A DNA stretch of 64,000 nt from Burkholderiales bacterium RIFCSPLOWO2_12_FULL_65_40. Lineage in GTDB: Bacteria; Pseudomonadota; Gammaproteobacteria; Burkholderiales; Burkholderiaceae_C. The notes beneath the pieces were generated by a model. The model did no database searches. It was not told the origin of the DNA and saw nothing but the letters and a program-made list of their open reading frames with translations. This document shows, in pieces, positions 1-64,000 of the stretch. Each line of letters opens with the position of its first letter. Position 1 is the first letter of the stretch. A program made the translations under genes and the position numbers. The stretch covers positions 60,285 to 124,284 of the forward strand of contig MESL01000031.1 in assembly GCA_001770955.1 (NCBI GenBank), in the 5' to 3' direction.

Positions 1-614
1 GCATCGAGAAAGAAAAGAAAGAGCGCGAGCAGCGGCTTGAACGCGAAAAGCGCGAGCGCGAACGCAAGGAAGACGAGCGCCGAGCCCAGGAAAAGGAACG
101 CCTGCAGAAGGAAAAGGAAAAGCAGCGCGAGAAGGAACGCCTGGAAAAGCTGGAGAAGCAGAAACAGCTGGCCGAGAACAGGAAACGCCAGGAAGCCGAA
201 GACAAGCGCAAGCAGGAAGCCCTCGAGAAGGCCAGCGCCAAGGACGCTGAAGCCCGGCGCCAGGAGGCCCTGCGCCGCATGCAAGGCCTGGCCGGTGCCA
301 CCGGTGGCGAGAACGCCACGGGCACGGCCCAGCGCGATGCCGGCCCGTCGGGCAGCTACGGCGGCAAGGTGGCCGCCAAGGTCAAGCCGCACATCGTCTA
401 CCCCGACGCCGTGTCGGGCAACCCGCGCGCCGAGGTGGAGGTGCGCGCCGCGCCCGACGGCACCATCACCGGCACGCGCCTGATCCAGTCCAGCGGCAAC
501 AAGGCCTGGGACGACGCCGTGCTGCGCGCGCTGCAAAAGACCGAAACCCTGCCGCGCGACGTGGATGGCCGCGTGCCCTCCTCCCTGGTCATCGGCTTCA
601 GGCCCAAAGACTGA
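1..614 (+). CDS. tolA: TolA C-terminal part (5' end outside window)
   Basis: This is the 3' portion of a cell-envelope TolA/TonB-type protein; the reading frame is open from base 3 and the start lies upstream. The first ~90 visible residues are a highly charged Lys/Glu/Arg coiled coil (KEKERLQKEKEKQREKERLE), as in the periplasm-spanning domain II of TolA. A Gly/Ala linker follows, then a TonB-C-like domain (VKPHIVYPD..GNPRAEVEVRAAPDGTITG..LIQSSGNKAWDDAVLRAL). TolA links inner-membrane TolQR to TolB/Pal and helps outer-membrane constriction during division. tolQ/tolR and tolB/pal would be expected nearby but tolQR is out of view and tolB does not follow. A TonB-like protein is the alternative; the long charged helix favours TolA. 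Confidence 0.85.
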   Translation, partial: IEKEKKEREQRLEREKRERERKEDERRAQEKERLQKEKEKQREKERLEKLEKQKQLAENRKRQEAEDKRKQEALEKASAKDAEARRQEALRRMQGLAGATGGENATGTAQRDAGPSGSYGGKVAAKVKPHIVYPDAVSGNPRAEVEVRAAPDGTITGTRLIQSSGNKAWDDAVLRALQKTETLPRDVDGRVPSSLVIGFRPKD

Positions 615-685
615 CCCTTTTAGCGTTGGGTACTCCAAGGCGGCCGTACACACGCCCCGGAGCACCTGACGGACAATCACGCACC

Positions 686-2050
686 ATGACTCTGAAAAGC
701 CCCGAACTGCTGCTGCCCGCTGGCTCGCTCGACAAGATGCGCGCCGCCTACGACTTCGGCGCCGACGCCGTCTACGCCGGCCAGCCACGCTACTCCCTGC
801 GCGCGCGCAACAACGAGTTCCGCCAGGAGCAGATCGAGCAGGGCATCCGCGAAGCGCATGCACGCGGCAAAAAGTTCTTTCTGACCAGCAACCTGCTGCC
901 GCACAACGACAAGGTGCGCACCTACCTGCGCGACATCGAGCCCATCATTGCCATGGGCCCGGACGCCCTCATCATGGCCGACCCCGGCCTGATCATGATG
1001 GTGCGCGAGAAGTGGCCCGAAGTGGCCATTCACCTCTCGGTGCAGGCCAACACCGTCAACTACGCGGCCGTGAAGTTCTGGCAGAAGGTGGGCGTGACGC
1101 GCATCATCCTCTCGCGCGAGCTGAGCCTGGATGAAATCGCCAAGATCCGCCAGGAATGCCCCGACATGGAGCTGGAGGTGTTCGTGCATGGCGCGCTGTG
1201 CATCGCCTACTCGGGCCGCTGCCTGCTCTCGGGGTACTTCAACCGGCGCGACCCCAACCAGGGCACCTGCACCAACGCCTGCCGCTGGAACTACGCCACG
1301 CAGCCCGCAGCCGTGGACCCGAACACGGGCGAAGCCATGGCCGTGCGCATGGAGGGCGACTTCAACTTCAACAAGGCGCAGGAGGACGACAACGCGGCCT
1401 TCGCCGCCTGTGGTGGGGGCGAACGCAACCCGCTGGCCGACCAGGTCTACCTGCTCGAAGAAAAAGAACGCCCCGGGCAACTCATGCCCATCATGGAAGA
1501 CGAGCACGGCACCTACATCATGAACAGCAAGGACCTGCGCGCCGTCGAGCATGTGCAGCGCCTGGTCGAGATCGGCGTCGATTCCCTCAAGATCGAGGGC
1601 CGCACCAAGAGCCAGTACTACGTCTCGCGCACCGCGCAGATCTACCGCCGCGCCATCGACGACGCCGTGGCCGGCCGCCCGTTCAACCCCGAACTCATCA
1701 CCGAACTGGAAGGCCTGTCCAACCGGGGCTACACCGCCGGCTTTCTGGAGCGCCGCCCTGCCAACGACTACCAGAACTACGAAACCGGCAGCTCCGAATC
1801 GCAGCGCAGCCAGTTCGTGGGTGAAGTGAAAAGCGTGCAGGATGGCTGGGCCGAAGTGGAAACCAAGAACCGCTTTGGCGTGGGCGACCGGCTGGAAATC
1901 ATCCACCCCAGCGGCAACCGCACGGTGCAGCTCACGCAGATGCGTGGCCTCGAAGGCGAAGAATTGCAGGTGGCCCCGGGCAGCCCTCTGCGTGTGCGCA
2001 TCCCGCTCGAAGGCCCGGCCGAGGGGGCGCTGATTGCGCGCCTGCTTTGA
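686..2050 (+). CDS. trhP: U32-family tRNA hydroxylation protein TrhP (YegQ)
   Basis: A 454-residue U32 'peptidase' family protein, the same size as E. coli YegQ/TrhP, which acts in prephenate-dependent formation of 5-hydroxyuridine at the tRNA wobble position. The N-terminus SPELLLPAGSLDKMRAAYDFGADAVYAG and the U32 signature LEVFVHGALCIAYSGRC are clear. Further cysteines follow in GTCTNACRW, giving the Cys set proposed to hold an iron-sulfur centre. A C-terminal beta-barrel-like region (residues ~370-450) ends the protein. The frame is open back to an ATG at 626, but the ATG at 686 begins exactly where family homology begins, so I chose it. The name 'peptidase' is historical. Confidence 0.9.
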   Translation: MTLKSPELLLPAGSLDKMRAAYDFGADAVYAGQPRYSLRARNNEFRQEQIEQGIREAHARGKKFFLTSNLLPHNDKVRTYLRDIEPIIAMGPDALIMADPGLIMMVREKWPEVAIHLSVQANTVNYAAVKFWQKVGVTRIILSRELSLDEIAKIRQECPDMELEVFVHGALCIAYSGRCLLSGYFNRRDPNQGTCTNACRWNYATQPAAVDPNTGEAMAVRMEGDFNFNKAQEDDNAAFAACGGGERNPLADQVYLLEEKERPGQLMPIMEDEHGTYIMNSKDLRAVEHVQRLVEIGVDSLKIEGRTKSQYYVSRTAQIYRRAIDDAVAGRPFNPELITELEGLSNRGYTAGFLERRPANDYQNYETGSSESQRSQFVGEVKSVQDGWAEVETKNRFGVGDRLEIIHPSGNRTVQLTQMRGLEGEELQVAPGSPLRVRIPLEGPAEGALIARLL

Positions 2051-2073
2051 TGCTTGCTGCTGCAAGCTATTGA

Positions 2074-2166
2074 AATAATAGCTGTTAGCGCTTTAATTGA
2101 TTGGGTTTCAGAATAAAAACTATCTGAAACCATTGCTGGATAAGCGCTTCCAGCTCCTCTTTTTTA
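2074..2166. repeat. AATAGCT/AGCGCTT palindromic intergenic repeat
   Basis: Copy of the dispersed palindrome seen about ten times in this window. Left arm AATAGCTGTTAGCGCTT, right arm TAAGCGCTTCCAGCTCC, with an inner 9-bp inverted repeat GGTTTCAGA / TCTGAAACC. It ends in a T run on the plus strand and could also help terminate trhP transcription. The remainder of the 323-bp gap after trhP, up to the sigma-28-like promoter, holds nothing else I can name. Confidence 0.75.
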
Positions 2167-2301
2167 TTGTCTGCCCTGTCCCATTCTTTCGGGCTGGGGA
2201 GCTTCGTGCAGCCTCGCTCATCCCGTCCCGATCAGCCAGCGCATTTCTAAGAACGTGTTTACGATCTAAAGCCTGATAAGAACCCATTTCACCGGCCAGA
2301 T

Positions 2302-2328
2302 TCAACTATTGCCCCATGCTGCCGATAA
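2302..2328 (+). promoter_or_regulatory. Sigma-28 (FliA)-type promoter
   Basis: The -10 box GCCGATAA at 2321-2328 is a perfect match to the flagellar sigma factor consensus. Exactly 11 bases upstream, 2302-2309 reads TCAACTAT, matching 5 of 8 positions of TAAAGTTT. It lies 45 bp before the DUF5610 gene and points at it. This suggests late-class flagellar regulation; it is a sequence match only. Confidence 0.6.
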
Positions 2329-2373
2329 CTCGGGGAGACATGCCACGCCCTTGAACCCGCCCAGGAGACTTCC

Positions 2374-3012
2374 ATGGCCACTTCTTCCGTCGGAACCCTG
2401 CCCTCCACTGCGGCCCAGCCCGCCCAGGAGGCCTCGCGCACGCACCGCAATGCGCCCACCGAGGACACCCGGGCGGCCAAGGCAAAGGACGAACCCAGCC
2501 TGCGCCAGCAGCAGAACGTGCAGATCCTGCAGGCGTCGATGGATGTGTCCATCCAGTCGGGCGACTCGTCGCTGGCACTGCTCTACCGCACGGCCATCGA
2601 CCGCATCAACGAATACCTGGGCCCGGAGCTGGGCCCCAACGCCATTGCCAGCGCCAGCAACCAGGACAACTCGCCCGAAGGCACCGCCGGCCGCATCCTG
2701 GCGCTGTCCACCGCGTTCTACGACGCGTACGCGTCCCGGCACACCGACAAGGATGCCGAAACCGTGGCCCGCGATTTTGTCGCGCTGATCCGGGGCGGCT
2801 TCGAGGCAGGCTTTGGCGAGGCACGCGACATCCTCAGCGGCCTGGGCGTGCTCGGCGAAGACAGCCCGGTGGCAGCGGGCATCCAGAAGACCTACGAGCT
2901 GGTCATGAAGGGCTACGACGACTTCCTGGCGTCCAAACTCGCCCCGCCTGCCGCCGAAGGCGAGGCAGCGCCCAAGGACAACGCGGCGCCGTCGTCAGCC
3001 CCCTCCGCCTGA
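2374..3012 (+). CDS. DUF5610-like protein, likely in the flagellar regulon
   Basis: A 212-residue soluble protein with no signal peptide or membrane segment. Residues ~1-45 and ~190-212 are Ala/Pro/Ser-rich and probably disordered. The middle (INEYLGPELGPNAIASA ... FVALIRGGFEAGFGEARDILSGLGVL) resembles the DUF5610 family, whose function is unknown to me. AGGAGA stands 8 bp before the ATG and fixes the start. The sigma-28-like promoter directly upstream suggests co-expression with late flagellar or chemotaxis genes. The family assignment is from memory of the central motif; the flagellar link is inference. Confidence 0.7.
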   Translation: MATSSVGTLPSTAAQPAQEASRTHRNAPTEDTRAAKAKDEPSLRQQQNVQILQASMDVSIQSGDSSLALLYRTAIDRINEYLGPELGPNAIASASNQDNSPEGTAGRILALSTAFYDAYASRHTDKDAETVARDFVALIRGGFEAGFGEARDILSGLGVLGEDSPVAAGIQKTYELVMKGYDDFLASKLAPPAAEGEAAPKDNAAPSSAPSA

Positions 3013-3173
3013 AGGCGCGCCTGTCGGCGGGGTGGCACACGGCGGCCACGGTACAAAAAAACCCCTGAGCATCGACGGGCTTTCGCCGCTTTGCGGCTAC
3101 AGTGGTGGCGAGCGTTTACCGCTTTCTCGCCGCGCAGCGTGCGCATTCTTTGTCTAACATGAGGAGCATCCCA

Positions 3174-3506
3174 ATGGCTGGTTGGTTTGAACTTAGCAAG
3201 AGTAGCGATGGTCAGTTCCGTTTTGTTCTCAAGGCAGACAATGCCGAGACCATCCTCAACAGCGAGCTTTACAAGGCCAAATCGTCTGCGGAGAACGGTA
3301 TTGCATCGGTGCAGGCGAACTGCAGCAACGATGACCGGTATGAGCGCAAGACGGCCTCCAACGGCAAGGCCTACTTCAACCTCAAGGCGTCCAATGGTCA
3401 GGTGATCGGCACCAGCCAGATGTACGCCACCGAGGCATCGCGCGATGCGGGCATCGCCAGCGCCAAGGTCAACGGCGTGTCCACGACCGTCAAGGACAGT
3501 GCCTGA
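3174..3506 (+). CDS. YegP-like DUF1508 protein
   Basis: A 110-residue protein, the size of E. coli YegP, made of two tandem DUF1508 repeats: GWFELSKSSDGQFRFVLKADNAE (first) and ERKTASNGKAYFNLKASNGQVIGTS (second), each followed by a SxxxxxxGIASV-type helix. The role of the family is not established. The frame is open to an upstream ATG at 3102, but the ATG at 3174 has GAGGAG eight bases before it and starts at the family N-terminus. A strong hairpin terminator follows. The 160-bp upstream gap holds a plausible -10 (TACAGT near 3100) but nothing more definite. Confidence 0.85.
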   Translation: MAGWFELSKSSDGQFRFVLKADNAETILNSELYKAKSSAENGIASVQANCSNDDRYERKTASNGKAYFNLKASNGQVIGTSQMYATEASRDAGIASAKVNGVSTTVKDSA

Positions 3507-3535
3507 CGCCTGGCTGATGCACTGGACGTGCCAAC

Positions 3536-3561
3536 AAAAAACCCGCCGAGGCGGGTTTTTT
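3536..3561. terminator. Rho-independent terminator
   Basis: AAAACCCGCC-GA-GGCGGGTTTTTT hairpin with A and T runs on both sides, so it can stop transcripts from the yegP-like gene and from acnB on the opposite strand. Confidence 0.9.
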
Positions 3562-3583
3562 GTTGTGCGCGGTGTGCGCCTCT

Positions 3584-3687
3584 CACGGGTTTGCATTCAA
3601 TCAGATAACTAGGCGGGGAGCCGAAGACAGTGCTGTAGCACGGCGAGGCGACCCAACAACGTTCACTGTTTGAAGGCAAAACCGAAT
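3584..3687 (-). repeat. ~105-bp element with terminal inverted repeats, copy A
   Basis: Read on the minus strand, this stretch aligns over its whole length (roughly four bases in five identical, by eye) with 25588-25693 on the plus strand. The ends form inverted repeats, ATTCGGTTTTGCCTTC at one end and GAATGCAAACCCG at the other. Inside is a conserved small hairpin, GTGCT-AC-AGCAC here and GTGCT-AA-AGCAC in copy B. The element begins at the TGA stop codon of acnB and runs downstream of it. It encodes no protein. Its size and ends suggest a MITE-like mobile repeat. Confidence 0.75.
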
Positions 3688-6278
3688 CAGGCGGCAACGC
3701 CCTTGGCCACGTCGGCGTACTCTTCGATCTGGTCGAAGTTCATGTAGCGGTACACGCTGGCCTTGTCGGCATCGATCACGCCCATCGCGGCCAGGTACTC
3801 TTCCTTGGTCGGCAGCTTGCCCAGCTTGGAGGCAATGGCAGCCAGCTCGGCCGAGCCCAGGAACACGTTGGTGTTCTTGCCCAGGCGGTTGGGGAAGTTG
3901 CGCGTGCTGGTCGAGATGACCGTGGCGCCTTCGCGCACCTGGGCCTGGTTGCCCATGCACAGCGAGCAGCCGGGCATTTCGGTGCGGGCACCGGAGGCGC
4001 CGAACGCGGCGTAATGGCCTTCCTTGATCAGCTCGGACTGGTCCATCTTGGTCGGCGGTGCCACCCACATCTTGACGGGGATGTCGCGCTGGCCGCCCAG
4101 CAGCTTGGCTGCAGCGCGGAAGTGGCCGATGTTGGTCATGCACGAACCGATGAAGGATTCGTCGATCTTGGTGCCGGCCACTTCGGACAGGAACTTGGCG
4201 TCGTCCGGGTCGTTCGGGCAGCAGACGATGGGTTCCTTGATGTCGGCCAGGTCGATTTCGATCACGGCGGCGTATTCGGCATCCTTGTCGGCTTCGAGCA
4301 GGTTGGGATTGGCCAGCCAGGCTTCGACCTTCTCGATGCGGCGTGCCAGGGTCTTGGCGTCCTGGTAACCGTCGGCGATCATGTTCTTCATCAGAACGAT
4401 GTTCGACTTCAGGTATTCCTGCACCGGCTCCTTGTTGAGCTTGATGGTGCAGCCGGCAGCAGAGCGCTCGGCCGAGGCGTCGGACAGTTCAAACGCTTGC
4501 TCGACCTTCAGGTCGGGCAGGCCTTCGATTTCCAGGATGCGGCCCGAGAAGATGTTCTTCTTGCCAGCCTTGGCCACCGTCAGCAGGCCTGCCTTGATGG
4601 CGTACAGCGGAATGGCGTGCACCAGGTCGCGCAGGGTCACGCCGGGCTGCATTTCGCCCTTGAAACGCACCAGCACCGATTCGGGCATGTCCAGCGGCAT
4701 CACGCCCGTGGCGGCACCGAAAGCCACCAGACCGGAGCCTGCGGGGAAGGAAATGCCGATGGGGAAGCGCGTGTGCGAGTCACCGCCGGTGCCCACGGTG
4801 TCGGGCAGCAGCAGGCGGTTGAGCCAGCTGTGGATCACGCCGTCGCCGGGACGCAGGGCCACGCCGCCGCGGTTGCTGATGAAGGCGGGCAGTTCGCGGT
4901 GCGTCTTCACGTCCACCGACTTGGGGTAGGCGGCGGTGTGGCAGAACGATTGCATGACCAGGTCGGCCGAGAAGCCCAGGCAGGCCAGGTCTTTCAGCTC
5001 GTCGCGGGTCATGGGGCCGGTGGTGTCTTGCGAACCCACAGTGGTCATCTTGGGCTCGCAGTAGGTACCGGGGCGCACGCCCTGGCCTTCGGGCAGGCCG
5101 ACGGCGCGGCCGACCATCTTCTGCGCCAGCGTGAAGCCGGCCTTGGTTTCCACGGGCGGCGTGGGCAGGCGGAACAGCGTGGAGGCACCCAGGCCCAGGA
5201 ACTCGCGGGCCTTGGCGGTCAGGCTGCGGCCAATGATCAGGTTGATACGACCACCGGCGCGCACTTCGTCAAACAGCACGTCGCTCTTGAGTGCGAACTC
5301 GGCCACGGTTTCGCCGTTTTTGACGATCTTGCCGTCGTAGGGCATGACGTCGATGACGTCACCCATTTCGAGCTTGGAGACGTCCACTTCGATGGGCAGC
5401 GAGCCCGAGTCTTCTTGCGTGTTGAAGAAGATGGGGGCGATCTTGCCGCCCAGCGTGACGCCGCCAAAGCGCTTGTTGGGCACGAAGGGGATGTCCTGGC
5501 CGGTGGCCCAGACGATGGAGTTGGTGGCCGACTTGCGGCTCGAACCCGTGCCCACCACGTCGCCGACGTAGGCCACCAGGTGGCCCTTTTTCTTCAGGTC
5601 GTCGATGAACTGCATCGGGCCGCGCTTGCCGTCTTCTTCGGGCTTGAAGGCAGCGCCTTCGCGCGTGTTCTTCAGCATCGCCAGGTAGTGCAGCGGGATG
5701 TCGGGGCGGCTCCAGGCGTCGGGCGCGGGCGACAGGTCGTCGGTATTGGTTTCGCCCGGCACCTTGAACACGGTGACGGTGATCTTCTTCTCGACTTCGG
5801 GGCGGCTGGTGAACCACTCGGCGTTGGCCCACGACTCAATGACTTCCTTGGCCTTGGCATTGCCGGCCTTGGCCTTGGCAGCGACGTCGTTGAAGAAGTC
5901 GAACATCAGGAGCGTCTTCTTCAGCGCATCGGCGGCCACGCCCGCCACTTCGGCGTCGTCCAGCAACTCGATCAGCGGGTGCACGTTGTAGCCACCCACC
6001 ATGGTGCCCAGCAGCTCAGTGGCCTTGGCCTTGGAGATCAGGCCCACCTTGACATCGCCGTGGGCGACAGCGGCCAGGAACGAGGCCTTGACCTTGGCGG
6101 CGTCGTCCACGCCCGGGGGTACGCGGTGCGTGAGCAGATCCATCAGGAAGGCGTCTTCGCCAGCGGGCGGGTTCTTGATCAGCTCGATCAGTGCGGCCAC
6201 TTGGGCTGCATCCAGCGGCAGCGGGGGGATGCCCAGCGCTGCGCGCTCGGCCACGTGGTCACGGTAGGCTTGCAACAT
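3687..6278 (-). CDS. acnB: Aconitate hydratase B
   Basis: An 863-residue bifunctional aconitase B that interconverts citrate and isocitrate in the TCA cycle and may also handle 2-methyl-cis-aconitate. The HEAT-like N-terminal domain ([21 protein letters not shown]) is present. The swivel domain precedes the catalytic domains, as in the AcnB type. The [4Fe-4S] ligands fall at about Cys713 (IGSCMTNIG) and Cys771/Cys774 (PGCSLCMGN). The gene heads a minus-strand group with the secreted-protein gene, the citE-like gene and mdh upstream of it. A repeat element begins at its stop codon. Confidence 0.97.
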
Positions 6279-6343
6279 TTACTTTTTCTCCGGTTACTTC
6301 GATCTATTCAACGAGGGGCAGTTTTCATCCACCTGCGTGGGCA

Positions 6344-6937
6344 TCACTTGGCGGGTGGCGCGTCCAGCAGGCTGGGAGGTGGAGTGATCTTGATGGCCTC
6401 TGCCACCACGATCTGTTCGGGGCTCATGCATTCATCGGCCAGACGCTGGCCTTTTTTCTGGTCCATGAGCATGGATTTGTTGGCGATCTGCAGCCACACG
6501 GCGCCGGCCTTCTGGTCTTCCAGGCGCACCGTGCCCGTGCTGGTGGTCACCGGGGACATGTGGTACTTGAAGCCTTTGCCGCCCACATGGAAATGCCCGG
6601 GCACATCCGGGTCGGCCAGCACACTGACGGTGGCGCCCAGTTCGCAGGGAATCTGCCCCACATGCACGCGCTCGGCAATGGCCAGTTCTTCGGTGGTGAG
6701 CACGGCCCGCGCCGCCATCAGGCCGGCAGCCACCTGGTTGGCCGCGCTCTTGAGCTGCACACGGCTGCTGGTGGGCTCTGCCTTGGCCACCACGGTCTTG
6801 GAACTGCTCTTGGCAACGGGTTTCTTGGCCACGGTGGCCTTGGTGGAAGCCTTGGGCTTGGCGGGCGCGGTCTGCGACTGGGCCAGGGCGAGGCCGGGCG
6901 CGAGAGCAATCAGGGCGGTTGCAAGCAGCATTTTCAT
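6344..6937 (-). CDS. Secreted protein of unknown function
   Basis: A 197-residue protein with a clear signal peptide (MKMLLATALIALAPGLALA, cleavage before Gln20). A Lys/Ala-rich linker (~20-60) leads to a globular region with LTTEELAIAERVHVGQIPCELGA and VLADPDVPGHFHVGGKGFKYHMSPV. It is likely periplasmic. Similar proteins next to acnB occur in related genomes as far as I recall, but I know no function. GGAGG lies 6 bases before the ATG on the minus strand. It is 65 bp from acnB and could be co-transcribed. Confidence 0.75.
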   Translation of the reverse strand: MKMLLATALIALAPGLALAQSQTAPAKPKASTKATVAKKPVAKSSSKTVVAKAEPTSSRVQLKSAANQVAAGLMAARAVLTTEELAIAERVHVGQIPCELGATVSVLADPDVPGHFHVGGKGFKYHMSPVTTSTGTVRLEDQKAGAVWLQIANKSMLMDQKKGQRLADECMSPEQIVVAEAIKITPPPSLLDAPPAK

Positions 6938-6964
6938 GGGAGACCTCCAGCAGTAGGAATGGGT

Positions 6965-8035
6965 TCAGGTACAGGGTGACGCAAACCAGTGTTGCACAAC
7001 AGGCGGCAAGGCTCGCCCGGTCTGGTGCGCCCTCTCCAGCACCTGCCAGAAGTAACGGTAGCTTGCGCGGTCGTGAAGAACACCTTCAAAACTGATCGGA
7101 GCCCAATCAGCATCAGCGGCTGCAGCTATTATTTTTGAAGCGCCCAGCACTTCATCCTGCGCAGGCGACAGGGCTTCGAGGATGGGCCGGATCTGCGCCG
7201 GGTGGATGCTCCACATGCGCGTGTAGCCCAGTTCGCGCGCAGCGCGGCTGGCGGCCGACTGCATGGCGGCCATGTCGCTGAATTCGGTCACCACGCAATG
7301 CGACGGCACCTTGCCATACGCATGGCAGGCCGACGCGATTTCCAGCTTGGCACGCACCACCAGCGGGTGCGTGAACTGCCCGGCCGAAGTCATGGCCGAC
7401 GCAGGAATGGCACCGCCGTGGGCCGAAACAAAATCCATGAGCCCGAAGCTCAGGCTCTGCACGCGCGGGTGTGCAGCGATGTCGAAGGCGCGGTGCACCG
7501 CGCCCGGGGATTCGATCAGGGCATGCAGCGGCAGATGGGCCGCGCCTGCAAGCTCCAGCGCACGCTCTGCCACCAGGATGTCATCGACCGACTCGACCTT
7601 GGGAATCATGATGTGGCACAGCCGATGGCTGGCCTGACTGGCGATGGTCGCCATGTCGTTGGCGAACGCCGGGTGGTCCACCGGATGCACGCGCGCCGCG
7701 ACCCGTGCGCCGGGTGCAGCTTCGCAGGCCAGTTGCGCGACGAGCGCCGCATGCTCGGATTCGGCGCCCACGGGGGCACCGTCTTCGCAGTCCAGCGTGA
7801 CGTCGAAGACGCAGGCGCCGAACTCCTGCATCATCTCGGCCTGCAGTTGCAGGCTCTTGCGCATCCGCGCGGGGGCGCCGCTGTAGTGGTCACAGACCGG
7901 CAGCACCCCCGCCGCCGCCTGGGCACCCAGCAGGATGTCGCGCGGATGGGAGATGCCCCCCACGCTTGTCACTGCGTGTACGGCGCTGCCCCCCACGGGG
8001 GCCTTCGCGCCTTGGGGCGGCCCGGCGTCGCTCAT
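6965..8035 (-). CDS. HpcH/HpaI aldolase / citrate lyase beta-like (CoA-ester lyase) protein
   Basis: A 356-residue TIM-barrel protein of the CitE/malyl-CoA lyase superfamily. Visible motifs are LPVCDHYSGAPARMRKSL, FDVTLDCEDGAPVG (acidic metal-binding strand), HIMIPKVES (Lys), HALIESPGAV (Glu) and FGLMDFVSAHGGAIP (Asp). These enzymes cleave or form acyl-CoA thioesters such as malyl- or citramalyl-CoA; the substrate here is unknown. It ends 9 bp downstream of mdh and is surely co-transcribed with it. The first ~20 residues are weakly conserved, so the true start may be slightly internal. Bases 7122-7146, within its C-terminal coding part, look like half of the intergenic palindrome family. Confidence 0.85.
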   Translation of the reverse strand: MSDAGPPQGAKAPVGGSAVHAVTSVGGISHPRDILLGAQAAAGVLPVCDHYSGAPARMRKSLQLQAEMMQEFGACVFDVTLDCEDGAPVGAESEHAALVAQLACEAAPGARVAARVHPVDHPAFANDMATIASQASHRLCHIMIPKVESVDDILVAERALELAGAAHLPLHALIESPGAVHRAFDIAAHPRVQSLSFGLMDFVSAHGGAIPASAMTSAGQFTHPLVVRAKLEIASACHAYGKVPSHCVVTEFSDMAAMQSAASRAARELGYTRMWSIHPAQIRPILEALSPAQDEVLGASKIIAAAADADWAPISFEGVLHDRASYRYFWQVLERAHQTGRALPPVVQHWFASPCT

Positions 8036-8044
8036 GGATGCGGC

Positions 8045-9031
8045 TTACAGCAGGTGCTTGACGCCGTCCTGCTCGCCCTGCAGCTCGGCCAGGGTCTTGT
8101 TGATGCACTCTTGCGAGAAGGCATCGATCGGCAGGCCTTCGACGATCTTGTATTCGCCGCCTTCGCAGGTGACGGGGTAACCGAACATCACTTCAGCGGG
8201 AATGCCGTATTCGCCCTTGGACGGGATGCCCATGGTGACCCACTTGCCGTTGGTGCCCAGCGCCCAGTCGCGCATGTGGTCGATGGCGGCGTTGGCGGCC
8301 GAGGCAGCCGACGACAGGCCACGGGCGGCAATGATGGCGGCGCCACGCTTGCCCACGGTGGGCAGGAACACTTCAGCGTTCCAGACCTGGTCGTTGATGG
8401 TGTCCTTGACGGACTTGCCGTTCACGGTGGCGAAACGGTAGTCGGCGTACATGGTGGGCGAGTGGTTGCCCCACACGGCCAGCTTCTCGATGTCGCCCAC
8501 GGCGCAGCCGATCTTGGCGGCGATCTGCGAGGCAGCGCGGTTGTGGTCCAGGCGCAGCATGGCGGTGAAGTTCTTGGCCGGCAGGTCAGGGGCCGACTTC
8601 ATGGCGATGTAGGCGTTGGTGTTGGCGGGGTTGCCGACCACCAGCACGCGCACATTGCGCGAAGCCACTGCGTTCAGGGCCTTGCCCTGGGCGGTGAAGA
8701 TCTGGGCGTTGGCGGCCAGCAGGTCGGCACGCTCCATGCCGGGGCCACGGGGACGGGCGCCGACCAGCAGGGCGTAGTCGGTGTCCTTGAAGGCGGTCAT
8801 CGGATCGCTGTGGGCTTCGATGCCGGCCAGCAGCGGGAAGGCGCAGTCTTCGAGTTCCATGATCACGCCCTTGAGCGCGTTCTGGGCCTTTTCGTCCGGG
8901 ATTTCGAGCAGTTGCAGGATGACGGGTTGGTCCTTGCCCAGCATTTCGCCCGAGGCGATGCGGAACAGAAGGGCGTAGCCAATTTGACCTGCGGCGCCGG
9001 TGATGGCCACGCGGACGGGCTTTTTGCTCAT
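8045..9031 (-). CDS. mdh: Malate dehydrogenase
   Basis: A 328-residue NAD-dependent malate dehydrogenase of the type common in Burkholderiales, converting malate to oxaloacetate. The nucleotide-binding motif is [20 protein letters not shown] (residues ~10-29). Substrate arginines lie in [15 protein letters not shown]. The Asp-His relay is RLDHNRAA and WGNHSPTMY (His ~187). Full length for the family. It is transcribed away from the gntR gene, with a palindromic operator candidate between them, and leads into the citE-like gene. Confidence 0.97.
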
Positions 9032-9160
9032 GGTGAGAACTCCAGGAAGTGAAGGGAACTGGTGAGTGTGTAGCGGTTGCCACCTGCGCCTGTTACCAGC
9101 AACACGTGCCCCGCGAACAGCGGAAGATTTTACCGCTGATTTCCGCAGTGCGTCAATTTG

Positions 9161-9183
9161 TCTTATGTCTTATATAAGATATG
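9161..9183. promoter_or_regulatory. Palindromic operator candidate between mdh and gntR
   Basis: TCTTATATAAGA at 9168-9179 is a perfect 12-bp palindrome, extended by a nearly symmetric ATg..tAT on each side. A half-site TCTTATG lies immediately before it. It sits in the 214-bp space between divergent mdh and the GntR/HutC regulator gene, the usual place for an autoregulatory site. The AT-rich core could also overlap the -10 element of either gene. Binding by the neighbouring regulator is inference. Confidence 0.6.
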
Positions 9184-9245
9184 ATCATGGTTCCGCGACA
9201 CTCGCTTACAAACCGGACATCGACCCCGCACCTGTTTTCCGCACC

Positions 9246-10037
9246 ATGTCGTCACAACCACTCCCCGCGATCGAACCCCCTGACACTCCGCAGGCCACGG
9301 CGGGGCTGCCTGCCCCCGCATTCAGCCCGCTCTACCAGCAGATCAAGGGCCTGATCCTGCAGAGCCTGCAGGCGGGCGAATGGAAGCCAGGTGAGGCCAT
9401 TCCGAGCGAAATGGAGCTGGCGGCGCGCTTTCGCGTGAGCCAGGGCACGGTGCGCAAGGCCATCGACGAACTGGCGTCCGAAAATCTCGTCACCCGTCGC
9501 CAGGGCAAAGGCACCTTCGTGGCCACCCATGCCGAACGGCATGTGCAATACCGGTTCCTCAAACTGATGCCCGACAGCGGCGACGCCAGTGTCGAAGGCC
9601 CTGCCGAGCGCCACATCATTGACTGCAAGCGCGTGCGCGCCAGCGCCGATGTGGCCCGCGCCCTGGGGCTTCGCACAGGCGACCCGATGGTGCAGGCGCG
9701 TCGCATCCTGTCGTTCAGCGGCGTCCCCACCATCCTGGAAGACATCTGGCTCCCCGGCCAGGCCTTCAAGGGCCTGACCGCCGCCCAGATGGCCGGCTAC
9801 CCCGGGCCGACCTACGCCATGCTGGAACTCGATTTTGGCGTGCGCATGGTGCGCGCCGACGAGAAAATCCGTGCCGTGCTGCCCGACGTCGACCAGGCCA
9901 GGCTGCTGCAGGTGTCCCCCGAGACCCCCTTGCTGAGCGTCGAGCGCATTGCCTACACCTACAACGATGTTCCCATGGAGTTACGGCGCGGGCTCTACCG
10001 CACCGACACACACCATTACCACAACGAACTGAACTGA
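9246..10037 (+). CDS. GntR-family (HutC type) transcriptional regulator
   Basis: A 263-residue regulator. Residues ~25-95 are the GntR winged helix (LYQQIKGLILQSLQAGEWKPGEAIPSEMELAARFRVSQGTVRKAIDEL..ENLVTRRQGKGTFVA). Residues ~110-255 form a UTRA ligand domain, with SFSGVPTILEDIWLP and the ending LRRGLYRTDTHHYHNEL. It stands between mdh and the sdh operon, so a role in setting TCA-cycle gene expression in response to an organic acid is likely, but the ligand is unknown. The frame is open to 9066; I chose the ATG at 9246 because the upstream part contains the palindrome and reads like non-coding sequence. Confidence 0.88.
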   Translation: MSSQPLPAIEPPDTPQATAGLPAPAFSPLYQQIKGLILQSLQAGEWKPGEAIPSEMELAARFRVSQGTVRKAIDELASENLVTRRQGKGTFVATHAERHVQYRFLKLMPDSGDASVEGPAERHIIDCKRVRASADVARALGLRTGDPMVQARRILSFSGVPTILEDIWLPGQAFKGLTAAQMAGYPGPTYAMLELDFGVRMVRADEKIRAVLPDVDQARLLQVSPETPLLSVERIAYTYNDVPMELRRGLYRTDTHHYHNELN

Positions 10038-10183
10038 AGATAACAGCCCCACACAGGCTCCCAGAGCGGAAAAAAACGGAAAATACCACCTGCATCAAAC
10101 GCCACCTTGCTGCATTGCAATAGAATTTTGCACTTCGTTGCGCCCAAAATTACAAAGCAGTTACATCCACGAAAGCACTTGCC

Positions 10184-10618
10184 ATGACCGAGCTAGCCAA
10201 AAAGCGGCCTGAATTCCGCAACATCAACGCCTTCAAGGACCTCACGACCTACCGCATGACGCCTGCGGCCTGGGTCTCCATCCTGCACCGGGCCAGTGGC
10301 GCCATCCTGTTTTTGTTGCTGCCGCTGGTGCTGTGGCTGTTCGATACCTCGGTGTCGTCCGAAATTTCGTTCGGGCGTTTCAAGGCCGCCTTTGAATCCG
10401 GTCTGGGCTTTGTACCCGGTTGGTTCCTCAAGCTGGTGGTGCTGGGCCTGATCTGGGGCTACCTGCACCACATGATTGCCGGCATGCGCCACCTCTGGAT
10501 GGACATCAGCCATGACGCCGTGACCAAGCAGTTCGGCAAGTCGTCCGCCATTTTCACGCTCATCGTCAGCATCGGCCTGACGGTGGTCCTGGGCGCCAAG
10601 CTGTTCGGCCTGTACTGA
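10184..10618 (+). CDS. sdhC: Succinate dehydrogenase cytochrome b556 subunit
   Basis: A 144-residue integral membrane subunit with three predicted membrane helices (about residues 32-52, 75-100 and 120-143). The family motif YRMTPAAWVSILHRASGAILF carries the Ser/His near the quinone and haem sites, and HHMIAGMRHLWMD is the second hallmark. It anchors the SdhAB catalytic pair and helps bind haem b and ubiquinone. First gene of sdhC-D-A-B-E. The 146-bp space before it shows no copy of the TCTTATATAAGA site. Confidence 0.95.
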   Translation: MTELAKKRPEFRNINAFKDLTTYRMTPAAWVSILHRASGAILFLLLPLVLWLFDTSVSSEISFGRFKAAFESGLGFVPGWFLKLVVLGLIWGYLHHMIAGMRHLWMDISHDAVTKQFGKSSAIFTLIVSIGLTVVLGAKLFGLY

Positions 10619-10675
10619 TAACCCGTGGCTCTGCCGCAACGGCCAGAGCCACACGACGACTGAGAGGAAAAAACC

Positions 10676-11038
10676 ATGTCCAACTACGGATACAAGCGCA
10701 CCGTCGTGGGTGCCCACTATGGCCTGCGAGACTGGCTGAGCCAGCGCGTCACCGCCGCCATCATGATCCTGTTCACGCTCGCCGTGATCGCCCAGGTCAT
10801 CTTCAGCAAGGGCCCCGTGGGTTACGACCTGTGGGCCGGCATCTTTGCCGCACAGTGGATGAAGTTCCTGACCTTCTCCGTGATCATCGCGCTGGCCTTC
10901 CATGCATGGGTCGGCATGCGCAACATCTGGATGGACTATGTCAAGCCCGTGGGCCTGCGTCTGGTTCTGCAAGTCTTCACCATCGTCTGGCTCGTCGGCT
11001 GCGCGGGCTGGGGCTTCCAGGTTCTGTGGCGTCTGTGA
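10676..11038 (+). CDS. sdhD: Succinate dehydrogenase membrane anchor subunit
   Basis: A 120-residue membrane subunit with three hydrophobic segments. The N-terminal motif GAHYGLRDWLSQRVTAAIMI and FHAWVGMRNIWMDYVKP (the haem/quinone-side histidine and an Asp-Tyr pair) identify SdhD. It pairs with SdhC to form the quinone-reducing membrane domain of complex II. It lies 57 bp after sdhC with GAGAGGAAA before its ATG, and 36 bp before sdhA. Confidence 0.95.
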   Translation: MSNYGYKRTVVGAHYGLRDWLSQRVTAAIMILFTLAVIAQVIFSKGPVGYDLWAGIFAAQWMKFLTFSVIIALAFHAWVGMRNIWMDYVKPVGLRLVLQVFTIVWLVGCAGWGFQVLWRL

Positions 11039-11074
11039 ACCCCACGCCAAATACCGCGACCAAAGGCTAAATCC

Positions 11075-12880
11075 ATGAGCTACACCAACGCCAACATCAC
11101 CAAGCGCAAGTTCGACGTCGTCATCATCGGCGCCGGCGGCTCCGGCATGCGCGCCGCCCTCGAACTCTCCCGTGCAGGCCTGAACGTGGCCTCGCTGTCC
11201 AAGGTGTTCCCCACCCGCTCGCACACCGTCGCTGCACAGGGCGGCGTGTCTGCATCCCTGGGCAACATGTCCGAGGACAACTGGCACTACCACTTCTACG
11301 ACACCATCAAGGGCTCCGACTGGCTGGGCGACCAGGACGCCATCGAGTTCATGTGCCGGGAAGCACCCAACGTCGTGTACGAGCTGGAACACTTCGGTAT
11401 GCCGTTCGACCGCAACCCCGACGGCACCATCTACCAGCGCCCGTTCGGCGGCCACACCGCCAACTACGGTGAAAAGCCCGTGCAGCGCGCCTGCGCAGCC
11501 GCCGACCGCACCGGCCACGCCATGCTGCACACGCTGTACCAGCAGAACGTGAAGGCCAAGACCAACTTCTTCGTCGAGTGGATGGCGCTGGACCTGATCC
11601 GCGACGCTGACGGCGACGTGGTCGGCGTGACCGCCATCGAAATGGAAACCGGCGACCTGTACGTCCTCGAAGCCAAGACCGTGCTGCTGGCCACGGGTGG
11701 CGCAGGCCGCATCTTCGCTGCTTCGACCAACGCCTTCATCAACACCGGCGACGGCCTGGGCATGGCGGCGCGCGCCGGCATCCCGCTGCAGGACATGGAG
11801 TTCTGGCAGTTCCACCCCACCGGCGTGGCCGGTGCCGGCGTGCTGCTGACCGAAGGCTGCCGTGGCGAAGGCGCCATTCTGCTCAACAGCAATGGCGAGC
11901 GCTTCATGGAGCGCTACGCGCCCACCCTGAAGGACCTGGCTCCGCGCGACTTCGTGTCCCGCTCGATGGACCAGGAAATCAAGGAAGGCCGTGGCTGCGG
12001 TCCGAACAAGGACTACGTGCTGCTCAAGCTGGACCACCTGGGTGCCGAGACCATCCACAAACGCCTGCCCTCGGTGTACGAGATCGGCGTCAACTTCGCC
12101 AACGTGGACATCACCAAGGAACCGATCCCCGTGGTGCCCACCATCCACTACCAGATGGGCGGCGTGCCGACCAACATCAACGGCCAGGTCGTCACGCACG
12201 ACGGCACCCGCAACAACGTGGTCAATGGCCTCTACGCCGTGGGCGAATGCGCCTGCGTGAGCGTGCACGGCGCCAACCGCCTGGGCACGAACTCGCTGCT
12301 TGATCTACTGGTGTTCGGCAAGGCCGCCGGCCGCCACATCGTCGAGTTCAACAACAAGCAGAAGGAACACAAGCCCCTGCCCAAGGACGCAGCCGACCGC
12401 ACGCTGGAACGCCTGAACCAGCTCGAAAAGTCCACCGGCGGCACCTACTCGCAGGCCCTGGCCGGCGACATCCGTGCGGCCATGCAGCAGCACGCGGGCG
12501 TGTTCCGCACCCAGGCCGGCATGGACGAAGGCGTCCAGAAGATCGCCGCGCTGCGCGAGCGCGTGGCGGGGGTGACCCTGCAGGACAAGTCCAAGGTGTT
12601 CAACACCGCCCGCATCGAGGCCCTCGAAGTGGACAACCTGATCGAAGTGGCCCAGGCCACCATGGTGTCGGCCGCCGCGCGCAAGGAATGCCGTGGCGCC
12701 CACACGGTGTACGACTACGAGAAGCCTGCCGACGACCCGACGGCACCGCTGGGCCGCAACGATGCCGAGTGGATGAAGCACACCCTGTGGCACAGCGCCA
12801 GCAACAGCCTGACCTACAAGCCGGTGAACCTCAAGCCCCTGACAGTGGACAGCGTTCCTCCCAAGGTCCGGACGTTCTAA
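11075..12880 (+). CDS. sdhA: Succinate dehydrogenase flavoprotein subunit
   Basis: A 601-residue flavoprotein that oxidises succinate to fumarate. The dinucleotide-binding motif VVIIGAGGSGMRAALEL opens the protein. SHTVAAQGGVSASLGN carries the histidine that binds FAD covalently. The substrate site is seen in FHPTGVAGAGVLLTEGCRGEG, and RDFVSRSMDQEI carries the catalytic arginine. HGANRLGTNSLLDLLVFG is the conserved FAD loop. Full length. It is followed after 25 bp by sdhB. SdhE, encoded two genes on, assists flavinylation of this subunit. Confidence 0.98.
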   Translation: MSYTNANITKRKFDVVIIGAGGSGMRAALELSRAGLNVASLSKVFPTRSHTVAAQGGVSASLGNMSEDNWHYHFYDTIKGSDWLGDQDAIEFMCREAPNVVYELEHFGMPFDRNPDGTIYQRPFGGHTANYGEKPVQRACAAADRTGHAMLHTLYQQNVKAKTNFFVEWMALDLIRDADGDVVGVTAIEMETGDLYVLEAKTVLLATGGAGRIFAASTNAFINTGDGLGMAARAGIPLQDMEFWQFHPTGVAGAGVLLTEGCRGEGAILLNSNGERFMERYAPTLKDLAPRDFVSRSMDQEIKEGRGCGPNKDYVLLKLDHLGAETIHKRLPSVYEIGVNFANVDITKEPIPVVPTIHYQMGGVPTNINGQVVTHDGTRNNVVNGLYAVGECACVSVHGANRLGTNSLLDLLVFGKAAGRHIVEFNNKQKEHKPLPKDAADRTLERLNQLEKSTGGTYSQALAGDIRAAMQQHAGVFRTQAGMDEGVQKIAALRERVAGVTLQDKSKVFNTARIEALEVDNLIEVAQATMVSAAARKECRGAHTVYDYEKPADDPTAPLGRNDAEWMKHTLWHSASNSLTYKPVNLKPLTVDSVPPKVRTF

Positions 12881-12905
12881 ACAGTAGCCCCACGAGAGCT
12901 GAACC

Positions 12906-13610
12906 ATGCAAAAACGCACATTCCAAATCTACCGCTACGATCCGGACAAGGACGCCAAGCCCTACATGCAGACCATCGAGATCCAACTCGACGGCCACGA
13001 GCGCATGCTGCTCGACGCCCTGGTCAAGCTCAAGGAGCAGGATCCGACCCTGTCGTTCCGCCGCTCCTGCCGCGAAGGTGTTTGCGGCTCGGACGCGATG
13101 AACATCAACGGCAAGAACGGTCTGGCCTGCCTGACCAACATGAACACGCTGCCCGGCACCATCGTGCTCAAGCCCCTGCCCGGCCTGCCCGTGATCCGCG
13201 ACCTGATCGTGGACATGACGCTGTTCTTCAAGCAGTACAACTCGATCAAGCCCTACCTGATCAATGACAACATCCCGCCCGAGAAGGAGCGCCTGCAGTC
13301 GCCCGAGCAGCGTGAAGAGCTCGACGGCCTGTACGAGTGCATTCTGTGCGCAAGCTGCTCCACGAGCTGCCCCAGCTTCTGGTGGAACCCCGACAAGTTT
13401 GTCGGCCCGGCCGGCCTGCTGCAAGCCTACCGCTTCCTCGCCGACAGCCGCGACGAAGCCACGGCCGAGCGCCTGGACAACCTGGAAGACCCCTACCGTC
13501 TGTTCCGCTGCCACACCATCATGAACTGCGTGGACGTGTGCCCCAAGGGTCTGAACCCCACGCGCGCCATTGGCAAGATCAAGGAATTGATGGTGCGTCG
13601 CGCCATCTGA
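12906..13610 (+). CDS. sdhB: Succinate dehydrogenase iron-sulfur subunit
   Basis: A 234-residue electron-transfer subunit. The [2Fe-2S] ligands lie in [12 protein letters not shown] and NGLAC (about residues 55-75). The second domain has [14 protein letters not shown] and [17 protein letters not shown], the ligands of the [4Fe-4S] and [3Fe-4S] clusters. It passes electrons from the SdhA flavin to ubiquinone at SdhCD. Its stop is 20 bp before sdhE. Confidence 0.98.
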
Positions 13611-13630
13611 CGCGATACGCCTGCACAGCC

Positions 13631-13948
13631 ATGGGTGAAACCTCGACCAACGAACTGCCAGCCGCCTCGCCGCTGCTGGATGCCCGCGCGCTCAGCAAGC
13701 TGCACTGGCGCTGCCGGCGCGGCCTGCTGGAGAACGATCTGTTCATCGAGCAGTTCTTCACCCGTTTTGAATCCACGCTGACCGAGCGCCATGCCCAGGG
13801 GCTGGCGGCGCTGATGGACCTTTCGGACAACGACCTGCTGGACCTGTTGCTGCGCAGGCGCGAGCCCGAAGGCGAACTCAATACCCCCACGGTATGCGAA
13901 GTGCTTGGCATGCTCAGACAGAGCGGCGCCCTCCCGGCGCACGCCTGA
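13631..13948 (+). CDS. sdhE: FAD assembly factor SdhE
   Basis: A 105-residue SdhE/YgfY-family protein. The key motif is LHWRCRRGLLENDLFIEQFF (residues ~24-43), whose RGxxEND loop binds SdhA and promotes covalent FAD attachment. The frame is open upstream into sdhB, but the ATG at 13631 follows the sdhB stop by 20 bp and fits the family with a ~20-residue N-terminal extension. It is also called CptB in toxin-antitoxin annotations; its place directly after sdhB supports the SdhE role. Confidence 0.92.
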   Translation: MGETSTNELPAASPLLDARALSKLHWRCRRGLLENDLFIEQFFTRFESTLTERHAQGLAALMDLSDNDLLDLLLRRREPEGELNTPTVCEVLGMLRQSGALPAHA

Positions 13949-14005
13949 CCTGCTCCAGCAGATTCACCAGACCCGATCATCGGAAACCTCAACAAGGACG
14001 TAGCA

Positions 14006-15313
14006 ATGAAACTCGCTGACAATAAAGCCACCCTGTCGTTCAGCAACGGCAGCCCCAGTGTGGAAATGCCGGTCTACCAGGGCAGCATCGGCCCGGACGT
14101 GATCGACATCCGCAAGCTGTACGCTCAAACCGGCATGTTCACCTACGACCCCGGCTTCCTGTCGACGGCTTCGTGCCAGTCCGCCATCACCTACATCGAT
14201 GGCGACAAGGGCGAGCTGCTGTACCGCGGCTACCCCATCGAGCAGCTGGCCACCCACTGCGACTACCTCGACACCTGCTACCTGCTGCTCAAGGGCGAAC
14301 TGCCCAACACCGCCGAGCGCGCCGACTTCCACAAGCGTGTGCTGCAGCACACCATGGTGAACGAGCAGATGCAGTTCTTCCTGCGTGGTTTCCGCCGCGA
14401 CGCGCACCCCATGGCCGTGCTGACCGGCCTGGTGGGCGCCATGTCGGCCTTCTACCATGACAGCACCGACATCAACAACCCGCAGCACCGCGACATCGCC
14501 GCGATCCGCCTGATCGCCAAGATGCCCACGCTGGTCGCCATGGCCTACAAGTACGGCAAGGGCGAGCCCTACATGTACCCCCGCAACGACCTCTCCTACG
14601 CAGGCAACTTCCTGCGCATGATGTTCGGCACGCCCTGCGAGGACTACAAGGTCAACCCGGTGATCGAGCGCGCCATGGACCGCATCTTCATCCTGCACGC
14701 CGACCACGAGCAGAATGCATCCACCTCCACCGTGCGCCTGTGCGGTTCCTCGGGCACCAACCCGTTCGCCGCGATCTCGGCTGGCGTGGCCTGCCTGTGG
14801 GGCCCTGCCCACGGTGGTGCCAACGAGGCCTGCCTGAACATGCTGGAAGAAATCCAGGCCATGGGCGGCGTGTCCAAGGTCGGCGAGTTCATGGAGAAGG
14901 TCAAGGACAAGAACTCCGGCGTCAAGCTGATGGGCTTCGGTCACCGCGTGTACAAGAACTACGACCCCCGCGCCAAGCTCATGCAGGAAACCTGCAATGA
15001 AGTGCTGGCCGAGCTGGGTCTGGAAAACGACCCGCTGTTCAAGCTGGCCAAGGAGCTGGAGAAGATCGCCCTGGAAGACGACTACTTCGTGCAGCGCAAG
15101 CTCTACCCGAACGTGGACTTCTACTCCGGCATCGTGCAGCGCGCCATCGGCATTCCGGTGAACCTGTTCACCGGCATCTTCGCCCTGGCCCGCACCGTGG
15201 GCTGGATCGCCCAGCTGAACGAAATGATCAGCGACCCCGAGTACAAGATCGGCCGTCCGCGCCAGCTGTTCACCGGCTCGCCACGCCGCGACGTCAAGCC
15301 CCTGGGCCAGTGA
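14006..15313 (+). CDS. gltA: Citrate synthase (type II)
   Basis: A 435-residue hexameric-type citrate synthase that condenses acetyl-CoA and oxaloacetate. The catalytic residues are in [19 protein letters not shown] (His), [12 protein letters not shown] (His) and [13 protein letters not shown] (His/Arg). The N-terminal beta-domain typical of the NADH-sensitive type II enzyme is present ([40 protein letters not shown]). AAGGA precedes the ATG by about 7 bp. It closes the TCA gene block and ends at a strong terminator. Confidence 0.98.
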
Positions 15314-15345
15314 TGGCTGCGGCGCCCGGCGCCGCCACTGCCCCG

Positions 15346-15375
15346 CAAAACCCGCCGCGATCCGGCGGGTTTTTT
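15346..15375 (+). terminator. Rho-independent terminator after gltA
   Basis: AAAACCCGCCG-CGAT-CCGGCGGGTTTTTT: an 8-bp GC-rich stem followed by six T. It ends the sdh-gltA group before the formaldehyde detoxification genes. Confidence 0.92.
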
Positions 15376-15502
15376 CATGGCGACTCCCAACCGGGAATGG
15401 ATACCATTCCCCCGCAGGACTTTTTCCGATCATCCAGCGCTTGGCTGTTTTGCGCTGTTGCGCTCGCATTGGAAGTCGTCGCGCCCCCGCCAACCCCATT
15501 GA

Positions 15503-16633
<1,131 letters not shown>

Positions 16634-16645
16634 CAATCCACATCA

Positions 16646-16736
16646 AAAACAATAGCGGCCAGCGCTTGATTTCAGGATATTTCGGGATTAATTCACTCTG
16701 AAAATGTGATTCATCAAGAGCCAGCAGCTATCTATT
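16646..16736. repeat. AATAGC..AGCGCTT palindromic intergenic repeat
   Basis: Outer arms AATAGCGGCCAGCGCTTGAT and ATCAAGAGCCAGCAGCTATC, with a longer middle than other copies, including the inner pair ATTCACTCTGAA..TGTGATTCA. It fills most of the frmA-fghA gap, where it could change the ratio of the two transcripts. Confidence 0.65.
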
Positions 16737-16751
16737 CGAGAGCAATCACCC

Positions 16752-17618
16752 ATGTCCTCTCCCTTTGAACTCCTGGGCAGCCACGCCTGTTTTGGCGGCG
16801 AGCAGCGCTTCTACCGGCACGACGCGGCCACCATCGGCTTGCCGATGAAGTTCTCGGTGTACCTGCCGCCCCAGGCCCGGCAGGGCCCCGTGCCCGCCCT
16901 GCTCTACCTCGCGGGCCTGACCTGCACCGAAGAAACCTTCATGGTCAAGGCCGGCGCCCAGCGCCGGGCGGCCGAGCTGGGCCTGGCACTCATCGCGCCC
17001 GACACCAGCCCGCGCGGCGCGAACCTGCCCGGCGAGGCAGACCACTGGGATTTTGGCGTAGGTGCAGGCTTTTACCTCGACGCCACCGCAGCGCCCTGGG
17101 CACGCCACTGGCGCATGGAAAGCTATCTGATGCAGGAGCTGCTGCCCCAGGTGGCGGCGCAGCTGCCCATCGACGCCGAGCGCCTGGGCATCACGGGCCA
17201 CTCGATGGGCGGGCATGGGGCGCTCACCCTCGCGCTGCGGCACCCGGGGCGCTTCCGGTCGCTGTCGGCCTTGGCCCCGATCTGCGCGCCCACCCAGTGC
17301 CCCTGGGGCGAGAAGGCCTTCACCGGCTACCTCGGCGCCGACCGCACGGCCTGGCTGGAGCACGATGCCACCGTGCTGATGCAGAACCAGCCCATCGCCC
17401 CCTACCCTGCGGGCATCCTCATCGACCAGGGCCTGGCGGACCCATTTCTGCCCGAGCAACTGCACCCGCATCGCCTGGAGGAAGCCTGCGCGCAGATCGG
17501 CCAGCCGCTGGAGCTGCGCCGCCACGCGGGCTACGACCACGGCTACTACTTCGTGCAGACCTTCATCGCCGACCACCTGCAGCACCACGCCCGGAGCCTT
17601 TTGCCGCCCACCCCATGA
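16752..17618 (+). CDS. fghA: S-formylglutathione hydrolase
   Basis: A 288-residue esterase D-type alpha/beta hydrolase that splits S-formylglutathione into formate and glutathione. The nucleophile elbow is GHSMGGHGAL (Ser ~151). The family hallmark LAGLTCTEETFMVKAG lies near residue 60. The acid and His are in LIDQGLADPFL and GYDHGYYFVQTFI. It follows frmA on the same strand, separated only by the palindromic repeat. Full length. Confidence 0.95.
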   Translation: MSSPFELLGSHACFGGEQRFYRHDAATIGLPMKFSVYLPPQARQGPVPALLYLAGLTCTEETFMVKAGAQRRAAELGLALIAPDTSPRGANLPGEADHWDFGVGAGFYLDATAAPWARHWRMESYLMQELLPQVAAQLPIDAERLGITGHSMGGHGALTLALRHPGRFRSLSALAPICAPTQCPWGEKAFTGYLGADRTAWLEHDATVLMQNQPIAPYPAGILIDQGLADPFLPEQLHPHRLEEACAQIGQPLELRRHAGYDHGYYFVQTFIADHLQHHARSLLPPTP

Positions 17619-17702
17619 TGCCCGGATTGACCGCGCTCGGCAGTGCGAGATTCGCGATGCTCTACAGTCTCGCCCTTTGCAACTCCCTCCCGAGGTACTG
17701 CC

Positions 17703-18116
17703 ATGGCGCGCAAGCCCCAGATCATCCTGTCATCGCTCGACCTTGACCGCATCGAGGCCCTGCTCGCCGCGATTCCCGCCAGCGTGTTTCCTGGCAAGGC
17801 GGACCTGCAGGCCGAACTGGACCGCGCCGACGTGGTGGCGCCCGAAGAAATTCCGCCGAACGTGGTGACGATGAACTCCACCGTGCAGTTCACCATCGTC
17901 GAGACCGGCAAGGAGTTCTGCCTGACGCTGGTCTACCCGCGCGACATGGACGGCAGCGCCGACCGCCTGTCGATCTTCGCCCCCGTGGGCAGCGCCCTGC
18001 TGGGCCTGGCGGTGGGCGACGAGCTGGCATGGCCGGGGCCCGGCGGCAAGCCCATGACGGTGAAAGTCAAGGCCATCGTGTACCAGCCCGAGAGCGCAGG
18101 CGAACTCCACCGCTGA
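17703..18116 (+). CDS. rnk: Nucleoside diphosphate kinase regulator
   Basis: A 137-residue Rnk protein, matching the 136 residues of the E. coli protein. The N-terminal part (IILSSLDLDRIEALLAAIP) is the Rnk coiled-coil module. Residues ~50-135 are a GreA/GreB C-terminal-like FKBP-fold domain (FTIVETGKEFCLTLVYPRDMDG..LSIFAPVGSALLGLAVGDELAWPGPGG). Rnk binds RNA polymerase and affects nucleoside diphosphate kinase levels. The frame is open to 17643; the ATG at 17703 was chosen because GGTACTGCC and the family start fit there. Confidence 0.9.
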   Translation: MARKPQIILSSLDLDRIEALLAAIPASVFPGKADLQAELDRADVVAPEEIPPNVVTMNSTVQFTIVETGKEFCLTLVYPRDMDGSADRLSIFAPVGSALLGLAVGDELAWPGPGGKPMTVKVKAIVYQPESAGELHR

Positions 18117-18170
18117 TCCGTGCAATTGTTCCTGTGCAGCCAAAGCGGCTTGGAGCGACAATGGCAATCC

Positions 18171-18548
18171 ATGTCCACTCCCATGTTGCCCGAACCGCCC
18201 CACCACCAGCCCTTCGACCCCAACTCCACCACCGCCTTCCAGCGGCGCATGGAGCGGGCGCCGGAGTGGTTCTGCTCGTTTCTTGCCGGCAACAGCCGCG
18301 AGAAGACGCGTCTGCGCAGCGAAATGGCGGTGATGAAGGGCTCGGTGGTGTGGCTGGTGCGCCAGCGCCGCCAGGGGCAATGGAGCGCCCAGGAGCGTGC
18401 CCACCTGCGCCAGGTCATGCGCTCGGCCTCTTCGGTCAGCCCTTACCTGATCATCTGGGTCATTCCGGGCTCAATGCTGCTGCTGCCCTTCATGGCATGG
18501 TTCATCGACTCGCGGCGCAAGGGCCGCAGCCCCTCGGAACCCCTGTGA
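18171..18548 (+). CDS. Small membrane protein of unknown function
   Basis: A 125-residue protein. Residues 1-25 are Pro-rich. The middle is basic and helical (ERAPEWFCSFLAGNSREKTRLRSEMAVMKGSVVWLVRQRRQ). One strong membrane segment, YLIIWVIPGSMLLLPFMAWF (~residues 95-114), is followed by a basic tail. The IPGSxLLLP stretch recalls LETM1-like ion-transport proteins, but the similarity is short. An in-frame ATG at 18120 also exists; I prefer 18171 because the sequence before it looks like the rnk trailer. Confidence 0.6.
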   Translation: MSTPMLPEPPHHQPFDPNSTTAFQRRMERAPEWFCSFLAGNSREKTRLRSEMAVMKGSVVWLVRQRRQGQWSAQERAHLRQVMRSASSVSPYLIIWVIPGSMLLLPFMAWFIDSRRKGRSPSEPL

Positions 18549-18577
18549 AAAGCACTTGCGCGGCCTGACCCCAGGCG

Positions 18578-19696
18578 TCACAGCACCCCGTCAGACAGCG
18601 CCACCAGCATGCCAGCACCCACCAGACTGGCTTGCCAGCGCAAGGCCAGCGCCCAGGTGGGCGCGGGGCGTTCCACGGTCCGGTACAGCAGGCGCCCGGC
18701 GGCCAGCGACAGACCAAAGGCCGCCAGCATGCCCAGCGCATTGGCCCAGACCGCCGTGGGCCACACCTGGTGCACCAGTGCGTTGACCAGCAGACAGACC
18801 GGAAAGTGCACCAGAAAGACGGAGTACGACATCTGCCCCAGGCGCTGCAGCAGCGCCACCGCCAGCCCGGCGGGCAGGGTCCACGGGCGCCGCAGCGCCC
18901 AGGCCAGGCCCAGCGCGCTCACCAGCGCCACCAGAATGCGCGCACGGAAATCCAGCGCCAGCGCCAGCGCACCCAGCACGGCCATGCCCCCCAGCCACAG
19001 CGCCGGGCGCCTGGAACCCACCGCCCAGAAAGCCATCACGCCCAGGCCGTAGGCGCCCATGAAATACAGGGCCCACATGTCCAGCCCGCTGTGGCGGTTG
19101 AAGACCAGCAGCGAAGCCGCCGTGCCCGCCACCACCAGCACACGCACCAGCAGCACGCGCTGCCCCGGCGCCAGCCCCGGCAAGGCCCGCACACCGGCCA
19201 GCAACAGCACCAGCAGCGCAAAAAGCTGGAAATCGATGGCCACGTACCAGACACCGGCCGACAGCGCCTCTTCGCCCACGATGTCCTGCAGCAGCAGGGC
19301 ATTGGCCAGCAACTGCGGCAGGCTGGGTTCGGCGGGCACGCTGGGGTGCGCAAACCAGGGCCGCACCAGCGCCGCCACCAGCACCGCCACCAGCAGAGCC
19401 ACGGCATACGGAATGGCCAGGCGCACATAGCGCCGCGCGACCTGCAGCGGCGCGCTGTCAAAGCGCGCCAGCCCCTGGGGCGCAAGGCTGGCCATCGCCA
19501 GATAGCCCCCCAGCACCAGAAACACCTGCACCGCCATGCGCCCGTATTCGTAGAGCCAGGCCAGCACGCCCGGAAACCACGCCATGGCCACGTCCGACAT
19601 GGGCCCATAGAACGCCAGGTGGTGCCAGACGATGGTGGCGCAGGCCAGCCCCTTGAGCGTGTCGATCAAGGGGCTGCGTGGTGCGGCGGAAGACAT
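18578..19696 (-). CDS. Acyltransferase 3 family membrane protein
   Basis: A 372-residue OafA/YrhL-like integral membrane acyltransferase with about ten hydrophobic segments. Family marks are SPLIDTLKGLACATIVWHHLAFYG (catalytic His in WHH), the arginine pair in QVARRYVRLAIPY, and QMSYSVFLVHFPV near the C-terminus. Such enzymes acetylate or succinylate surface glycans and other polymers; the acceptor is unknown and no glycan cluster adjoins. I use the ATG at 19696; the frame is open to 19744 but the extra residues are Arg-rich and not family-like. It converges on the small membrane protein gene with a 29-bp gap. Confidence 0.85.
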   Translation of the reverse strand: MSSAAPRSPLIDTLKGLACATIVWHHLAFYGPMSDVAMAWFPGVLAWLYEYGRMAVQVFLVLGGYLAMASLAPQGLARFDSAPLQVARRYVRLAIPYAVALLVAVLVAALVRPWFAHPSVPAEPSLPQLLANALLLQDIVGEEALSAGVWYVAIDFQLFALLVLLLAGVRALPGLAPGQRVLLVRVLVVAGTAASLLVFNRHSGLDMWALYFMGAYGLGVMAFWAVGSRRPALWLGGMAVLGALALALDFRARILVALVSALGLAWALRRPWTLPAGLAVALLQRLGQMSYSVFLVHFPVCLLVNALVHQVWPTAVWANALGMLAAFGLSLAAGRLLYRTVERPAPTWALALRWQASLVGAGMLVALSDGVL

Positions 19697-19903
19697 GCGG
19701 TATCGGCGTGTGGGTGGTGCGAAAAGCCATCGGGCGCGCCGCAAAGGGCGCGGGCGCCTGGCCCGGAAGCGGGCGGAGCCGCTCCGAAAGCGCAGAATTT
19801 TAGCATTTTTGGGCTTTTGATCTTATTGGGCATGCGCGAGCAGCTATCGAAACAGTAGCAAATACAACCAACTTGGGGCATGCCTGCGCCATGCGCCCCG
19901 GTA

Positions 19904-19919
19904 TGGCGCAGTTTTTGCT
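19904..19919 (+). promoter_or_regulatory. Sigma-54 (-24/-12) promoter candidate for amtB
   Basis: TGGCGC-N5-TTGCT at 19904-19919 matches the sigma-54 consensus TGGCAC-N5-TTGCW with one mismatch and correct spacing. It lies 74 bp before the amtB ATG, within the 296-bp gap. Ammonium transporter genes are commonly under NtrC/sigma-54. I did not find a convincing NtrC site upstream. Confidence 0.5.
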
Positions 19920-19937
19920 TCGATTCAGTGCAACACG

Positions 19938-19960
19938 GGTGCATCCCCAGCGGATGCACC
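19938..19960 (+). promoter_or_regulatory. Perfect 9-bp hairpin in the amtB leader
   Basis: GGTGCATCC-CCAGC-GGATGCACC is a perfect inverted repeat with a five-base loop, 32 bp before the amtB start and downstream of the proposed promoter, so it would be in the mRNA. No T run follows. A transcriptional operator or an mRNA structure are both possible. Confidence 0.5.
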
Positions 19961-19992
19961 AGAACGGTTCACATCAAGGCACAAGGGAAGTC

Positions 19993-21195
19993 ATGGAATC
20001 ACTCAAACAGGGCACGGACACGCTGTTCATCCTGCTCGGCGCCATCATGGTTCTGGCCATGCACGCCGGCTTTGCGTTTCTGGAGCTAGGCACGGTCCGC
20101 AAGAAAAACCAGGTGAACGCCCTGGTGAAGATCCTGGTCGATTTTTCGGTCTCCACCGTGGTGTATTTCGCCGTGGGCTATGGCGTGGCCTATGGCACGC
20201 ATTTCTTCGTGGGGGCCGAAACCCTGGCCCAGCAGAGCGGCTATGCGCTGGTCAAGTTCTTCTTTTTGCTGACCTTCGCTGCGGCCATTCCGGCCATTGT
20301 CTCGGGCGGCATCGCCGAGCGGGCCAAGTTCTGGCCGCAATTGCTGGCAACAGCTGCCATCGTCGGTTTTGTCTACCCGTTTTTCGAGGGCATAGCCTGG
20401 AACCAGCATTTCGGCGTGCAGGCCTGGATCAAGGCAGTCACAGGGGAAGAGTTCCACGATTTCGCAGGCTCCATCGTGGTGCACGCCGTGGGCGGCTGGA
20501 TCGCCCTGCCCGCCGTGCTGCTGCTGGGCTCGCGCGCCAACCGCTACCGCAAGGACGGCGCCATCTCGGCGCACCCGCCGTCCAGCATTCCGTTTCTGGC
20601 GCTGGGCTCTTGGGTGCTGGTGGTGGGCTGGTTCGGCTTCAACGTGATGAGCGCGCAGTCACTGGACAAAGTCTCCGGCCTGGTCGCCGTGAACTCGCTC
20701 ATGGCCATGGTGGGCGGCACGCTGGCGGCGCTGGTGCTGGGCAAGAACGACCCCGGCTTCGTGCACAACGGCCCGCTGGCGGGCCTGGTGGCGGTGTGCG
20801 CGGGCTCCGACCTCATGCACCCGCTCGGTGCACTGGTGGTGGGCGCCGTGGCCGGCGGCATCTTCGTGGTCATGTTCACGCTCACGCAGAACCGCTGGAA
20901 GATCGACGACGTGCTGGGCGTCTGGCCCCTGCACGGCCTGTGCGGCACCTGGGGCGGGCTGGCGGCGGGCATCTTTGGCAGCAAGGTCCTGGGCGGGCTG
21001 GGCGGCGTGGCGTTCACCGGCCAGCTCATCGGCACGGCCATGGGGGTGGCCTGGGCGCTTCTCGGAGGGGCCGTGGTGTACGGCATACTGAAGGCCACGC
21101 TGGGCCTGCGCCTGTCGCAGGAAGAAGAGTACGACGGCGCAGACCTTTCCATCCACAAGATCAGCGCCACCCCCGACCGCGAAGTCAGCTGGTAA
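19993..21195 (+). CDS. amtB: Ammonium transporter
   Basis: A 400-residue Amt/MEP-family channel with about eleven membrane segments. The pore histidines are His164 (FAGSIVVHAVGG) and His314 (VWPLHGLCGTWGG). The family signature DFAG and the motif GGIAERAKFWPQ are present. Unusually for the Amt family it has no obvious signal peptide and no glnK gene beside it. The cytosolic tail is short (LSQEEEYDGADLSIHKIS). I chose the ATG at 19993, preceded by AAGGGAAG; the frame is open to 19873 but the upstream part contains the promoter and hairpin. Confidence 0.92.
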   Translation: MESLKQGTDTLFILLGAIMVLAMHAGFAFLELGTVRKKNQVNALVKILVDFSVSTVVYFAVGYGVAYGTHFFVGAETLAQQSGYALVKFFFLLTFAAAIPAIVSGGIAERAKFWPQLLATAAIVGFVYPFFEGIAWNQHFGVQAWIKAVTGEEFHDFAGSIVVHAVGGWIALPAVLLLGSRANRYRKDGAISAHPPSSIPFLALGSWVLVVGWFGFNVMSAQSLDKVSGLVAVNSLMAMVGGTLAALVLGKNDPGFVHNGPLAGLVAVCAGSDLMHPLGALVVGAVAGGIFVVMFTLTQNRWKIDDVLGVWPLHGLCGTWGGLAAGIFGSKVLGGLGGVAFTGQLIGTAMGVAWALLGGAVVYGILKATLGLRLSQEEEYDGADLSIHKISATPDREVSW

Positions 21196-21277
21196 GCCTG
21201 CGGCGCTTTCTCTGACAGGCCGTGCGCCCTGCATGGGCTATACCCGGGGTGTCAGCCTGCCCCACCCGCCGCACACC

Positions 21278-23089
21278 ATGCCTTCGCACACCGCACCCTT
21301 GGCACGCACCCGCCCCCTGGCACACCCGGGGTGGCGCGCCTGGCTGAGCGCCGCCGCACTCTGCCTGGCAGCGGGCTGCACAGGGCTGCCGCAGGAGGTG
21401 GAGCGCCCCGTCAGCCAGGCGCTGGCAACGCCAGGCAGCACCGCCCTGGGCCAGCTGGTGCAGGAGCGCCGCGCCAGCGCCGGTGCGCGCCCCGCTTCCG
21501 GATTCTTGCTGCTCAGCGGGCCGCAGGCCGCCTACGGCAGCCGCCTGGCCCTGGTGGAGGCCGCACAGAAAACGCTCGACCTGCAGTACTACGCCATTCA
21601 CGCCGACGCGAGCTCCGAGCGGCTGCTGCGCGGGGTGGCGGCCGCAGCCCGCCGGGGTGTGCGCGTGCGCATCCTGCTGGACGACTTTCACAGCACCGGC
21701 CGCGACGCGCAGGTGATGCGCCTGGCCTTCGTGCCCAACATCGAAATGCGCATGTTCAACCCGCTGACCGGCGCCCGGGGCTCGGCGCTGGGCCGCATGT
21801 TCAGCATGCTGGGCGACTTTGACCGCGTGCAGCAACGCATGCACAACAAGCTTTTCATTGCCGACAACGCCATGGGCGTGACGGGCGGGCGCAATCTGGG
21901 CGACGCCTACTTCGGCCATGCCGAGTCGGGCAATTTTGTCGATCTGGACGTGCTGGCCGCAGGCCCCGTGGTGCAGGAACTCTCGCGCAGCTTCGACAGC
22001 TACTGGAACAACCAGCGCGCCTATCCGGTGCAGTCCCTCGTCACCCGCAAGGAGCTGGACGCCATGCGCAGGCACTTCAAGACCCTGGACGCCCGGGCGC
22101 ATGAGCCGTCAGACGATGTGCCCCACGGCGCCACAGGGCAGCCAGGCCCGCCGCCTGCCACCGCTGCCCAGCGCGAGCACATTCGTGCGCAACCCCCCAT
22201 GGACCTGGCCCAGGCGGCCTTCATCTGGGCACCCGCCGCCGTGCTGGTGGACCAACCCGCCAAAATTCCCGCCGATGGCCAGGCCACCACGGCCCCGCTG
22301 CCCGAGCAGTCACCCGCCCGGGCCACCCCGCTGGCCATCACGGCGCGCGCAGCACGCGGTGCACGGCCCGCAGCCCCGGCCCCGGCGGCGCCCGCCACCC
22401 GCGCAGACAGCGACACCCTGCATGCACAGGCCAGCACCGACACCGTGGTCGACGGGCTGCTGCAGCTCATGGGCCATGCACGCAAGGACGTGCTCATCAT
22501 CTCGCCCTATTTCGTGCCGGGCGCCGACATGAAGCAGGCATTTGCCGCCGCCCGAGCGCGGGGCGTGCGGGTGCGGGTGCTGACCAACTCCCTCGCCTCC
22601 AACGACGCCCCCATCGCACACGCGGGCTACGCCCGCCACCGGCCCGATCTGCTGGCACTGGGTGTCGAGCTGTATGAAATGCGCAGCGAGCAGACCAGCC
22701 TGCGCGGCGCCTTCAGCGCCTCGGGCGGCCTGGGCGGCTCGGGCGCCAGCGGCAGCTCGCGTGCCATGCTGCACACCAAGCTGCTGGTGATCGATGGGCA
22801 ACTGCTGGCGGTGGGATCGATGAACCTGGACATGCGCTCGCAGCGGCAGAACACCGAAATCGCGCTGCTCATCCGCAGCACGGCGCTCTCAATCCAGGTC
22901 ACCGAGAGCATCGAGCAGGCCCTGAGCGCTCAAGCCTGGCAGGTCACGCTGACCCCGGAGCAGCGCCTGCTGTGGCGCCCCCCCCAGGGCAGCGGATTGG
23001 AAGACAGCAGCACCGAGCCCGACGCCAGCCTGCCGCTGCGGCTCATCCTTATGCTGCTGGGGCCCCTGGCGCCTGACCATCTGCTGTAG
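21278..23089 (+). CDS. Phospholipase D-family lipoprotein (cardiolipin synthase-like)
   Basis: A 603-residue protein with two PLD motifs: HNKLFIAD..GGRN (His189) and HTKLLVID..GSMNLDMRS (His499). A lipoprotein signal with lipobox LAAGC puts the lipid-modified Cys at 34, so the protein is probably anchored in the envelope. The layout resembles the ClsC/YmdC group, which makes cardiolipin or transfers phosphatidyl groups. Residues ~285-385 are an Ala/Pro/Thr-rich insertion between the two halves, likely disordered and not seen in the usual family members. Its last 41 bp overlap the end of dusC on the other strand. Function inferred from family only. Confidence 0.85.
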   Translation: MPSHTAPLARTRPLAHPGWRAWLSAAALCLAAGCTGLPQEVERPVSQALATPGSTALGQLVQERRASAGARPASGFLLLSGPQAAYGSRLALVEAAQKTLDLQYYAIHADASSERLLRGVAAAARRGVRVRILLDDFHSTGRDAQVMRLAFVPNIEMRMFNPLTGARGSALGRMFSMLGDFDRVQQRMHNKLFIADNAMGVTGGRNLGDAYFGHAESGNFVDLDVLAAGPVVQELSRSFDSYWNNQRAYPVQSLVTRKELDAMRRHFKTLDARAHEPSDDVPHGATGQPGPPPATAAQREHIRAQPPMDLAQAAFIWAPAAVLVDQPAKIPADGQATTAPLPEQSPARATPLAITARAARGARPAAPAPAAPATRADSDTLHAQASTDTVVDGLLQLMGHARKDVLIISPYFVPGADMKQAFAAARARGVRVRVLTNSLASNDAPIAHAGYARHRPDLLALGVELYEMRSEQTSLRGAFSASGGLGGSGASGSSRAMLHTKLLVIDGQLLAVGSMNLDMRSQRQNTEIALLIRSTALSIQVTESIEQALSAQAWQVTLTPEQRLLWRPPQGSGLEDSSTEPDASLPLRLILMLLGPLAPDHLL

Positions 23090-24047
23090 CGCCCACCCGT
23101 GGCAAGGCATCGAGCCACCACGAGATGGCCTGCTGGTCCGTCAGGGTGCGCACCTGCTGGTAGGCCTGCTCGGCCTCGGAAAAGCGCCTTCGCATCAGGT
23201 TGAGCCACTGCTTCAGCCGCCCGGCGCGCTGGCGCGGCTCCAGGTGCTCGCACACCAGCCGCCAGAAGTCCTGCAGGTGCGGCAGCAGGTCGGCCCACTG
23301 CACGGCGTCGCTGCCCGGGCGCCCGGCGTCCACGGCGCGCAGGGCCCGCGCCAGCCCCGGGTCGGCCACCATGCCCCGGCCCAGCATGAGGGCGTCGCAG
23401 CCCGAGACGGCGCGGCAGCGCTGGGCATCCTCCACCGTCCAGATCTCGCCATTGGCCACCACCGGCACCGACACTGCCGCACGGATGGCCGGAATCTGCT
23501 CCCAGTAGGCCGGCGGCCGGTAGCCGTCGAGCTTGGTGCGCGCGTGCACCACGATCTCGCACGCCCCGCCGGCCTGCATGGCCTGGGCGCATTCCAGCGC
23601 CAGGCTGGCGTCGTGAAAGCCCAGGCGCATCTTGGCGGACACCGGCAGGTGCGCAGGCACCGCACGGCGCACGGCCGCCACCAGGGTGGCAATGCGCTCG
23701 GGCTCCTGCAACAGTGCCGCACCGCCGCCATGGCGGTTGACCACCTTGGCCGGGCAGCCAAAGTTCAGGTCAATGCCCTCTGGCCCCAGCGCGGCCAGCC
23801 GCGCGGCGTTTTCGGCCATGCACACCGGGTCGGAGCCGAGCAACTGCGCGCGCACCGGCACCCCCGCCAGGGTGCGCCCGCCATGGTGCAGCTCGGGCAC
23901 GTAGCGCAGGAACACCTTGTCGGGCAGCAAGGTGCCGGTGATACGGATGAACTCGGACACGCACCGATCCACCCCACCCACGCGCGTGAGCACATCGCGC
24001 AGCACAAAGTCGAGAAGGCCCTCCATCGGGGCGAGCAGCAGGGTCAT
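23049..24047 (-). CDS. dusC: tRNA-dihydrouridine(16) synthase
   Basis: A 332-residue flavoenzyme that reduces uridine 16 in the tRNA D-loop. The start MTLLLAPMEGLLDFVLRDVLT and the active-site LNFGCPAKVVNRHGGGAALL (Cys ~97) are diagnostic. IVVHARTKLDGYRPPAYW binds FMN, and the C-terminal helical domain (LKQWLNLMRRRFSEAEQAYQQVRTL) fits the DusC subgroup rather than DusA or DusB. Its C-terminal coding end overlaps the phospholipase D gene tail-to-tail. Confidence 0.93.
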   Translation of the reverse strand: MTLLLAPMEGLLDFVLRDVLTRVGGVDRCVSEFIRITGTLLPDKVFLRYVPELHHGGRTLAGVPVRAQLLGSDPVCMAENAARLAALGPEGIDLNFGCPAKVVNRHGGGAALLQEPERIATLVAAVRRAVPAHLPVSAKMRLGFHDASLALECAQAMQAGGACEIVVHARTKLDGYRPPAYWEQIPAIRAAVSVPVVANGEIWTVEDAQRCRAVSGCDALMLGRGMVADPGLARALRAVDAGRPGSDAVQWADLLPHLQDFWRLVCEHLEPRQRAGRLKQWLNLMRRRFSEAEQAYQQVRTLTDQQAISWWLDALPRVGATADGQAPGAPAA

Positions 24048-24097
24048 GGCGGGTGGTTCAGGCGGCGGAAAGTACAGCCCAGGCTGAAAATTTACAG

Positions 24098-24153
24098 TAA
24101 AAATGGCATCAAAGCCAATAAATACAAGCGCTATAAGCTACTATTTTAGTAGC
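24098..24153. repeat. Palindromic intergenic repeat upstream of dusC
   Basis: AAAATGGC at the left and ACAAGCGCTATAAGCTACTATTTT at the right match the two arms of the dispersed family, more degenerate than others. The rest of the 252-bp gap (24154-24299) shows no gene I can support. Confidence 0.6.
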
Positions 24154-24299
24154 ATTCATTCACCCTGCTCATCCGGCCTTCTTGACCCAATGGTGTTCGC
24201 GCGGGGCACCTGGCCATGACCGACGGCGGTAATCGGGAGCGGCCAGCAACGGAGGCGGGAACCTGCAAGCGCCATTTGACGGCGATCGGTGTGGATGGG

Positions 24300-24791
24300 T
24301 TAGCCCTCACTGCGCTGGAACTCCATCGTCCAGTTTGTTTCCCAGGTGCTGCCGCCGTCACCCGAGAAGGCCTGCTCCCACCGCGGATTGCCGCCCGGAT
24401 TGGCGTGCCAGGTGAAGCGAACCCGGATGGGCAACCCCTCCAGCGTGTCGTTGGCATAGAACACACCGATGTGATTGGCGAAAGTCCCCACCACCGGAAC
24501 GTCGAGGCTGTGCGGCGCACGCCCGTCGAGCCACCAGATGGACCACGACTGCGATGTCGGGTCAAAGGAACGAAAGGCCGCCGCACGCACTTGCTCTTGA
24601 GGAAAGCAGAGCAGGTTGTCTTCGACATTGCCGAACCCACCGAGGATTTTCCGCGTGGAAGATATGCCCTCGAACTCAGTCCACTCGGTGCACCCTGTGA
24701 GGCGCGAGTTCAACCTACGGTGATGCACCCGCCAGTCGCCAATGATGAAATCGAAGTCCGAGGGGGGTATCACTGGATTGGAGGTCAACAT
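24300..24791 (-). CDS. DUF1579-like hypothetical protein
   Basis: A 163-residue soluble protein. The opening SDFDFIIGDWRVHHRRL, the middle ILGGFGNVEDNLLCFP and FDPTSQSWSIWWLDGRAP, and the end WEQAFSGDGGSTWETNW match a calycin-like family of lipocalin-sized proteins, often called DUF1579-related. No enzyme activity is known to me. It sits alone, with gaps of over 250 bp on both sides, which suggests an accessory gene. Confidence 0.7.
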   Translation of the reverse strand: MLTSNPVIPPSDFDFIIGDWRVHHRRLNSRLTGCTEWTEFEGISSTRKILGGFGNVEDNLLCFPQEQVRAAAFRSFDPTSQSWSIWWLDGRAPHSLDVPVVGTFANHIGVFYANDTLEGLPIRVRFTWHANPGGNPRWEQAFSGDGGSTWETNWTMEFQRSEG

Positions 24792-25078
24792 AAACGCCTT
24801 GGACGGTAAGCGCGGGATTTGTCAGAAGGCCTGAGTAGAAGTGACCGGCGGGCAGCAGGCATTGGGGAAACTATAGCGTGCGAATCGCTGGAGCAGATGC
24901 GCACGACGGGTAACTTTCGAGCCATGAACCTGTCAAGCTGCGCGAACCATCACACCGGCTGCGCATGTGATCCGTCTCCAGCATCCATCAGCGCCCGAAA
25001 GTCGCAACCGAATGCAAGGGGTCATCAAGGCGTCATCCAAGGCTGGTGCAATCGTGGGCAAGACCATCCCTGCACCCC
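24792..25078. other. 287-bp gap with no supported feature
   Basis: An 87-codon frame from 24819 to 25082 exists but has an unusual composition (many Cys, Ser and Arg) and no family resemblance, so I do not call it. No repeat, hairpin terminator or RNA gene is evident. Confidence 0.5.
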
Positions 25079-25588
25079 ATGATGCTGCTCAAGACCGAAA
25101 AAGCCCGCCAAGAACTCATGCCCGGCGTGCGCTCCCTGAGCCTGCGCGAACGCTCCCTGCTGTTGCTCGCCGACGGCAAGCCCCTGCATGAATTGCAGGC
25201 CATGTACCACGGCGTGGGCCGCCAGATTGTCGATGACCTGATGCGTGCCGGCTACCTCCAGCCTGCAGGCCCCGAACTATGCGATCAGGTTCCTGCGGCT
25301 GCCATGCCCTCCGTGGTGCTGGCGCCGCACGCACCGCTGCGCTCGCTGGCGGGCACGCGCATGTACCTGTTCGATATCTGCGAGCGCATGTTTGCGCGGC
25401 GCAACCCCCAGCTGGCCGATCAGTACCACGCTGCCCTGCGCGATGCGCGCGACCGCTGGAGCATGCTCGATGTGGGCGAGGCCATGCTGGAAGAGGTGGG
25501 CTACCTGGCCGGTGCCGAACGGGCAGATGCCATTCGCGAGCGCATGGCGCAGCTGCTGCCCCTGGACGCACCGGCGCTCAGCCACTGA
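25079..25588 (+). CDS. Conserved hypothetical protein with HTH-like N-terminus
   Basis: A 169-residue protein. Residues ~1-60 (LKTEKARQELMPGVRSLSLRERSLLLLADGKPLHELQAMYHGVGRQIVDDLMRAGYLQ) read like a small winged-helix or HTH module. After a linker, a helical region (YLFDICERMFARRNPQLADQYHAALRDARDR..LDVGEAMLEEVGYLAGAERADAIRERM) follows. No signal peptide. I have seen similar proteins in Comamonadaceae without a known function. Tandem ATG codons at 25079 and 25082 are both possible starts, and the frame is open to 25046. A TIR-bearing repeat begins at its stop codon. Confidence 0.7.
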   Translation: MMLLKTEKARQELMPGVRSLSLRERSLLLLADGKPLHELQAMYHGVGRQIVDDLMRAGYLQPAGPELCDQVPAAAMPSVVLAPHAPLRSLAGTRMYLFDICERMFARRNPQLADQYHAALRDARDRWSMLDVGEAMLEEVGYLAGAERADAIRERMAQLLPLDAPALSH

Positions 25589-25693
25589 TACGGTCTTGCC
25601 TTCAAACGGTTAACGTCGTTGGGTCGCCTTGCCGTGCTAAAGCACTGATCGTGGGCCCCCCGCCTGGTTATCCGATGGAATGCAAAACCGTAT
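25588..25693 (+). repeat. ~105-bp element with terminal inverted repeats, copy B
   Basis: Aligns end to end with the minus strand of 3584-3687. The ends are ATACGGTCTTGCCTTC and GAATGCAAAACCGTAT, inverted copies matching at 14 of 16 positions. The shared core includes TCGTTGGGTCGCCTTGCCGT and the small GTGCT/AGCAC hairpin. As in copy A, the element starts at a TGA stop codon and lies in the sense direction of that gene. Non-coding. Confidence 0.75.
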
Positions 25694-25705
25694 GACCGGC
25701 ACGCT

Positions 25706-26854
25706 TCAGGCGGCCACCAGCCGCCAGAGCGAGGTCACTTCGGCAGCGCGTGCCGCATGCAGGGCGTCGGCCGCGTCCTGGGCCTTGGCATGGTGTGGGC
25801 GCACGTCTTCGCGGCCCAGCACGCGCAGGCCTGCGGCGGTGATCCATTCCAGCAGTTGCTCGCGCGTGCGCAGGCCCAGGTGTTCGGCCAGGTCGGACAG
25901 CACCAGCCAGCCTTCGCCGCCGGGCTCCAGGTGCTCGCGCAGCCCGGCCAGAAAGCCTTGCAGCATGCGGCTGCCTTCGTCGTACACGGCCTGCTCGATG
26001 GATGAGCTGGGCCGCGCCGGCAGCCAGGGTGGGTTGCAGACCACGAGCGGCGCGCGCCCGGGCGGGAACAGGTCGGCCTCCAGCAGCTCCACCCGGCCCT
26101 GCAGGCCCAGGCGTTGCAGGTTGTCCTGCGCGCAGGCCAGGGCGCGCGGCGCCTGCTCGGTGGCCACAATGCGGCGCACGCCGCGGCGCGCCAGCACGGC
26201 GGCCAGCACACCGGTGCCGGTGCCGATGTCGAACGCGAGTTCCTTGGAAGGCAGCGGTGCCTGGGCCACAAGGTCGATGTATTCGCCCCGCACCGGCGAG
26301 AACACGCCGTAGTGCGGGTGGATGCGGTTGTCCGGCCCGGCGCCCAGGGCAGGAATCTCCACCCCCTTCTTGCGCCACTCGCGCGCGCCGACAAGGCCCA
26401 GCAGCTCGCGCAGCGCCACCACGCTGGCCTCGCCCGTGGCCGGGCCCCAGGCCTCCTGGCAGGCGGCGCGCCAGTCGGGCGCACGGCGCAGGTCGATCGA
26501 ATAGTCGCCCTCGACCGGTATCACCAGCGCCGCCAGCGTGCGCGCGCGTTGCGACTGCGCCTGGCGGTGCAGGTGGAACTGCTCGGCCGGGGTGGCAGCG
26601 GCCATTTTTTTCGCTGCCTTGGCCGCTGCCTTTTCAGGCTTGCGGTCGGTGCGGCGCATCAACGCCTGCAGCAACTGGCGCGCATTCTGAAAATCGCCCC
26701 GCCATAGCAAAGCGGTGCCCGCGCAGGCCAGTCGGTAGGCGCTGTCGGCCGACATCGTGTCGTCGGCCAGCACCACGCGGCGCGGCGCCGGGGCGCCGCT
26801 CTCGGAACGCCAGCGCGCGTTGCGCACCTCGCCCTGTTCGTTCCATTCGATCAT
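25706..26854 (-). CDS. Class I SAM-dependent methyltransferase (NPPW type)
   Basis: A 382-residue protein. Residues ~30-190 form an uncharacterised helical N-terminal region with a Lys/Ala-rich stretch. The Rossmann methyltransferase domain follows, with motif I AFDIGTGTGVLAAVLARRG (~residue 210) and motif IV NPPWLPARP (~residue 270). NPPW/NPPY motifs mark N-methyltransferases acting on amide or exocyclic nitrogens, as in the HemK/PrmC, RlmG and RsmC groups. The substrate here cannot be told. It lies 8 bp downstream of the GNAT gene on the same strand, so they are probably co-transcribed. Confidence 0.8.
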   Translation of the reverse strand: MIEWNEQGEVRNARWRSESGAPAPRRVVLADDTMSADSAYRLACAGTALLWRGDFQNARQLLQALMRRTDRKPEKAAAKAAKKMAAATPAEQFHLHRQAQSQRARTLAALVIPVEGDYSIDLRRAPDWRAACQEAWGPATGEASVVALRELLGLVGAREWRKKGVEIPALGAGPDNRIHPHYGVFSPVRGEYIDLVAQAPLPSKELAFDIGTGTGVLAAVLARRGVRRIVATEQAPRALACAQDNLQRLGLQGRVELLEADLFPPGRAPLVVCNPPWLPARPSSSIEQAVYDEGSRMLQGFLAGLREHLEPGGEGWLVLSDLAEHLGLRTREQLLEWITAAGLRVLGREDVRPHHAKAQDAADALHAARAAEVTSLWRLVAA

Positions 26855-26862
26855 TGCTACCT

Positions 26863-27381
26863 TTAGTTGATGGGGCGCTTGAGGCGCACTTCTTCAATCT
26901 TGACACCGCCGACCACAGCGGTCTTGGCGGTGGACATTTCGCGCTTGAAGCCGGCCATCTCGTGAAAGCGCAGCGCGCGCTCATTGCGCAGCGGCACCCA
27001 GGCGGTGACATTGGTGCAGCCTTCTTCCTGCAGGCCGTCGCGCGCGGCATCCCACAGGGCCAGGCCCACGCCTTTGCTCCAGTGGGTGGGGGCTGCGTAG
27101 ATGGCCCAGATTTCGCCGGTGGTGGGGCGCGATTTTTCGTCGCGCGAGCGGTCGAAACCGACAAAACCGACGATCTTCTCGTCTTCCACCGCCACCTGCA
27201 CCTGGGGCTCGCAATATTCAATGGCTTCACGCCAGTAGGCCTGGCGCTTCTCCACGGAGAGGGTTTTCAACTGATCGTCAGGCACCAGGCCTTTGTAGAC
27301 CGCCTGTGCGGCAATGGTGTGGATCTGGGCAATGGCTTTTGCATCGCGAAGCGTAGCGGGACGAACCTGAATACTGGACAT
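26863..27381 (-). CDS. GNAT-family N-acetyltransferase
   Basis: A 172-residue acetyltransferase. IQVRPATLRDAKAIAQIHTIA opens the fold. GEIWAIYAAPTHWSKGVGLALWDAA is the acetyl-CoA binding motif A, with a variant of the RxxGxG/A loop (SKGVGLAL), and NVTAWVPLRNERALRFHEMAGF is motif B. Substrate unknown. I chose the ATG at 27381; upstream codons in the frame up to 27495 look non-coding. The 195-bp gap before the next gene shows nothing else. Confidence 0.85.
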   Translation of the reverse strand: MSSIQVRPATLRDAKAIAQIHTIAAQAVYKGLVPDDQLKTLSVEKRQAYWREAIEYCEPQVQVAVEDEKIVGFVGFDRSRDEKSRPTTGEIWAIYAAPTHWSKGVGLALWDAARDGLQEEGCTNVTAWVPLRNERALRFHEMAGFKREMSTAKTAVVGGVKIEEVRLKRPIN

Positions 27382-27576
27382 GAAAAAACCGACCGAAAAC
27401 GGACAACGAAAAAGAAAACGGAGCGGCATTGTCGCCGCAAACGGTTTTCGCACCCGTGGAAGCCCATGCCAAGCCCCTCGTCGGCACTCTTGCAAGCCCT
27501 GTTTTCAGTGGTCCGGGCAGGCACCGGTTTTGACGCGCTGCAACATGCCGCAGCGGGCCGCTGGCCTATCTCTGGC

Positions 27577-28173
27577 CTACGCCCGGGCGCCCGAGAGCGA
27601 GGCCCCAGCCGCACTGGCGGAGGCCGGCATGGCCCGGTGCACCTGGGCGCGTTTGTTGCGCAGACGCGGCACATGCACCGCCGGAGGTTCCCCGTTGATG
27701 GCAGAGATGCACAGCACCAGCGTGACGGTGTGCGAGCCCTCCTCGCGGTCGTCGCCGGCATAGGCACGGTAGCTGCCATTGCCCTGCCCGTGGCTGCGGG
27801 GCACGGTATGAAAAGCCACGCGTGCCCCACCCACGCGCTGGCCACCGAAGGGCAGCACACGCAGCCTCGCATCGCGGTCCAGCGCCAGCCCCAGATGGCC
27901 GTCGCGGTTGATCAGGTCGGTGCGGATGGCACGCCAGGTCTGTCCCTCATCGGTGGACAACTGCCAGGTGCCTGCCTGGGCGTCCAGGTGCTCAATCACC
28001 ACCCCGGCCGCCACCGGCATGCCGGGGCAGTTCTGCTCGACGATGCGGGCCAGCGTATTGCCCCCCAGACCCGTGCAGCCCTGGGACGCACCCGAAACCC
28101 CCGATGGCCGTTCCCCGCCGCAGCAGGAGACGTGAGAGAGGGCGGAACCGTGGTGGAGTGCGTGGGCAGTCAT
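27577..28173 (-). CDS. Hypothetical protein with one cadherin-like/VCBS-type module
   Basis: A 198-residue protein. Residues ~50-150 (GVVIEHLDAQAGTWQLSTDEGQTWRAI..LGLALDRDARLRVLPFGGQ..GARVAFHTVPRSHG..SHTVTLVLCISAINGEPP) resemble one unit of the Ig-like repeats that occur in tandem in giant RTX/VCBS adhesins. Here there is just one and no signal peptide. The N-terminus has Cys pairs (VSCCGGERPSG) and the C-terminus is basic and Ala-rich. It is divergent from the response regulator and may share its control region. The repeat resemblance is from memory. Confidence 0.55.
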   Translation of the reverse strand: MTAHALHHGSALSHVSCCGGERPSGVSGASQGCTGLGGNTLARIVEQNCPGMPVAAGVVIEHLDAQAGTWQLSTDEGQTWRAIRTDLINRDGHLGLALDRDARLRVLPFGGQRVGGARVAFHTVPRSHGQGNGSYRAYAGDDREEGSHTVTLVLCISAINGEPPAVHVPRLRNKRAQVHRAMPASASAAGASLSGARA

Positions 28174-28266
28174 GGGATACCTTTGATACCGGGGGGGCAG
28201 GACGAAGATCGGCGCATTGGCGCGCACCTCCTGTGCATTTCAATGCTTGACAGAAAGTCTAAAAAG

Positions 28267-28280
28267 CGAACGACCGTTCG
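28267..28280. promoter_or_regulatory. Palindromic operator candidate
   Basis: CGAACG-AC-CGTTCG, two perfect 6-bp arms, lies between the divergent module-protein gene and the response regulator gene, 56 bp before the latter. The shape suits a TetR-type or similar dimeric regulator; no TetR gene is in the neighbourhood. A TTGACA box stands at 28247-28252. Confidence 0.4.
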
Positions 28281-28335
28281 TCTATCGCCCAAATGGACTA
28301 GCCCGCAGCCCCGCGTTGTGCGTAATACTTGCCGT

Positions 28336-28971
28336 ATGACTGCCCGCCTTTTGCTCGTGGATGACCACAACCTGTTCCGCACAGGGCTTCGCCTGATCGT
28401 CCAGGACCATCCCGGCGTGGGCACGATTGCCGAGGCGGGCTCCATCGCCGATGCCTGCGCGCTGCAACTGTCCGACACCGATCTGGTGTTGCTGGACATC
28501 CAGTTGCCCGGCATGAGCGGCCTCGACGGCCTGCGGCTGCTGCGCCAGGCCTGCCCCAAGGCGCGCATCGTGCTGGTTTCAGCCAGCGTGGCGCCCGATG
28601 CGATCCATGAGGCGCGCGTCCGAGGCGCCGATGGTTTTCTGCCCAAGTCCGCCAGCGCCGAGGACATCCTGGAGGCCATCACCTGCGCCCTGGCGGGCCA
28701 GCCCTGTTTTCCGATCAACAGCGGCAACAGCGCCACCACGCGCGGCCCGGACACACCCTCGCTGACGGCGCGCCAGCTCGACGTGCTGTGCCTGCTCTGC
28801 ACCGGCAAGCCCAACAAAGTCATCGCGCGCGATCTGGGCCTGAGCGAGAACACCGTGCGGGTGCATGTGGCGGCCATCTTTGCCCAACTGGGCGTCAACA
28901 GCCGCAGCGCCGCCTTGCTCGCGGCGCAGCGCCTGGGCCTGTCCACCCCCCAGCTTCATGACGCCCTCTGA
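28336..28971 (+). CDS. NarL/LuxR-family response regulator
   Basis: A 211-residue two-component regulator. The receiver domain (~5-120) has the acidic pair in LLLVDDHNLF, the phosphoacceptor Asp54 in LVLLDIQLPGMSG and the Lys in GFLPKSAS. The LuxR-type HTH (~145-205) reads LTARQLDVLCLLCTGKPNKVIARDLGLSENTVRVHVAAIFAQLGV. Its last 14 bases overlap the hybrid kinase gene, so the two are translationally coupled and very likely partners. The target genes are unknown; divergent 27577-28173 is a candidate. Confidence 0.92.
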   Translation: MTARLLLVDDHNLFRTGLRLIVQDHPGVGTIAEAGSIADACALQLSDTDLVLLDIQLPGMSGLDGLRLLRQACPKARIVLVSASVAPDAIHEARVRGADGFLPKSASAEDILEAITCALAGQPCFPINSGNSATTRGPDTPSLTARQLDVLCLLCTGKPNKVIARDLGLSENTVRVHVAAIFAQLGVNSRSAALLAAQRLGLSTPQLHDAL

Positions 28972-30829
28972 GGCCCTGCCGGCGCAGCCGAACGCCGCCC
29001 ACCCGCCCACCCGCCTGGGATGGCCGGTGTGGGAACGCGATGAGGTGCTGCGCGAACAGGTGGCCCTGCTGCGGCAGAACTTTCCGATGACGCTCTTGGC
29101 GTCGCTGGCCACGGCACTGGGCACGCTGTGGGTCATGGCGCGCGTGGCCGATCCACAGGCCACCGCCGTGTGGCTGGTGTCGCACGCGCTGGTGGTGGCT
29201 GGGGTGTACATCACCGTGCGTGGCATCGCCCCTTTCACCGAGCCAGCTCGGAAGGGCGCCCGCAAGCTGATCGCCTGCATGGCCGCCATGGGGCTGAGCT
29301 GGGGGAGCCTCGGGTACGTGGTGCTTTACTGGGGCACCTCCGACAGCGTGATCTACGCCATCGGCATCATCAGCACGGTGTCGTCCGGCGCGCTGGGGCT
29401 GGGGGCACCTTTGTACCGTGCCTATGTCACCTACCTCACCAGCGCCATCGGCGGCGTGATGATTGCGGTGGCGCTGGGGGGCGGGCCGGTGATGTGGCCC
29501 GCACTGTTTCTGGTGGCGGTCTATTACGCACTCACCTGCATGCAGGCGCACACCGCCGACCAGGCCACGCGGCGCAGCATCGGGCTCAAGCTGGAGAACG
29601 AGAGGCTCGTCACCCAGTTGCGCGCCGAGTCGCAGCGCGCCCTGGCGGCCCAGGAGGCCGCCGAGCAGGCCGACCGCGACAAGTCCCGCTTTCTGGCGGC
29701 TGCCAGCCACGACCTGCGCCAGCCCCTGCATGCCATGGGCCTGTTTCTGGAGTCGCTGCAGCGCAGCCCGCTCAATGACCACCAGCGCACCGTGCTCGGG
29801 CACGCCCACACAGCCTCCAGCGCTGCGGCCGAGATGCTCACCACCTTGCTGGACTATTCACGGCTGGAGGCCGGTGTCGTCAAGGTGCGCGCTGAAGCCT
29901 TTGCCGTGCAGCCGCTGCTGACGGCGCTGGAGCAGGAGTTCGGCGTGCAGGCCGACACGGCAGGCCTCGTGTACCGCACGCGCGAGACCTCGGCGGCGGC
30001 CTATGCCGACCGCTCGCTGGTCGGGCTGGTGATGCACAACTTCATCTCCAACGCGCTGCGCTACACCGCCCGGGGCGGCGTGCTGATTGCCTGCCGCACA
30101 CGCGGCAAGCGCCTGGCGCTGGAGGTGTGGGACACCGGGCAAGGCATTCCGCAGCACCAGTGGCAAGCCATCTTCAAAGAGTTCCACCAGCTCGGAAACC
30201 CCGAGCGCGACCGCCGCAAGGGCCTGGGGTTGGGGCTGGCCATCGTGCAGCGGCTGGCGCGCGAGATGAAGACCTCGGTCGAGGTGCTCTCGCAGCCTGG
30301 GCGCGGCTCGGTGTTCCGGCTCTGGCTGGACCGCTGGCAGGGCGCCCTGGAAGACGACACCGCGCCAGCGCCCGATGCGCGCAGCCTGGTGGGCCTCAGG
30401 GTGCTGGCCATCGATGACGACGAAGGCGTGCGCATGGGGATGCAGTCGCTTCTGCAGAGCTGGGGCTGCCTGTGCATCACGGCCGAGTCGGGTGCGCAGG
30501 CGCTGGAATACCTCGATGACATCACGCCCGACCTCATCATCACCGACTTCCGCCTGCGCCACGAAGAGACCGGCAAACAGGCTCTGCAGGCCCTGCGCGC
30601 CTACATGGGGACGCCTGTGCCGGCCATCATCATGACGGGGGACACATCACCCCAGCGCCTGCGCGATGCGCAGTCCACCTCGGCCCTGCTGCTGCACAAG
30701 CCCGTCTCCACGGGCCAGTTGCGCACGGCCATCGTGCATCTGATCACGCACACGGATGCCACCGCCACCACGCAGCCGGCACCGCTGGAGAGCGACCCGG
30801 CTACAGCCAGCGCCGCAGAAGGCCCATGA
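28958..30829 (+). CDS. Membrane-bound hybrid sensor histidine kinase
   Basis: A 623-residue kinase. Residues ~43-205 hold about six membrane segments with no large periplasmic sensor. A coiled coil follows, then the HisKA box FLAAASHDLRQPLHAMGLFLESL (His251). The HATPase region has FISNALRYTARGG, DTGQGIP and KGLGLGLAIVQRLA. A C-terminal receiver (~485-605) has the acidic pair AIDDDEG and Asp530 in LIITDFRLRHEETG. The SHDLRQPLHA box and domain order are typical of the hybrid kinases paired with NarL-type regulators. The start overlaps the regulator gene by 14 bp, and the 3' end overlaps the aldehyde dehydrogenase gene by 29 bp, tail to tail. Signal unknown. Confidence 0.92.
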   Translation: MTPSEALPAQPNAAHPPTRLGWPVWERDEVLREQVALLRQNFPMTLLASLATALGTLWVMARVADPQATAVWLVSHALVVAGVYITVRGIAPFTEPARKGARKLIACMAAMGLSWGSLGYVVLYWGTSDSVIYAIGIISTVSSGALGLGAPLYRAYVTYLTSAIGGVMIAVALGGGPVMWPALFLVAVYYALTCMQAHTADQATRRSIGLKLENERLVTQLRAESQRALAAQEAAEQADRDKSRFLAAASHDLRQPLHAMGLFLESLQRSPLNDHQRTVLGHAHTASSAAAEMLTTLLDYSRLEAGVVKVRAEAFAVQPLLTALEQEFGVQADTAGLVYRTRETSAAAYADRSLVGLVMHNFISNALRYTARGGVLIACRTRGKRLALEVWDTGQGIPQHQWQAIFKEFHQLGNPERDRRKGLGLGLAIVQRLAREMKTSVEVLSQPGRGSVFRLWLDRWQGALEDDTAPAPDARSLVGLRVLAIDDDEGVRMGMQSLLQSWGCLCITAESGAQALEYLDDITPDLIITDFRLRHEETGKQALQALRAYMGTPVPAIIMTGDTSPQRLRDAQSTSALLLHKPVSTGQLRTAIVHLITHTDATATTQPAPLESDPATASAAEGP

Positions 30830-32240
30830 CCTGATCGAAGCGCGCGCCGTAGGGTGGGTAGAACAGCGAGCCCATGGCCCAGCGCGACTGCACCAGCACC
30901 GATTTCTGGTGGCAAAAGCGCAGGAAGCCCGCCTCGCCGTGGTAGGCGCCCCAGCCGCTGTCGCCCACGCCGCCAAACGGCAGACCGTCGTGGGCGATGT
31001 GCATCAGCGTGTCGTTCACCGTCACGCCGCCGCTCACGGTGCGGCGCAGCACGTCGTCGCGCACGCCGGTGTCGTTGCCAAACCAGTACAACGCCAGCGG
31101 GCGCGGGCCGCTGTTGATGTGGGTGATGGCGTCGTCGAGCCGGTCGTACGAGATCACGGGCAGGATGGGGCCGAAGATTTCTTCCTGCATCAGCTGCATG
31201 CCCGAGGTGGCGCCAAACACCAGCACGGGCGCCATCTGACGGCTGGTGGCGCCATCCTGCACGGCGGCAGACGGGTCGGGCTGGCTGCCTGGGGCCGGGT
31301 CCATGTTCTGCACGTCGGCGCCCTGCGTCTGGGCCTGCTGCAGCATGGTGCGCAGGCGCGCGAGGTGGCGCGGGCTGATGATCGAGGCGTAGTCGGGGTT
31401 GCCCGCGATGCGCGGGAACAGCTTGGCCACAGCCGCGCGGAAGGCCTCGGCAAACGCCGCTTCGTGGCCCCGGGGCAGCAGCACGTAGTCGGGGGCGATG
31501 CAGGTCTGGCCGGCGTTGAGCAGCTTGCCGTGCGCGATCTTGAGCGCTGCATCCTGCAGGTTGCAGCTCGCATCGACGATGCAGGGCGACTTGCCGCCCA
31601 GTTCCAGCGTGGTCGGCGTGAGGTTGACCGCCGCCGCCTGCGCCACCTTGCGGCCCACGGCGGTGGAACCGGTGAACACCAGGTGGTCGAACGGCAGCGC
31701 AGAAAAAGCGCTGGCCAGGGCGGCGTCGCCCTGCACCACGCAGACCTCGTCGGGCGTGAAGAACTGGGCGATCAACTGCGCCATCTGCGCCGAGGTGTGG
31801 GGCGTGAGTTCGCTGGGCTTGATCATCACGCGGTTGCCGGCCGCCAGCGCGGTGATGGCGGGCGCCAGCGCGAGCTGCACCGGGTAATTCCAGGGCGAGA
31901 CCACGCCCACCACGCCCAGCGGCTGGCGCTGGATCATGGCGCTGGCGGGCTGCAGGAAGATGGGGGTGCGCACCTTCTGCGGCTTCATCCAGCGGCCCAG
32001 GTGGCGCAGGGTGTGCGAGATCAGGGTGCGCAGCACGAACATGTCGGCGATCTCGGTCAGGCGCTGCGAGCGCACGCCAAAGTCGGCCTGCACGGCAGCG
32101 GCCAGCGTCGGGCCGTGCTCATCAAGGAGCTTGCGCATGCGCAGGATGCGCTCGCGGCGCACCACCAGGGGCACGTCCACCTGGGCGCGGCTGGCCTGGT
32201 ACTGGGCGTCAAACAGGGCTTGGAGATCGACAGTGTTCAT
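30801..32240 (-). CDS. Coniferyl-aldehyde dehydrogenase-type ALDH
   Basis: A 479-residue NAD(P)-dependent aldehyde dehydrogenase of the coniferyl/fatty-aldehyde group (CalB-like, with a hydrophobic C-terminal end and no N-terminal extension). VVSPWNYPVQLALAPAI opens the cofactor fold, FTGSTAVGRKV binds the coenzyme, TTLELGGKSP carries the general base Glu (~212), and LNAGQTCIAPDYVLLP the catalytic Cys247. FGGVGDSGWGAYHGEAGF is typical of the group. Substrate specificity cannot be proven; no lignin-degradation genes adjoin. It overlaps the kinase gene by 29 bp at the 3' end. Confidence 0.88.
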   Translation of the reverse strand: MNTVDLQALFDAQYQASRAQVDVPLVVRRERILRMRKLLDEHGPTLAAAVQADFGVRSQRLTEIADMFVLRTLISHTLRHLGRWMKPQKVRTPIFLQPASAMIQRQPLGVVGVVSPWNYPVQLALAPAITALAAGNRVMIKPSELTPHTSAQMAQLIAQFFTPDEVCVVQGDAALASAFSALPFDHLVFTGSTAVGRKVAQAAAVNLTPTTLELGGKSPCIVDASCNLQDAALKIAHGKLLNAGQTCIAPDYVLLPRGHEAAFAEAFRAAVAKLFPRIAGNPDYASIISPRHLARLRTMLQQAQTQGADVQNMDPAPGSQPDPSAAVQDGATSRQMAPVLVFGATSGMQLMQEEIFGPILPVISYDRLDDAITHINSGPRPLALYWFGNDTGVRDDVLRRTVSGGVTVNDTLMHIAHDGLPFGGVGDSGWGAYHGEAGFLRFCHQKSVLVQSRWAMGSLFYPPYGARFDQVMGLLRRWL

Positions 32241-32288
32241 CCGCGCATCATAGGGCGGCGGCTGGAATCCGTGTTTAGAGAAGACCGT

Positions 32289-32642
32289 CTACGAGCCGCC
32301 GGGCTCACGCGGCTGCACGTCGGTGACTTCGTCCGCCCCGGGCAGGGGACGCAGGTGCACCGGCGGCTGCGGGCGTGCCTCCGGCGGGGTGGGCGGAGCC
32401 CCCTCCGTGCGGCTCCAGCGGGCGCCGGAGCGGTACACCGAACTCCAGCCCGCGCGCGGATCGATGCGCACCGTCCACGGGGCAATGGGGCGCCCGGTGA
32501 TCTGCGCCCACACGGCGCGCAAGCCCCAGACCAGGGCCAGCACCAGAACTGCGGCGAGCAGGCTCAGGAAGAAGACCAGACCCACGGCCACCAGCAGCGC
32601 CCGCACCAGAAAGCGGGCCAGACCCGCGAGCAAATCGTTCAA
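32289..32642 (-). CDS. Small membrane protein of unknown function
   Basis: A 117-residue protein with one long hydrophobic stretch (LVRALLVAVGLVFFLSLLAAVLVLALVWGL, ~residues 10-40, one or two membrane passes), then a Pro-rich hydrophilic tail. I start it at the TTG codon at 32642, preceded by GGAGGTTGC. The upstream ATG at 32678 lies inside a palindromic repeat and is unlikely to be used. It lies between clpB and the aldehyde dehydrogenase gene on the same strand. No function recognised. Confidence 0.6.
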   Translation of the reverse strand: MNDLLAGLARFLVRALLVAVGLVFFLSLLAAVLVLALVWGLRAVWAQITGRPIAPWTVRIDPRAGWSSVYRSGARWSRTEGAPPTPPEARPQPPVHLRPLPGADEVTDVQPREPGGS

Positions 32643-32660
32643 GCAACCTCCAGAAACTGG

Positions 32661-32712
32661 AATAAAAATAGCCTCCAACGCCCATCCATCATGCGTCAGA
32701 AGCTATTTTATT
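32661..32712. repeat. AAAATAGCC..AGCTATTTTA palindromic repeat
   Basis: Arms AATAAAAATAGCCTCCAACGC and GCGTCAGAAGCTATTTTATT around a short CCATCCATCAT centre. It ends 11 bp from the clpB stop and fills most of the gap between clpB and the membrane protein gene. Confidence 0.75.
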
Positions 32713-32722
32713 CATAGCAACA

Positions 32723-35323
<2,601 letters not shown>

Positions 35324-35349
35324 GGGTGTGGTTCTCCTGTTGCCCCACA

Positions 35350-35377
35350 GCTTAGGCCCAAGCTCCATTTTTCAACC
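35350..35377 (-). promoter_or_regulatory. Possible sigma-32 promoter of clpB
   Basis: Read on the minus strand, GGTTGAAAA and, about 13 bases later, CCTAAG resemble the heat-shock -35 (CTTGAAA) and -10 (CCCCAT) elements, 27 bp upstream of clpB. The -10 match is poor. Confidence 0.3.
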
Positions 35378-35454
35378 GGCGCGACGCAATGGAAAGGCGC
35401 CGCCCTCTAAATTTCGCTTGACCTTGAAGTTTGTTGAAGGTTTTCAATGGCGCC

Positions 35455-36171
35455 ATGACCTTCATCGACACCCCCACCCTGCTGCGCCAGACCCCCCTCC
35501 TCGACCACACGCACCCGCGCATCCAGGCGCTGGTCGCGCAGCGCGGATGGCGCATGCTGCCCGAGCGCGAGCGCATCGGCGCCATCTACGACTTCGTGCG
35601 CGACGAGATCGCTTTTGGCTACAACCTGGCCGACGACCTGCCCGCCTCGCGCGTGCTGGCCGACGGCATCGGACAATGCAACACCAAGGGCACGCTGTTC
35701 ATGGCGCTGCTGCGCGCCTGCGGCATCCCGTGCCGGCTGCACGGTTTCACCATCGACAAGGCGCTGCAAAAAGGCGCCATCACCGGCGTCGCCTACGTTC
35801 TCGCGCCGCGCAGCATCGTGCACAGCTGGGTGGAGGTGTGGTTCGACGGCCGCTGGCGGGAGCTGGAGGGTTTCATCCTCGATGGCGCCTATCTGCGCGC
35901 CCTGCAGCAGCGCTTTGCCACACACCAGGGGCCGTTTTGCGGCTACGGCGCCGCCACGCCCGACCTGCAGCGCCCGCCCGTCGAGTGGCAGGGCGGCAAC
36001 ACCTACATCCAGAAGGACGGCATCAACCACGACTTCGGCGTGTTCGACGACCCCGACGCCTTTTACGCGCGCCACGGCGCCAACCTATCGGGGATCAAGC
36101 GCTGGCTGTTCCAGGCCGTGGTGCGCCGCTGGATGAACCGCAACGTGGCGCGCATCCGCGACGGTGGCTGA
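35455..36171 (+). CDS. Transglutaminase-like cysteine protease-fold protein
   Basis: A 238-residue cytoplasmic protein with a transglutaminase core. The triad is visible as Cys75 (GIGQCNTKGTLFMALLRACGI), His123 (IVHSWVEVWFDG) and the Asp in LEGFILDGAYL. FVRDEIAFGYN precedes it. Such proteins may be peptidases or amidases; the substrate is unknown. An in-frame ATG at 35431 would add eight residues; I prefer 35455. It is divergent from clpB and convergent with moaE. Confidence 0.85.
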   Translation: MTFIDTPTLLRQTPLLDHTHPRIQALVAQRGWRMLPERERIGAIYDFVRDEIAFGYNLADDLPASRVLADGIGQCNTKGTLFMALLRACGIPCRLHGFTIDKALQKGAITGVAYVLAPRSIVHSWVEVWFDGRWRELEGFILDGAYLRALQQRFATHQGPFCGYGAATPDLQRPPVEWQGGNTYIQKDGINHDFGVFDDPDAFYARHGANLSGIKRWLFQAVVRRWMNRNVARIRDGG

Positions 36172-36174
36172 GAT

Positions 36175-36654
36175 TCAGGTGTTGGGCAGCGCGGCGATGC
36201 CCCAGCGCGCCAGGGCGGCGTCGTCGCTCACGCGCGCATCGACCCAGCGGGCGCCCTGTGCGGTTTCTTCCTTCTTCCAGAACGGCGCCTGGGTCTTGAG
36301 GTAGTCCATGAGAAATTCGCAGGCCTGAAAGCTCGCCCCCCGGTGCGCTGAGGTCACGGCCACCAGCACGATCTGGTCGAGCGGCGCGAGCAGGCCCACG
36401 CGGTGGATGACGCGCGCGCCAAAGATGTCGAAGCGCTGGTGCGCCGCGTCGATCATGGCCTCGATGGATTTCTCGGTCATGCCGGGGTAATGCTCCAGCT
36501 CCATCGAGGACACCTGGTCGCCCTCATTGCGGTCGCGCACCGTGCCGACAAAGCAGCACACGGCGCCAACGCCTTTCTGGCCCGCACGCAAGGCGGCTAG
36601 CTCGGCGGACACGTCAAAATCCTGGGTCTGAATGGAAACACGGGACTGGGTCAT
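36175..36654 (-). CDS. moaE: Molybdopterin synthase catalytic subunit
   Basis: A 159-residue MoaE, which transfers sulfur from the MoaD thiocarboxylate to precursor Z to make molybdopterin. GAVCCFVGTVRDRNEGDQVSSMELEHYPGM is the family start, IHRVGLLAPLDQIVLVAVTSAHRG the core, and YLKTQAPFWKKEE carries the catalytic lysines. The frame is open to 36894 but the ATG at 36654 matches the family N-terminus. Its partner moaD is 4.5 kb away in the same direction instead of adjacent. Confidence 0.95.
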   Translation of the reverse strand: MTQSRVSIQTQDFDVSAELAALRAGQKGVGAVCCFVGTVRDRNEGDQVSSMELEHYPGMTEKSIEAMIDAAHQRFDIFGARVIHRVGLLAPLDQIVLVAVTSAHRGASFQACEFLMDYLKTQAPFWKKEETAQGARWVDARVSDDAALARWGIAALPNT

Positions 36655-36679
36655 GGCGAGGGCTCTCCAAGGCAGCGCT

Positions 36680-36910
36680 TCAGGGCGAACGGTGCAGGCG
36701 CGGCGCAGCCAGCAGGGCGCGCTCTTCGTCCACGAAGGCCTGCAGTTGCCGCAGGGCGGGGGTCGAGGGCAACTGCTCCAGCAGCGACTGCAGCCGGGTG
36801 ATGTCCCCCACGGTGGGCGCCACCTTGATCTGCGCCTTGGCCGCGTCCAGGTTACCCGACTGGACCAGTGCAAAAACCTTGGTGGCCCATTCATTCTTGG
36901 TGCGCGCCAT
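36680..36910 (-). CDS. Small helical hypothetical protein
   Basis: A 76-residue protein, MARTKNEWATKVFALVQSG at the start, then GNLDAAKAQIKVAPTVGDITRLQSLLEQL, all predicted helical and soluble. I chose the ATG at 36910 (AGAAAGG is not strong; the frame is open to 36988). It is 25 bp upstream of moaE on the same strand and could be co-transcribed. No function recognised. Confidence 0.55.
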   Translation of the reverse strand: MARTKNEWATKVFALVQSGNLDAAKAQIKVAPTVGDITRLQSLLEQLPSTPALRQLQAFVDEERALLAAPRLHRSP

Positions 36911-36972
36911 GAAAGCCTTTCTCAAATCAACAGGATTGTCGCTACGATGAGCCTGCACTTTAAACCCTGAAG

Positions 36973-37227
36973 ATGGCCACCCAGACAATCACCACCGACC
37001 GATACCAGCTCTATCCGTCGCCCCGCAACGAGCAGCGCACGGTCTTCGCGCACCAGTTGTTCGTTCCCTACCCCTACGCATTGATTCACCTGCCCGACTA
37101 CGACCTGGCCGGCAAAGCCACCCTGTTTGCCGCCTGCCGCCTGGCCGACCAGAAAATGGGGCAGCTGGTGACGTTTGAACTGCCGCAGGACCAGGAACGC
37201 TTCGAGCGCCGGTTCACGCCCGACTGA
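36973..37227 (+). CDS. Small conserved hypothetical protein
   Basis: An 84-residue protein rich in Tyr and Phe (YQLYPSPRNEQRTVFAHQLFVPYPYALIHLPDYDLAGKATLFAACRLADQKMGQL). No signal peptide or membrane segment. Divergent from the 76-residue gene with 62 bp between them. No family I can name. Confidence 0.55.
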   Translation: MATQTITTDRYQLYPSPRNEQRTVFAHQLFVPYPYALIHLPDYDLAGKATLFAACRLADQKMGQLVTFELPQDQERFERRFTPD

Positions 37228-37296
37228 CCGCATGAGCGAGCGCCGGGCCGCTCCCCAGCAAGCTCGCACCGCAGTGCGCAGCACGGAGGTTACCCA

Positions 37297-37614
37297 GTGA
37301 ACGACGACAACCAGATTCTTGTCCCACCCTCCTTCATCGCCGTGCACAGCGATGCCCGGGGACGCCTGCGCGAACGCGCCGAGGTCGTACGCCAGCGCTA
37401 CGAACTGTGTGAAGACCTGGCCAGCCACCTGGTGGAGCACGCACAGACGCTGTACCACGTACAGGCACCGTCAGAGGCCGAGATCTTGCGGCGCATCCAT
37501 GCCGGGCTGTGCTCGGAGGGCGCGGGCGTCTCCATCGTGGAAGCCACCTGGGTCACGACACGACTGGCCGAGTTGCTGCAATGGCCGTGCCCGCAGCTGG
37601 ATGCGCCCGCCTGA
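37297..37614 (+). CDS. Small conserved hypothetical protein
   Basis: A 105-residue acidic helical protein: LVPPSFIAVHSDARGRLRERAEVVRQRYELCEDLASHLVEHAQTLYHV, then SEAEILRRIHAGLCSEGAGVSIVEATWVTTRLAELLQWPCP. Similar proteins in beta- and gammaproteobacteria are sometimes labelled 'ATPase with chaperone activity', but no Walker motif is present and I give that label no weight. GGAGG stands 9 bases before the ATG. Confidence 0.65.
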   Translation: MNDDNQILVPPSFIAVHSDARGRLRERAEVVRQRYELCEDLASHLVEHAQTLYHVQAPSEAEILRRIHAGLCSEGAGVSIVEATWVTTRLAELLQWPCPQLDAPA

Positions 37615-37689
37615 GACCACGCTTCCTGAACAAGAAATGCGGCGCTAAGATGGGTTTGCCCGTCTCCATCCCCGGGCTCAGGGGGTTCC

Positions 37690-39411
37690 ATGCGACGCTT
37701 TCCCATTCTTCTTGCAGGGCTTCTGCTGAGCCTGCAGGCCCATGCCGCTTCGTCTTCGTTCAGCAGCGCCACCCGTGAACTCACCATCACTGAGATTGGA
37801 CTGGCCGGGTTGCCCGACCGCTATCGCGATGTGGTGTTGCGTATCCTGGGTTTTTCAGCCGTCCACGTCAACGACCCGCGCGCCACCACCTACAGCTTCG
37901 ACACGGCCACCGCAACGATGCACCTGCCCAGCCTGCTGATCGACGGACAGGCGTTTACCGGTGTGCGTGTCGAAGGCACGCAGATGGCTGTGCTGAGCGT
38001 GGGCGCAGCGGCAGAGGGCACGGCCCAGGCCTTCCCCGGCGCGGCCGGCTTTGGCGCCCAGGCCACGGGTGGACGCGGGGGCCGCGTGATCACCGTGACC
38101 AACCTGAATGCCAACGGACCTGGTTCATTGCAGGCTGCACTGGACGAGCAAGGCCCGCGCACCGTGGTGTTTGCCGTCAGCGGTCTGATCGATGCCGCCA
38201 TCCACCTCACGCGCGGCGATGTCACCATCGCTGGCCACACATCGCCCGGTGGCATCACCATCCGCCAGCTCCACACCACGGAAGAGCCCTACTGCGATCA
38301 CGACGTGGCCTGCGCCGCTGGCAGTCGCAAGGCCGACAACTGGATCCTGCGCCATGTGCGCATCCGGCCCGATGGGCAGCACGACGACGGCCTGCGCCTG
38401 CGCTACACACGGCGGGCCATCATCGACCAGGTGTCGATCGGTGGCGCCACCGACGAGGCCGTGGAAATTTCGTATGCGCAGGACATCACGCTGCAGAACA
38501 CCCTCATTGCCGAAACGGTGGGCGACCATGCCGACCGGGGTGGCGTGCTGGTCAACTACAGCAACCCCACCCAGGGCTACGAGCTGACGCGCCTGGCGCT
38601 GCACCACAACGTGTTCAACCGCATCCTCGGGCGCTACCCCGAGCTGTCGCGGGAAAGCGCCGCAGCGGCCGGTTCGGTGATGGACATCGAGCTGTCCAAC
38701 AACCTGTACTGGGACATGGGCTATTTCATCGACGTGAACAACACCACCATCTCGGCTTCAGACGCTGGCCAGCCCGTCTACTACCGCATGAACCTGGCCG
38801 CCAACCAGGCCGTGGTACGCAATGCCTGCCAACCTGAGCCCTTCCGTTACGGCCTGATCCATATGGCCACCCCCATGGGCGCGCAAGCTCTCACCGCCAC
38901 ATGGTTTTCGGGCAACCGCCTCAACCTCTATCCCGACCGCAGCGACTACGCCCTGATGTACTGCTGCAACGACTACCCCGATGCGCAGCCCCCGGCCACC
39001 CTGCCCGGCTTTGCCGTGGCGCAGCGGCACAGCTTTCCATTCATCGGATACGACCGCGCGGAGCACCTGGCTCCGCTGGCTGTGGCACGCGCAGGGGCCT
39101 TTCCGCGGGACCCCATGGACCGACGGCTGATGGATGCCGTCGCCCGGGGGCAGATCAGCCTGCAGCCGCGCCACATCAACCCGGCGGGCGACGGCAGCGC
39201 CCTGCCCTTCACCGTGCCCCCCGCACCGCCCGCCGACTCCGATGGCGACGGCATGCCCGATGCCTGGGAGACCGCCCACGGCCTGAACCCGCTGGCGCAG
39301 GACCACAACGGCACGCAGTTGTCGATGGCCGTGATCGGCGTGCCCGGCTACACCAACCTGGAGGTGTACCTGCACGAGCTGTCGGAGCAGCGCATCCGCG
39401 AAGGGCGCTGA
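37690..39411 (+). CDS. Secreted pectate lyase-like (PL1-type) beta-helix protein
   Basis: A 573-residue exoprotein with signal peptide MRRFPILLAGLLLSLQAHA. An N-terminal domain of unknown type (~20-110) precedes a parallel beta-helix resembling PL1 lyases: AFPGAAGFGAQATGGRGGRVITVTNLN, GPGSLQAALDEQGPRTVVFAVSG and DVTIAGHTSPGGITI. The central motif IIDQVSIGGATDEAVEIS (~245-262) has Gln where PL1 proteins usually have IDHCS, so catalysis is uncertain. The C-terminus has the calcium-binding-type loop DSDGDGMPDAWE (~517) and a dockerin-like tail. It may bind or cut plant or algal polysaccharide. Convergent with the chemoreceptor gene, 18 bp apart. Confidence 0.8.
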   Translation: MRRFPILLAGLLLSLQAHAASSSFSSATRELTITEIGLAGLPDRYRDVVLRILGFSAVHVNDPRATTYSFDTATATMHLPSLLIDGQAFTGVRVEGTQMAVLSVGAAAEGTAQAFPGAAGFGAQATGGRGGRVITVTNLNANGPGSLQAALDEQGPRTVVFAVSGLIDAAIHLTRGDVTIAGHTSPGGITIRQLHTTEEPYCDHDVACAAGSRKADNWILRHVRIRPDGQHDDGLRLRYTRRAIIDQVSIGGATDEAVEISYAQDITLQNTLIAETVGDHADRGGVLVNYSNPTQGYELTRLALHHNVFNRILGRYPELSRESAAAAGSVMDIELSNNLYWDMGYFIDVNNTTISASDAGQPVYYRMNLAANQAVVRNACQPEPFRYGLIHMATPMGAQALTATWFSGNRLNLYPDRSDYALMYCCNDYPDAQPPATLPGFAVAQRHSFPFIGYDRAEHLAPLAVARAGAFPRDPMDRRLMDAVARGQISLQPRHINPAGDGSALPFTVPPAPPADSDGDGMPDAWETAHGLNPLAQDHNGTQLSMAVIGVPGYTNLEVYLHELSEQRIREGR

Positions 39412-39429
39412 GTAGGCATCCGCCAGCGG

Positions 39430-40956
39430 CTACGCCACCTGCAGGCTGAAGCCCCCCTTGGGCTTGAAGACACCGCAGCCGATCACACGGTCGGTGCCCA
39501 GCGGAAGGATGAAAGAGGTTTTTTCATCCACGGCGCCGGTGACCGGGTTCACCACCTCGTAATCCACCCAGTCACCCCCGCGTTGGGCCGCCGCAAAAAA
39601 TTCGCGCAGAACCAGGGCACCGTCCAGGCCAGGAACATCGTGCACGGTTTTCCCGACCCGCTCGGGTGTGGAGCCAAACACCTGGTAGACGCCATTCCGG
39701 TCAAACACAAAGATGTACTGGTCACGATCGCGGAACACGCCCGCGGGGTCGTGAAACTCCTGGGCTGCAGCCGCCAGGCCCCTCTGTTCCACCCGTTGCA
39801 CGGCCCTGCAGACCAGCGCATGGGCCTCGTCGGCGGTCCCCCGGCGCAGCCGTATGGCGGCCACCGAGGCGCTGAGGCTGGAAGAACGGTCTCGCAGACC
39901 CAGGGTGGAATGCAGGGCTTCTTCGACCATGCTGCCGTTGCGCTGCGTGATCTGGTCCAGTTCCTTGACGGCCTGTGAGACTTCTCTCAGGGTCATGCTT
40001 TGCTCGTCACTGGCCCCGGCGATGGCATTCAGGCCGTCGGCCACCTCGCGCACCCCCTGCACCACTGTGCGCAGATGGTTCTTGACGGCATCCGTGCGTG
40101 CCACCCCCGTGTCCACCTGGTTCCCGGCGCGCTCGATCAGGGCACGGATCTCGCGGGCCGAAGTGGCACTGCGCTGCGCCAGGGTGCGCACCTCGCTGGC
40201 CACCACGGCAAAGCCCCGCCCGCTCTCTCCGGCCCGCGCTGCCTCCACCGCGGCGTTGAGCGCCAGGATGTTGGTCTGGAAAGCAATGCCATCGATCACA
40301 TTGACGATTTCGCCCATGCGCCGCGAACCTGTGGCGATTTCGCCCATCGCGGCCACGGCGGTCTCCATGGCCCCGGCGCCTGCATCCACCTCGGCACGGA
40401 CACGGCGCGTGAGCGCATCCACTTCCTTGGCCCGCTGCGCCGTGGCCTGTACCGATTCACTGAGCGCCACGATGCTGGCGCTGGCCTGCTCCAGGCTGGC
40501 GGCCTGGGCCTCGGTGCGCTGCGACAGGTCCTGCATGCTCTCGGTCAGGGACGTACCTGCCTGGGCCACGTGCACCGCCTGGTTGCGCACGGTTCCCACC
40601 AGGCCTGAGAAGTTTTCGTTCATGGATTCGAGATACTGCCCGGCCTGCGCCAGTTCGCCCCGGCCAGGCACCACCACGGTCTGGGACAGATCGCCCCGCG
40701 CATTGTTGCGGGCGATGCGGGCCAGCGCCCCGGCCTGCAGCAGCAGTTCGCGGGCACATCCGGCAAAAAGGTACAGCAGCACACACCACAGCGCCGCGCC
40801 CAGCGCCAGCCACGGCTGCACGCCGCCCCAGGCTGCCGCGATGGCGATGGGAGCCAACGCCAGCAAAAGGCCGCCCAGCAAGGCGAGCCGGACATGCAGG
40901 CCCAGAGGGCGCAACAGCCAGGCCGCCGGGAGAAAGGCAAGATCGAGGATTCGCAT
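39430..40956 (-). CDS. Methyl-accepting chemotaxis protein with C-terminal Cache-like domain
   Basis: A 508-residue chemoreceptor. Two membrane segments at ~15-65 have almost no periplasmic loop between them. The signalling domain (~110-370) has the hairpin tip [41 protein letters not shown]. After it, residues ~385-508 form a single-Cache-like sensor module ([68 protein letters not shown]) that would be cytoplasmic. Sensor domains normally lie N-terminal and periplasmic. It ends facing the pectate lyase-like gene. No che genes adjoin. Confidence 0.88.
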
Positions 40957-41205
40957 GGGCCGACCGCATCAGGTTGATGGCGGGCTGGCTCCCGCGCGCA
41001 CTGCTTCACTCCACCACGGCGGCAGCCTTGCCAGACCTGTCACGAGGGCGCGGACCGTGGAGCGTGTTCCAGGACCTGCGTACAGGCCCAGGGGCGCAAG
41101 CCTAAAGGACCGCCCGGCAAATGGGAACCGCGGCCCGTGGATGTTTTTTCAAACGCGCACGGAACAATCTTCAGGGCGGGACTTTCCCTAACCCCGGACG
41201 GAGGT

Positions 41206-41460
41206 TCACCCCCCGGTCACTGGCGGGAAGAACGCCACTTCCGCCCCTTCCACGAGGGCGGCAGACTCGTCACTGAGCACCTGGTCGAGCGCCATGCGCA
41301 CGGCCCGGCCGCGCGCCAGGCTGGCGGCATACGGGCCGCCGCGCGCGATGAGTTCGTCGCGCAGCGCTCCCAGCGTCGTGGCGGCGGTTTCGACCGCCTC
41401 GCTGCCCTGCCCCACGGCCTCGCGGATGGATGCGAAATAGCGCACCGTTATCTTGCTCAC
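41206..41460 (-). CDS. moaD: Molybdopterin synthase sulfur-carrier subunit
   Basis: An 84-residue ubiquitin-like protein ending in PPVTGG; the C-terminal Gly-Gly is thiocarboxylated to feed sulfur to MoaE. ITVRYFASIREAVGQGSE and EVAFFPPVTGG are characteristic. Its start overlaps the moeA stop by four bases (ATGA), so the two are translationally coupled. The 249-bp space beyond it (40957-41205) has no gene I can support. Confidence 0.93.
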   Translation of the reverse strand: MSKITVRYFASIREAVGQGSEAVETAATTLGALRDELIARGGPYAASLARGRAVRMALDQVLSDESAALVEGAEVAFFPPVTGG

Positions 41461-42677
41461 ATCAACTCCGAAAATGCGATGAAGCGCACCACATCACCGT
41501 GCGCAATGGTCTGGCCCGCCGGGTGATCGACCACGCCATCGCCCCAGACGGTGGAGGTGAGCACGCCCGAGCCCTGGTGCGGGAACAGGTCCAGCCCGCC
41601 AGCGGCATTGTGGCGCACACGCAAAAATTCACGGCGTTTTTCGGGCTTTGGCCAATTGAAATGGGCGCTGGCAGCTACGGATTTGGGAGCAACATCCGGC
41701 ACCCCCTGCAGGCGCAGCAGGAAGGGCCGCACGAGCATGAGGAAGGTGATGAAGCTGGACACCGGGTTGCCGGGCAGGCCTATGAAATACGCGTCGCCCA
41801 CCCGGCCGCAAGCAAACGGCTTGCCGGGCTTGATGGCGATCTGCCAGAGGTCCAGGCGGCCCAGCTGCTGCACGGCGGGCTTGACATGGTCTTCCTCGCC
41901 GACGGACACGCCGCCGCTGGTCAGCACCATATCGTGGCGGCCGCTGGCACTGCGCAGGGCCTCCACAGTGGCCTCACGCTGGTCGGGCAGGTTGCCGCAG
42001 TCGGTGACCTCGCAGCCCAGGCGCTGCAGCAGGGTGCGCAGGAAGAAGCGGTTGCTGTTGTAGATGGCACCGGGCGGCAGGCTTTCGGGCGCCACGGTGC
42101 CCGGCATGACCAGTTCGTCGCCGGTGGAGAACAAGGCCACACGCGGGCGGCGTGCCACCGGCAGGCGGGCCAGACCGATGCTGGCTGCCAGCCCCAGCGC
42201 GGCGGGGGTCAGGCGCGTGCCGGCGCGCAGCACCACGGCACCCTGGGCGATGTCTTCGCCCGCGCGGCGGATGTTCTGGCCGGCGCGGGGCACGGCCTGA
42301 ACGCGCACCGTGCCAGCGTCCTGCGCCACGCAGTCTTCCTGCATGACCACGGCGTCGGCGCCGGGCGGCACGGGTGCGCCGGTGAAGATGCGCGCGGCGG
42401 TGCCGCTCTGCAGGGGCTCCCCCACGCTGCCTGCGGCGATGCGCTGCGACACCGGCAGCGCGGTGCCTGCGGCGGCCACATCGGCGCAGCGCAGGGCATA
42501 GCCGTCCATGGCGCTGTTGTCGAACGCGGGCACCTGCAGGGCCGACACGATGTCCTGTGCCAACACACGGCCGTCGGCATCGAAGGTCGAAACCTCCTCC
42601 TGCGCGAGCGGGGCCGCAGCCTGGGCCAGCAACGCGGCCAGCGCTTCGTCCAGCGTCATGAGCGGCGGGCGGCTCAC
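41457..42677 (-). CDS. moeA: Molybdopterin molybdenumtransferase
   Basis: A 406-residue MoeA that inserts molybdate into adenylylated molybdopterin. VPAFDNSAMDGYALRCADV is the N-terminal hallmark. The MogA/gephyrin-like domain shows VALFSTGDELVMPG, IYNSNRFFLRTLL, LTSGGVSVGEEDHVK and the conserved GLPGNPVSSFITF. It overlaps mobB upstream and moaD downstream by four bases each, forming mobB-moeA-moaD. Confidence 0.96.
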   Translation of the reverse strand: MSRPPLMTLDEALAALLAQAAAPLAQEEVSTFDADGRVLAQDIVSALQVPAFDNSAMDGYALRCADVAAAGTALPVSQRIAAGSVGEPLQSGTAARIFTGAPVPPGADAVVMQEDCVAQDAGTVRVQAVPRAGQNIRRAGEDIAQGAVVLRAGTRLTPAALGLAASIGLARLPVARRPRVALFSTGDELVMPGTVAPESLPPGAIYNSNRFFLRTLLQRLGCEVTDCGNLPDQREATVEALRSASGRHDMVLTSGGVSVGEEDHVKPAVQQLGRLDLWQIAIKPGKPFACGRVGDAYFIGLPGNPVSSFITFLMLVRPFLLRLQGVPDVAPKSVAASAHFNWPKPEKRREFLRVRHNAAGGLDLFPHQGSGVLTSTVWGDGVVDHPAGQTIAHGDVVRFIAFSELM

Positions 42678-43228
42678 AGCAGGCCTCCGTGCAGATCCCA
42701 GTGGTATTCAAAGCGCTCGCCCTGCGCCAGCAGCCACTGCGCCACCTGCGCGGGCTGGTTCAGGTCGAGCACCGGCAGCTGTGTGGGCACGGGCAGGCGG
42801 TCCGGCGCATCGGTGGCCACGGCGGCAACGAAATCGTCATCGGGGTAACGCACGGGGCGCTCAGGCTGGCCCGGCTCGGGGGCGCGCCAGACCTCGATCT
42901 TGAGCAGGTCGCTTTCCTTGAAGCCTTCCACCAGGACCCAGTCCACCCCTTCATACAGCTCGGCCAGCATCTGGTGCACGGTCATCTGCGCGGGCTGCTC
43001 GAATTCGCGCACCAGCGCCAGGCGCCGGTCGGAGGCAATCACGACCTCGAAGGCGCCGGCCTCGCGGTGGCGGTGCGAATCCTTGCCGGGGTGGTCGATG
43101 TCGAAACGGTGGTGGGCGTGCTTGACCACCGACACCCGCAAGCCCTGCTGGCGCAGCAGGGGAATGATCTGCTCGATCAGCGTCGTCTTGCCGGAGTTGG
43201 AATACCCGGCAAAGCATGCAACCTTCAT
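42674..43228 (-). CDS. mobB: Molybdopterin-guanine dinucleotide biosynthesis protein B
   Basis: A 184-residue P-loop protein, CFAGYSNSGKTTLIEQIIPLL, with KHAHHRFDIDHPGKDSHRHREAG, the MobB hallmark. The C-terminal part has WVLVEGFKESDLLKIEVWR. MobB assists MobA in attaching GMP to molybdopterin. It starts a tightly overlapping mobB-moeA-moaD operon, 69 bp downstream of thrC with a palindromic repeat between. Confidence 0.92.
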   Translation of the reverse strand: MKVACFAGYSNSGKTTLIEQIIPLLRQQGLRVSVVKHAHHRFDIDHPGKDSHRHREAGAFEVVIASDRRLALVREFEQPAQMTVHQMLAELYEGVDWVLVEGFKESDLLKIEVWRAPEPGQPERPVRYPDDDFVAAVATDAPDRLPVPTQLPVLDLNQPAQVAQWLLAQGERFEYHWDLHGGLL

Positions 43229-43251
43229 CCGTCAGCCCTTCATTTGCTATC

Positions 43252-43300
43252 GTTTAAATAGCTACCAGCGCTTACTGGGTGTGCGCAAAAGCCAATTTTA
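43252..43300. repeat. TAAATAGCT..AGCGCTT repeat at the thrC stop
   Basis: Left arm TTTAAATAGCTACCAGCGCTT and a degenerate right arm AAAGCCAATTTTA. It reaches the TAA stop codon of thrC and covers the first part of the thrC-mobB spacer. Confidence 0.65.
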
Positions 43301-44728
43301 TTGACAATGCCGCTCGATATAGGCCTGAACCTGCCGCACGTCGGCGGGCATGACCTGCACGCGCTTGGGCAGGTCTTCGATGCCGGCGAACTTGGGCGGG
43401 CGCTCAGGCGCATGGCCCAGGGCCTCGACGATGGTCTCGGCAAACTTGATGGGCAGGGCGGTTTCCAGCACGATCATGGGCACGCTGGCGTCGCCCCGGT
43501 GCTCGCGCGCCACCTTCACGCCGTCGGCGGTGTGGGTGTCGATGGTCACGCCGTGGCGCTGGAAGGTGTCGCGGATGGTGGCCAGGCGGTCGGCGTGCGT
43601 GCTCTTGCCGCTCTCGAAACCGTACTTGGTGGCTGCGTCAGCGAAGTGCGGGTCCTGGCTCAGGTCGAACCGGCCTTGCGTGGACAGCGCATCACCGAAC
43701 AGCGCCTTGGTCCGGGCCGCATCACGGCCCAGCAGGTCGAACACGAAGCGCTCGAAGTTGCTGGCCTTGCTGATGTCCATCGAGGGGCTCGACGTTTCGT
43801 GCGTGTCGGCGCTGCCGCGCACGCGGTACACGCCGGTGCGGAAGAACTCGTCGAGCACGTCGTTCTCGTTCGTCGCCACCACCAGCCTGGCAATCGGCAG
43901 ACCCATGCTGCGCGCCACATGGCCAGCGCAGACGTTGCCGAAGTTGCCCGACGGCACGGTGAAGCTCACCTTCTGGTCATTCGTCTCGGTGGCCTGCACG
44001 TAGCCGGCAAAGTAGTACACCACCTGCGCCAGCAGACGCGCCCAGTTGATGGAGTTGACGGTGCCGATCTTGTACTTGCGCTTGAAGTCGAGGTCGTTGC
44101 TGACCGCCTTGACGATGTCCTGGCAGTCGTCGAACACGCCTTCGATGGCGAGGTTGTGGATGTTCTCGTCCTGCAGGCTGAACATCTGCGCCTGCTGAAA
44201 GGCACTCATGCGGCCGTGCGGGCTGGTCATGAAGACGCGCACGCCCTGCTTGCCGCGCATGGCGTATTCGGCCGCGCTGCCGGTGTCGCCGGAAGTCGCC
44301 CCGAGGATGTTGAGCTGCTCGCCCCGGCGCCCCAGTTCGTACTCGAACAGGTTGCCCAGCAGCTGCATGGCCATGTCCTTGAAGGCCAGCGTGGGGCCAT
44401 TGGACAGGGCTTCGAGCCACAGGCCGTCTTCGAGGTGGCGCAGCGGCACGATCTCGCCAGTGCCGAACACCTCGGCCGTGTACGTCTTCTCGCACAGGCG
44501 CTTGAGGTCGGCGGCAGGAATGTCGTCGATGTAGAGCGAGAGGATCTGGAAGGCCAGCTCGGCGTAGCCCTGCTCGTGATAAGCCTTGCGCAGGCGCGTG
44601 AGCGCGGCGTCGTCGATGTGCGGATAACGCTCGGGCAGGTACAGGCCGCCATCGGGCGCCAGGCCTTCGAGCAGGATGTCGCAGAAATGCTTGCGGTCGG
44701 GGTGGCCGCGCGTGGAGAGGTACAGCAT
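43298..44728 (-). CDS. thrC: Threonine synthase
   Basis: A 476-residue PLP enzyme that converts O-phosphohomoserine to threonine. The N-terminal MLYLSTRGHPDRKHFCDILLEGLAPDGGLYLPE and the PLP lysine in GPTLAFKDMAMQLLGN (Lys ~117) identify the long ThrC type. ILGATSGDTGSAAEYAM binds PLP phosphate, and VPSGNFGNVCAGHVA is also conserved. It lies 15 bp after hom on the same strand. Confidence 0.97.
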   Translation of the reverse strand: MLYLSTRGHPDRKHFCDILLEGLAPDGGLYLPERYPHIDDAALTRLRKAYHEQGYAELAFQILSLYIDDIPAADLKRLCEKTYTAEVFGTGEIVPLRHLEDGLWLEALSNGPTLAFKDMAMQLLGNLFEYELGRRGEQLNILGATSGDTGSAAEYAMRGKQGVRVFMTSPHGRMSAFQQAQMFSLQDENIHNLAIEGVFDDCQDIVKAVSNDLDFKRKYKIGTVNSINWARLLAQVVYYFAGYVQATETNDQKVSFTVPSGNFGNVCAGHVARSMGLPIARLVVATNENDVLDEFFRTGVYRVRGSADTHETSSPSMDISKASNFERFVFDLLGRDAARTKALFGDALSTQGRFDLSQDPHFADAATKYGFESGKSTHADRLATIRDTFQRHGVTIDTHTADGVKVAREHRGDASVPMIVLETALPIKFAETIVEALGHAPERPPKFAGIEDLPKRVQVMPADVRQVQAYIERHCQ

Positions 44729-44743
44729 GGCTTTGTCGTTTCC

Positions 44744-46078
44744 CTAGTTCAGCTCTTCCTTGCGGATGCGCGTAATGGGGGCCAGCACCGTGGGCAGCTG
44801 CTGCATCTGGGCAATGGCGTCGTTCATGGTGCCTTCGCGCGTGTCGTGCGTGAGGATGATGAGGTCGGTCTGGGTGGAACCCTCGCCCCCCACCTCGTCG
44901 GCCTCGCGCTGCAGCACCGCGTCGATGCTGATGCCGGCCTCGGCCAGCAGGCCCGTGACCTTGGCCAGCACGCCGGCCTGGTCGGCCACGCGCAGGCGCA
45001 GGTAATAGCTGGTGACCACTTCGCTCATGGGCAGCACGGGCAGGGAGCCCATGGCGTCGGCCAGGGTGTTCGGCTGGAAGGCCAGGTGGGGCACGCGGTG
45101 CTCGGGGTCGGCCGTGTGCAGGCGGGCGATGTCCACCAGGTCGGCGATCACGGCGCTGGCGGTAGGTTCGCTGCCCGCACCCTTGCCGTAGTACAGCGTG
45201 GTGCCCACGGCATCGCCCTGCACGACGACGGCGTTCATCGCGCCTTCGACGTTGGCGATCAGGCGCTTGGAGGGCACAAGGCTCGGGTGCACGCGCAGCT
45301 CGATGCCCTTGTCGGCGCGCTTGGTGATGCCCAGCAGCTTGATGCGGTAGCCGAGCTGCTCGGCGTACTTGATGTCGGCGGCGCCCAGCTGGGTGATGCC
45401 TTCGACGTAGGCCTTGTCGAACTGCACGGGAATGCCGAACGCGATGGCGCTCATCAGCGTGACCTTGTGCGCCGCGTCCACGCCCTCGATGTCGAAGGTG
45501 GGGTCTGCCTCGGCGTAGCCCAGACGCTGCGCTTCCTTGAGCACCACGTCGAAGTCCAGACCCTTGCTGCGCATCTCGGACAGGATAAAGTTGGTGGTGC
45601 CGTTGATGATGCCGGCGATCCACTGGATGCGGTTGGCCGTCAACCCTTCGCGCAGCGCCTTGATGATCGGGATGCCGCCGGCCACGGCGGCTTCAAACGC
45701 CACCATCACGCCCTTGGCCGAGGCGGCCGCGAAGATCTCGGTGCCGTGCACGGCCAGCAGCGCCTTGTTGGCGGTGACCACATGCTTGCCGGCCGCGATG
45801 GCTTCCAGCACCAGGGCCTTGGCGATGCCGTAACCACCAATCAGCTCGATCACGATGTCGATGTCGGGGTTGGCGATGATGGCCCGGGCGTCGTTGACGA
45901 CCTGGATGTCCGCACCCACGACCGACTTGGCGCGCTCCACGTCCAGATCGGCCACCATGGTGATCTGGATGCCACGGCCCGCGCGGCGGCTGATTTCGTC
46001 CTGGTTGCGCTGCAACACGTTGAACACGCCGCTACCGACGGTGCCGATGCCCAGCAGGCCTACTTGGATGGGTTTCAT
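44744..46078 (-). CDS. hom: Homoserine dehydrogenase
   Basis: A 444-residue monofunctional enzyme that reduces aspartate semialdehyde to homoserine. The NAD(P) motif is GLLGIGTVGSGVFNVLQRN. The catalytic region has FEAAVAGGIPIIKALREGL and GIINGTTNFILSEM. A C-terminal ACT domain (~350-425, YYLRLRVADQAGVLAKVTGLLAEAGISIDAVLQ) suggests threonine feedback control. asd, encoding the preceding step, is at the far end of the window. It leads into thrC. Confidence 0.97.
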   Translation of the reverse strand: MKPIQVGLLGIGTVGSGVFNVLQRNQDEISRRAGRGIQITMVADLDVERAKSVVGADIQVVNDARAIIANPDIDIVIELIGGYGIAKALVLEAIAAGKHVVTANKALLAVHGTEIFAAASAKGVMVAFEAAVAGGIPIIKALREGLTANRIQWIAGIINGTTNFILSEMRSKGLDFDVVLKEAQRLGYAEADPTFDIEGVDAAHKVTLMSAIAFGIPVQFDKAYVEGITQLGAADIKYAEQLGYRIKLLGITKRADKGIELRVHPSLVPSKRLIANVEGAMNAVVVQGDAVGTTLYYGKGAGSEPTASAVIADLVDIARLHTADPEHRVPHLAFQPNTLADAMGSLPVLPMSEVVTSYYLRLRVADQAGVLAKVTGLLAEAGISIDAVLQREADEVGGEGSTQTDLIILTHDTREGTMNDAIAQMQQLPTVLAPITRIRKEELN

Positions 46079-46095
46079 GACAATTTCTTTTGAGA

Positions 46096-46147
46096 ATAAA
46101 AATGGCTCTAGCGCTTGACTGGATTGCGTCAGGTGCTATCAATTTTT
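46096..46147. repeat. AAAATGGCT..AGCGCTTGA repeat at the alaA stop
   Basis: Left arm AATAAAAATGGCTCTAGCGC with TTGACTGG, right arm TCAGGTGCTATCAATTTTTC. It fills the alaA-hom spacer and covers the last codons and stop of alaA, so the element supplies the C-terminal end of the coding sequence. Confidence 0.65.
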
Positions 46148-47368
46148 CTGATGGCGCTTGCGGTAGCTTTCCAGGAAGCGGGCGATGCGGCCGATGGCCT
46201 CGCGCAGGTCGTCCTCGTGCGGCAGGAAGACGATGCGGAAGTGCTGGTTGTCGGGGTAGTTGAAGCCCGAGCCCTGCACCAGCATCACCTTGGTTTCCTG
46301 CAGCAGTTCCAGAAAGAACTGCTGGTCGTTCTGGATCGGATACATCTCGGGATTGAGCCGGGGGAACATGTAGAGCGCCGCCTGCGGCTTGACGCAGCTC
46401 ACCCCGGGAATGGCGCTGATGAGCTCATAGGCCAGGTCGCGCTGCTTGCGCAGGCGCCCGCCCTCGCACACCAGGTCGTCGATGCTCTGATAGCCGCCCA
46501 GCGCTGTCTGCACGGCGTACTGGCCGGGCACATTGGCGCACAGACGCATGTTGGTGAGCATGTTCAGCCCCTCGATGTAGTCGCGTGCGGGCTTCTTGTC
46601 GCCCGTCACGACCATCCAGCCGGCGCGGTAGCCGCAGGAGCGGTAGGCCTTGGAGAGGGAATTGAAAGTCAGCGTGAGCACGTCTTCGCTGAGCGTGGCG
46701 ATCGGCGTGTGCCGCACGCCGTCGTAGAGCACCTTGCCATACACCTCGTCGGCAAAGATCACCAGACCGTGCTCCCGTGCGATCTGCACGATGCCCTTGA
46801 GCAGATCATCCGAATACAGCGCGCCTGTGGGATTGTTGGGGTTGATGACGACGATGCCCTTGGTACGCGGCGTGATCTTGGAGCGGATGTCGTCCAGGCT
46901 GGGCATCCAGCCGTTGTCCTCGTCACAGAGGTAGTGCACCGGCTTGCCCCCCGAGAGGCTGGTGGCGGCTGTCCACAGCGGGTAGTCGGGCGCGGGCAGC
47001 AAGAGTTCATCACCGTTGTCGAGCAGCGCGTTGGTGGCCATCACGATCAGCTCGCTGGCGCCGTTGCCCAGGTAGATGTCGTCGAGCGTGACACCCTTGA
47101 TGCCCTGCTTCTGCGTCTCGTGCATCACCGCCTTGCGCGCTGCAAAGATGCCCTTGCTGTCGGAGTAGCCCGCCGAATTGGGCAGGTTGCGGATCATGTC
47201 CTGCTGGATTTCCTCGGGGGCATCAAAGCCGAACGGCGCCATGTTGCCGATGTTCAGCTTGATGATCTTGTGGCCTTCCTCCTCCATCTGGCGCGCCGCA
47301 TCCATGATCGGGCCCCGGATGTCGTAGCAGACGTTGGCGAGCTTGGCGGATTTGTGAACGGTTTTCAT
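46139..47368 (-). CDS. alaA: Alanine-synthesising aminotransferase (AlaA-type)
   Basis: A 409-residue fold-type I PLP aminotransferase that makes alanine from pyruvate and glutamate. The start KTVHKSAKLANVCYDIRGPIMDAA and the PLP lysine in FNSLSKAYRSCGYRAGW (Lys ~239) match the AlaA/YfbQ group. NPNNPTGALYS binds the cofactor ring. I chose the ATG at 47368; the frame is open to 47536 but the extra residues are not family-like. It precedes hom-thrC on the same strand with only the repeat between, a common order in Burkholderiales. Confidence 0.93.
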   Translation of the reverse strand: MKTVHKSAKLANVCYDIRGPIMDAARQMEEEGHKIIKLNIGNMAPFGFDAPEEIQQDMIRNLPNSAGYSDSKGIFAARKAVMHETQKQGIKGVTLDDIYLGNGASELIVMATNALLDNGDELLLPAPDYPLWTAATSLSGGKPVHYLCDEDNGWMPSLDDIRSKITPRTKGIVVINPNNPTGALYSDDLLKGIVQIAREHGLVIFADEVYGKVLYDGVRHTPIATLSEDVLTLTFNSLSKAYRSCGYRAGWMVVTGDKKPARDYIEGLNMLTNMRLCANVPGQYAVQTALGGYQSIDDLVCEGGRLRKQRDLAYELISAIPGVSCVKPQAALYMFPRLNPEMYPIQNDQQFFLELLQETKVMLVQGSGFNYPDNQHFRIVFLPHEDDLREAIGRIARFLESYRKRHQKN

Positions 47369-47495
47369 GCGCGGTCGTGAAGCAGTGGCAAAGACCCGCC
47401 GCAGGCAGCAAGTACCCCGGCGAAACCTATAATTTGACCACAGTTCCACGCCTCCCCCCGGGGCGGGTGCGACGCCCACCACCCCACCCAGCCCC

Positions 47496-47876
47496 ATGAA
47501 ATTCCAGCCCGAACGCTTCGACGCCCAAAGCATCACCGGTTACGGCCCGGGATGGATCAGTGTGGGGCCGGAGAAGGTCCACTCCAGCCTGCTCCTGGGC
47601 TCGCGCGGTCTGCGAACCCCCTGGCCTTGCGCCCGCTTCGAAGACCTGCGTCCTGAACACTTTGCCCAACTGGCGGAGCACGACACCGAACTGATCCTGT
47701 TCGGCAGCGGCCAGCGCCTGCGCTTTGCCCCGCCCGCCTGGATGCAGCCCCTGATGGCGCGGCGCATTGGCGTGGAGACCATGGACACGGCTGCCGCCTG
47801 CCGCACCTTCAACATTCTGACCGGCGAAGGGCGCAATGTCATCGCGGCCCTGATCCTCGAAACCCCGTCTTCCTGA
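47496..47876 (+). CDS. Mth938-like domain protein (NDUFAF3/YqgE-neighbour type)
   Basis: A 126-residue protein of the Mth938/C11orf67 fold. ITGYGPGWISVGPEKVHSSLLLG, ELILFGSGQRLRFAPP, and the ending IGVETMDTAAACRTFNILTGEGRNVIAALIL are the family marks. The mitochondrial relative NDUFAF3 helps assemble complex I, but the bacterial role is not established. A TATAAT box lies at 47428-47433. Divergent from alaA. Confidence 0.88.
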   Translation: MKFQPERFDAQSITGYGPGWISVGPEKVHSSLLLGSRGLRTPWPCARFEDLRPEHFAQLAEHDTELILFGSGQRLRFAPPAWMQPLMARRIGVETMDTAAACRTFNILTGEGRNVIAALILETPSS

Positions 47877-47991
47877 CCCAGCGGAGGTGTTTCAGGGTAA
47901 AATCGTAGGTTGCGGTCGGTGGCACCCAAGAAGAAAAACATTCACGTACCACCGGCTTATCAACGACCTCACCCTGAGAGATAGAAGACAT

Positions 47992-48477
47992 ATGGCGATC
48001 GTTGTCAACAAGCCCCTCCCCGAATTTGAAGCCAACGCGACCAGCGGGGTCAAGGTTTCCAACACCTCCCACAACGGTCAGGTCCTGGTCCTGTACTTCT
48101 ATCCCAAAGACAACACCCCCGGCTGCACCACCGAGGCGATGCAGTTCCGCGACAAGTACAAGGACTTCGTGAAGGCCGGTGCTGCGGTGTTTGGCGTTTC
48201 GCGCGACAACATGAAGTCGCACGACGAATTCAAGGAAAAGCTCGAGCTCCCGTTCGAGCTGATTGCCGACACCGAAGAGAAGATGTGCCACATGTTCGGC
48301 GTGGTCAAGAACAAGATCATGTACGGCAAGAAGGTCAAGGGCATCGAGCGCAGCACCTTCCTGATCGGCCCCGATGGCCTGGTCGTGCAAGAGTGGCGCG
48401 GCCTGAAGGTGCCTGGCCACGTGGAAGAAGTGCTCAAGGCGGTCAAGTCGCTCAAAACCCTGAAAAAAGCAGCCTGA
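47992..48477 (+). CDS. bcp: Thioredoxin-dependent peroxiredoxin Bcp/PrxQ
   Basis: A 161-residue peroxiredoxin that reduces H2O2 and organic peroxides. The peroxidatic Cys45 is in YPKDNTPGCTTEAMQFRD. The resolving Cys five residues later in E. coli Bcp is Met50 here; Cys99 (EEKMCHMFGV) remains and may serve, or the enzyme works in 1-Cys fashion. The ATG at 47992 was chosen over an open frame to 47887, since the family start is IVVNKPLPEFEAN. A -10-like TAAAAT is at about 47900. Confidence 0.92.
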   Translation: MAIVVNKPLPEFEANATSGVKVSNTSHNGQVLVLYFYPKDNTPGCTTEAMQFRDKYKDFVKAGAAVFGVSRDNMKSHDEFKEKLELPFELIADTEEKMCHMFGVVKNKIMYGKKVKGIERSTFLIGPDGLVVQEWRGLKVPGHVEEVLKAVKSLKTLKKAA

Positions 48478-48570
48478 CACAGGTGCGCGCAGAGTGGGCG
48501 GTGGATGTCACCATCGCCATGCATAATGGCCTGATGCCGCTGCACTGCGCAACGCCCTCCTCCCTTCGCA

Positions 48571-48600
48571 AAGCCGCCTTGGCCTCCAGGCGGCTTTTTG
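48571..48600 (+). terminator. Rho-independent terminator after bcp
   Basis: AAAGCCGCCT-TGGCCTCC-AGGCGGCTTTTT, a 7-bp GC stem with T run, ends the bcp transcript 35 bp before the PIN-PhoH gene. Confidence 0.88.
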
Positions 48601-48634
48601 CTTTCTGAACCCCCAGATCGAAGCCATTCGCACC

Positions 48635-50368
48635 ATGCCACTGCCCCCCGCACCGACCCGCCGCGCCGCACTCCTGCAACCCGAAGCCTTCCTGGTGCAA
48701 GCCCCCCCCCCCGCTGACGCAGAAGCCACCTCACGCCGCAGCGCAGCACGCAAAACCACGGCGACCACGGCACCCGCCCCCGAAGCCAGCCCCGCACGCG
48801 CCCCGCGCGGCACCCGCGCCAGCGTGAGAACCGAAGCGCCCCGCAGCCCGCGCGAGGCCAAGACGGTGGAGCCGGCCAGCGTAGCGGCCACCGCCCCCGC
48901 CGTGCCTGAAGTGCAGGCCACACCGCGGCCCGCCGCGCCAGCGCCCGCACCGCGCGCCCGCAAGGCCCGTGGCACGGGTCCGGCCAAGCTGTTCGTGCTC
49001 GACACCAATGTGCTGCTGCACGACCCGAGCAGCCTGTTCCGCTTCGAGGAACACGACATTTACCTGCCGATGATCGTGCTCGAAGAGCTCGACGGCCACA
49101 AGAAGGGCATGACCGAGGTGGCGCGCAACGGCCGCCAGGTCAGCCGCGCGCTCGATGCGCTGGCCGCGGCCCAGGGCGCCGACATCGGCAAGGGCCTCAA
49201 GCTCGACTCCACCGGCCAGCGTGGCGCAGGCGGCAGCCTGTTCTTCCAGACCGCGGCGCTCGACTACCAGCTCCCTACGAGCCTGCCCCAGGGCAAGGCC
49301 GACAACCAGATCCTGGGCGTGGTCGAAGCCCTGCGCAAAATGCACGCACCGCGCGAGGTGGTGCTGGTGTCCAAGGACATCAACATGCGCGTCAAGGCAC
49401 GCGCCCTGGGCCTGCCCGCCGAGGACTACCAGAACGACAAGGCGCTGGAAGACGGCGACCTGCTGTACTCCGGCGTGCTGCAGCTGCCGCCCGACTTCTG
49501 GAATCGCAACGGCAAATCGGTCGAAAGCTGGCAAAGCGGCGCCCACACGTTCTATCGCATCAGCGGCCCCATCGTGCCGCAGCTGATGATCAACCAGTTC
49601 GTCTATTTCGAGGCGCCCGGTGAGCCCAGCCTGTACGCGCGTGTGAGCGAGATCCGCGACAAGACGGCCGTGCTCAAGACCCTCAAGGACTACGGCCACG
49701 CCAAGAATGCCGTCTGGGGTGTGACCACGCGCAACCGCGAACAGAACTTCGCCATCAACCTGCTGATGGACCCCGAGGTTGATTTCGTCACGCTCGCCGG
49801 CACGGCCGGCACCGGCAAGACGCTGATGGCGCTGGCCGCCGGGCTGACCCAGGTGCTGGACGACCGGCGCTATACCGAGATCATCATGACCCGTGCCACC
49901 GTAAGCGTGGGCGAGGACATCGGCTTCCTGCCCGGCACCGAGGAAGAAAAGATGGGTCCGTGGATGGGCGCGCTGGACGACAACCTGGAGTTCCTCGCCA
50001 AGGGCGACGGCGGCAACGCCGGCGAATGGGGCCGCGCGGCCACCAACGAGCTGATCCGCAGCCGCATCAAGATCAAGAGCATGAATTTCATGCGCGGGCG
50101 CACGTTCATGAACAAGTACGTGATCATCGACGAGGCACAGAACCTCACGCCCAAGCAGATGAAAACGCTCATCACGCGCGCCGGCCCGGGCACCAAGATC
50201 ATCTGCATGGGCAACCTGGCACAGATCGACACGCCCTACCTCACCGAAGGGTCGTCGGGCCTGACCTTTGCCGTGGATCGTTTCAAGGGCTGGCCGCACA
50301 GCGGCCACATCACGCTGGCGCGCGGCGAACGCTCGCGCCTGGCGGACTTTGCCAGTGAAGTGCTCTAG
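48635..50368 (+). CDS. PIN-PhoH family ATPase (PhoH2/YlaK type)
   Basis: A 577-residue protein. Residues ~1-115 are Ala/Pro/Arg-rich and probably disordered; an 11-C tract lies in codons ~23-26. A PIN nuclease domain (~118-260) has FVLDTNVLLHD, VLEELDGHKKGM and LVSKDINMRVKA. The PhoH ATPase domain has Walker A GTAGTGKTLMAL (~389) and Walker B YVIIDEAQNLTP (~497). PIN-PhoH proteins are RNA helicase/RNases in other bacteria. The ATG at 48635 is in frame with the whole protein and follows a terminator; the alternative is a downstream non-ATG start after the C tract. Confidence 0.92.
   Translation: MPLPPAPTRRAALLQPEAFLVQAPPPADAEATSRRSAARKTTATTAPAPEASPARAPRGTRASVRTEAPRSPREAKTVEPASVAATAPAVPEVQATPRPAAPAPAPRARKARGTGPAKLFVLDTNVLLHDPSSLFRFEEHDIYLPMIVLEELDGHKKGMTEVARNGRQVSRALDALAAAQGADIGKGLKLDSTGQRGAGGSLFFQTAALDYQLPTSLPQGKADNQILGVVEALRKMHAPREVVLVSKDINMRVKARALGLPAEDYQNDKALEDGDLLYSGVLQLPPDFWNRNGKSVESWQSGAHTFYRISGPIVPQLMINQFVYFEAPGEPSLYARVSEIRDKTAVLKTLKDYGHAKNAVWGVTTRNREQNFAINLLMDPEVDFVTLAGTAGTGKTLMALAAGLTQVLDDRRYTEIIMTRATVSVGEDIGFLPGTEEEKMGPWMGALDDNLEFLAKGDGGNAGEWGRAATNELIRSRIKIKSMNFMRGRTFMNKYVIIDEAQNLTPKQMKTLITRAGPGTKIICMGNLAQIDTPYLTEGSSGLTFAVDRFKGWPHSGHITLARGERSRLADFASEVL
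48702..48712 (+). repeat. Homopolymer C11 in the PIN-PhoH coding sequence
   Basis: Eleven consecutive C, in the Pro-rich coding region 22 codons after the start. Gain or loss of one or two bases would shift the frame before both catalytic domains. Confidence 0.9.
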
Positions 50369-50373
50369 AACTA

Positions 50374-50424
50374 CTAAAAATATAGCTGCCTGCGCTTACA
50401 CCATAAGCGCTGGAGGCCAATTTG
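50374..50424. repeat. AAAATATAGCT..GCGCTTA palindromic repeat between phoH and dnaB
   Basis: CTAAAAATATAGCTGCCTGC and GCGCTTA-CACCA-TAAGCGC form a compact hairpin, closed by GGAGGCCAATTTGA. It lies between two convergent genes and ends just at the dnaB stop codon, so it may serve as a two-way terminator. Confidence 0.75.
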
Positions 50425-50425
50425 A

Positions 50426-51835
50426 CTAGAAATCGTCGCCTGAGCCCATGGCCAGGCTCTCGAAGCGCGTCTGCGACTTCTGGAAGAACAGTTTCACCGT
50501 GCCGGTAGGGCCGTTACGCTGCTTGCCGATGATGACCTCGGCCACGTTCGGCTCCTTGCTGTCCTTGTTGTAGTAGTCGTCGCGGTAGATGAACATGATG
50601 ATGTCCGCATCCTGCTCGATGGCGCCCGATTCGCGCAGGTCGCTCATCATGGGGCGCTTGTCGGTGCGCGTCTCCACCGAGCGGTTGAGCTGCGAGAGGG
50701 CAATCACGGGGCACTGTAGCTCCTTGGCGAGCATTTTGAGGCCCCGCGAAATCTCGCCCAGCTCGGTGGCGCGGTTCTCGCCCTGCGAGCCGCTGGAGCC
50801 GCTCATGAGCTGCAGGTAGTCCACGACGATCAGGCCGAGCTTGCCGCACTGGCGCGCCAGGCGCCGGGCATTGGCGCGCAACTCGGAAGGCGTGAGGCCC
50901 GGGGTTTCGTCGATGTGCAGCGAGACATTGCGCAGACGCTCAATGGCCTCGGTCAGGCGCGGCCATTCGTCATCGGTCAGTTTGCCGGTGCGCAGGTGCC
51001 CCTGGTCAATACGGCCAATCGAGCCCACGATACGCACGGCCAGTTGCGCTGCACCCATTTCCATCGAGAAGATGGCGACGGGCAGACCTTCGTTCAGCGC
51101 CACATGCTCGGCAATGTTCACGGCAAAAGCCGTTTTGCCCATGGACGGTCGTGCCGCCAGCACCACCATGTCGCCGGCCTGCAGGCCCGAGGTCATGCGG
51201 TCGAGATCGATGAAGCCCGTGGGCACGCCGGTGATGTCGTTCGGGTTGTCGGCCATCTCCTGCACGCGGTCGAGCAGATCGACCACCAGGGTGTCCATGC
51301 CCTGGAAGCCCTGCTTCATGCGCGAGCCTTCCTCGCCGATATTGAAGATCTTCTGTTCGGCTTCGTCGAGGATCTTGTCCACCGGCTTGCCTTGCGGATT
51401 GAAGGCGTTGGTGGCGATCTCGTCGCTGGCCGTGACCAGTTTGCGCAGGATGGCGCGCTCGCGCACGATCTCGGCGTAGCGGCGGATGTTGCTGGCGCTG
51501 GGCACGTACTGCGCCAGCGAATTCAGATAGACCAAGCCCCCGATTTCTTCCGACTTGCCCAGGTTCTGCAGTTGTTCATAGACCGTGATCACGTCAGCGG
51601 GCTTGCTGGCATTGACCAGTGCCGCAATGGCGGTGTAGATCAACTGGTGCTCATGCCGGTAAAAATCACTTTCGACGAGCAGATCGCCCACGCGGTCCCA
51701 GGCATGGTTGTCCAGCAGCAGCCCGCCCAGCACGCTCGACTCGGCCTCGATGGAGTGCGGCGGCACCCGCAGCTGCGCAATCTGGCGGTCATAGGGCGCG
51801 AACCCGTCGTCCACGGGCATCGGTACATCAAACAT
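50426..51835 (-). CDS. dnaB: Replicative DNA helicase
   Basis: A 469-residue hexameric helicase that unwinds DNA at the fork. The N-terminal domain (LRVPPHSIEAESSVLGGLLLDNHAWD) and linker precede the RecA-like core with Walker A AARPSMGKTAFA (~227), VAIFSMEMG, LIVVDYLQLM (Walker B) and the C-terminal SRSVETRTDKRP-like motif (LNRSVETRTDKRPMMSDLRES). Full length, no intein. It follows rplI on the same strand after 170 bp that contain a terminator and a DnaA-box-like TGTGGACAA at 51912-51920. Confidence 0.98.
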   Translation of the reverse strand: MFDVPMPVDDGFAPYDRQIAQLRVPPHSIEAESSVLGGLLLDNHAWDRVGDLLVESDFYRHEHQLIYTAIAALVNASKPADVITVYEQLQNLGKSEEIGGLVYLNSLAQYVPSASNIRRYAEIVRERAILRKLVTASDEIATNAFNPQGKPVDKILDEAEQKIFNIGEEGSRMKQGFQGMDTLVVDLLDRVQEMADNPNDITGVPTGFIDLDRMTSGLQAGDMVVLAARPSMGKTAFAVNIAEHVALNEGLPVAIFSMEMGAAQLAVRIVGSIGRIDQGHLRTGKLTDDEWPRLTEAIERLRNVSLHIDETPGLTPSELRANARRLARQCGKLGLIVVDYLQLMSGSSGSQGENRATELGEISRGLKMLAKELQCPVIALSQLNRSVETRTDKRPMMSDLRESGAIEQDADIIMFIYRDDYYNKDSKEPNVAEVIIGKQRNGPTGTVKLFFQKSQTRFESLAMGSGDDF

Positions 51836-51960
51836 GGGAATCCTCAGGGCAAGCCTTTGATACTAACAATGGCAGGGGCAGACGTCATTGCACAACCCTG
51901 TGCGCAGCCTGTGGACAAGCGCTGGACAAGGCGTGCACAGCCAGTGCATGGCCAGAAAAG

Positions 51961-51983
51961 CAAAAACCGCCCGAAGGCGGTTC
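51961..51983 (-). terminator. Terminator of the rpsF-priB-rpsR-rplI operon
   Basis: On the minus strand, AACCGCC-TTCG-GGCGGTTTTTG: a 6-7 bp stem with UUCG loop and T run, 23 bp after the rplI stop. It separates the ribosomal operon from dnaB. Confidence 0.88.
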
Positions 51984-52005
51984 TTGCAAAGGGCGCGGGG
52001 TGCGA

Positions 52006-52458
52006 TCAGGCGGTTTCGCCGTAGACCGAAACCGTCACGTCCACCACCACGTCGGTGTGCAGGGCCACGCTCACGGAGCTGTCGCCGACCATCTTGATCG
52101 GGCCGTTGGGCAGGCGGATCTGCGACTTCACGACCTTGTAGCCTTGCTTGTTCAGCTCTTCGGCGATGTCGTGGTTGGTGACGGAGCCGAACAGGCGGCC
52201 GTCCACACCAGACTTCTGCGTCAGCTTGACGGTGCCGCCAGCGAGCTTCTCGCCTTCAGCCTGGGCTGCAGCCAGCTTCTCGGCGGCGGCCTTTTCGAGT
52301 TCGGCGCGCTTGGCTTCGAACTCGGCCTTGGCAGCTGCCGTGGCGCGGCGGGCGCGGCCGGACGGGATCAGGAAGTTGCGGGCGTAACCGTCCTTGACCT
52401 TGACGATTTCGCCGAGGTTACCGAGGTTCACAACCTTGTCGAGCAGAATGATTTGCAT
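52006..52458 (-). CDS. rplI: 50S ribosomal protein L9
   Basis: A 150-residue L9. [32 protein letters not shown] is the N-terminal rRNA-binding domain, a long helix (~40-75) connects to the C-terminal domain, and [12 protein letters not shown] is conserved there. It lies 12 bp after rpsR and ends the operon. Confidence 0.98.
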
Positions 52459-52470
52459 GGGTTGTGCTCC

Positions 52471-52752
52471 TTAGATCTTGTGCTGGTCGCTGTACGGCAC
52501 CAGGGCCAGGAAGCGGGCGCGCTTGATGGCGGTGTTGAGCTGGCGCTGGAAGATGGCACGCGTGCCGGTCAGGCGCGCGGGGATGATCTTGCCGTTTTCG
52601 GCGATGAAATCGCGCAGGGTGTCCACGTCCTTGTAGTCGATTTCTTCGACGCCGGTGACGGTGAAGCGGCAGAAGCGCTTGCGCTTGAACAGCAGCGATT
52701 GGGTGTTGCGCTTGGGGCGCTTGTCTTTGTTGAACTTCTTGAATGCGGCCAT
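52471..52752 (-). CDS. rpsR: 30S ribosomal protein S18
   Basis: A 93-residue S18 with the signature [27 protein letters not shown] and the basic end [21 protein letters not shown]. The N-terminal extension ([30 protein letters not shown]) is basic. Third gene of rpsF-priB-rpsR-rplI. Confidence 0.98.
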
Positions 52753-52769
52753 TTCGGACCTCTCGAAAA

Positions 52770-53060
52770 TTAATCTTGTTGAATATCCTGGACGTGGAGC
52801 ACAGGGTGCTTGCCGTTGCGCGGCGTGGCCAGAAAACCGGTGAATCGCCAGAGGCTGCCGATGGGCTGGCGGGCCAGCCGCTCTGCCATGGCGCCAAAAG
52901 CCACCGCTTTCAGGACCGCTTTCACTTCGCGCATCTGACCGGCTTCCATCTGCTGCGAACCGTGCTCAAGGCGCAGTTCAATGGCAGGAACACCGGCTGG
53001 CGTGAACCGCAGGGCCGCAGCCTCAGCGATGCATGCCGTCAACGCAACGTGGTTCTCCAC
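52770..53060 (-). CDS. priB: Primosomal replication protein N (PriB)
   Basis: A 96-residue single OB-fold protein that helps PriA restart stalled forks. [27 protein letters not shown] and the end [26 protein letters not shown] are PriB-like. I start it at the GTG at 53060, since there is no in-frame ATG nearby; AAGGGGA lies directly before it, closer than usual, so the exact start is uncertain. It sits between rpsF and rpsR as in E. coli. Confidence 0.9.
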
Positions 53061-53079
53061 TTCCCCTTGAATCTTGGGC

Positions 53080-53457
53080 TCAGCGCTCGTTGGCAGCGGC
53101 GTATTCGGCCTGGCTGACCTTGCGGGCTTCTTCGCGCTCGACGGTCTTCATCATCGAAGAGGGGCCGGTTTCAGCCTTCTTCTTCTGAACCGTCAGGTGG
53201 CGCAGCACGGCGTCGTTGAACTTGAAGGCATGCTCCAGTTCAGCCATCACGGCCTGGTCGGCTTCGATGTTCACGCACAGGTAGTGGGCCTTGGCCAGCT
53301 TGTTGATCAGGTACGCCAGTTGACGGCGGCCCCAGTCTTCCACGCGGTGCACCTTGCCACCGCCGGCGGTGATCATGCCCTTGTAGCGCTCGAGCATGGC
53401 AGGAACCTGCTCGCTTTGATCCGGGTGGATCAACAAAATGATTTCGTAATGACGCAT
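53080..53457 (-). CDS. rpsF: 30S ribosomal protein S6
   Basis: A 125-residue S6: [25 protein letters not shown], then the conserved [29 protein letters not shown] charged tail ([24 protein letters not shown]) follows. The ATG at 53457 is preceded by AGAAGGAG on the minus strand. It opens the rpsF-priB-rpsR-rplI operon. Divergent from grpE. Confidence 0.98.
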
Positions 53458-53610
53458 GCATACTCCTTCTGGGTTGAAGCCACCTGCTGCGTCTGTAGCA
53501 GTGTGGCAAGGCAAAGCCGAAAATTATAACCTCTTCGGCGCCTTCTGTACACTTACCGCTTTCGACAGCCGCCTGCGTGCCCACGGAAAGCGCCTCTTTC
53601 GGGAGTGGCG

Positions 53611-53639
53611 CCTTGAAAAGCACGGCAATGCCCCTACAT
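53611..53639 (+). promoter_or_regulatory. Sigma-32 heat-shock promoter of grpE-dnaK-dnaJ
   Basis: CCTTGAAAA at 53611-53619 and CCCCTACAT at 53631-53639 closely match the heat-shock consensus CTTGAAA / CCCCATNT with about 12 bases between. It lies 41 bp before grpE. By position it is the main promoter for the chaperone genes. Confidence 0.75.
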
Positions 53640-53680
53640 CTGGCAGGCTCCCGCATCCAATCCGATCCAGAACCATCGAC

Positions 53681-54232
53681 ATGTCCGAAAACACCCCATC
53701 CGCCCCAGAGCACGGCACCCCTGCCCCCGAAGAAATGGAGGCCGCCATGGCCGCCCACGCCTCCGACGAGATGGAGCGCCTGCAAAGGGAACTGACCGAA
53801 CTCAAGGCCAAGAGCGCCGAACTGGCCGACCAGTTCCTGCGCGCCAAGGCCGAGGCCGAGAATGCCCGCCGCCGCGCCGAGGATGAGATCACCAAGGCCC
53901 GCAAGTTCGGCATCGAGAGCTTTGCTGAAAGCATGCTGCCCGTGGCCGACAGTCTGGACGCCGCGCTGGCCATCCAGAACGCCACGGTCCAGCAACTGCG
54001 CGAAGGCTCCGACGCCACGCTGCGCCAGTTGCAGTCAGCCCTGGAGCGCAACAAGGTGCTGGCCATCAACCCGGCCGCGGGCGAGAAGTTCGACCCGCAC
54101 CAGCACCAGGCCATCAGCGTGGTGCCGGCCGCCCAGGAGCCCAACACGGTCGTGGCCGTCCTGCAAAAGGGCTACGTGATCGCCGACCGCATCCTGCGCC
54201 CGGCCCTGGTCACGGTGACCGCCCCCAAATAA
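53681..54232 (+). CDS. grpE: Nucleotide exchange factor GrpE
   Basis: A 183-residue GrpE that releases ADP from DnaK. Residues ~30-75 are the long coiled coil ([37 protein letters not shown]). The C-terminal beta domain shows [21 protein letters not shown] and [20 protein letters not shown]. The start at 53681 follows the heat-shock promoter; the frame is open upstream to 53456 but that part would overlap the promoter. Confidence 0.96.
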
Positions 54233-54250
54233 AAAACGTGACCTGGCTTG

Positions 54251-54271
54251 AACCTGGCCAGGTTATCCACA
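54251..54271. promoter_or_regulatory. Palindrome and DnaA box before dnaK
   Basis: AACCTGGCCAGGTT (54251-54264) is a perfect 14-bp palindrome, and TTATCCACA (54263-54271), overlapping its end, is the exact consensus DnaA box. Both lie in the 81-bp grpE-dnaK spacer. Whether DnaA binds here is untested. Confidence 0.45.
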
Positions 54272-54313
54272 AGTTACAGCTATCCAAATTCAACCAGCAT
54301 CGCGGAGAACAAA

Positions 54314-56257
<1,944 letters not shown>

Positions 56258-56347
56258 GCCACAGCGGTTGCCTACCTAAACCGCCGCGCTGGGCCCCTTC
56301 CAAGGGTGTCCGCGCGGCGTTCCGCTTCCAACCAGGCTCATTCATCC

Positions 56348-57490
56348 ATGTCCAAACGAGACTATTACGAAATCCTCGGCGTTCCCAAGAACGCCTCCGA
56401 GGACGAGATCAAGAAGGCTTATCGCAAGCTGGCGATGAAGCACCACCCGGACCGCAACCAGGGTGATGCGGCCAAGGTGGCCGAGGACAAGTTCAAGGAG
56501 GCCAAGGAGGCCTACGAGATGCTGTCCGACACGCAAAAGCGCGCCGCCTACGACCAGTACGGCCACGCCGGCGTGGACCCGAACATGCGCGGCCCAGGTG
56601 GCCCCGGCGCAGAAGGGTTTGGCGGCTTTGCCGAAGCGTTTGGCGACATCTTTGGCGACATGTTTGGCCAGAATGGCGGGCGTGGCCGGGGAGGCGCAGG
56701 GCGCGTCTACCGTGGCAGCGACCTGAGCTACGCCATGGAAGTGACACTCGAAGAGGCCGCCCGTGGCAAGGACGCGCAGATTCGCATCCCCTCCTGGGAA
56801 AGCTGCGACACCTGCCACGGCAGCGGCGCCAAGCCCGGCACCAGTGCCAAGACCTGCGGCACCTGCAGCGGCTCGGGCACGGTGCAGATGCGCCAGGGCT
56901 TCTTCAGCGTGCAGCAGACCTGCCCGCATTGCCGCGGCACGGGCAAGATCATCCCCGAACCCTGCACCACCTGCCAGGGCCAGGGCAAGCTGAAAAAACA
57001 GAAGACCCTGGAAGTGAAAATTCCGGCCGGCATCGACGACGGCATGCGCATCCGCAGCACCGGCAACGGCGAGCCCGGCACCAATGGCGGCCCTCCGGGC
57101 GACCTGTACATCGAGATCCGCCTGAAGAAGCACGACATTTTCGAGCGCGACGGCGACGACCTGCACTGCCAGGTGCCAGTGAGCTTCATCACGGCCGCTT
57201 TGGGCGGCGAGATCGAAGTGCCGACGCTCGCGGGCAAGGCGGCCATCGACATTCCCGAGGGCACCCAGGCCGGCAAGCAGTTCCGCCTGCGTGGCAAGGG
57301 CATCAAGGGCGTGCGGTCCAGTTACCCGGGTGATCTGTATTGCCACATCGCCGTGGAAACCCCGGTCAAGCTCACCGAGCACCAGCGCAAGCTCCTGCGC
57401 GAGCTGGAAGAGTCGCTGAAAAAAGGCGGCGCCCGCCACTCGCCCAGCGGCGAGAGCTGGACCGACCGGCTGAAGAACTTCTTCAGCTGA
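56348..57490 (+). CDS. dnaJ: Molecular chaperone DnaJ
   Basis: A 380-residue class I J-protein that delivers substrates to DnaK. The J domain has HPD at ~33-35 (MKHHPDRNQ). A Gly/Phe-rich region (~75-125) follows. Four zinc-binding repeats are present: [27 protein letters not shown] and CTTCQGQGK. The C-terminal domains complete it. A 90-bp spacer after dnaK holds the inverted repeat CCGCCGCGC..GCGCGGCG (56281-56319). The gene ends at a strong terminator. Confidence 0.98.
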
Positions 57491-57503
57491 TCGCCCCCCC
57501 AAG

Positions 57504-57540
57504 AAAACCGCCTGCGCACTGGCTGCCCAGGCGGTTTTTT
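57504..57540 (+). terminator. Rho-independent terminator after dnaJ
   Basis: AAAACCGCCT and AGGCGGTTTTTT around a 15-base loop, 14 bp after the dnaJ stop. It ends the grpE-dnaK-dnaJ transcript. Confidence 0.9.
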
Positions 57541-57602
57541 CATGCCGGTGAAACCCCTTGCCGGGGGTACGATGGAGCCAAGCACTAGGAGGACGCAGCA
57601 CC

Positions 57603-58967
57603 ATGACCGTCAACATCACCTTCCTCGGCGGCGCCGGCACCGTCACCGGCTCCAAGTACCTCGTCCGCCACAAAGGGCACTGCCTGCTGGTGGACTGTGG
57701 CCTGTTCCAGGGCTACAAGCTGCTGCGCCTGCGCAACTGGCAGCCCCTGCCGGTCACGCCCCACCAGATCGACGCCGTGGTGCTGACCCACGCACACCTG
57801 GACCACAGCGGCTACCTGCCCCTGCTGGCACGCGATGGCTACACCAAGGCCGTGCACTGCACCCCGGGCACGCGCGACCTGTGCGCCATCCTGCTGCCCG
57901 ACAGCGGGTATCTGCAGGAAGAAGACGCCGCCTTCCTCAACCGCCACCAGCTCTCGCAGCATGCCCCGGCGCTGCCCCTCTACACCCGACTCGATGCCCA
58001 GCACTGCCTGAAGCAGTTCCGCACGCACAACTTCCACAAAGCCTTTGAGCCGATTCCGGGCTGGCGCGTGAGCTTCACCCCGGCGGGCCATATCCTGGGC
58101 GCCGCCAGCGTGCTGCTGGAGGTGGGTGGGCGGCGCATCCTGTTCTCGGGCGACCTGGGCCGCACCGACGACCTGCTGATGGAACCACCCGAAGCACCGC
58201 CAAGTGCCGACACCGTGCTGATCGAAGCCACCTACGGCGACCGCCAGCACCCGCAGGAGGACATCCTGCAGGAACTGGGCCCTGCCCTGCAGCGTCTGGC
58301 CAAGCGCGGCGGCGTCGCCGTGGTGCCGGTGTTCGCCGTAGGACGGGCGCAGGCGGTGCTGCACGCCATCCAGCTGCTTAAGGTGCAAGGCGTCATCCCG
58401 GTACAACTGCCGGTTTTTCTCGACAGCCCGATGGCGGTGAGCACCACCGGATTGTTCGAGCACTACCCCAGCGAGCACCGGCTGGACGCCCGCGAGGTAC
58501 ATGCCCTGTCGCACAGCGCCACCATGGTGCAGACCACCGACGAATCCAAGGCCCTGGGGCGCCGGCACGGCCCCATGGTGATTCTGTCGGCCAGTGGCAT
58601 GGCCACCGGGGGGCGCGTGCTGCACCACCTGGCACTGCATGCGGGCAACCACCGCAACATGGTCATCATCACCGGGCACCAGGCACCGGGAACGCGCGGC
58701 GCGCGCATCGCCAGCGGTGAAAAAAACATCCGTATCCACGGACAGGACATCGAGATGCGCGCCGAAGTCGTACAGCTCACCTCCGCCTCGGCCCATGCCG
58801 ACGCCAACCAGACCCTGGCCTGGCTGCGCAGCATGGAGCACGCGCCCGAGCAGGTCTACGTGGTGCATGGCGAGATGGAGGCTGCCGACATCCTGCGCCA
58901 GCGCATCGCACACGAGCTGCGCTGGAACGCCTCGGCGCCGGACCACGGCAGCACCTGCGCAGCCTGA
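57603..58967 (+). CDS. MBL-fold / beta-CASP RNA-metabolising hydrolase
   Basis: A 454-residue protein of the CPSF73/Ysh1-like bacterial group. Motif 1 is FLGGAGTVTGSKYLV, motif 2 (metal site) LTHAHLDHSGYLP (His63-His68), and motif 3 FTPAGHILGAASVLLE, with FSGDLGR as motif 4. Beta-CASP motifs include IEATYGDR, VPVFAVGRAQAVL, FLDSPMA, and VILSASGMATGGRVLHHL. The ending TSASAHADANQTLAWLR and YVVHGEMEAAD is the RMMBL region. Such enzymes are RNA endo- or exonucleases. AGGAGG lies 10 bp before the ATG at 57603. Confidence 0.9.
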   Translation: MTVNITFLGGAGTVTGSKYLVRHKGHCLLVDCGLFQGYKLLRLRNWQPLPVTPHQIDAVVLTHAHLDHSGYLPLLARDGYTKAVHCTPGTRDLCAILLPDSGYLQEEDAAFLNRHQLSQHAPALPLYTRLDAQHCLKQFRTHNFHKAFEPIPGWRVSFTPAGHILGAASVLLEVGGRRILFSGDLGRTDDLLMEPPEAPPSADTVLIEATYGDRQHPQEDILQELGPALQRLAKRGGVAVVPVFAVGRAQAVLHAIQLLKVQGVIPVQLPVFLDSPMAVSTTGLFEHYPSEHRLDAREVHALSHSATMVQTTDESKALGRRHGPMVILSASGMATGGRVLHHLALHAGNHRNMVIITGHQAPGTRGARIASGEKNIRIHGQDIEMRAEVVQLTSASAHADANQTLAWLRSMEHAPEQVYVVHGEMEAADILRQRIAHELRWNASAPDHGSTCAA

Positions 58968-59036
58968 AAGCGCATCCGGGCAAGAAAGCCATCGCGTTTC
59001 ACGATGTCTATGGCTGATTTGCTCTGAGAAAATACA

Positions 59037-59060
59037 GAGAATTCTCCAAAAGAGAATTCA
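59037..59060. promoter_or_regulatory. Repeated AGAGAATTC operator candidate before the LysR gene
   Basis: AGAGAATTC occurs at 59037-59045 and 59052-59060, 15 bp apart start to start; the first is part of the palindrome GAGAATTCTC. The pair lies just 8 bp before the regulator start, where binding would block transcription or initiation. Autoregulation is inference. Confidence 0.45.
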
Positions 59061-59068
59061 TCAACCCC

Positions 59069-60001
59069 ATGAAAAGCTCAGAGCGCAGCTTTGCGCGCCG
59101 CATTGACCTCACTTCGCTGCAACTCTTTGTGGCGGTGTGCGAGCTCGGCAGCATCGGCCGCGCGGCCGAGCGGGAATTCATCGCCGCCTCGGCCGTCAGC
59201 AAGCGTCTGTCCGATCTGGAAACGGCCGTGGACACCGCCCTGCTCTACCGCCACAGCCGGGGCGTGACACTCACCCCCGCAGGCGAGAGCTTGCTGCACC
59301 ACGCGCGCACCGTGCTGTTCGGGCTGGAGCGCATGCAGGGCGAACTGAGCGAATATGCCGACGGTGTGCGCGGCCATGTGCGCATGCACGCCAACATCTC
59401 GGCCATCGTCCAGTTTCTGCCGGAAGATCTGGGCGCCTTTGCGCGTGCGCACAGCCAGGTCAAGATCGACCTGCAGGAGCACCTGAGCCCCGATGTGCTG
59501 CATGCCGTGCAGGAGGGCGCGGCCGATCTGGGCATCTGCAACACCGGCGGCAGCGGCGCCAGCGCCCTGCAAAGCCGCCCGTACCGCTCCGACAATTTGA
59601 TGCTTATTGTGCCCGCAGGGCACGACCTGTCTGCGCGAGCAGCTATCTATTTTGAAGAAGTGCTGGACTGGGACATCGTCGGCCTGCACGCCAACAGCAG
59701 CATCAGCCTGGCCATGCGTGCCGCCGCCGCCCAGGCCGCGCGCCCCTTGCGCCAGCGCATCCAGGTCACCGGCCTGGACGCCATGTGCCGCATGATCGAC
59801 AACGGTCTGGGCGTGGGCCTGCTGCCCGACCGCGCCTTTGCGCTGATGCACGGTGTGGGCCGCCTGGCCGCCGTACCGCTCCAGGACGCCTGGGCCCACC
59901 GCGAGCTGCGCCTGGTGGCGCGCGACTTTGACGCCTTGCCCGTCACGGCCCGGCTGCTGGCAGAACACCTTGCAACGCCCACACCGTTGCCGCCTCACTA
60001 A
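59069..60001 (+). CDS. LysR-family transcriptional regulator
   Basis: A 310-residue regulator. The HTH (~12-75) reads IDLTSLQLFVAVCELGSIGRAAEREFIAASAVSKRLSDLETAVDTALLYRHSRGVTLTPAGE, in which the usual A..N/L is altered to EFIAASAVSKRL. The periplasmic-binding-protein-like effector domain occupies ~95-300. It stands just before leuC, but leucine-gene control is only a guess from position. Bases 59633-59660, in the effector domain, are identical for 15 bases to the half-repeat near 19834. A fold-back element starts at its stop codon. Confidence 0.9.
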   Translation: MKSSERSFARRIDLTSLQLFVAVCELGSIGRAAEREFIAASAVSKRLSDLETAVDTALLYRHSRGVTLTPAGESLLHHARTVLFGLERMQGELSEYADGVRGHVRMHANISAIVQFLPEDLGAFARAHSQVKIDLQEHLSPDVLHAVQEGAADLGICNTGGSGASALQSRPYRSDNLMLIVPAGHDLSARAAIYFEEVLDWDIVGLHANSSISLAMRAAAAQAARPLRQRIQVTGLDAMCRMIDNGLGVGLLPDRAFALMHGVGRLAAVPLQDAWAHRELRLVARDFDALPVTARLLAEHLATPTPLPPH

Positions 60002-60114
60002 GAGCGGCTAACAAAACTCAGCGCAGCGGCCTTGGCTAGGCGTTCCGTCGCAGGCAGTACGAGAGGTACGACAAGACGGAATAACGACGCCAAGGGAGTT
60101 TTGTTAGCCGCTCT
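60001..60114. repeat. 114-bp fold-back (inverted repeat) element
   Basis: The outer arms AGAGCGGCTAACAAAACTC (60001-60019) and its exact complement (60096-60114) form a perfect 19-bp inverted repeat. Inside, CCTTGGC / GCCAAGG and CCGTC / GACGG pair further, with GTAC-GAGAG-GTAC at the tip, so nearly the whole element can fold into one hairpin. Non-coding. The left end is the last base of the LysR stop codon. It has the form of a MITE or of a REP-like element; I found no second copy in the window. Confidence 0.8.
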
Positions 60115-60152
60115 AAAATCCGATCACCCACCTGAAAGAAGAAAGCCACCCC

Positions 60153-61574
60153 ATGGGACGCACCCTGTACGACAAGATCTGGGACGAGCATGTCGTCCAC
60201 ACCGAAGAGGACGGCACCTCCATCCTCTACATCGACCGCCATCTGGTGCACGAAGTGACCAGCCCGCAGGCGTTCGAGGGCCTGCGCGAGGCGGGCCGCA
60301 AGGTCTGGCGCATGAGCTCCATCGTGGGCACGGCCGACCACAACACCCCCACCACGGGCTGGGAGCTGGGCTACGACGGCATTGCCGATCCCGTAAGCAA
60401 GGAACAGATCACTACGCTGAACGACAACATGGCGACGATCACGCCGGCCGCGTTCTTCCCCTTCATGCACAAGCGCCAGGGCATCGTGCATGTGATCGGC
60501 CCGGAAAACGGCGCCACGCTGCCCGGCATGACGGTGGTGTGCGGCGACAGCCACACCAGCACCCACGGCGCGTTTGGCGCACTGGCCCACGGCATCGGCA
60601 CGTCGGAAGTCGAGCATGTGATGGCCACGCAGACCCTGCTGGCCAAGAAGGCCAAGAACATGCTGGTGCAGGTGGACGGCCAGCTCGCCAAGGGCGTGAC
60701 GCCCAAGGACGTGGTGCTGGCCATCATCGGCAAGATCGGCACGGCCGGCGGCACGGGCTACACCATCGAATTCGCGGGCTCGGTGTTCCGCGCGATGAGC
60801 ATGGAAGGCCGCATGACCGTGTGCAACATGGCCATCGAAGGCGGCGCGCGGGCGGGCCTGGTGGCGGTGGACGACAAGACCATTGAATACGTCAAGGGAC
60901 GCCCCCTGTCGCCCACGGGCGTGGAGTGGGACCAGGCTGTTGCCTACTGGAAGACGCTGCACTCCGACCCCGATGCCCAATTCGACACCGTGGTCAAGCT
61001 TGACGCCGCAACAATAGTGCCGCAGGTCACCTGGGGCACCTCGCCCGAGATGGTGCTGGGCGTGGACGCCCGCGTGCCCGACCCCGACAAGGAAAAGGAC
61101 GCCAACAAGCGCGGCGCCATCGAGCGCGCGCTGACCTACATGGGCCTGCAGCCCGGCAAGCCGATCAACGACATCACCATCGACAAGGTATTCATCGGAT
61201 CGTGCACCAACAGCCGCATCGAGGACATGCGCGAAGCCGCCGCCGTGGTGAAGAAGCTCGGCCGCAAGGTGGCCAGCAACGTCAAGCTGGCGATGGTGGT
61301 GCCCGGTTCGGGCCTGGTCAAGGAACAGGCAGAGCGCGAAGGCCTGCACGAAATTTTCAAGGCCGCAGGCTTTGAGTGGCGCGAACCCGGCTGCTCCATG
61401 TGCCTGGCCATGAACGCCGACCGCCTGGAGCCAGGCGAACGCTGCGCCTCCACCAGCAACCGCAACTTCGAAGGCCGCCAGGGCGCCGGTGGCCGCACCC
61501 ATCTCGTGAGCCCCGCCATGGCCGCTGCTGCAGCGGTGCATGGCCATTTCGTCGATATCCGCCCATTTGCCTGA
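60153..61574 (+). CDS. leuC: 3-isopropylmalate dehydratase large subunit
   Basis: A 473-residue aconitase-family subunit that, with LeuD, isomerises 2- to 3-isopropylmalate in leucine synthesis. [15 protein letters not shown] is the family start. The [4Fe-4S] ligands are Cys351 (FIGSCTNSR) and Cys414/Cys417 (PGCSMCLAM). The swivel domain is separate as LeuD. First gene of leuC-ecn-leuD-leuB. It follows the fold-back element by 38 bp. Confidence 0.98.
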
Positions 61575-61586
61575 AGGAGCTTTGTC

Positions 61587-61712
61587 ATGAAACACACCGC
61601 CACCCTCCTCGCCATGGCCCTGGCCTTCGCGCTGGCCGGCTGCAACACCGTCAAGGGCGTGGGCCAGGACGTGCAGCGCGCCGGTGGAGCCATCGAACGC
61701 GCTGCCAAATAA
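61587..61712 (+). CDS. Entericidin A/B-family small lipoprotein
   Basis: A 41-residue lipoprotein. MKHTATLLAMALAFALAGC is a signal with lipobox, Cys19 being the lipid-modified residue; the mature part NTVKGVGQDVQRAGGAIERAAK is the entericidin-like amphipathic helix. AAGGAGC lies 9 bp before the ATG. It fits exactly between leuC and leuD (12 bp on each side), so it must be co-transcribed with them. In enterics EcnA/EcnB form an antidote/toxin pair, but most single homologues have no known role. Confidence 0.85.
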   Translation: MKHTATLLAMALAFALAGCNTVKGVGQDVQRAGGAIERAAK

Positions 61713-61724
61713 CGCCCCCTGAAC

Positions 61725-62375
61725 ATGCAGAAATTCACCCTCCACCAAGGCCTCGTGGCTCCCATGGACCGCGAGAACGTCGACACCGACGCCATCATCC
61801 CCAAGCAGTTCCTCAAGTCGATCAAGAAGACCGGCTTTGGCGTGAACCTGTTTGACGAATGGCGCTACCTGGACCACGGCGAGCCGGGGCAAGACCCGGC
61901 CAGCCGCAAGCCCAACCCCGACTTTGTGCTGAACCAGCCGCGCTACCGTGGCGCCTCCATCCTGCTGGCGCGCAAGAACTTTGGCTGCGGATCGAGCCGC
62001 GAGCACGCGCCCTGGGCGCTGGACCAGTACGGCTTTCGCGCCGTCATCGCGCCCAGCTTTGCCGACATCTTCTTCAACAACTGCTTCAAGAACGGACTGC
62101 TGCCCATCGTGCTGCCCGAGGCCACGATAGCCCAGTTGTTCGACGAAGTGGCGGCGTTCCCCGGCTACCAGCTCACCATCGACCTGGAACGCCAGGTGAT
62201 CGTGTGCCCGCAGGGCGAGGAGATCCCGTTCGACGTGGTGCCCTTCCGCAAGTACTGCCTGCTCAACGGCTTCGACGACATCGGGCTGACCTTGCGCCAG
62301 AAAGACAAGATCGCCGCCTTTGAGGCCCAGCGCCTGGCCACCAAGCCCTGGCTGGCCCACACCATGGTCGCCTGA
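61725..62375 (+). CDS. leuD: 3-isopropylmalate dehydratase small subunit
   Basis: A 216-residue swivel subunit that pairs with Leu[31 protein letters not shown] is the N-terminal signature, and [42 protein letters not shown] the core substrate loop. Full length. It lies 12 bp after the entericidin gene; the space to leuB is 70 bp with a palindromic repeat. Confidence 0.97.
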
Positions 62376-62383
62376 AATATTCA

Positions 62384-62434
62384 AACAAATTGGCCTCTAG
62401 CGCTTGCTGAACAAGCGCCAGAAGCTATCAAAAC
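62384..62434. repeat. AAATTGGCC..AGCGCTTG repeat between leuD and leuB
   Basis: AAATTGGCCTCTAGCGCTTG and CAAGCGCCAGAAGCTATC around a CTGAA loop: AGCGCTTG/CAAGCGC forms the stem. It is within the leuD-leuB spacer and may reduce or process the leuB transcript. Confidence 0.75.
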
Positions 62435-62445
62435 AAGAGTCAACA

Positions 62446-63516
62446 ATGAAAATTGCAGTTCTGCCGGGTGACGGCATCGGTACCGAAATCGTCGCCGAGG
62501 CCGTCAAGGTGCTCAAGACGCTCGATCTGAAATTCGAGATGGAGTCTGCCCTGGTCGGCGGCGCCGCCTACGAGGCCCATGGGCACCCCCTGCCCGAATC
62601 CACCCTGAAGCTCGCCATGGATGCCGACGCCGTGCTGTTCGGCGCCGTGGGCGACTGGAAATACGACAAGTTGGAGCGCCCGCTGCGCCCTGAGCAGGCC
62701 ATTCTGGGCCTGCGCAAGAACATGGGGCTGTTTGCCAACTTCCGCCCCGCCATCTGCTACGAGCAACTGGTGGGCGCATCCAGCCTCAAGCCCGAGCTGA
62801 TTGCGGGCCTCGACATCCTCATCATCCGTGAGCTGACCGGCGACATCTATTTCGGCCAGCCGCGCGGCCGCCGCGTGGCCACCGACGGCCACTTCCCCGG
62901 CGCCGAGGAAGCGTATGACACCATGCGCTACAGCAAGCCCGAGATCGAACGCATCGCCCACGTCGCCTTCCAGGCCGCGCGCAAGCGCAGCAAGAAGGTC
63001 ACCAGCGTGGACAAGGCCAACGTGCTGGAAACCTTCCAGTTCTGGAAGGACGTGGTCACCGAGGTGCACCAGCAGTACCCCGACGTGGAACTGCAGCACA
63101 TGTACGTGGACAACGCCGCCATGCAGCTCGTCAAGGCGCCCAAGGCGTTCGACGTGGTGGTCACCGGCAACATGTTCGGCGACATCCTGAGCGACGAGGC
63201 CTCCATGCTCACCGGCTCGATCGGCATGCTGCCCTCGGCCAGCCTAAACAGCAAGGGCCAGGGCCTGTACGAACCGAGCCACGGCAGCGCCCCCGACATC
63301 GCCGGCAAGGGCATCGCGAACCCGCTGGCCACCATCCTCTCGGCCGCGATGATGCTGCGCTTCTCGCTGAACCAGGAAGCAGCCGCCCAGCGCATCGAGG
63401 CCGCCGTGCAGAAGGTGCTGGCCCAGGGCCTGCGCACGCCCGACATCTGGAGCGAAGGCACCACCAAGGTGGGCACGGCGCAGATGGGGGATGCGGTAGT
63501 GAAGGCGCTGGGATAA
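62446..63516 (+). CDS. leuB: 3-isopropylmalate dehydrogenase
   Basis: A 356-residue NAD-dependent decarboxylating dehydrogenase that makes 2-oxo-4-methylvalerate precursor. [22 protein letters not shown] is the start, [14 protein letters not shown] carries substrate residues, and [27 protein letters not shown] the metal site. I use the ATG at 62446 (canonical MKIAVLPGD); an upstream ATG at 62404 lies inside the palindromic repeat and is not used. Confidence 0.97.
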
Positions 63517-63544
63517 GCCGGTACAGCCTGCACCAGGCATGTGG

Positions 63545-63570
63545 AAAGGGCGGCACAGGGCCGCCCTTTT
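63545..63570 (+). terminator. Rho-independent terminator after leuB
   Basis: AAAGGGCGG-CACAGGG-CCGCCCTTTT: 6-bp GC stem with A/T flanks, 29 bp after leuB. The 327-bp leuB-asd gap otherwise holds the leader ORF and stem-loops listed next. Confidence 0.88.
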
Positions 63571-63647
63571 GCATGCAGGGCACAGGCGCCGCAGGGCACA
63601 GTGCCCGTAAGCAGGCGTCAAGCAGCCATCCGCTACAATCCGGAACT

Positions 63648-63749
63648 ATGTTTGTCGCCCGCCCGTTCGCCCTGAACACCGCATCCGCCGCCCAGGCCGG
63701 TGCAGCCGCGCGCGCAATCACCACCAAAACCACGACCATTAAGGGCTGA
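63648..63749 (+). CDS. Threonine/isoleucine-rich leader peptide of asd (putative)
   Basis: A 33-codon ORF, MFVARPFALNTASAAQAG.., whose last residues are ITTKTTTIKG: five Thr and two Ile in eight consecutive codons (63717-63740), just before a TGA stop at 63747. This composition is like the thr operon leader peptide, which senses Thr and Ile. A TACAAT box at 63634-63639 is so close to the ATG that an mRNA from it would be nearly leaderless, and no Shine-Dalgarno is visible. Downstream are competing stem-loops. asd, a shared Thr/Met/Lys/Ile pathway gene, starts 94 bp after. The peptide is proposed from sequence alone. Confidence 0.6.
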   Translation: MFVARPFALNTASAAQAGAAARAITTKTTTIKG

Positions 63750-63750
63750 T

Positions 63751-63808
63751 CCAGTCTGGTTCGTCGTGCGCCCTCCCTGGCCAGACGAGCCGGGGCAGAA
63801 CAGTCTGG
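63751..63808 (+). promoter_or_regulatory. Attenuator-like competing stem-loops before asd
   Basis: GTCTGG occurs at 63754-63759 and 63803-63808, each able to pair with the single CCAGAC at 63781-63786, so the pairings exclude each other. The stem CTGGTTCGTC / GACGAGCCGG (63757-63766 with 63784-63793, two G-U) extends the upstream choice. A ribosome at the leader stop (63747) would cover the first copy. A U-rich GTTTCTTACTTT follows. Either termination or control of the asd ribosome-binding site is possible; neither was computed. Confidence 0.5.
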
Positions 63809-63843
63809 TCTGGCACTGTTTCTTACTTTGAAAGGGCGTTGAA

Positions 63844-64000
63844 ATGAGCAAGTTGGTAGGTTTGGTCGGCTGGCGCGGCATGGTCGGCTCGGTCCTGATG
63901 GACCGCATGGTGCAGGAAAAGGACTTCGATCTGATCGAACCCCTGTTCTTCTCCACCTCGAACGCAGGCGGCAAGGCCCCCGCACAGGCCCGGAACGAAA
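63844..64000 (+). CDS. asd: Aspartate-semialdehyde dehydrogenase (5' part)
   Basis: The first 52 codons of Asd; the window ends within it. MSKLVGLVGWRGMVGSVLMDRMVQEKDF is the NADP-binding N-terminus of the gammaproteobacterial-type enzyme (GWRGMVGS), followed by FFSTSNAGGKAP. It makes aspartate semialdehyde, the branch metabolite to homoserine (hom in this window) and to lysine. GAAAGGG lies 8-14 bases before the ATG. Confidence 0.95.
   Translation, partial: MSKLVGLVGWRGMVGSVLMDRMVQEKDFDLIEPLFFSTSNAGGKAPAQARNE

Follow-up and report, generated by a model that had tools for sequence, protein, structure and literature searches.

In the window, the 64,000-nucleotide stretch of DNA analysed here, asd is very probably (about 0.9) controlled by a leader-peptide attenuator. 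The product of asd, aspartate-semialdehyde dehydrogenase, is the common step to lysine, threonine, isoleucine and methionine. The leader is a 33-codon ORF on the + strand (63648-63749) that reads MFVARPFALNTASAAQAGAAARAITTKTTTIKG up to its stop codon. A sequence-only reading of this DNA had proposed such an ORF upstream of asd as a sensor of Thr and Ile. The ORF is present, with the correction that 63640, given as its beginning, is 8 nt too early. The count of five Thr and two Ile in eight codons is exact for ITTKTTTI, which also contains one Lys. Thr and Ile are retained as residues presumably sensed, and Lys, which was missing, has to be added because the tails of the family read Thr/Lys/Ile. 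The features of the locus are as follows:

62446..63516, + strand: leuB, here ending in VVKALG and a stop (in 60 related loci the C-terminus of LeuB is the leader tail)
63634..63639, + strand: -10 promoter element TACAAT, 8 nt before the leader ATG, identified by the recurrence of the hexamer in stand-alone leaders
63648..63749, + strand: leader peptide ORF, probably leaderless, from the ORF reading, the -10 spacing and the rarity of an SD-like core
63717..63746, + strand: putative sensing tail ITTKTTTIKG, with Thr, Lys and Ile codons, from the enrichment of T/K/I/M at positions -2 to -9
63756..63793, + strand: hairpin A, from comparative pairing; 5' arm 63756-63765, 3' arm 63784-63793, inner pairs 63767-63772 with 63779-63783
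63768..63774, + strand: 5' strand of helix X, GCGCCCT, part of the inner strand of A, from duplex energy and alignment
63775..63795, + strand: hairpin B, from comparative pairing; CCCTGG (63775-63780) with CCGGGG (63790-63795), using the 3' arm of A
63799..63829, + strand: terminator-like hairpin T, from the U-run and paired cells; AACAGT (63799-63804) with ACTGTT (63815-63820), plus a U-rich stretch
63833..63839, + strand: 3' strand of helix X, AGGGCGT, overlapping the asd Shine-Dalgarno (SD) region, from mean duplex energy against shuffled sequence
63844..64000, + strand: asd, the putatively regulated gene, which leaves the window (376 aa read on the same contig)

The folding energy of the region is unexceptional, with a z of -0.25 for the whole and -1.21 after the stop. 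An Rfam search of 62000-64000 returned six matches, all unrelated and below the gathering threshold (lowest E 0.54). With neither unusual stability nor a qualifying Rfam family to go on, the argument for the element is a comparative one. A plain consensus promoter and terminator scan of the region found nothing, probably for want of a -35 element and because of a bulge in T.

An asd start and a candidate ORF were present in 245 of 311 related loci; a pattern scan covered at least 120 loci, 75 with an asd start and candidate ORF and 45 without. The leader was picked as the ORF with the top Thr/Lys/Ile score 30-200 nt before asd. Excluding L270, L167 and L121, whose tail scores were low, and removing duplicates left 212 loci, composed of 152 with a stand-alone leader and 60 in which the leader tail is fused to LeuB. 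One locus counted as stand-alone, L170, lies on a cut contig and looks fused.

Comparison of these loci brings out the tail and its reading frame. Positions -2 to -9 are T, K, I or M in 92.9% of cases in the stand-alone class and 90% in the fused class, against 12.2% and 18% for the residues before (212 loci); because the loci were found by similarity to the tail and hairpin, these percentages are conditioned on how loci and ORFs were picked. Lys alone accounts for 21% of the stand-alone and 27% of the fused tail. Thr is found in all 152 stand-alone tails, Lys in 151, Ile in 148 and Met in 3, and the 60 fused tails all possess Thr and Lys, with Ile in 57 and Met in 9. The tail residues swap places while their class is kept, as in TKTTTIKG, TKTITKG, KKTTKG and GKTITKS. 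The last residue is Gly or Ser in 96% of the stand-alone and 60/60 of the fused tails, and Lys occupies position -2 in 80% and 93%, respectively. Synonymous change is evident in the stand-alone tails, where entropy is 0.18, 0.76 and 1.13 bits at codon positions 1, 2 and 3 and the third position varies most. The conserved short ORF that had been suggested as a check is found, its tail kept despite synonymous drift. Sequence conservation extends to the beginning of the stand-alone leader (63648-63683 in the window, MFAARPF onwards).

The leader occurs in two architectures. When every in-frame ATG giving 15-70 codons was tried, a TACAAT-like hexamer was found 6-10 nt (mostly 8) before such an ATG in 148 of the 152 stand-alone leaders. 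The same test was positive for 197 of 9306 background ATGs (2.1%) and for 0 of 212 asd starts. No conserved -35 was detected in 147 aligned stand-alone leaders, and an SD-like core within 12 nt before the leader ATG is present in only 5/147. The -10 spacing, a product of the same comparison, and the scarcity of an SD-like core point to a stand-alone leader that is probably leaderless and has its own promoter.

The leuB of stand-alone loci has endings like VVKALG before its stop. In the 60 fused loci, the tail continues LeuB itself (MGDAVVAAITTKTIKG before the stop, and the like). Between the leuB stop and asd lie a median of 94 nt in the 60 fused loci versus 325 nt in the 110 stand-alone loci with leuB in reach. 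The fused frame was read back over at most 274 residues (a 900-base cut) and not over the whole of LeuB, and a LeuB search matched 60/60. On a quick LeuB tree of 156 rows, the distribution of the two forms takes 8 changes, of which well-supported branches require at least 2; about half of the inner branches are open, and the tree does not give the direction of change.

Behind the leader stop, the comparison points to competing RNA structures. The long hairpin A is present in 211/212 loci and starts mostly 4-5 nt past the stop. Pairing in A was counted in 118 of the 152 stand-alone loci, picked by spacing and length: 96.8% of cells are paired, and of 20 cells with changes on both sides 17 belong to one pair. 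Hairpin B pairs the loop of A with the 3' arm of A, with 95.5% of cells paired and 17 both-side changes, 16 in one pair. The main covarying pairs of A and B involve the same base of the shared 3' arm. Where this base is A instead of G, a U stands on both the 5' arm and the loop in 20/24 loci. The covarying stems that had been proposed as a check are therefore found in the stand-alone class, for both A and B, with the covariation coming mainly from one pair each, and this one-pair covariation may represent few events. In permuted-partner tests, A, B and T each beat permuted partners in the stand-alone loci; 211/212 loci of both classes were anchored for A, and B was assessed in the 119 of 152 stand-alone loci with a U-run and usable segments. 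A and B, which use the same 3' arm, are mutually exclusive folds. In fused loci the advantage of A's cells over permutation is not clear, with 33 and 89 of 500 permutations equalling them, whereas the energy of its base arms does exceed permutation (2/300 as good).

The pairing scheme offered by the sequence-only reading, two copies of GTCTGG competing for one CCAGAC, fits only in part even in the window. CCAGAC does occur once, at 63781-63786, but three copies of GTCTGG lie between the leader stop and asd, at 63754, 63803 and 63808, the last two overlapping by one base. The first copy was correctly placed 5 nt past the stop, as it begins at the fifth base after it. Across the stand-alone loci, a post-stop GTCTGG, a CCAGAC and a further GTCTGG are found together in only 5/152, and the scheme was rejected as the conserved mechanism; what is conserved instead is A versus B, plus X. 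The broader idea of a post-stop helix that a terminating ribosome could cover finds support in hairpin A.

Helix X is the predicted duplex between the inner strand of A and the asd SD region. Its mean duplex energy is -10.65 kcal/mol over 211 loci versus -5.46 after shuffling. X-type energies of -3.9 to -7.2 were obtained in these loci for the DNA preceding leuB, leuD, leuC and the second gene downstream of asd; the exception is the first gene after asd, with a similar -10.57 (20 loci). Matched strands outperform permuted partners in the fused loci (1/300 as good) and in both classes together (0/300). X hardly varies among the stand-alone loci, where 38/300 permutations are as good and the advantage of matched strands is not clear. 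The 3' strand of X in some fused loci lies upstream of the SD or is replaced. Seven fused-type loci without a U-run (L159, L154, L169, L171, L163, L142 and L161) carry long alternative pairings upstream of the asd SD, GGACCCC with GGGGTCC, or ACAAACCC or CCAAACCC with its complement, which are perhaps a remodelled X.

Hairpin T has 92.2% of cells paired, and a U-run is present in 136/152 stand-alone and 36/59 fused loci. Its energy is weak, with a median of -6.0 kcal/mol in the stand-alone and -3.2 in the fused class, and so is its covariation, since sliding by one column yields more both-side changes. An antiterminator formed by the 3' arm of A and the left half of T was also considered, in the 119 of 152 stand-alone loci with a U-run and usable segments. 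The real pairing averages -6.57 kcal/mol versus -7.26 for permuted partners, and 400/400 permutations were as good or better. As this pairing is worse than permuted, a classical terminator/antiterminator pair is not the conserved element, and the antiterminator was rejected.

Folding with a modelled ribosome edge shows how these structures may be exchanged. In the 152 stand-alone loci, moving the edge from stop+0 to stop+10 changes the probability of the upper part of A from 0.65 to 0.11, that of B from 0.27 to 0.78 and that of X from 0.32 to 0.82, and SD freedom declines from 0.30, itself only a modest average for the open state, to 0.10. Between the same edges, X rises by more than 0.2 in 96/152 loci and falls in 1, and SD freedom drops by more than 0.2 in 69/152 and rises in 5. 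Edges that correspond to a stall at Thr -4 or Ile -3 leave A at 0.65-0.76, and a stall on the last Lys already drops A to 0.35 (stop+7). The 59 fused loci move in the same direction, with A going from 0.21 to 0.00, B from 0.74 to 0.93, X from 0.70 to 0.89 and SD freedom from 0.39 to 0.34; at equilibrium A reaches only 0.21 in this class even without a ribosome at the stop, and SD access barely moves. Before the asd start is transcribed, the base pairs of A form with probabilities of 0.93-0.96 (stand-alone) and 0.87-0.98 (fused) unless a ribosome is at the stop. On average, a terminating ribosome thus shifts A to B plus X, which favours translational control. The window's own copy shows no switch in the equilibrium model. 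X stands at 0.90-1.00 with edges from stop-2 to stop+7, at 0.63 at stop+10 and at 0.99 at stop+13, and A is favoured (0.93) only with the tail free. It is apparently this copy that accounts for the one stand-alone locus with a falling X between stop+0 and stop+10.

From these results we infer ribosome stalling, a direction of control and action at the level of translation, and our credence leans modestly towards this ribosome-controlled A/B/X scheme reading aspartate-family amino acids. Transcription would start at or beside the leader ATG, judging from the -10 box, and the leaderless peptide would be translated. When Thr-, Lys- or Ile-tRNA is short, the ribosome would stall in the tail, leaving the post-stop RNA free to form hairpin A. 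Hairpin A would keep its inner strand off the asd start, and asd would be translated. When the amino acids are sufficient, the ribosome would reach the stop and cover about the next 10 nt, where the 5' arm of A begins. The 3' arm of A would then pair as B, and the freed GCGCCC(U) would join AGGGCG(U) at the asd SD as helix X, so that asd translation falls. In the fused branch, a ribosome finishing LeuB would play the same role. This direction, with stalling turning asd on through A and termination turning it off through B and X, fits a biosynthetic gene.

The scheme has to be weighed against a classical transcription attenuator, in which the position of the ribosome decides whether T and its U-run form. 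The E. coli thr and his leaders work in this way, and both the leader layout and the stop-to-A spacing found here resemble known attenuators. T is conserved as a pairing, and most stand-alone loci carry the U-run. However, the conserved competitor of A is B and not T, the arm-T pairing is worse than permuted, and 23/59 fused loci have no U-run, with T weak in both classes and its own covariation weak. Moreover, masking by a ribosome at the stop lowers T from 0.84 to 0.34, the wrong direction for a classical terminator. We consider transcription attenuation rather unlikely, and T is, at a guess, a pause site or a weak or constant partial terminator. The classic amino-acid attenuator layout put forward by the sequence-only reading is supported as a leader-peptide attenuator of asd; its proposed pairs are not, nor is a conserved terminator/antiterminator pair.

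The Gly or Ser end and the Lys at -2 would also suit an arrest peptide, in which a Lys-Gly/Ser-stop end stalls the ribosome at the stop codon for a metabolite and not for codon starvation. TnaC is such an arrest peptide and stalls the ribosome at the stop codon in response to a metabolite. Yet Thr, Lys and Ile are permuted within the tail, as codon counting would give, and a ribosome held at the stop corresponds to the closed state in the family-average model, which makes an arrest peptide quite improbable. Slightly less probable still is a non-regulatory reading, in which the tail belongs to LeuB for reasons of the protein, and the ORF of the stand-alone class is a relic or part of a small RNA. 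It would accommodate loci such as L358, L351, L363 and L364, in which the tail decays while hairpin-like sequence stays, but it does not account for the recurrence of tail, hairpin and position before asd in both architectures, the competing conserved hairpins or the -10 box at the ATG of nearly all stand-alone leaders.

Among known systems, the attenuator belongs with ribosome-controlled attenuation; what would be new is a leader that is leaderless, a tail reading several amino acids and the form that uses the tail of LeuB. The thr operon of E. coli has thrL, a short leader peptide dense in Thr and Ile codons with alternative RNA structures behind it. The asd leader is similarly short and dense in Thr and Ile, is followed by alternative folds and serves the aspartate-family pathway. 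It differs in also reading Lys and at times Met, in its target asd, in the competition of A, B and X near the asd ribosome-binding site, and in being probably leaderless and in part the tail of LeuB. In the E. coli rph-pyrE attenuator, the end of a full-length upstream gene acts as the leader, sensing pyrimidine supply and not codons. A frameshift in E. coli rph is reported to lower pyrE. The end of an upstream gene would serve as leader in the fused loci too, and the LeuB tail differs in carrying amino-acid codons.

The LEU element before actinobacterial leuA, as described in PMC1262725, has a run of leucine codons that itself pairs with the SD box, and also a pseudoknot. Measured against that description, here a post-stop strand would pair with the SD, and there is competition between two hairpins. 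In mycobacteria, leaderless polycysteine ORFs are reported to sense an amino acid by their codons (Canestrari 2020, as cited in PMC9031893). The asd leader is like them as a leaderless short ORF that would sense by codons; theirs reads cysteine and belongs to mycobacteria. No description of an asd attenuator was found among the matches listed in the open-licence PMC literature, a scope outside which most subscription papers lie.

A fuller picture, held tentatively and at a shade under even credence, is that a single attenuator adds up the supply of Thr, Lys, Ile and sometimes Met at the enzyme they share, controls the initiation of translation and comes in two interchangeable versions. One form would be a leaderless mini-gene with its own promoter, and the other the C-terminal tail of LeuB as leader, tying the leucine operon to aspartate-family control. 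A leader reading several aspartate-family amino acids at once would be a simple sensor of the whole branch. If true, the use of an enzyme C-terminus as a sensing leader would illustrate how attenuators emerge from coding genes or become part of them, and it predicts that some protein tails exist for an RNA switch.

The attenuator system is common in a large family, and the leader is no chance occurrence. A covariance model of the tail and post-stop hairpin (84 positions, built from 25 loci) was searched through whole genomes and matches 298 of 399 genomes sampled from one Burkholderiales family, the window's own genome included, in 118 of 141 genera. Carriers include Acidovorax, Comamonas, Hydrogenophaga, Limnohabitans, Rhodoferax, Brachymonas, Malikia, Ramlibacter, Caenimonas, Methylibium and Roseateles, though names of metagenome bins may be wrong. 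The 211-base region itself matches 32/60 genomes, own included, a few by short matches only. In an order-wide sample, the model matches 10/250 genomes, seven in the family (own included) and three weakly and without asd. Just downstream of the match, asd is present in 170 of 191 model-matched loci, some of which are repeats of one place. The 21/191 loci without asd downstream are all weak matches, with E of 3e-4 or worse; three lie outside the family.

Twenty genomes without a match were re-examined via asd, 17 of the 101 lacking a model match and three of the same genus lacking a region match. An asd start with upstream DNA was obtained in 17/20; by eye, six of these are decayed or partial and the other eleven lack a leader, which means that some members of the family do not carry the element. 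The sequence-only reading had named relatives lacking the short ORF as evidence against it, and here most sampled family genomes have the leader and part of the family is without it. The loci with a decayed or partial tail or hairpin are L351, L358, L360, L363, L364 and L365, of which L360 is the most intact; hairpin-like sequence is kept and the Thr/Lys/Ile codons are partly lost, or the reverse.

Among 28 asd loci from other families, examined with a similar ORF picker, 27 have at most three Thr/Lys/Ile/Met among the eight tail codons. The exception is L327, from another Burkholderiales family (f14), whose leader before asd ends in RTTTIITKTVMKG. Two congeners, L343 and L344, have STTIITKKTKTTVLV and SITTIITKKTKTIILV before asd, and the RNA behind these three leaders is unlike that in the window's family. 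These Thr/Ile/Lys-rich leaders are either an ancient relative of the element or of independent origin.

In L121, an ORF that by eye resembles an acetyltransferase lies between the place of the model match and asd, and the element may now precede a different first gene; the simple hairpin pattern did not recover the hairpin there. The identity of Asd to the window's Asd looks bimodal, even within a genus and behind the same leader (96.5% in L008, 69.1% in L009), possibly through replacement of the gene in place.
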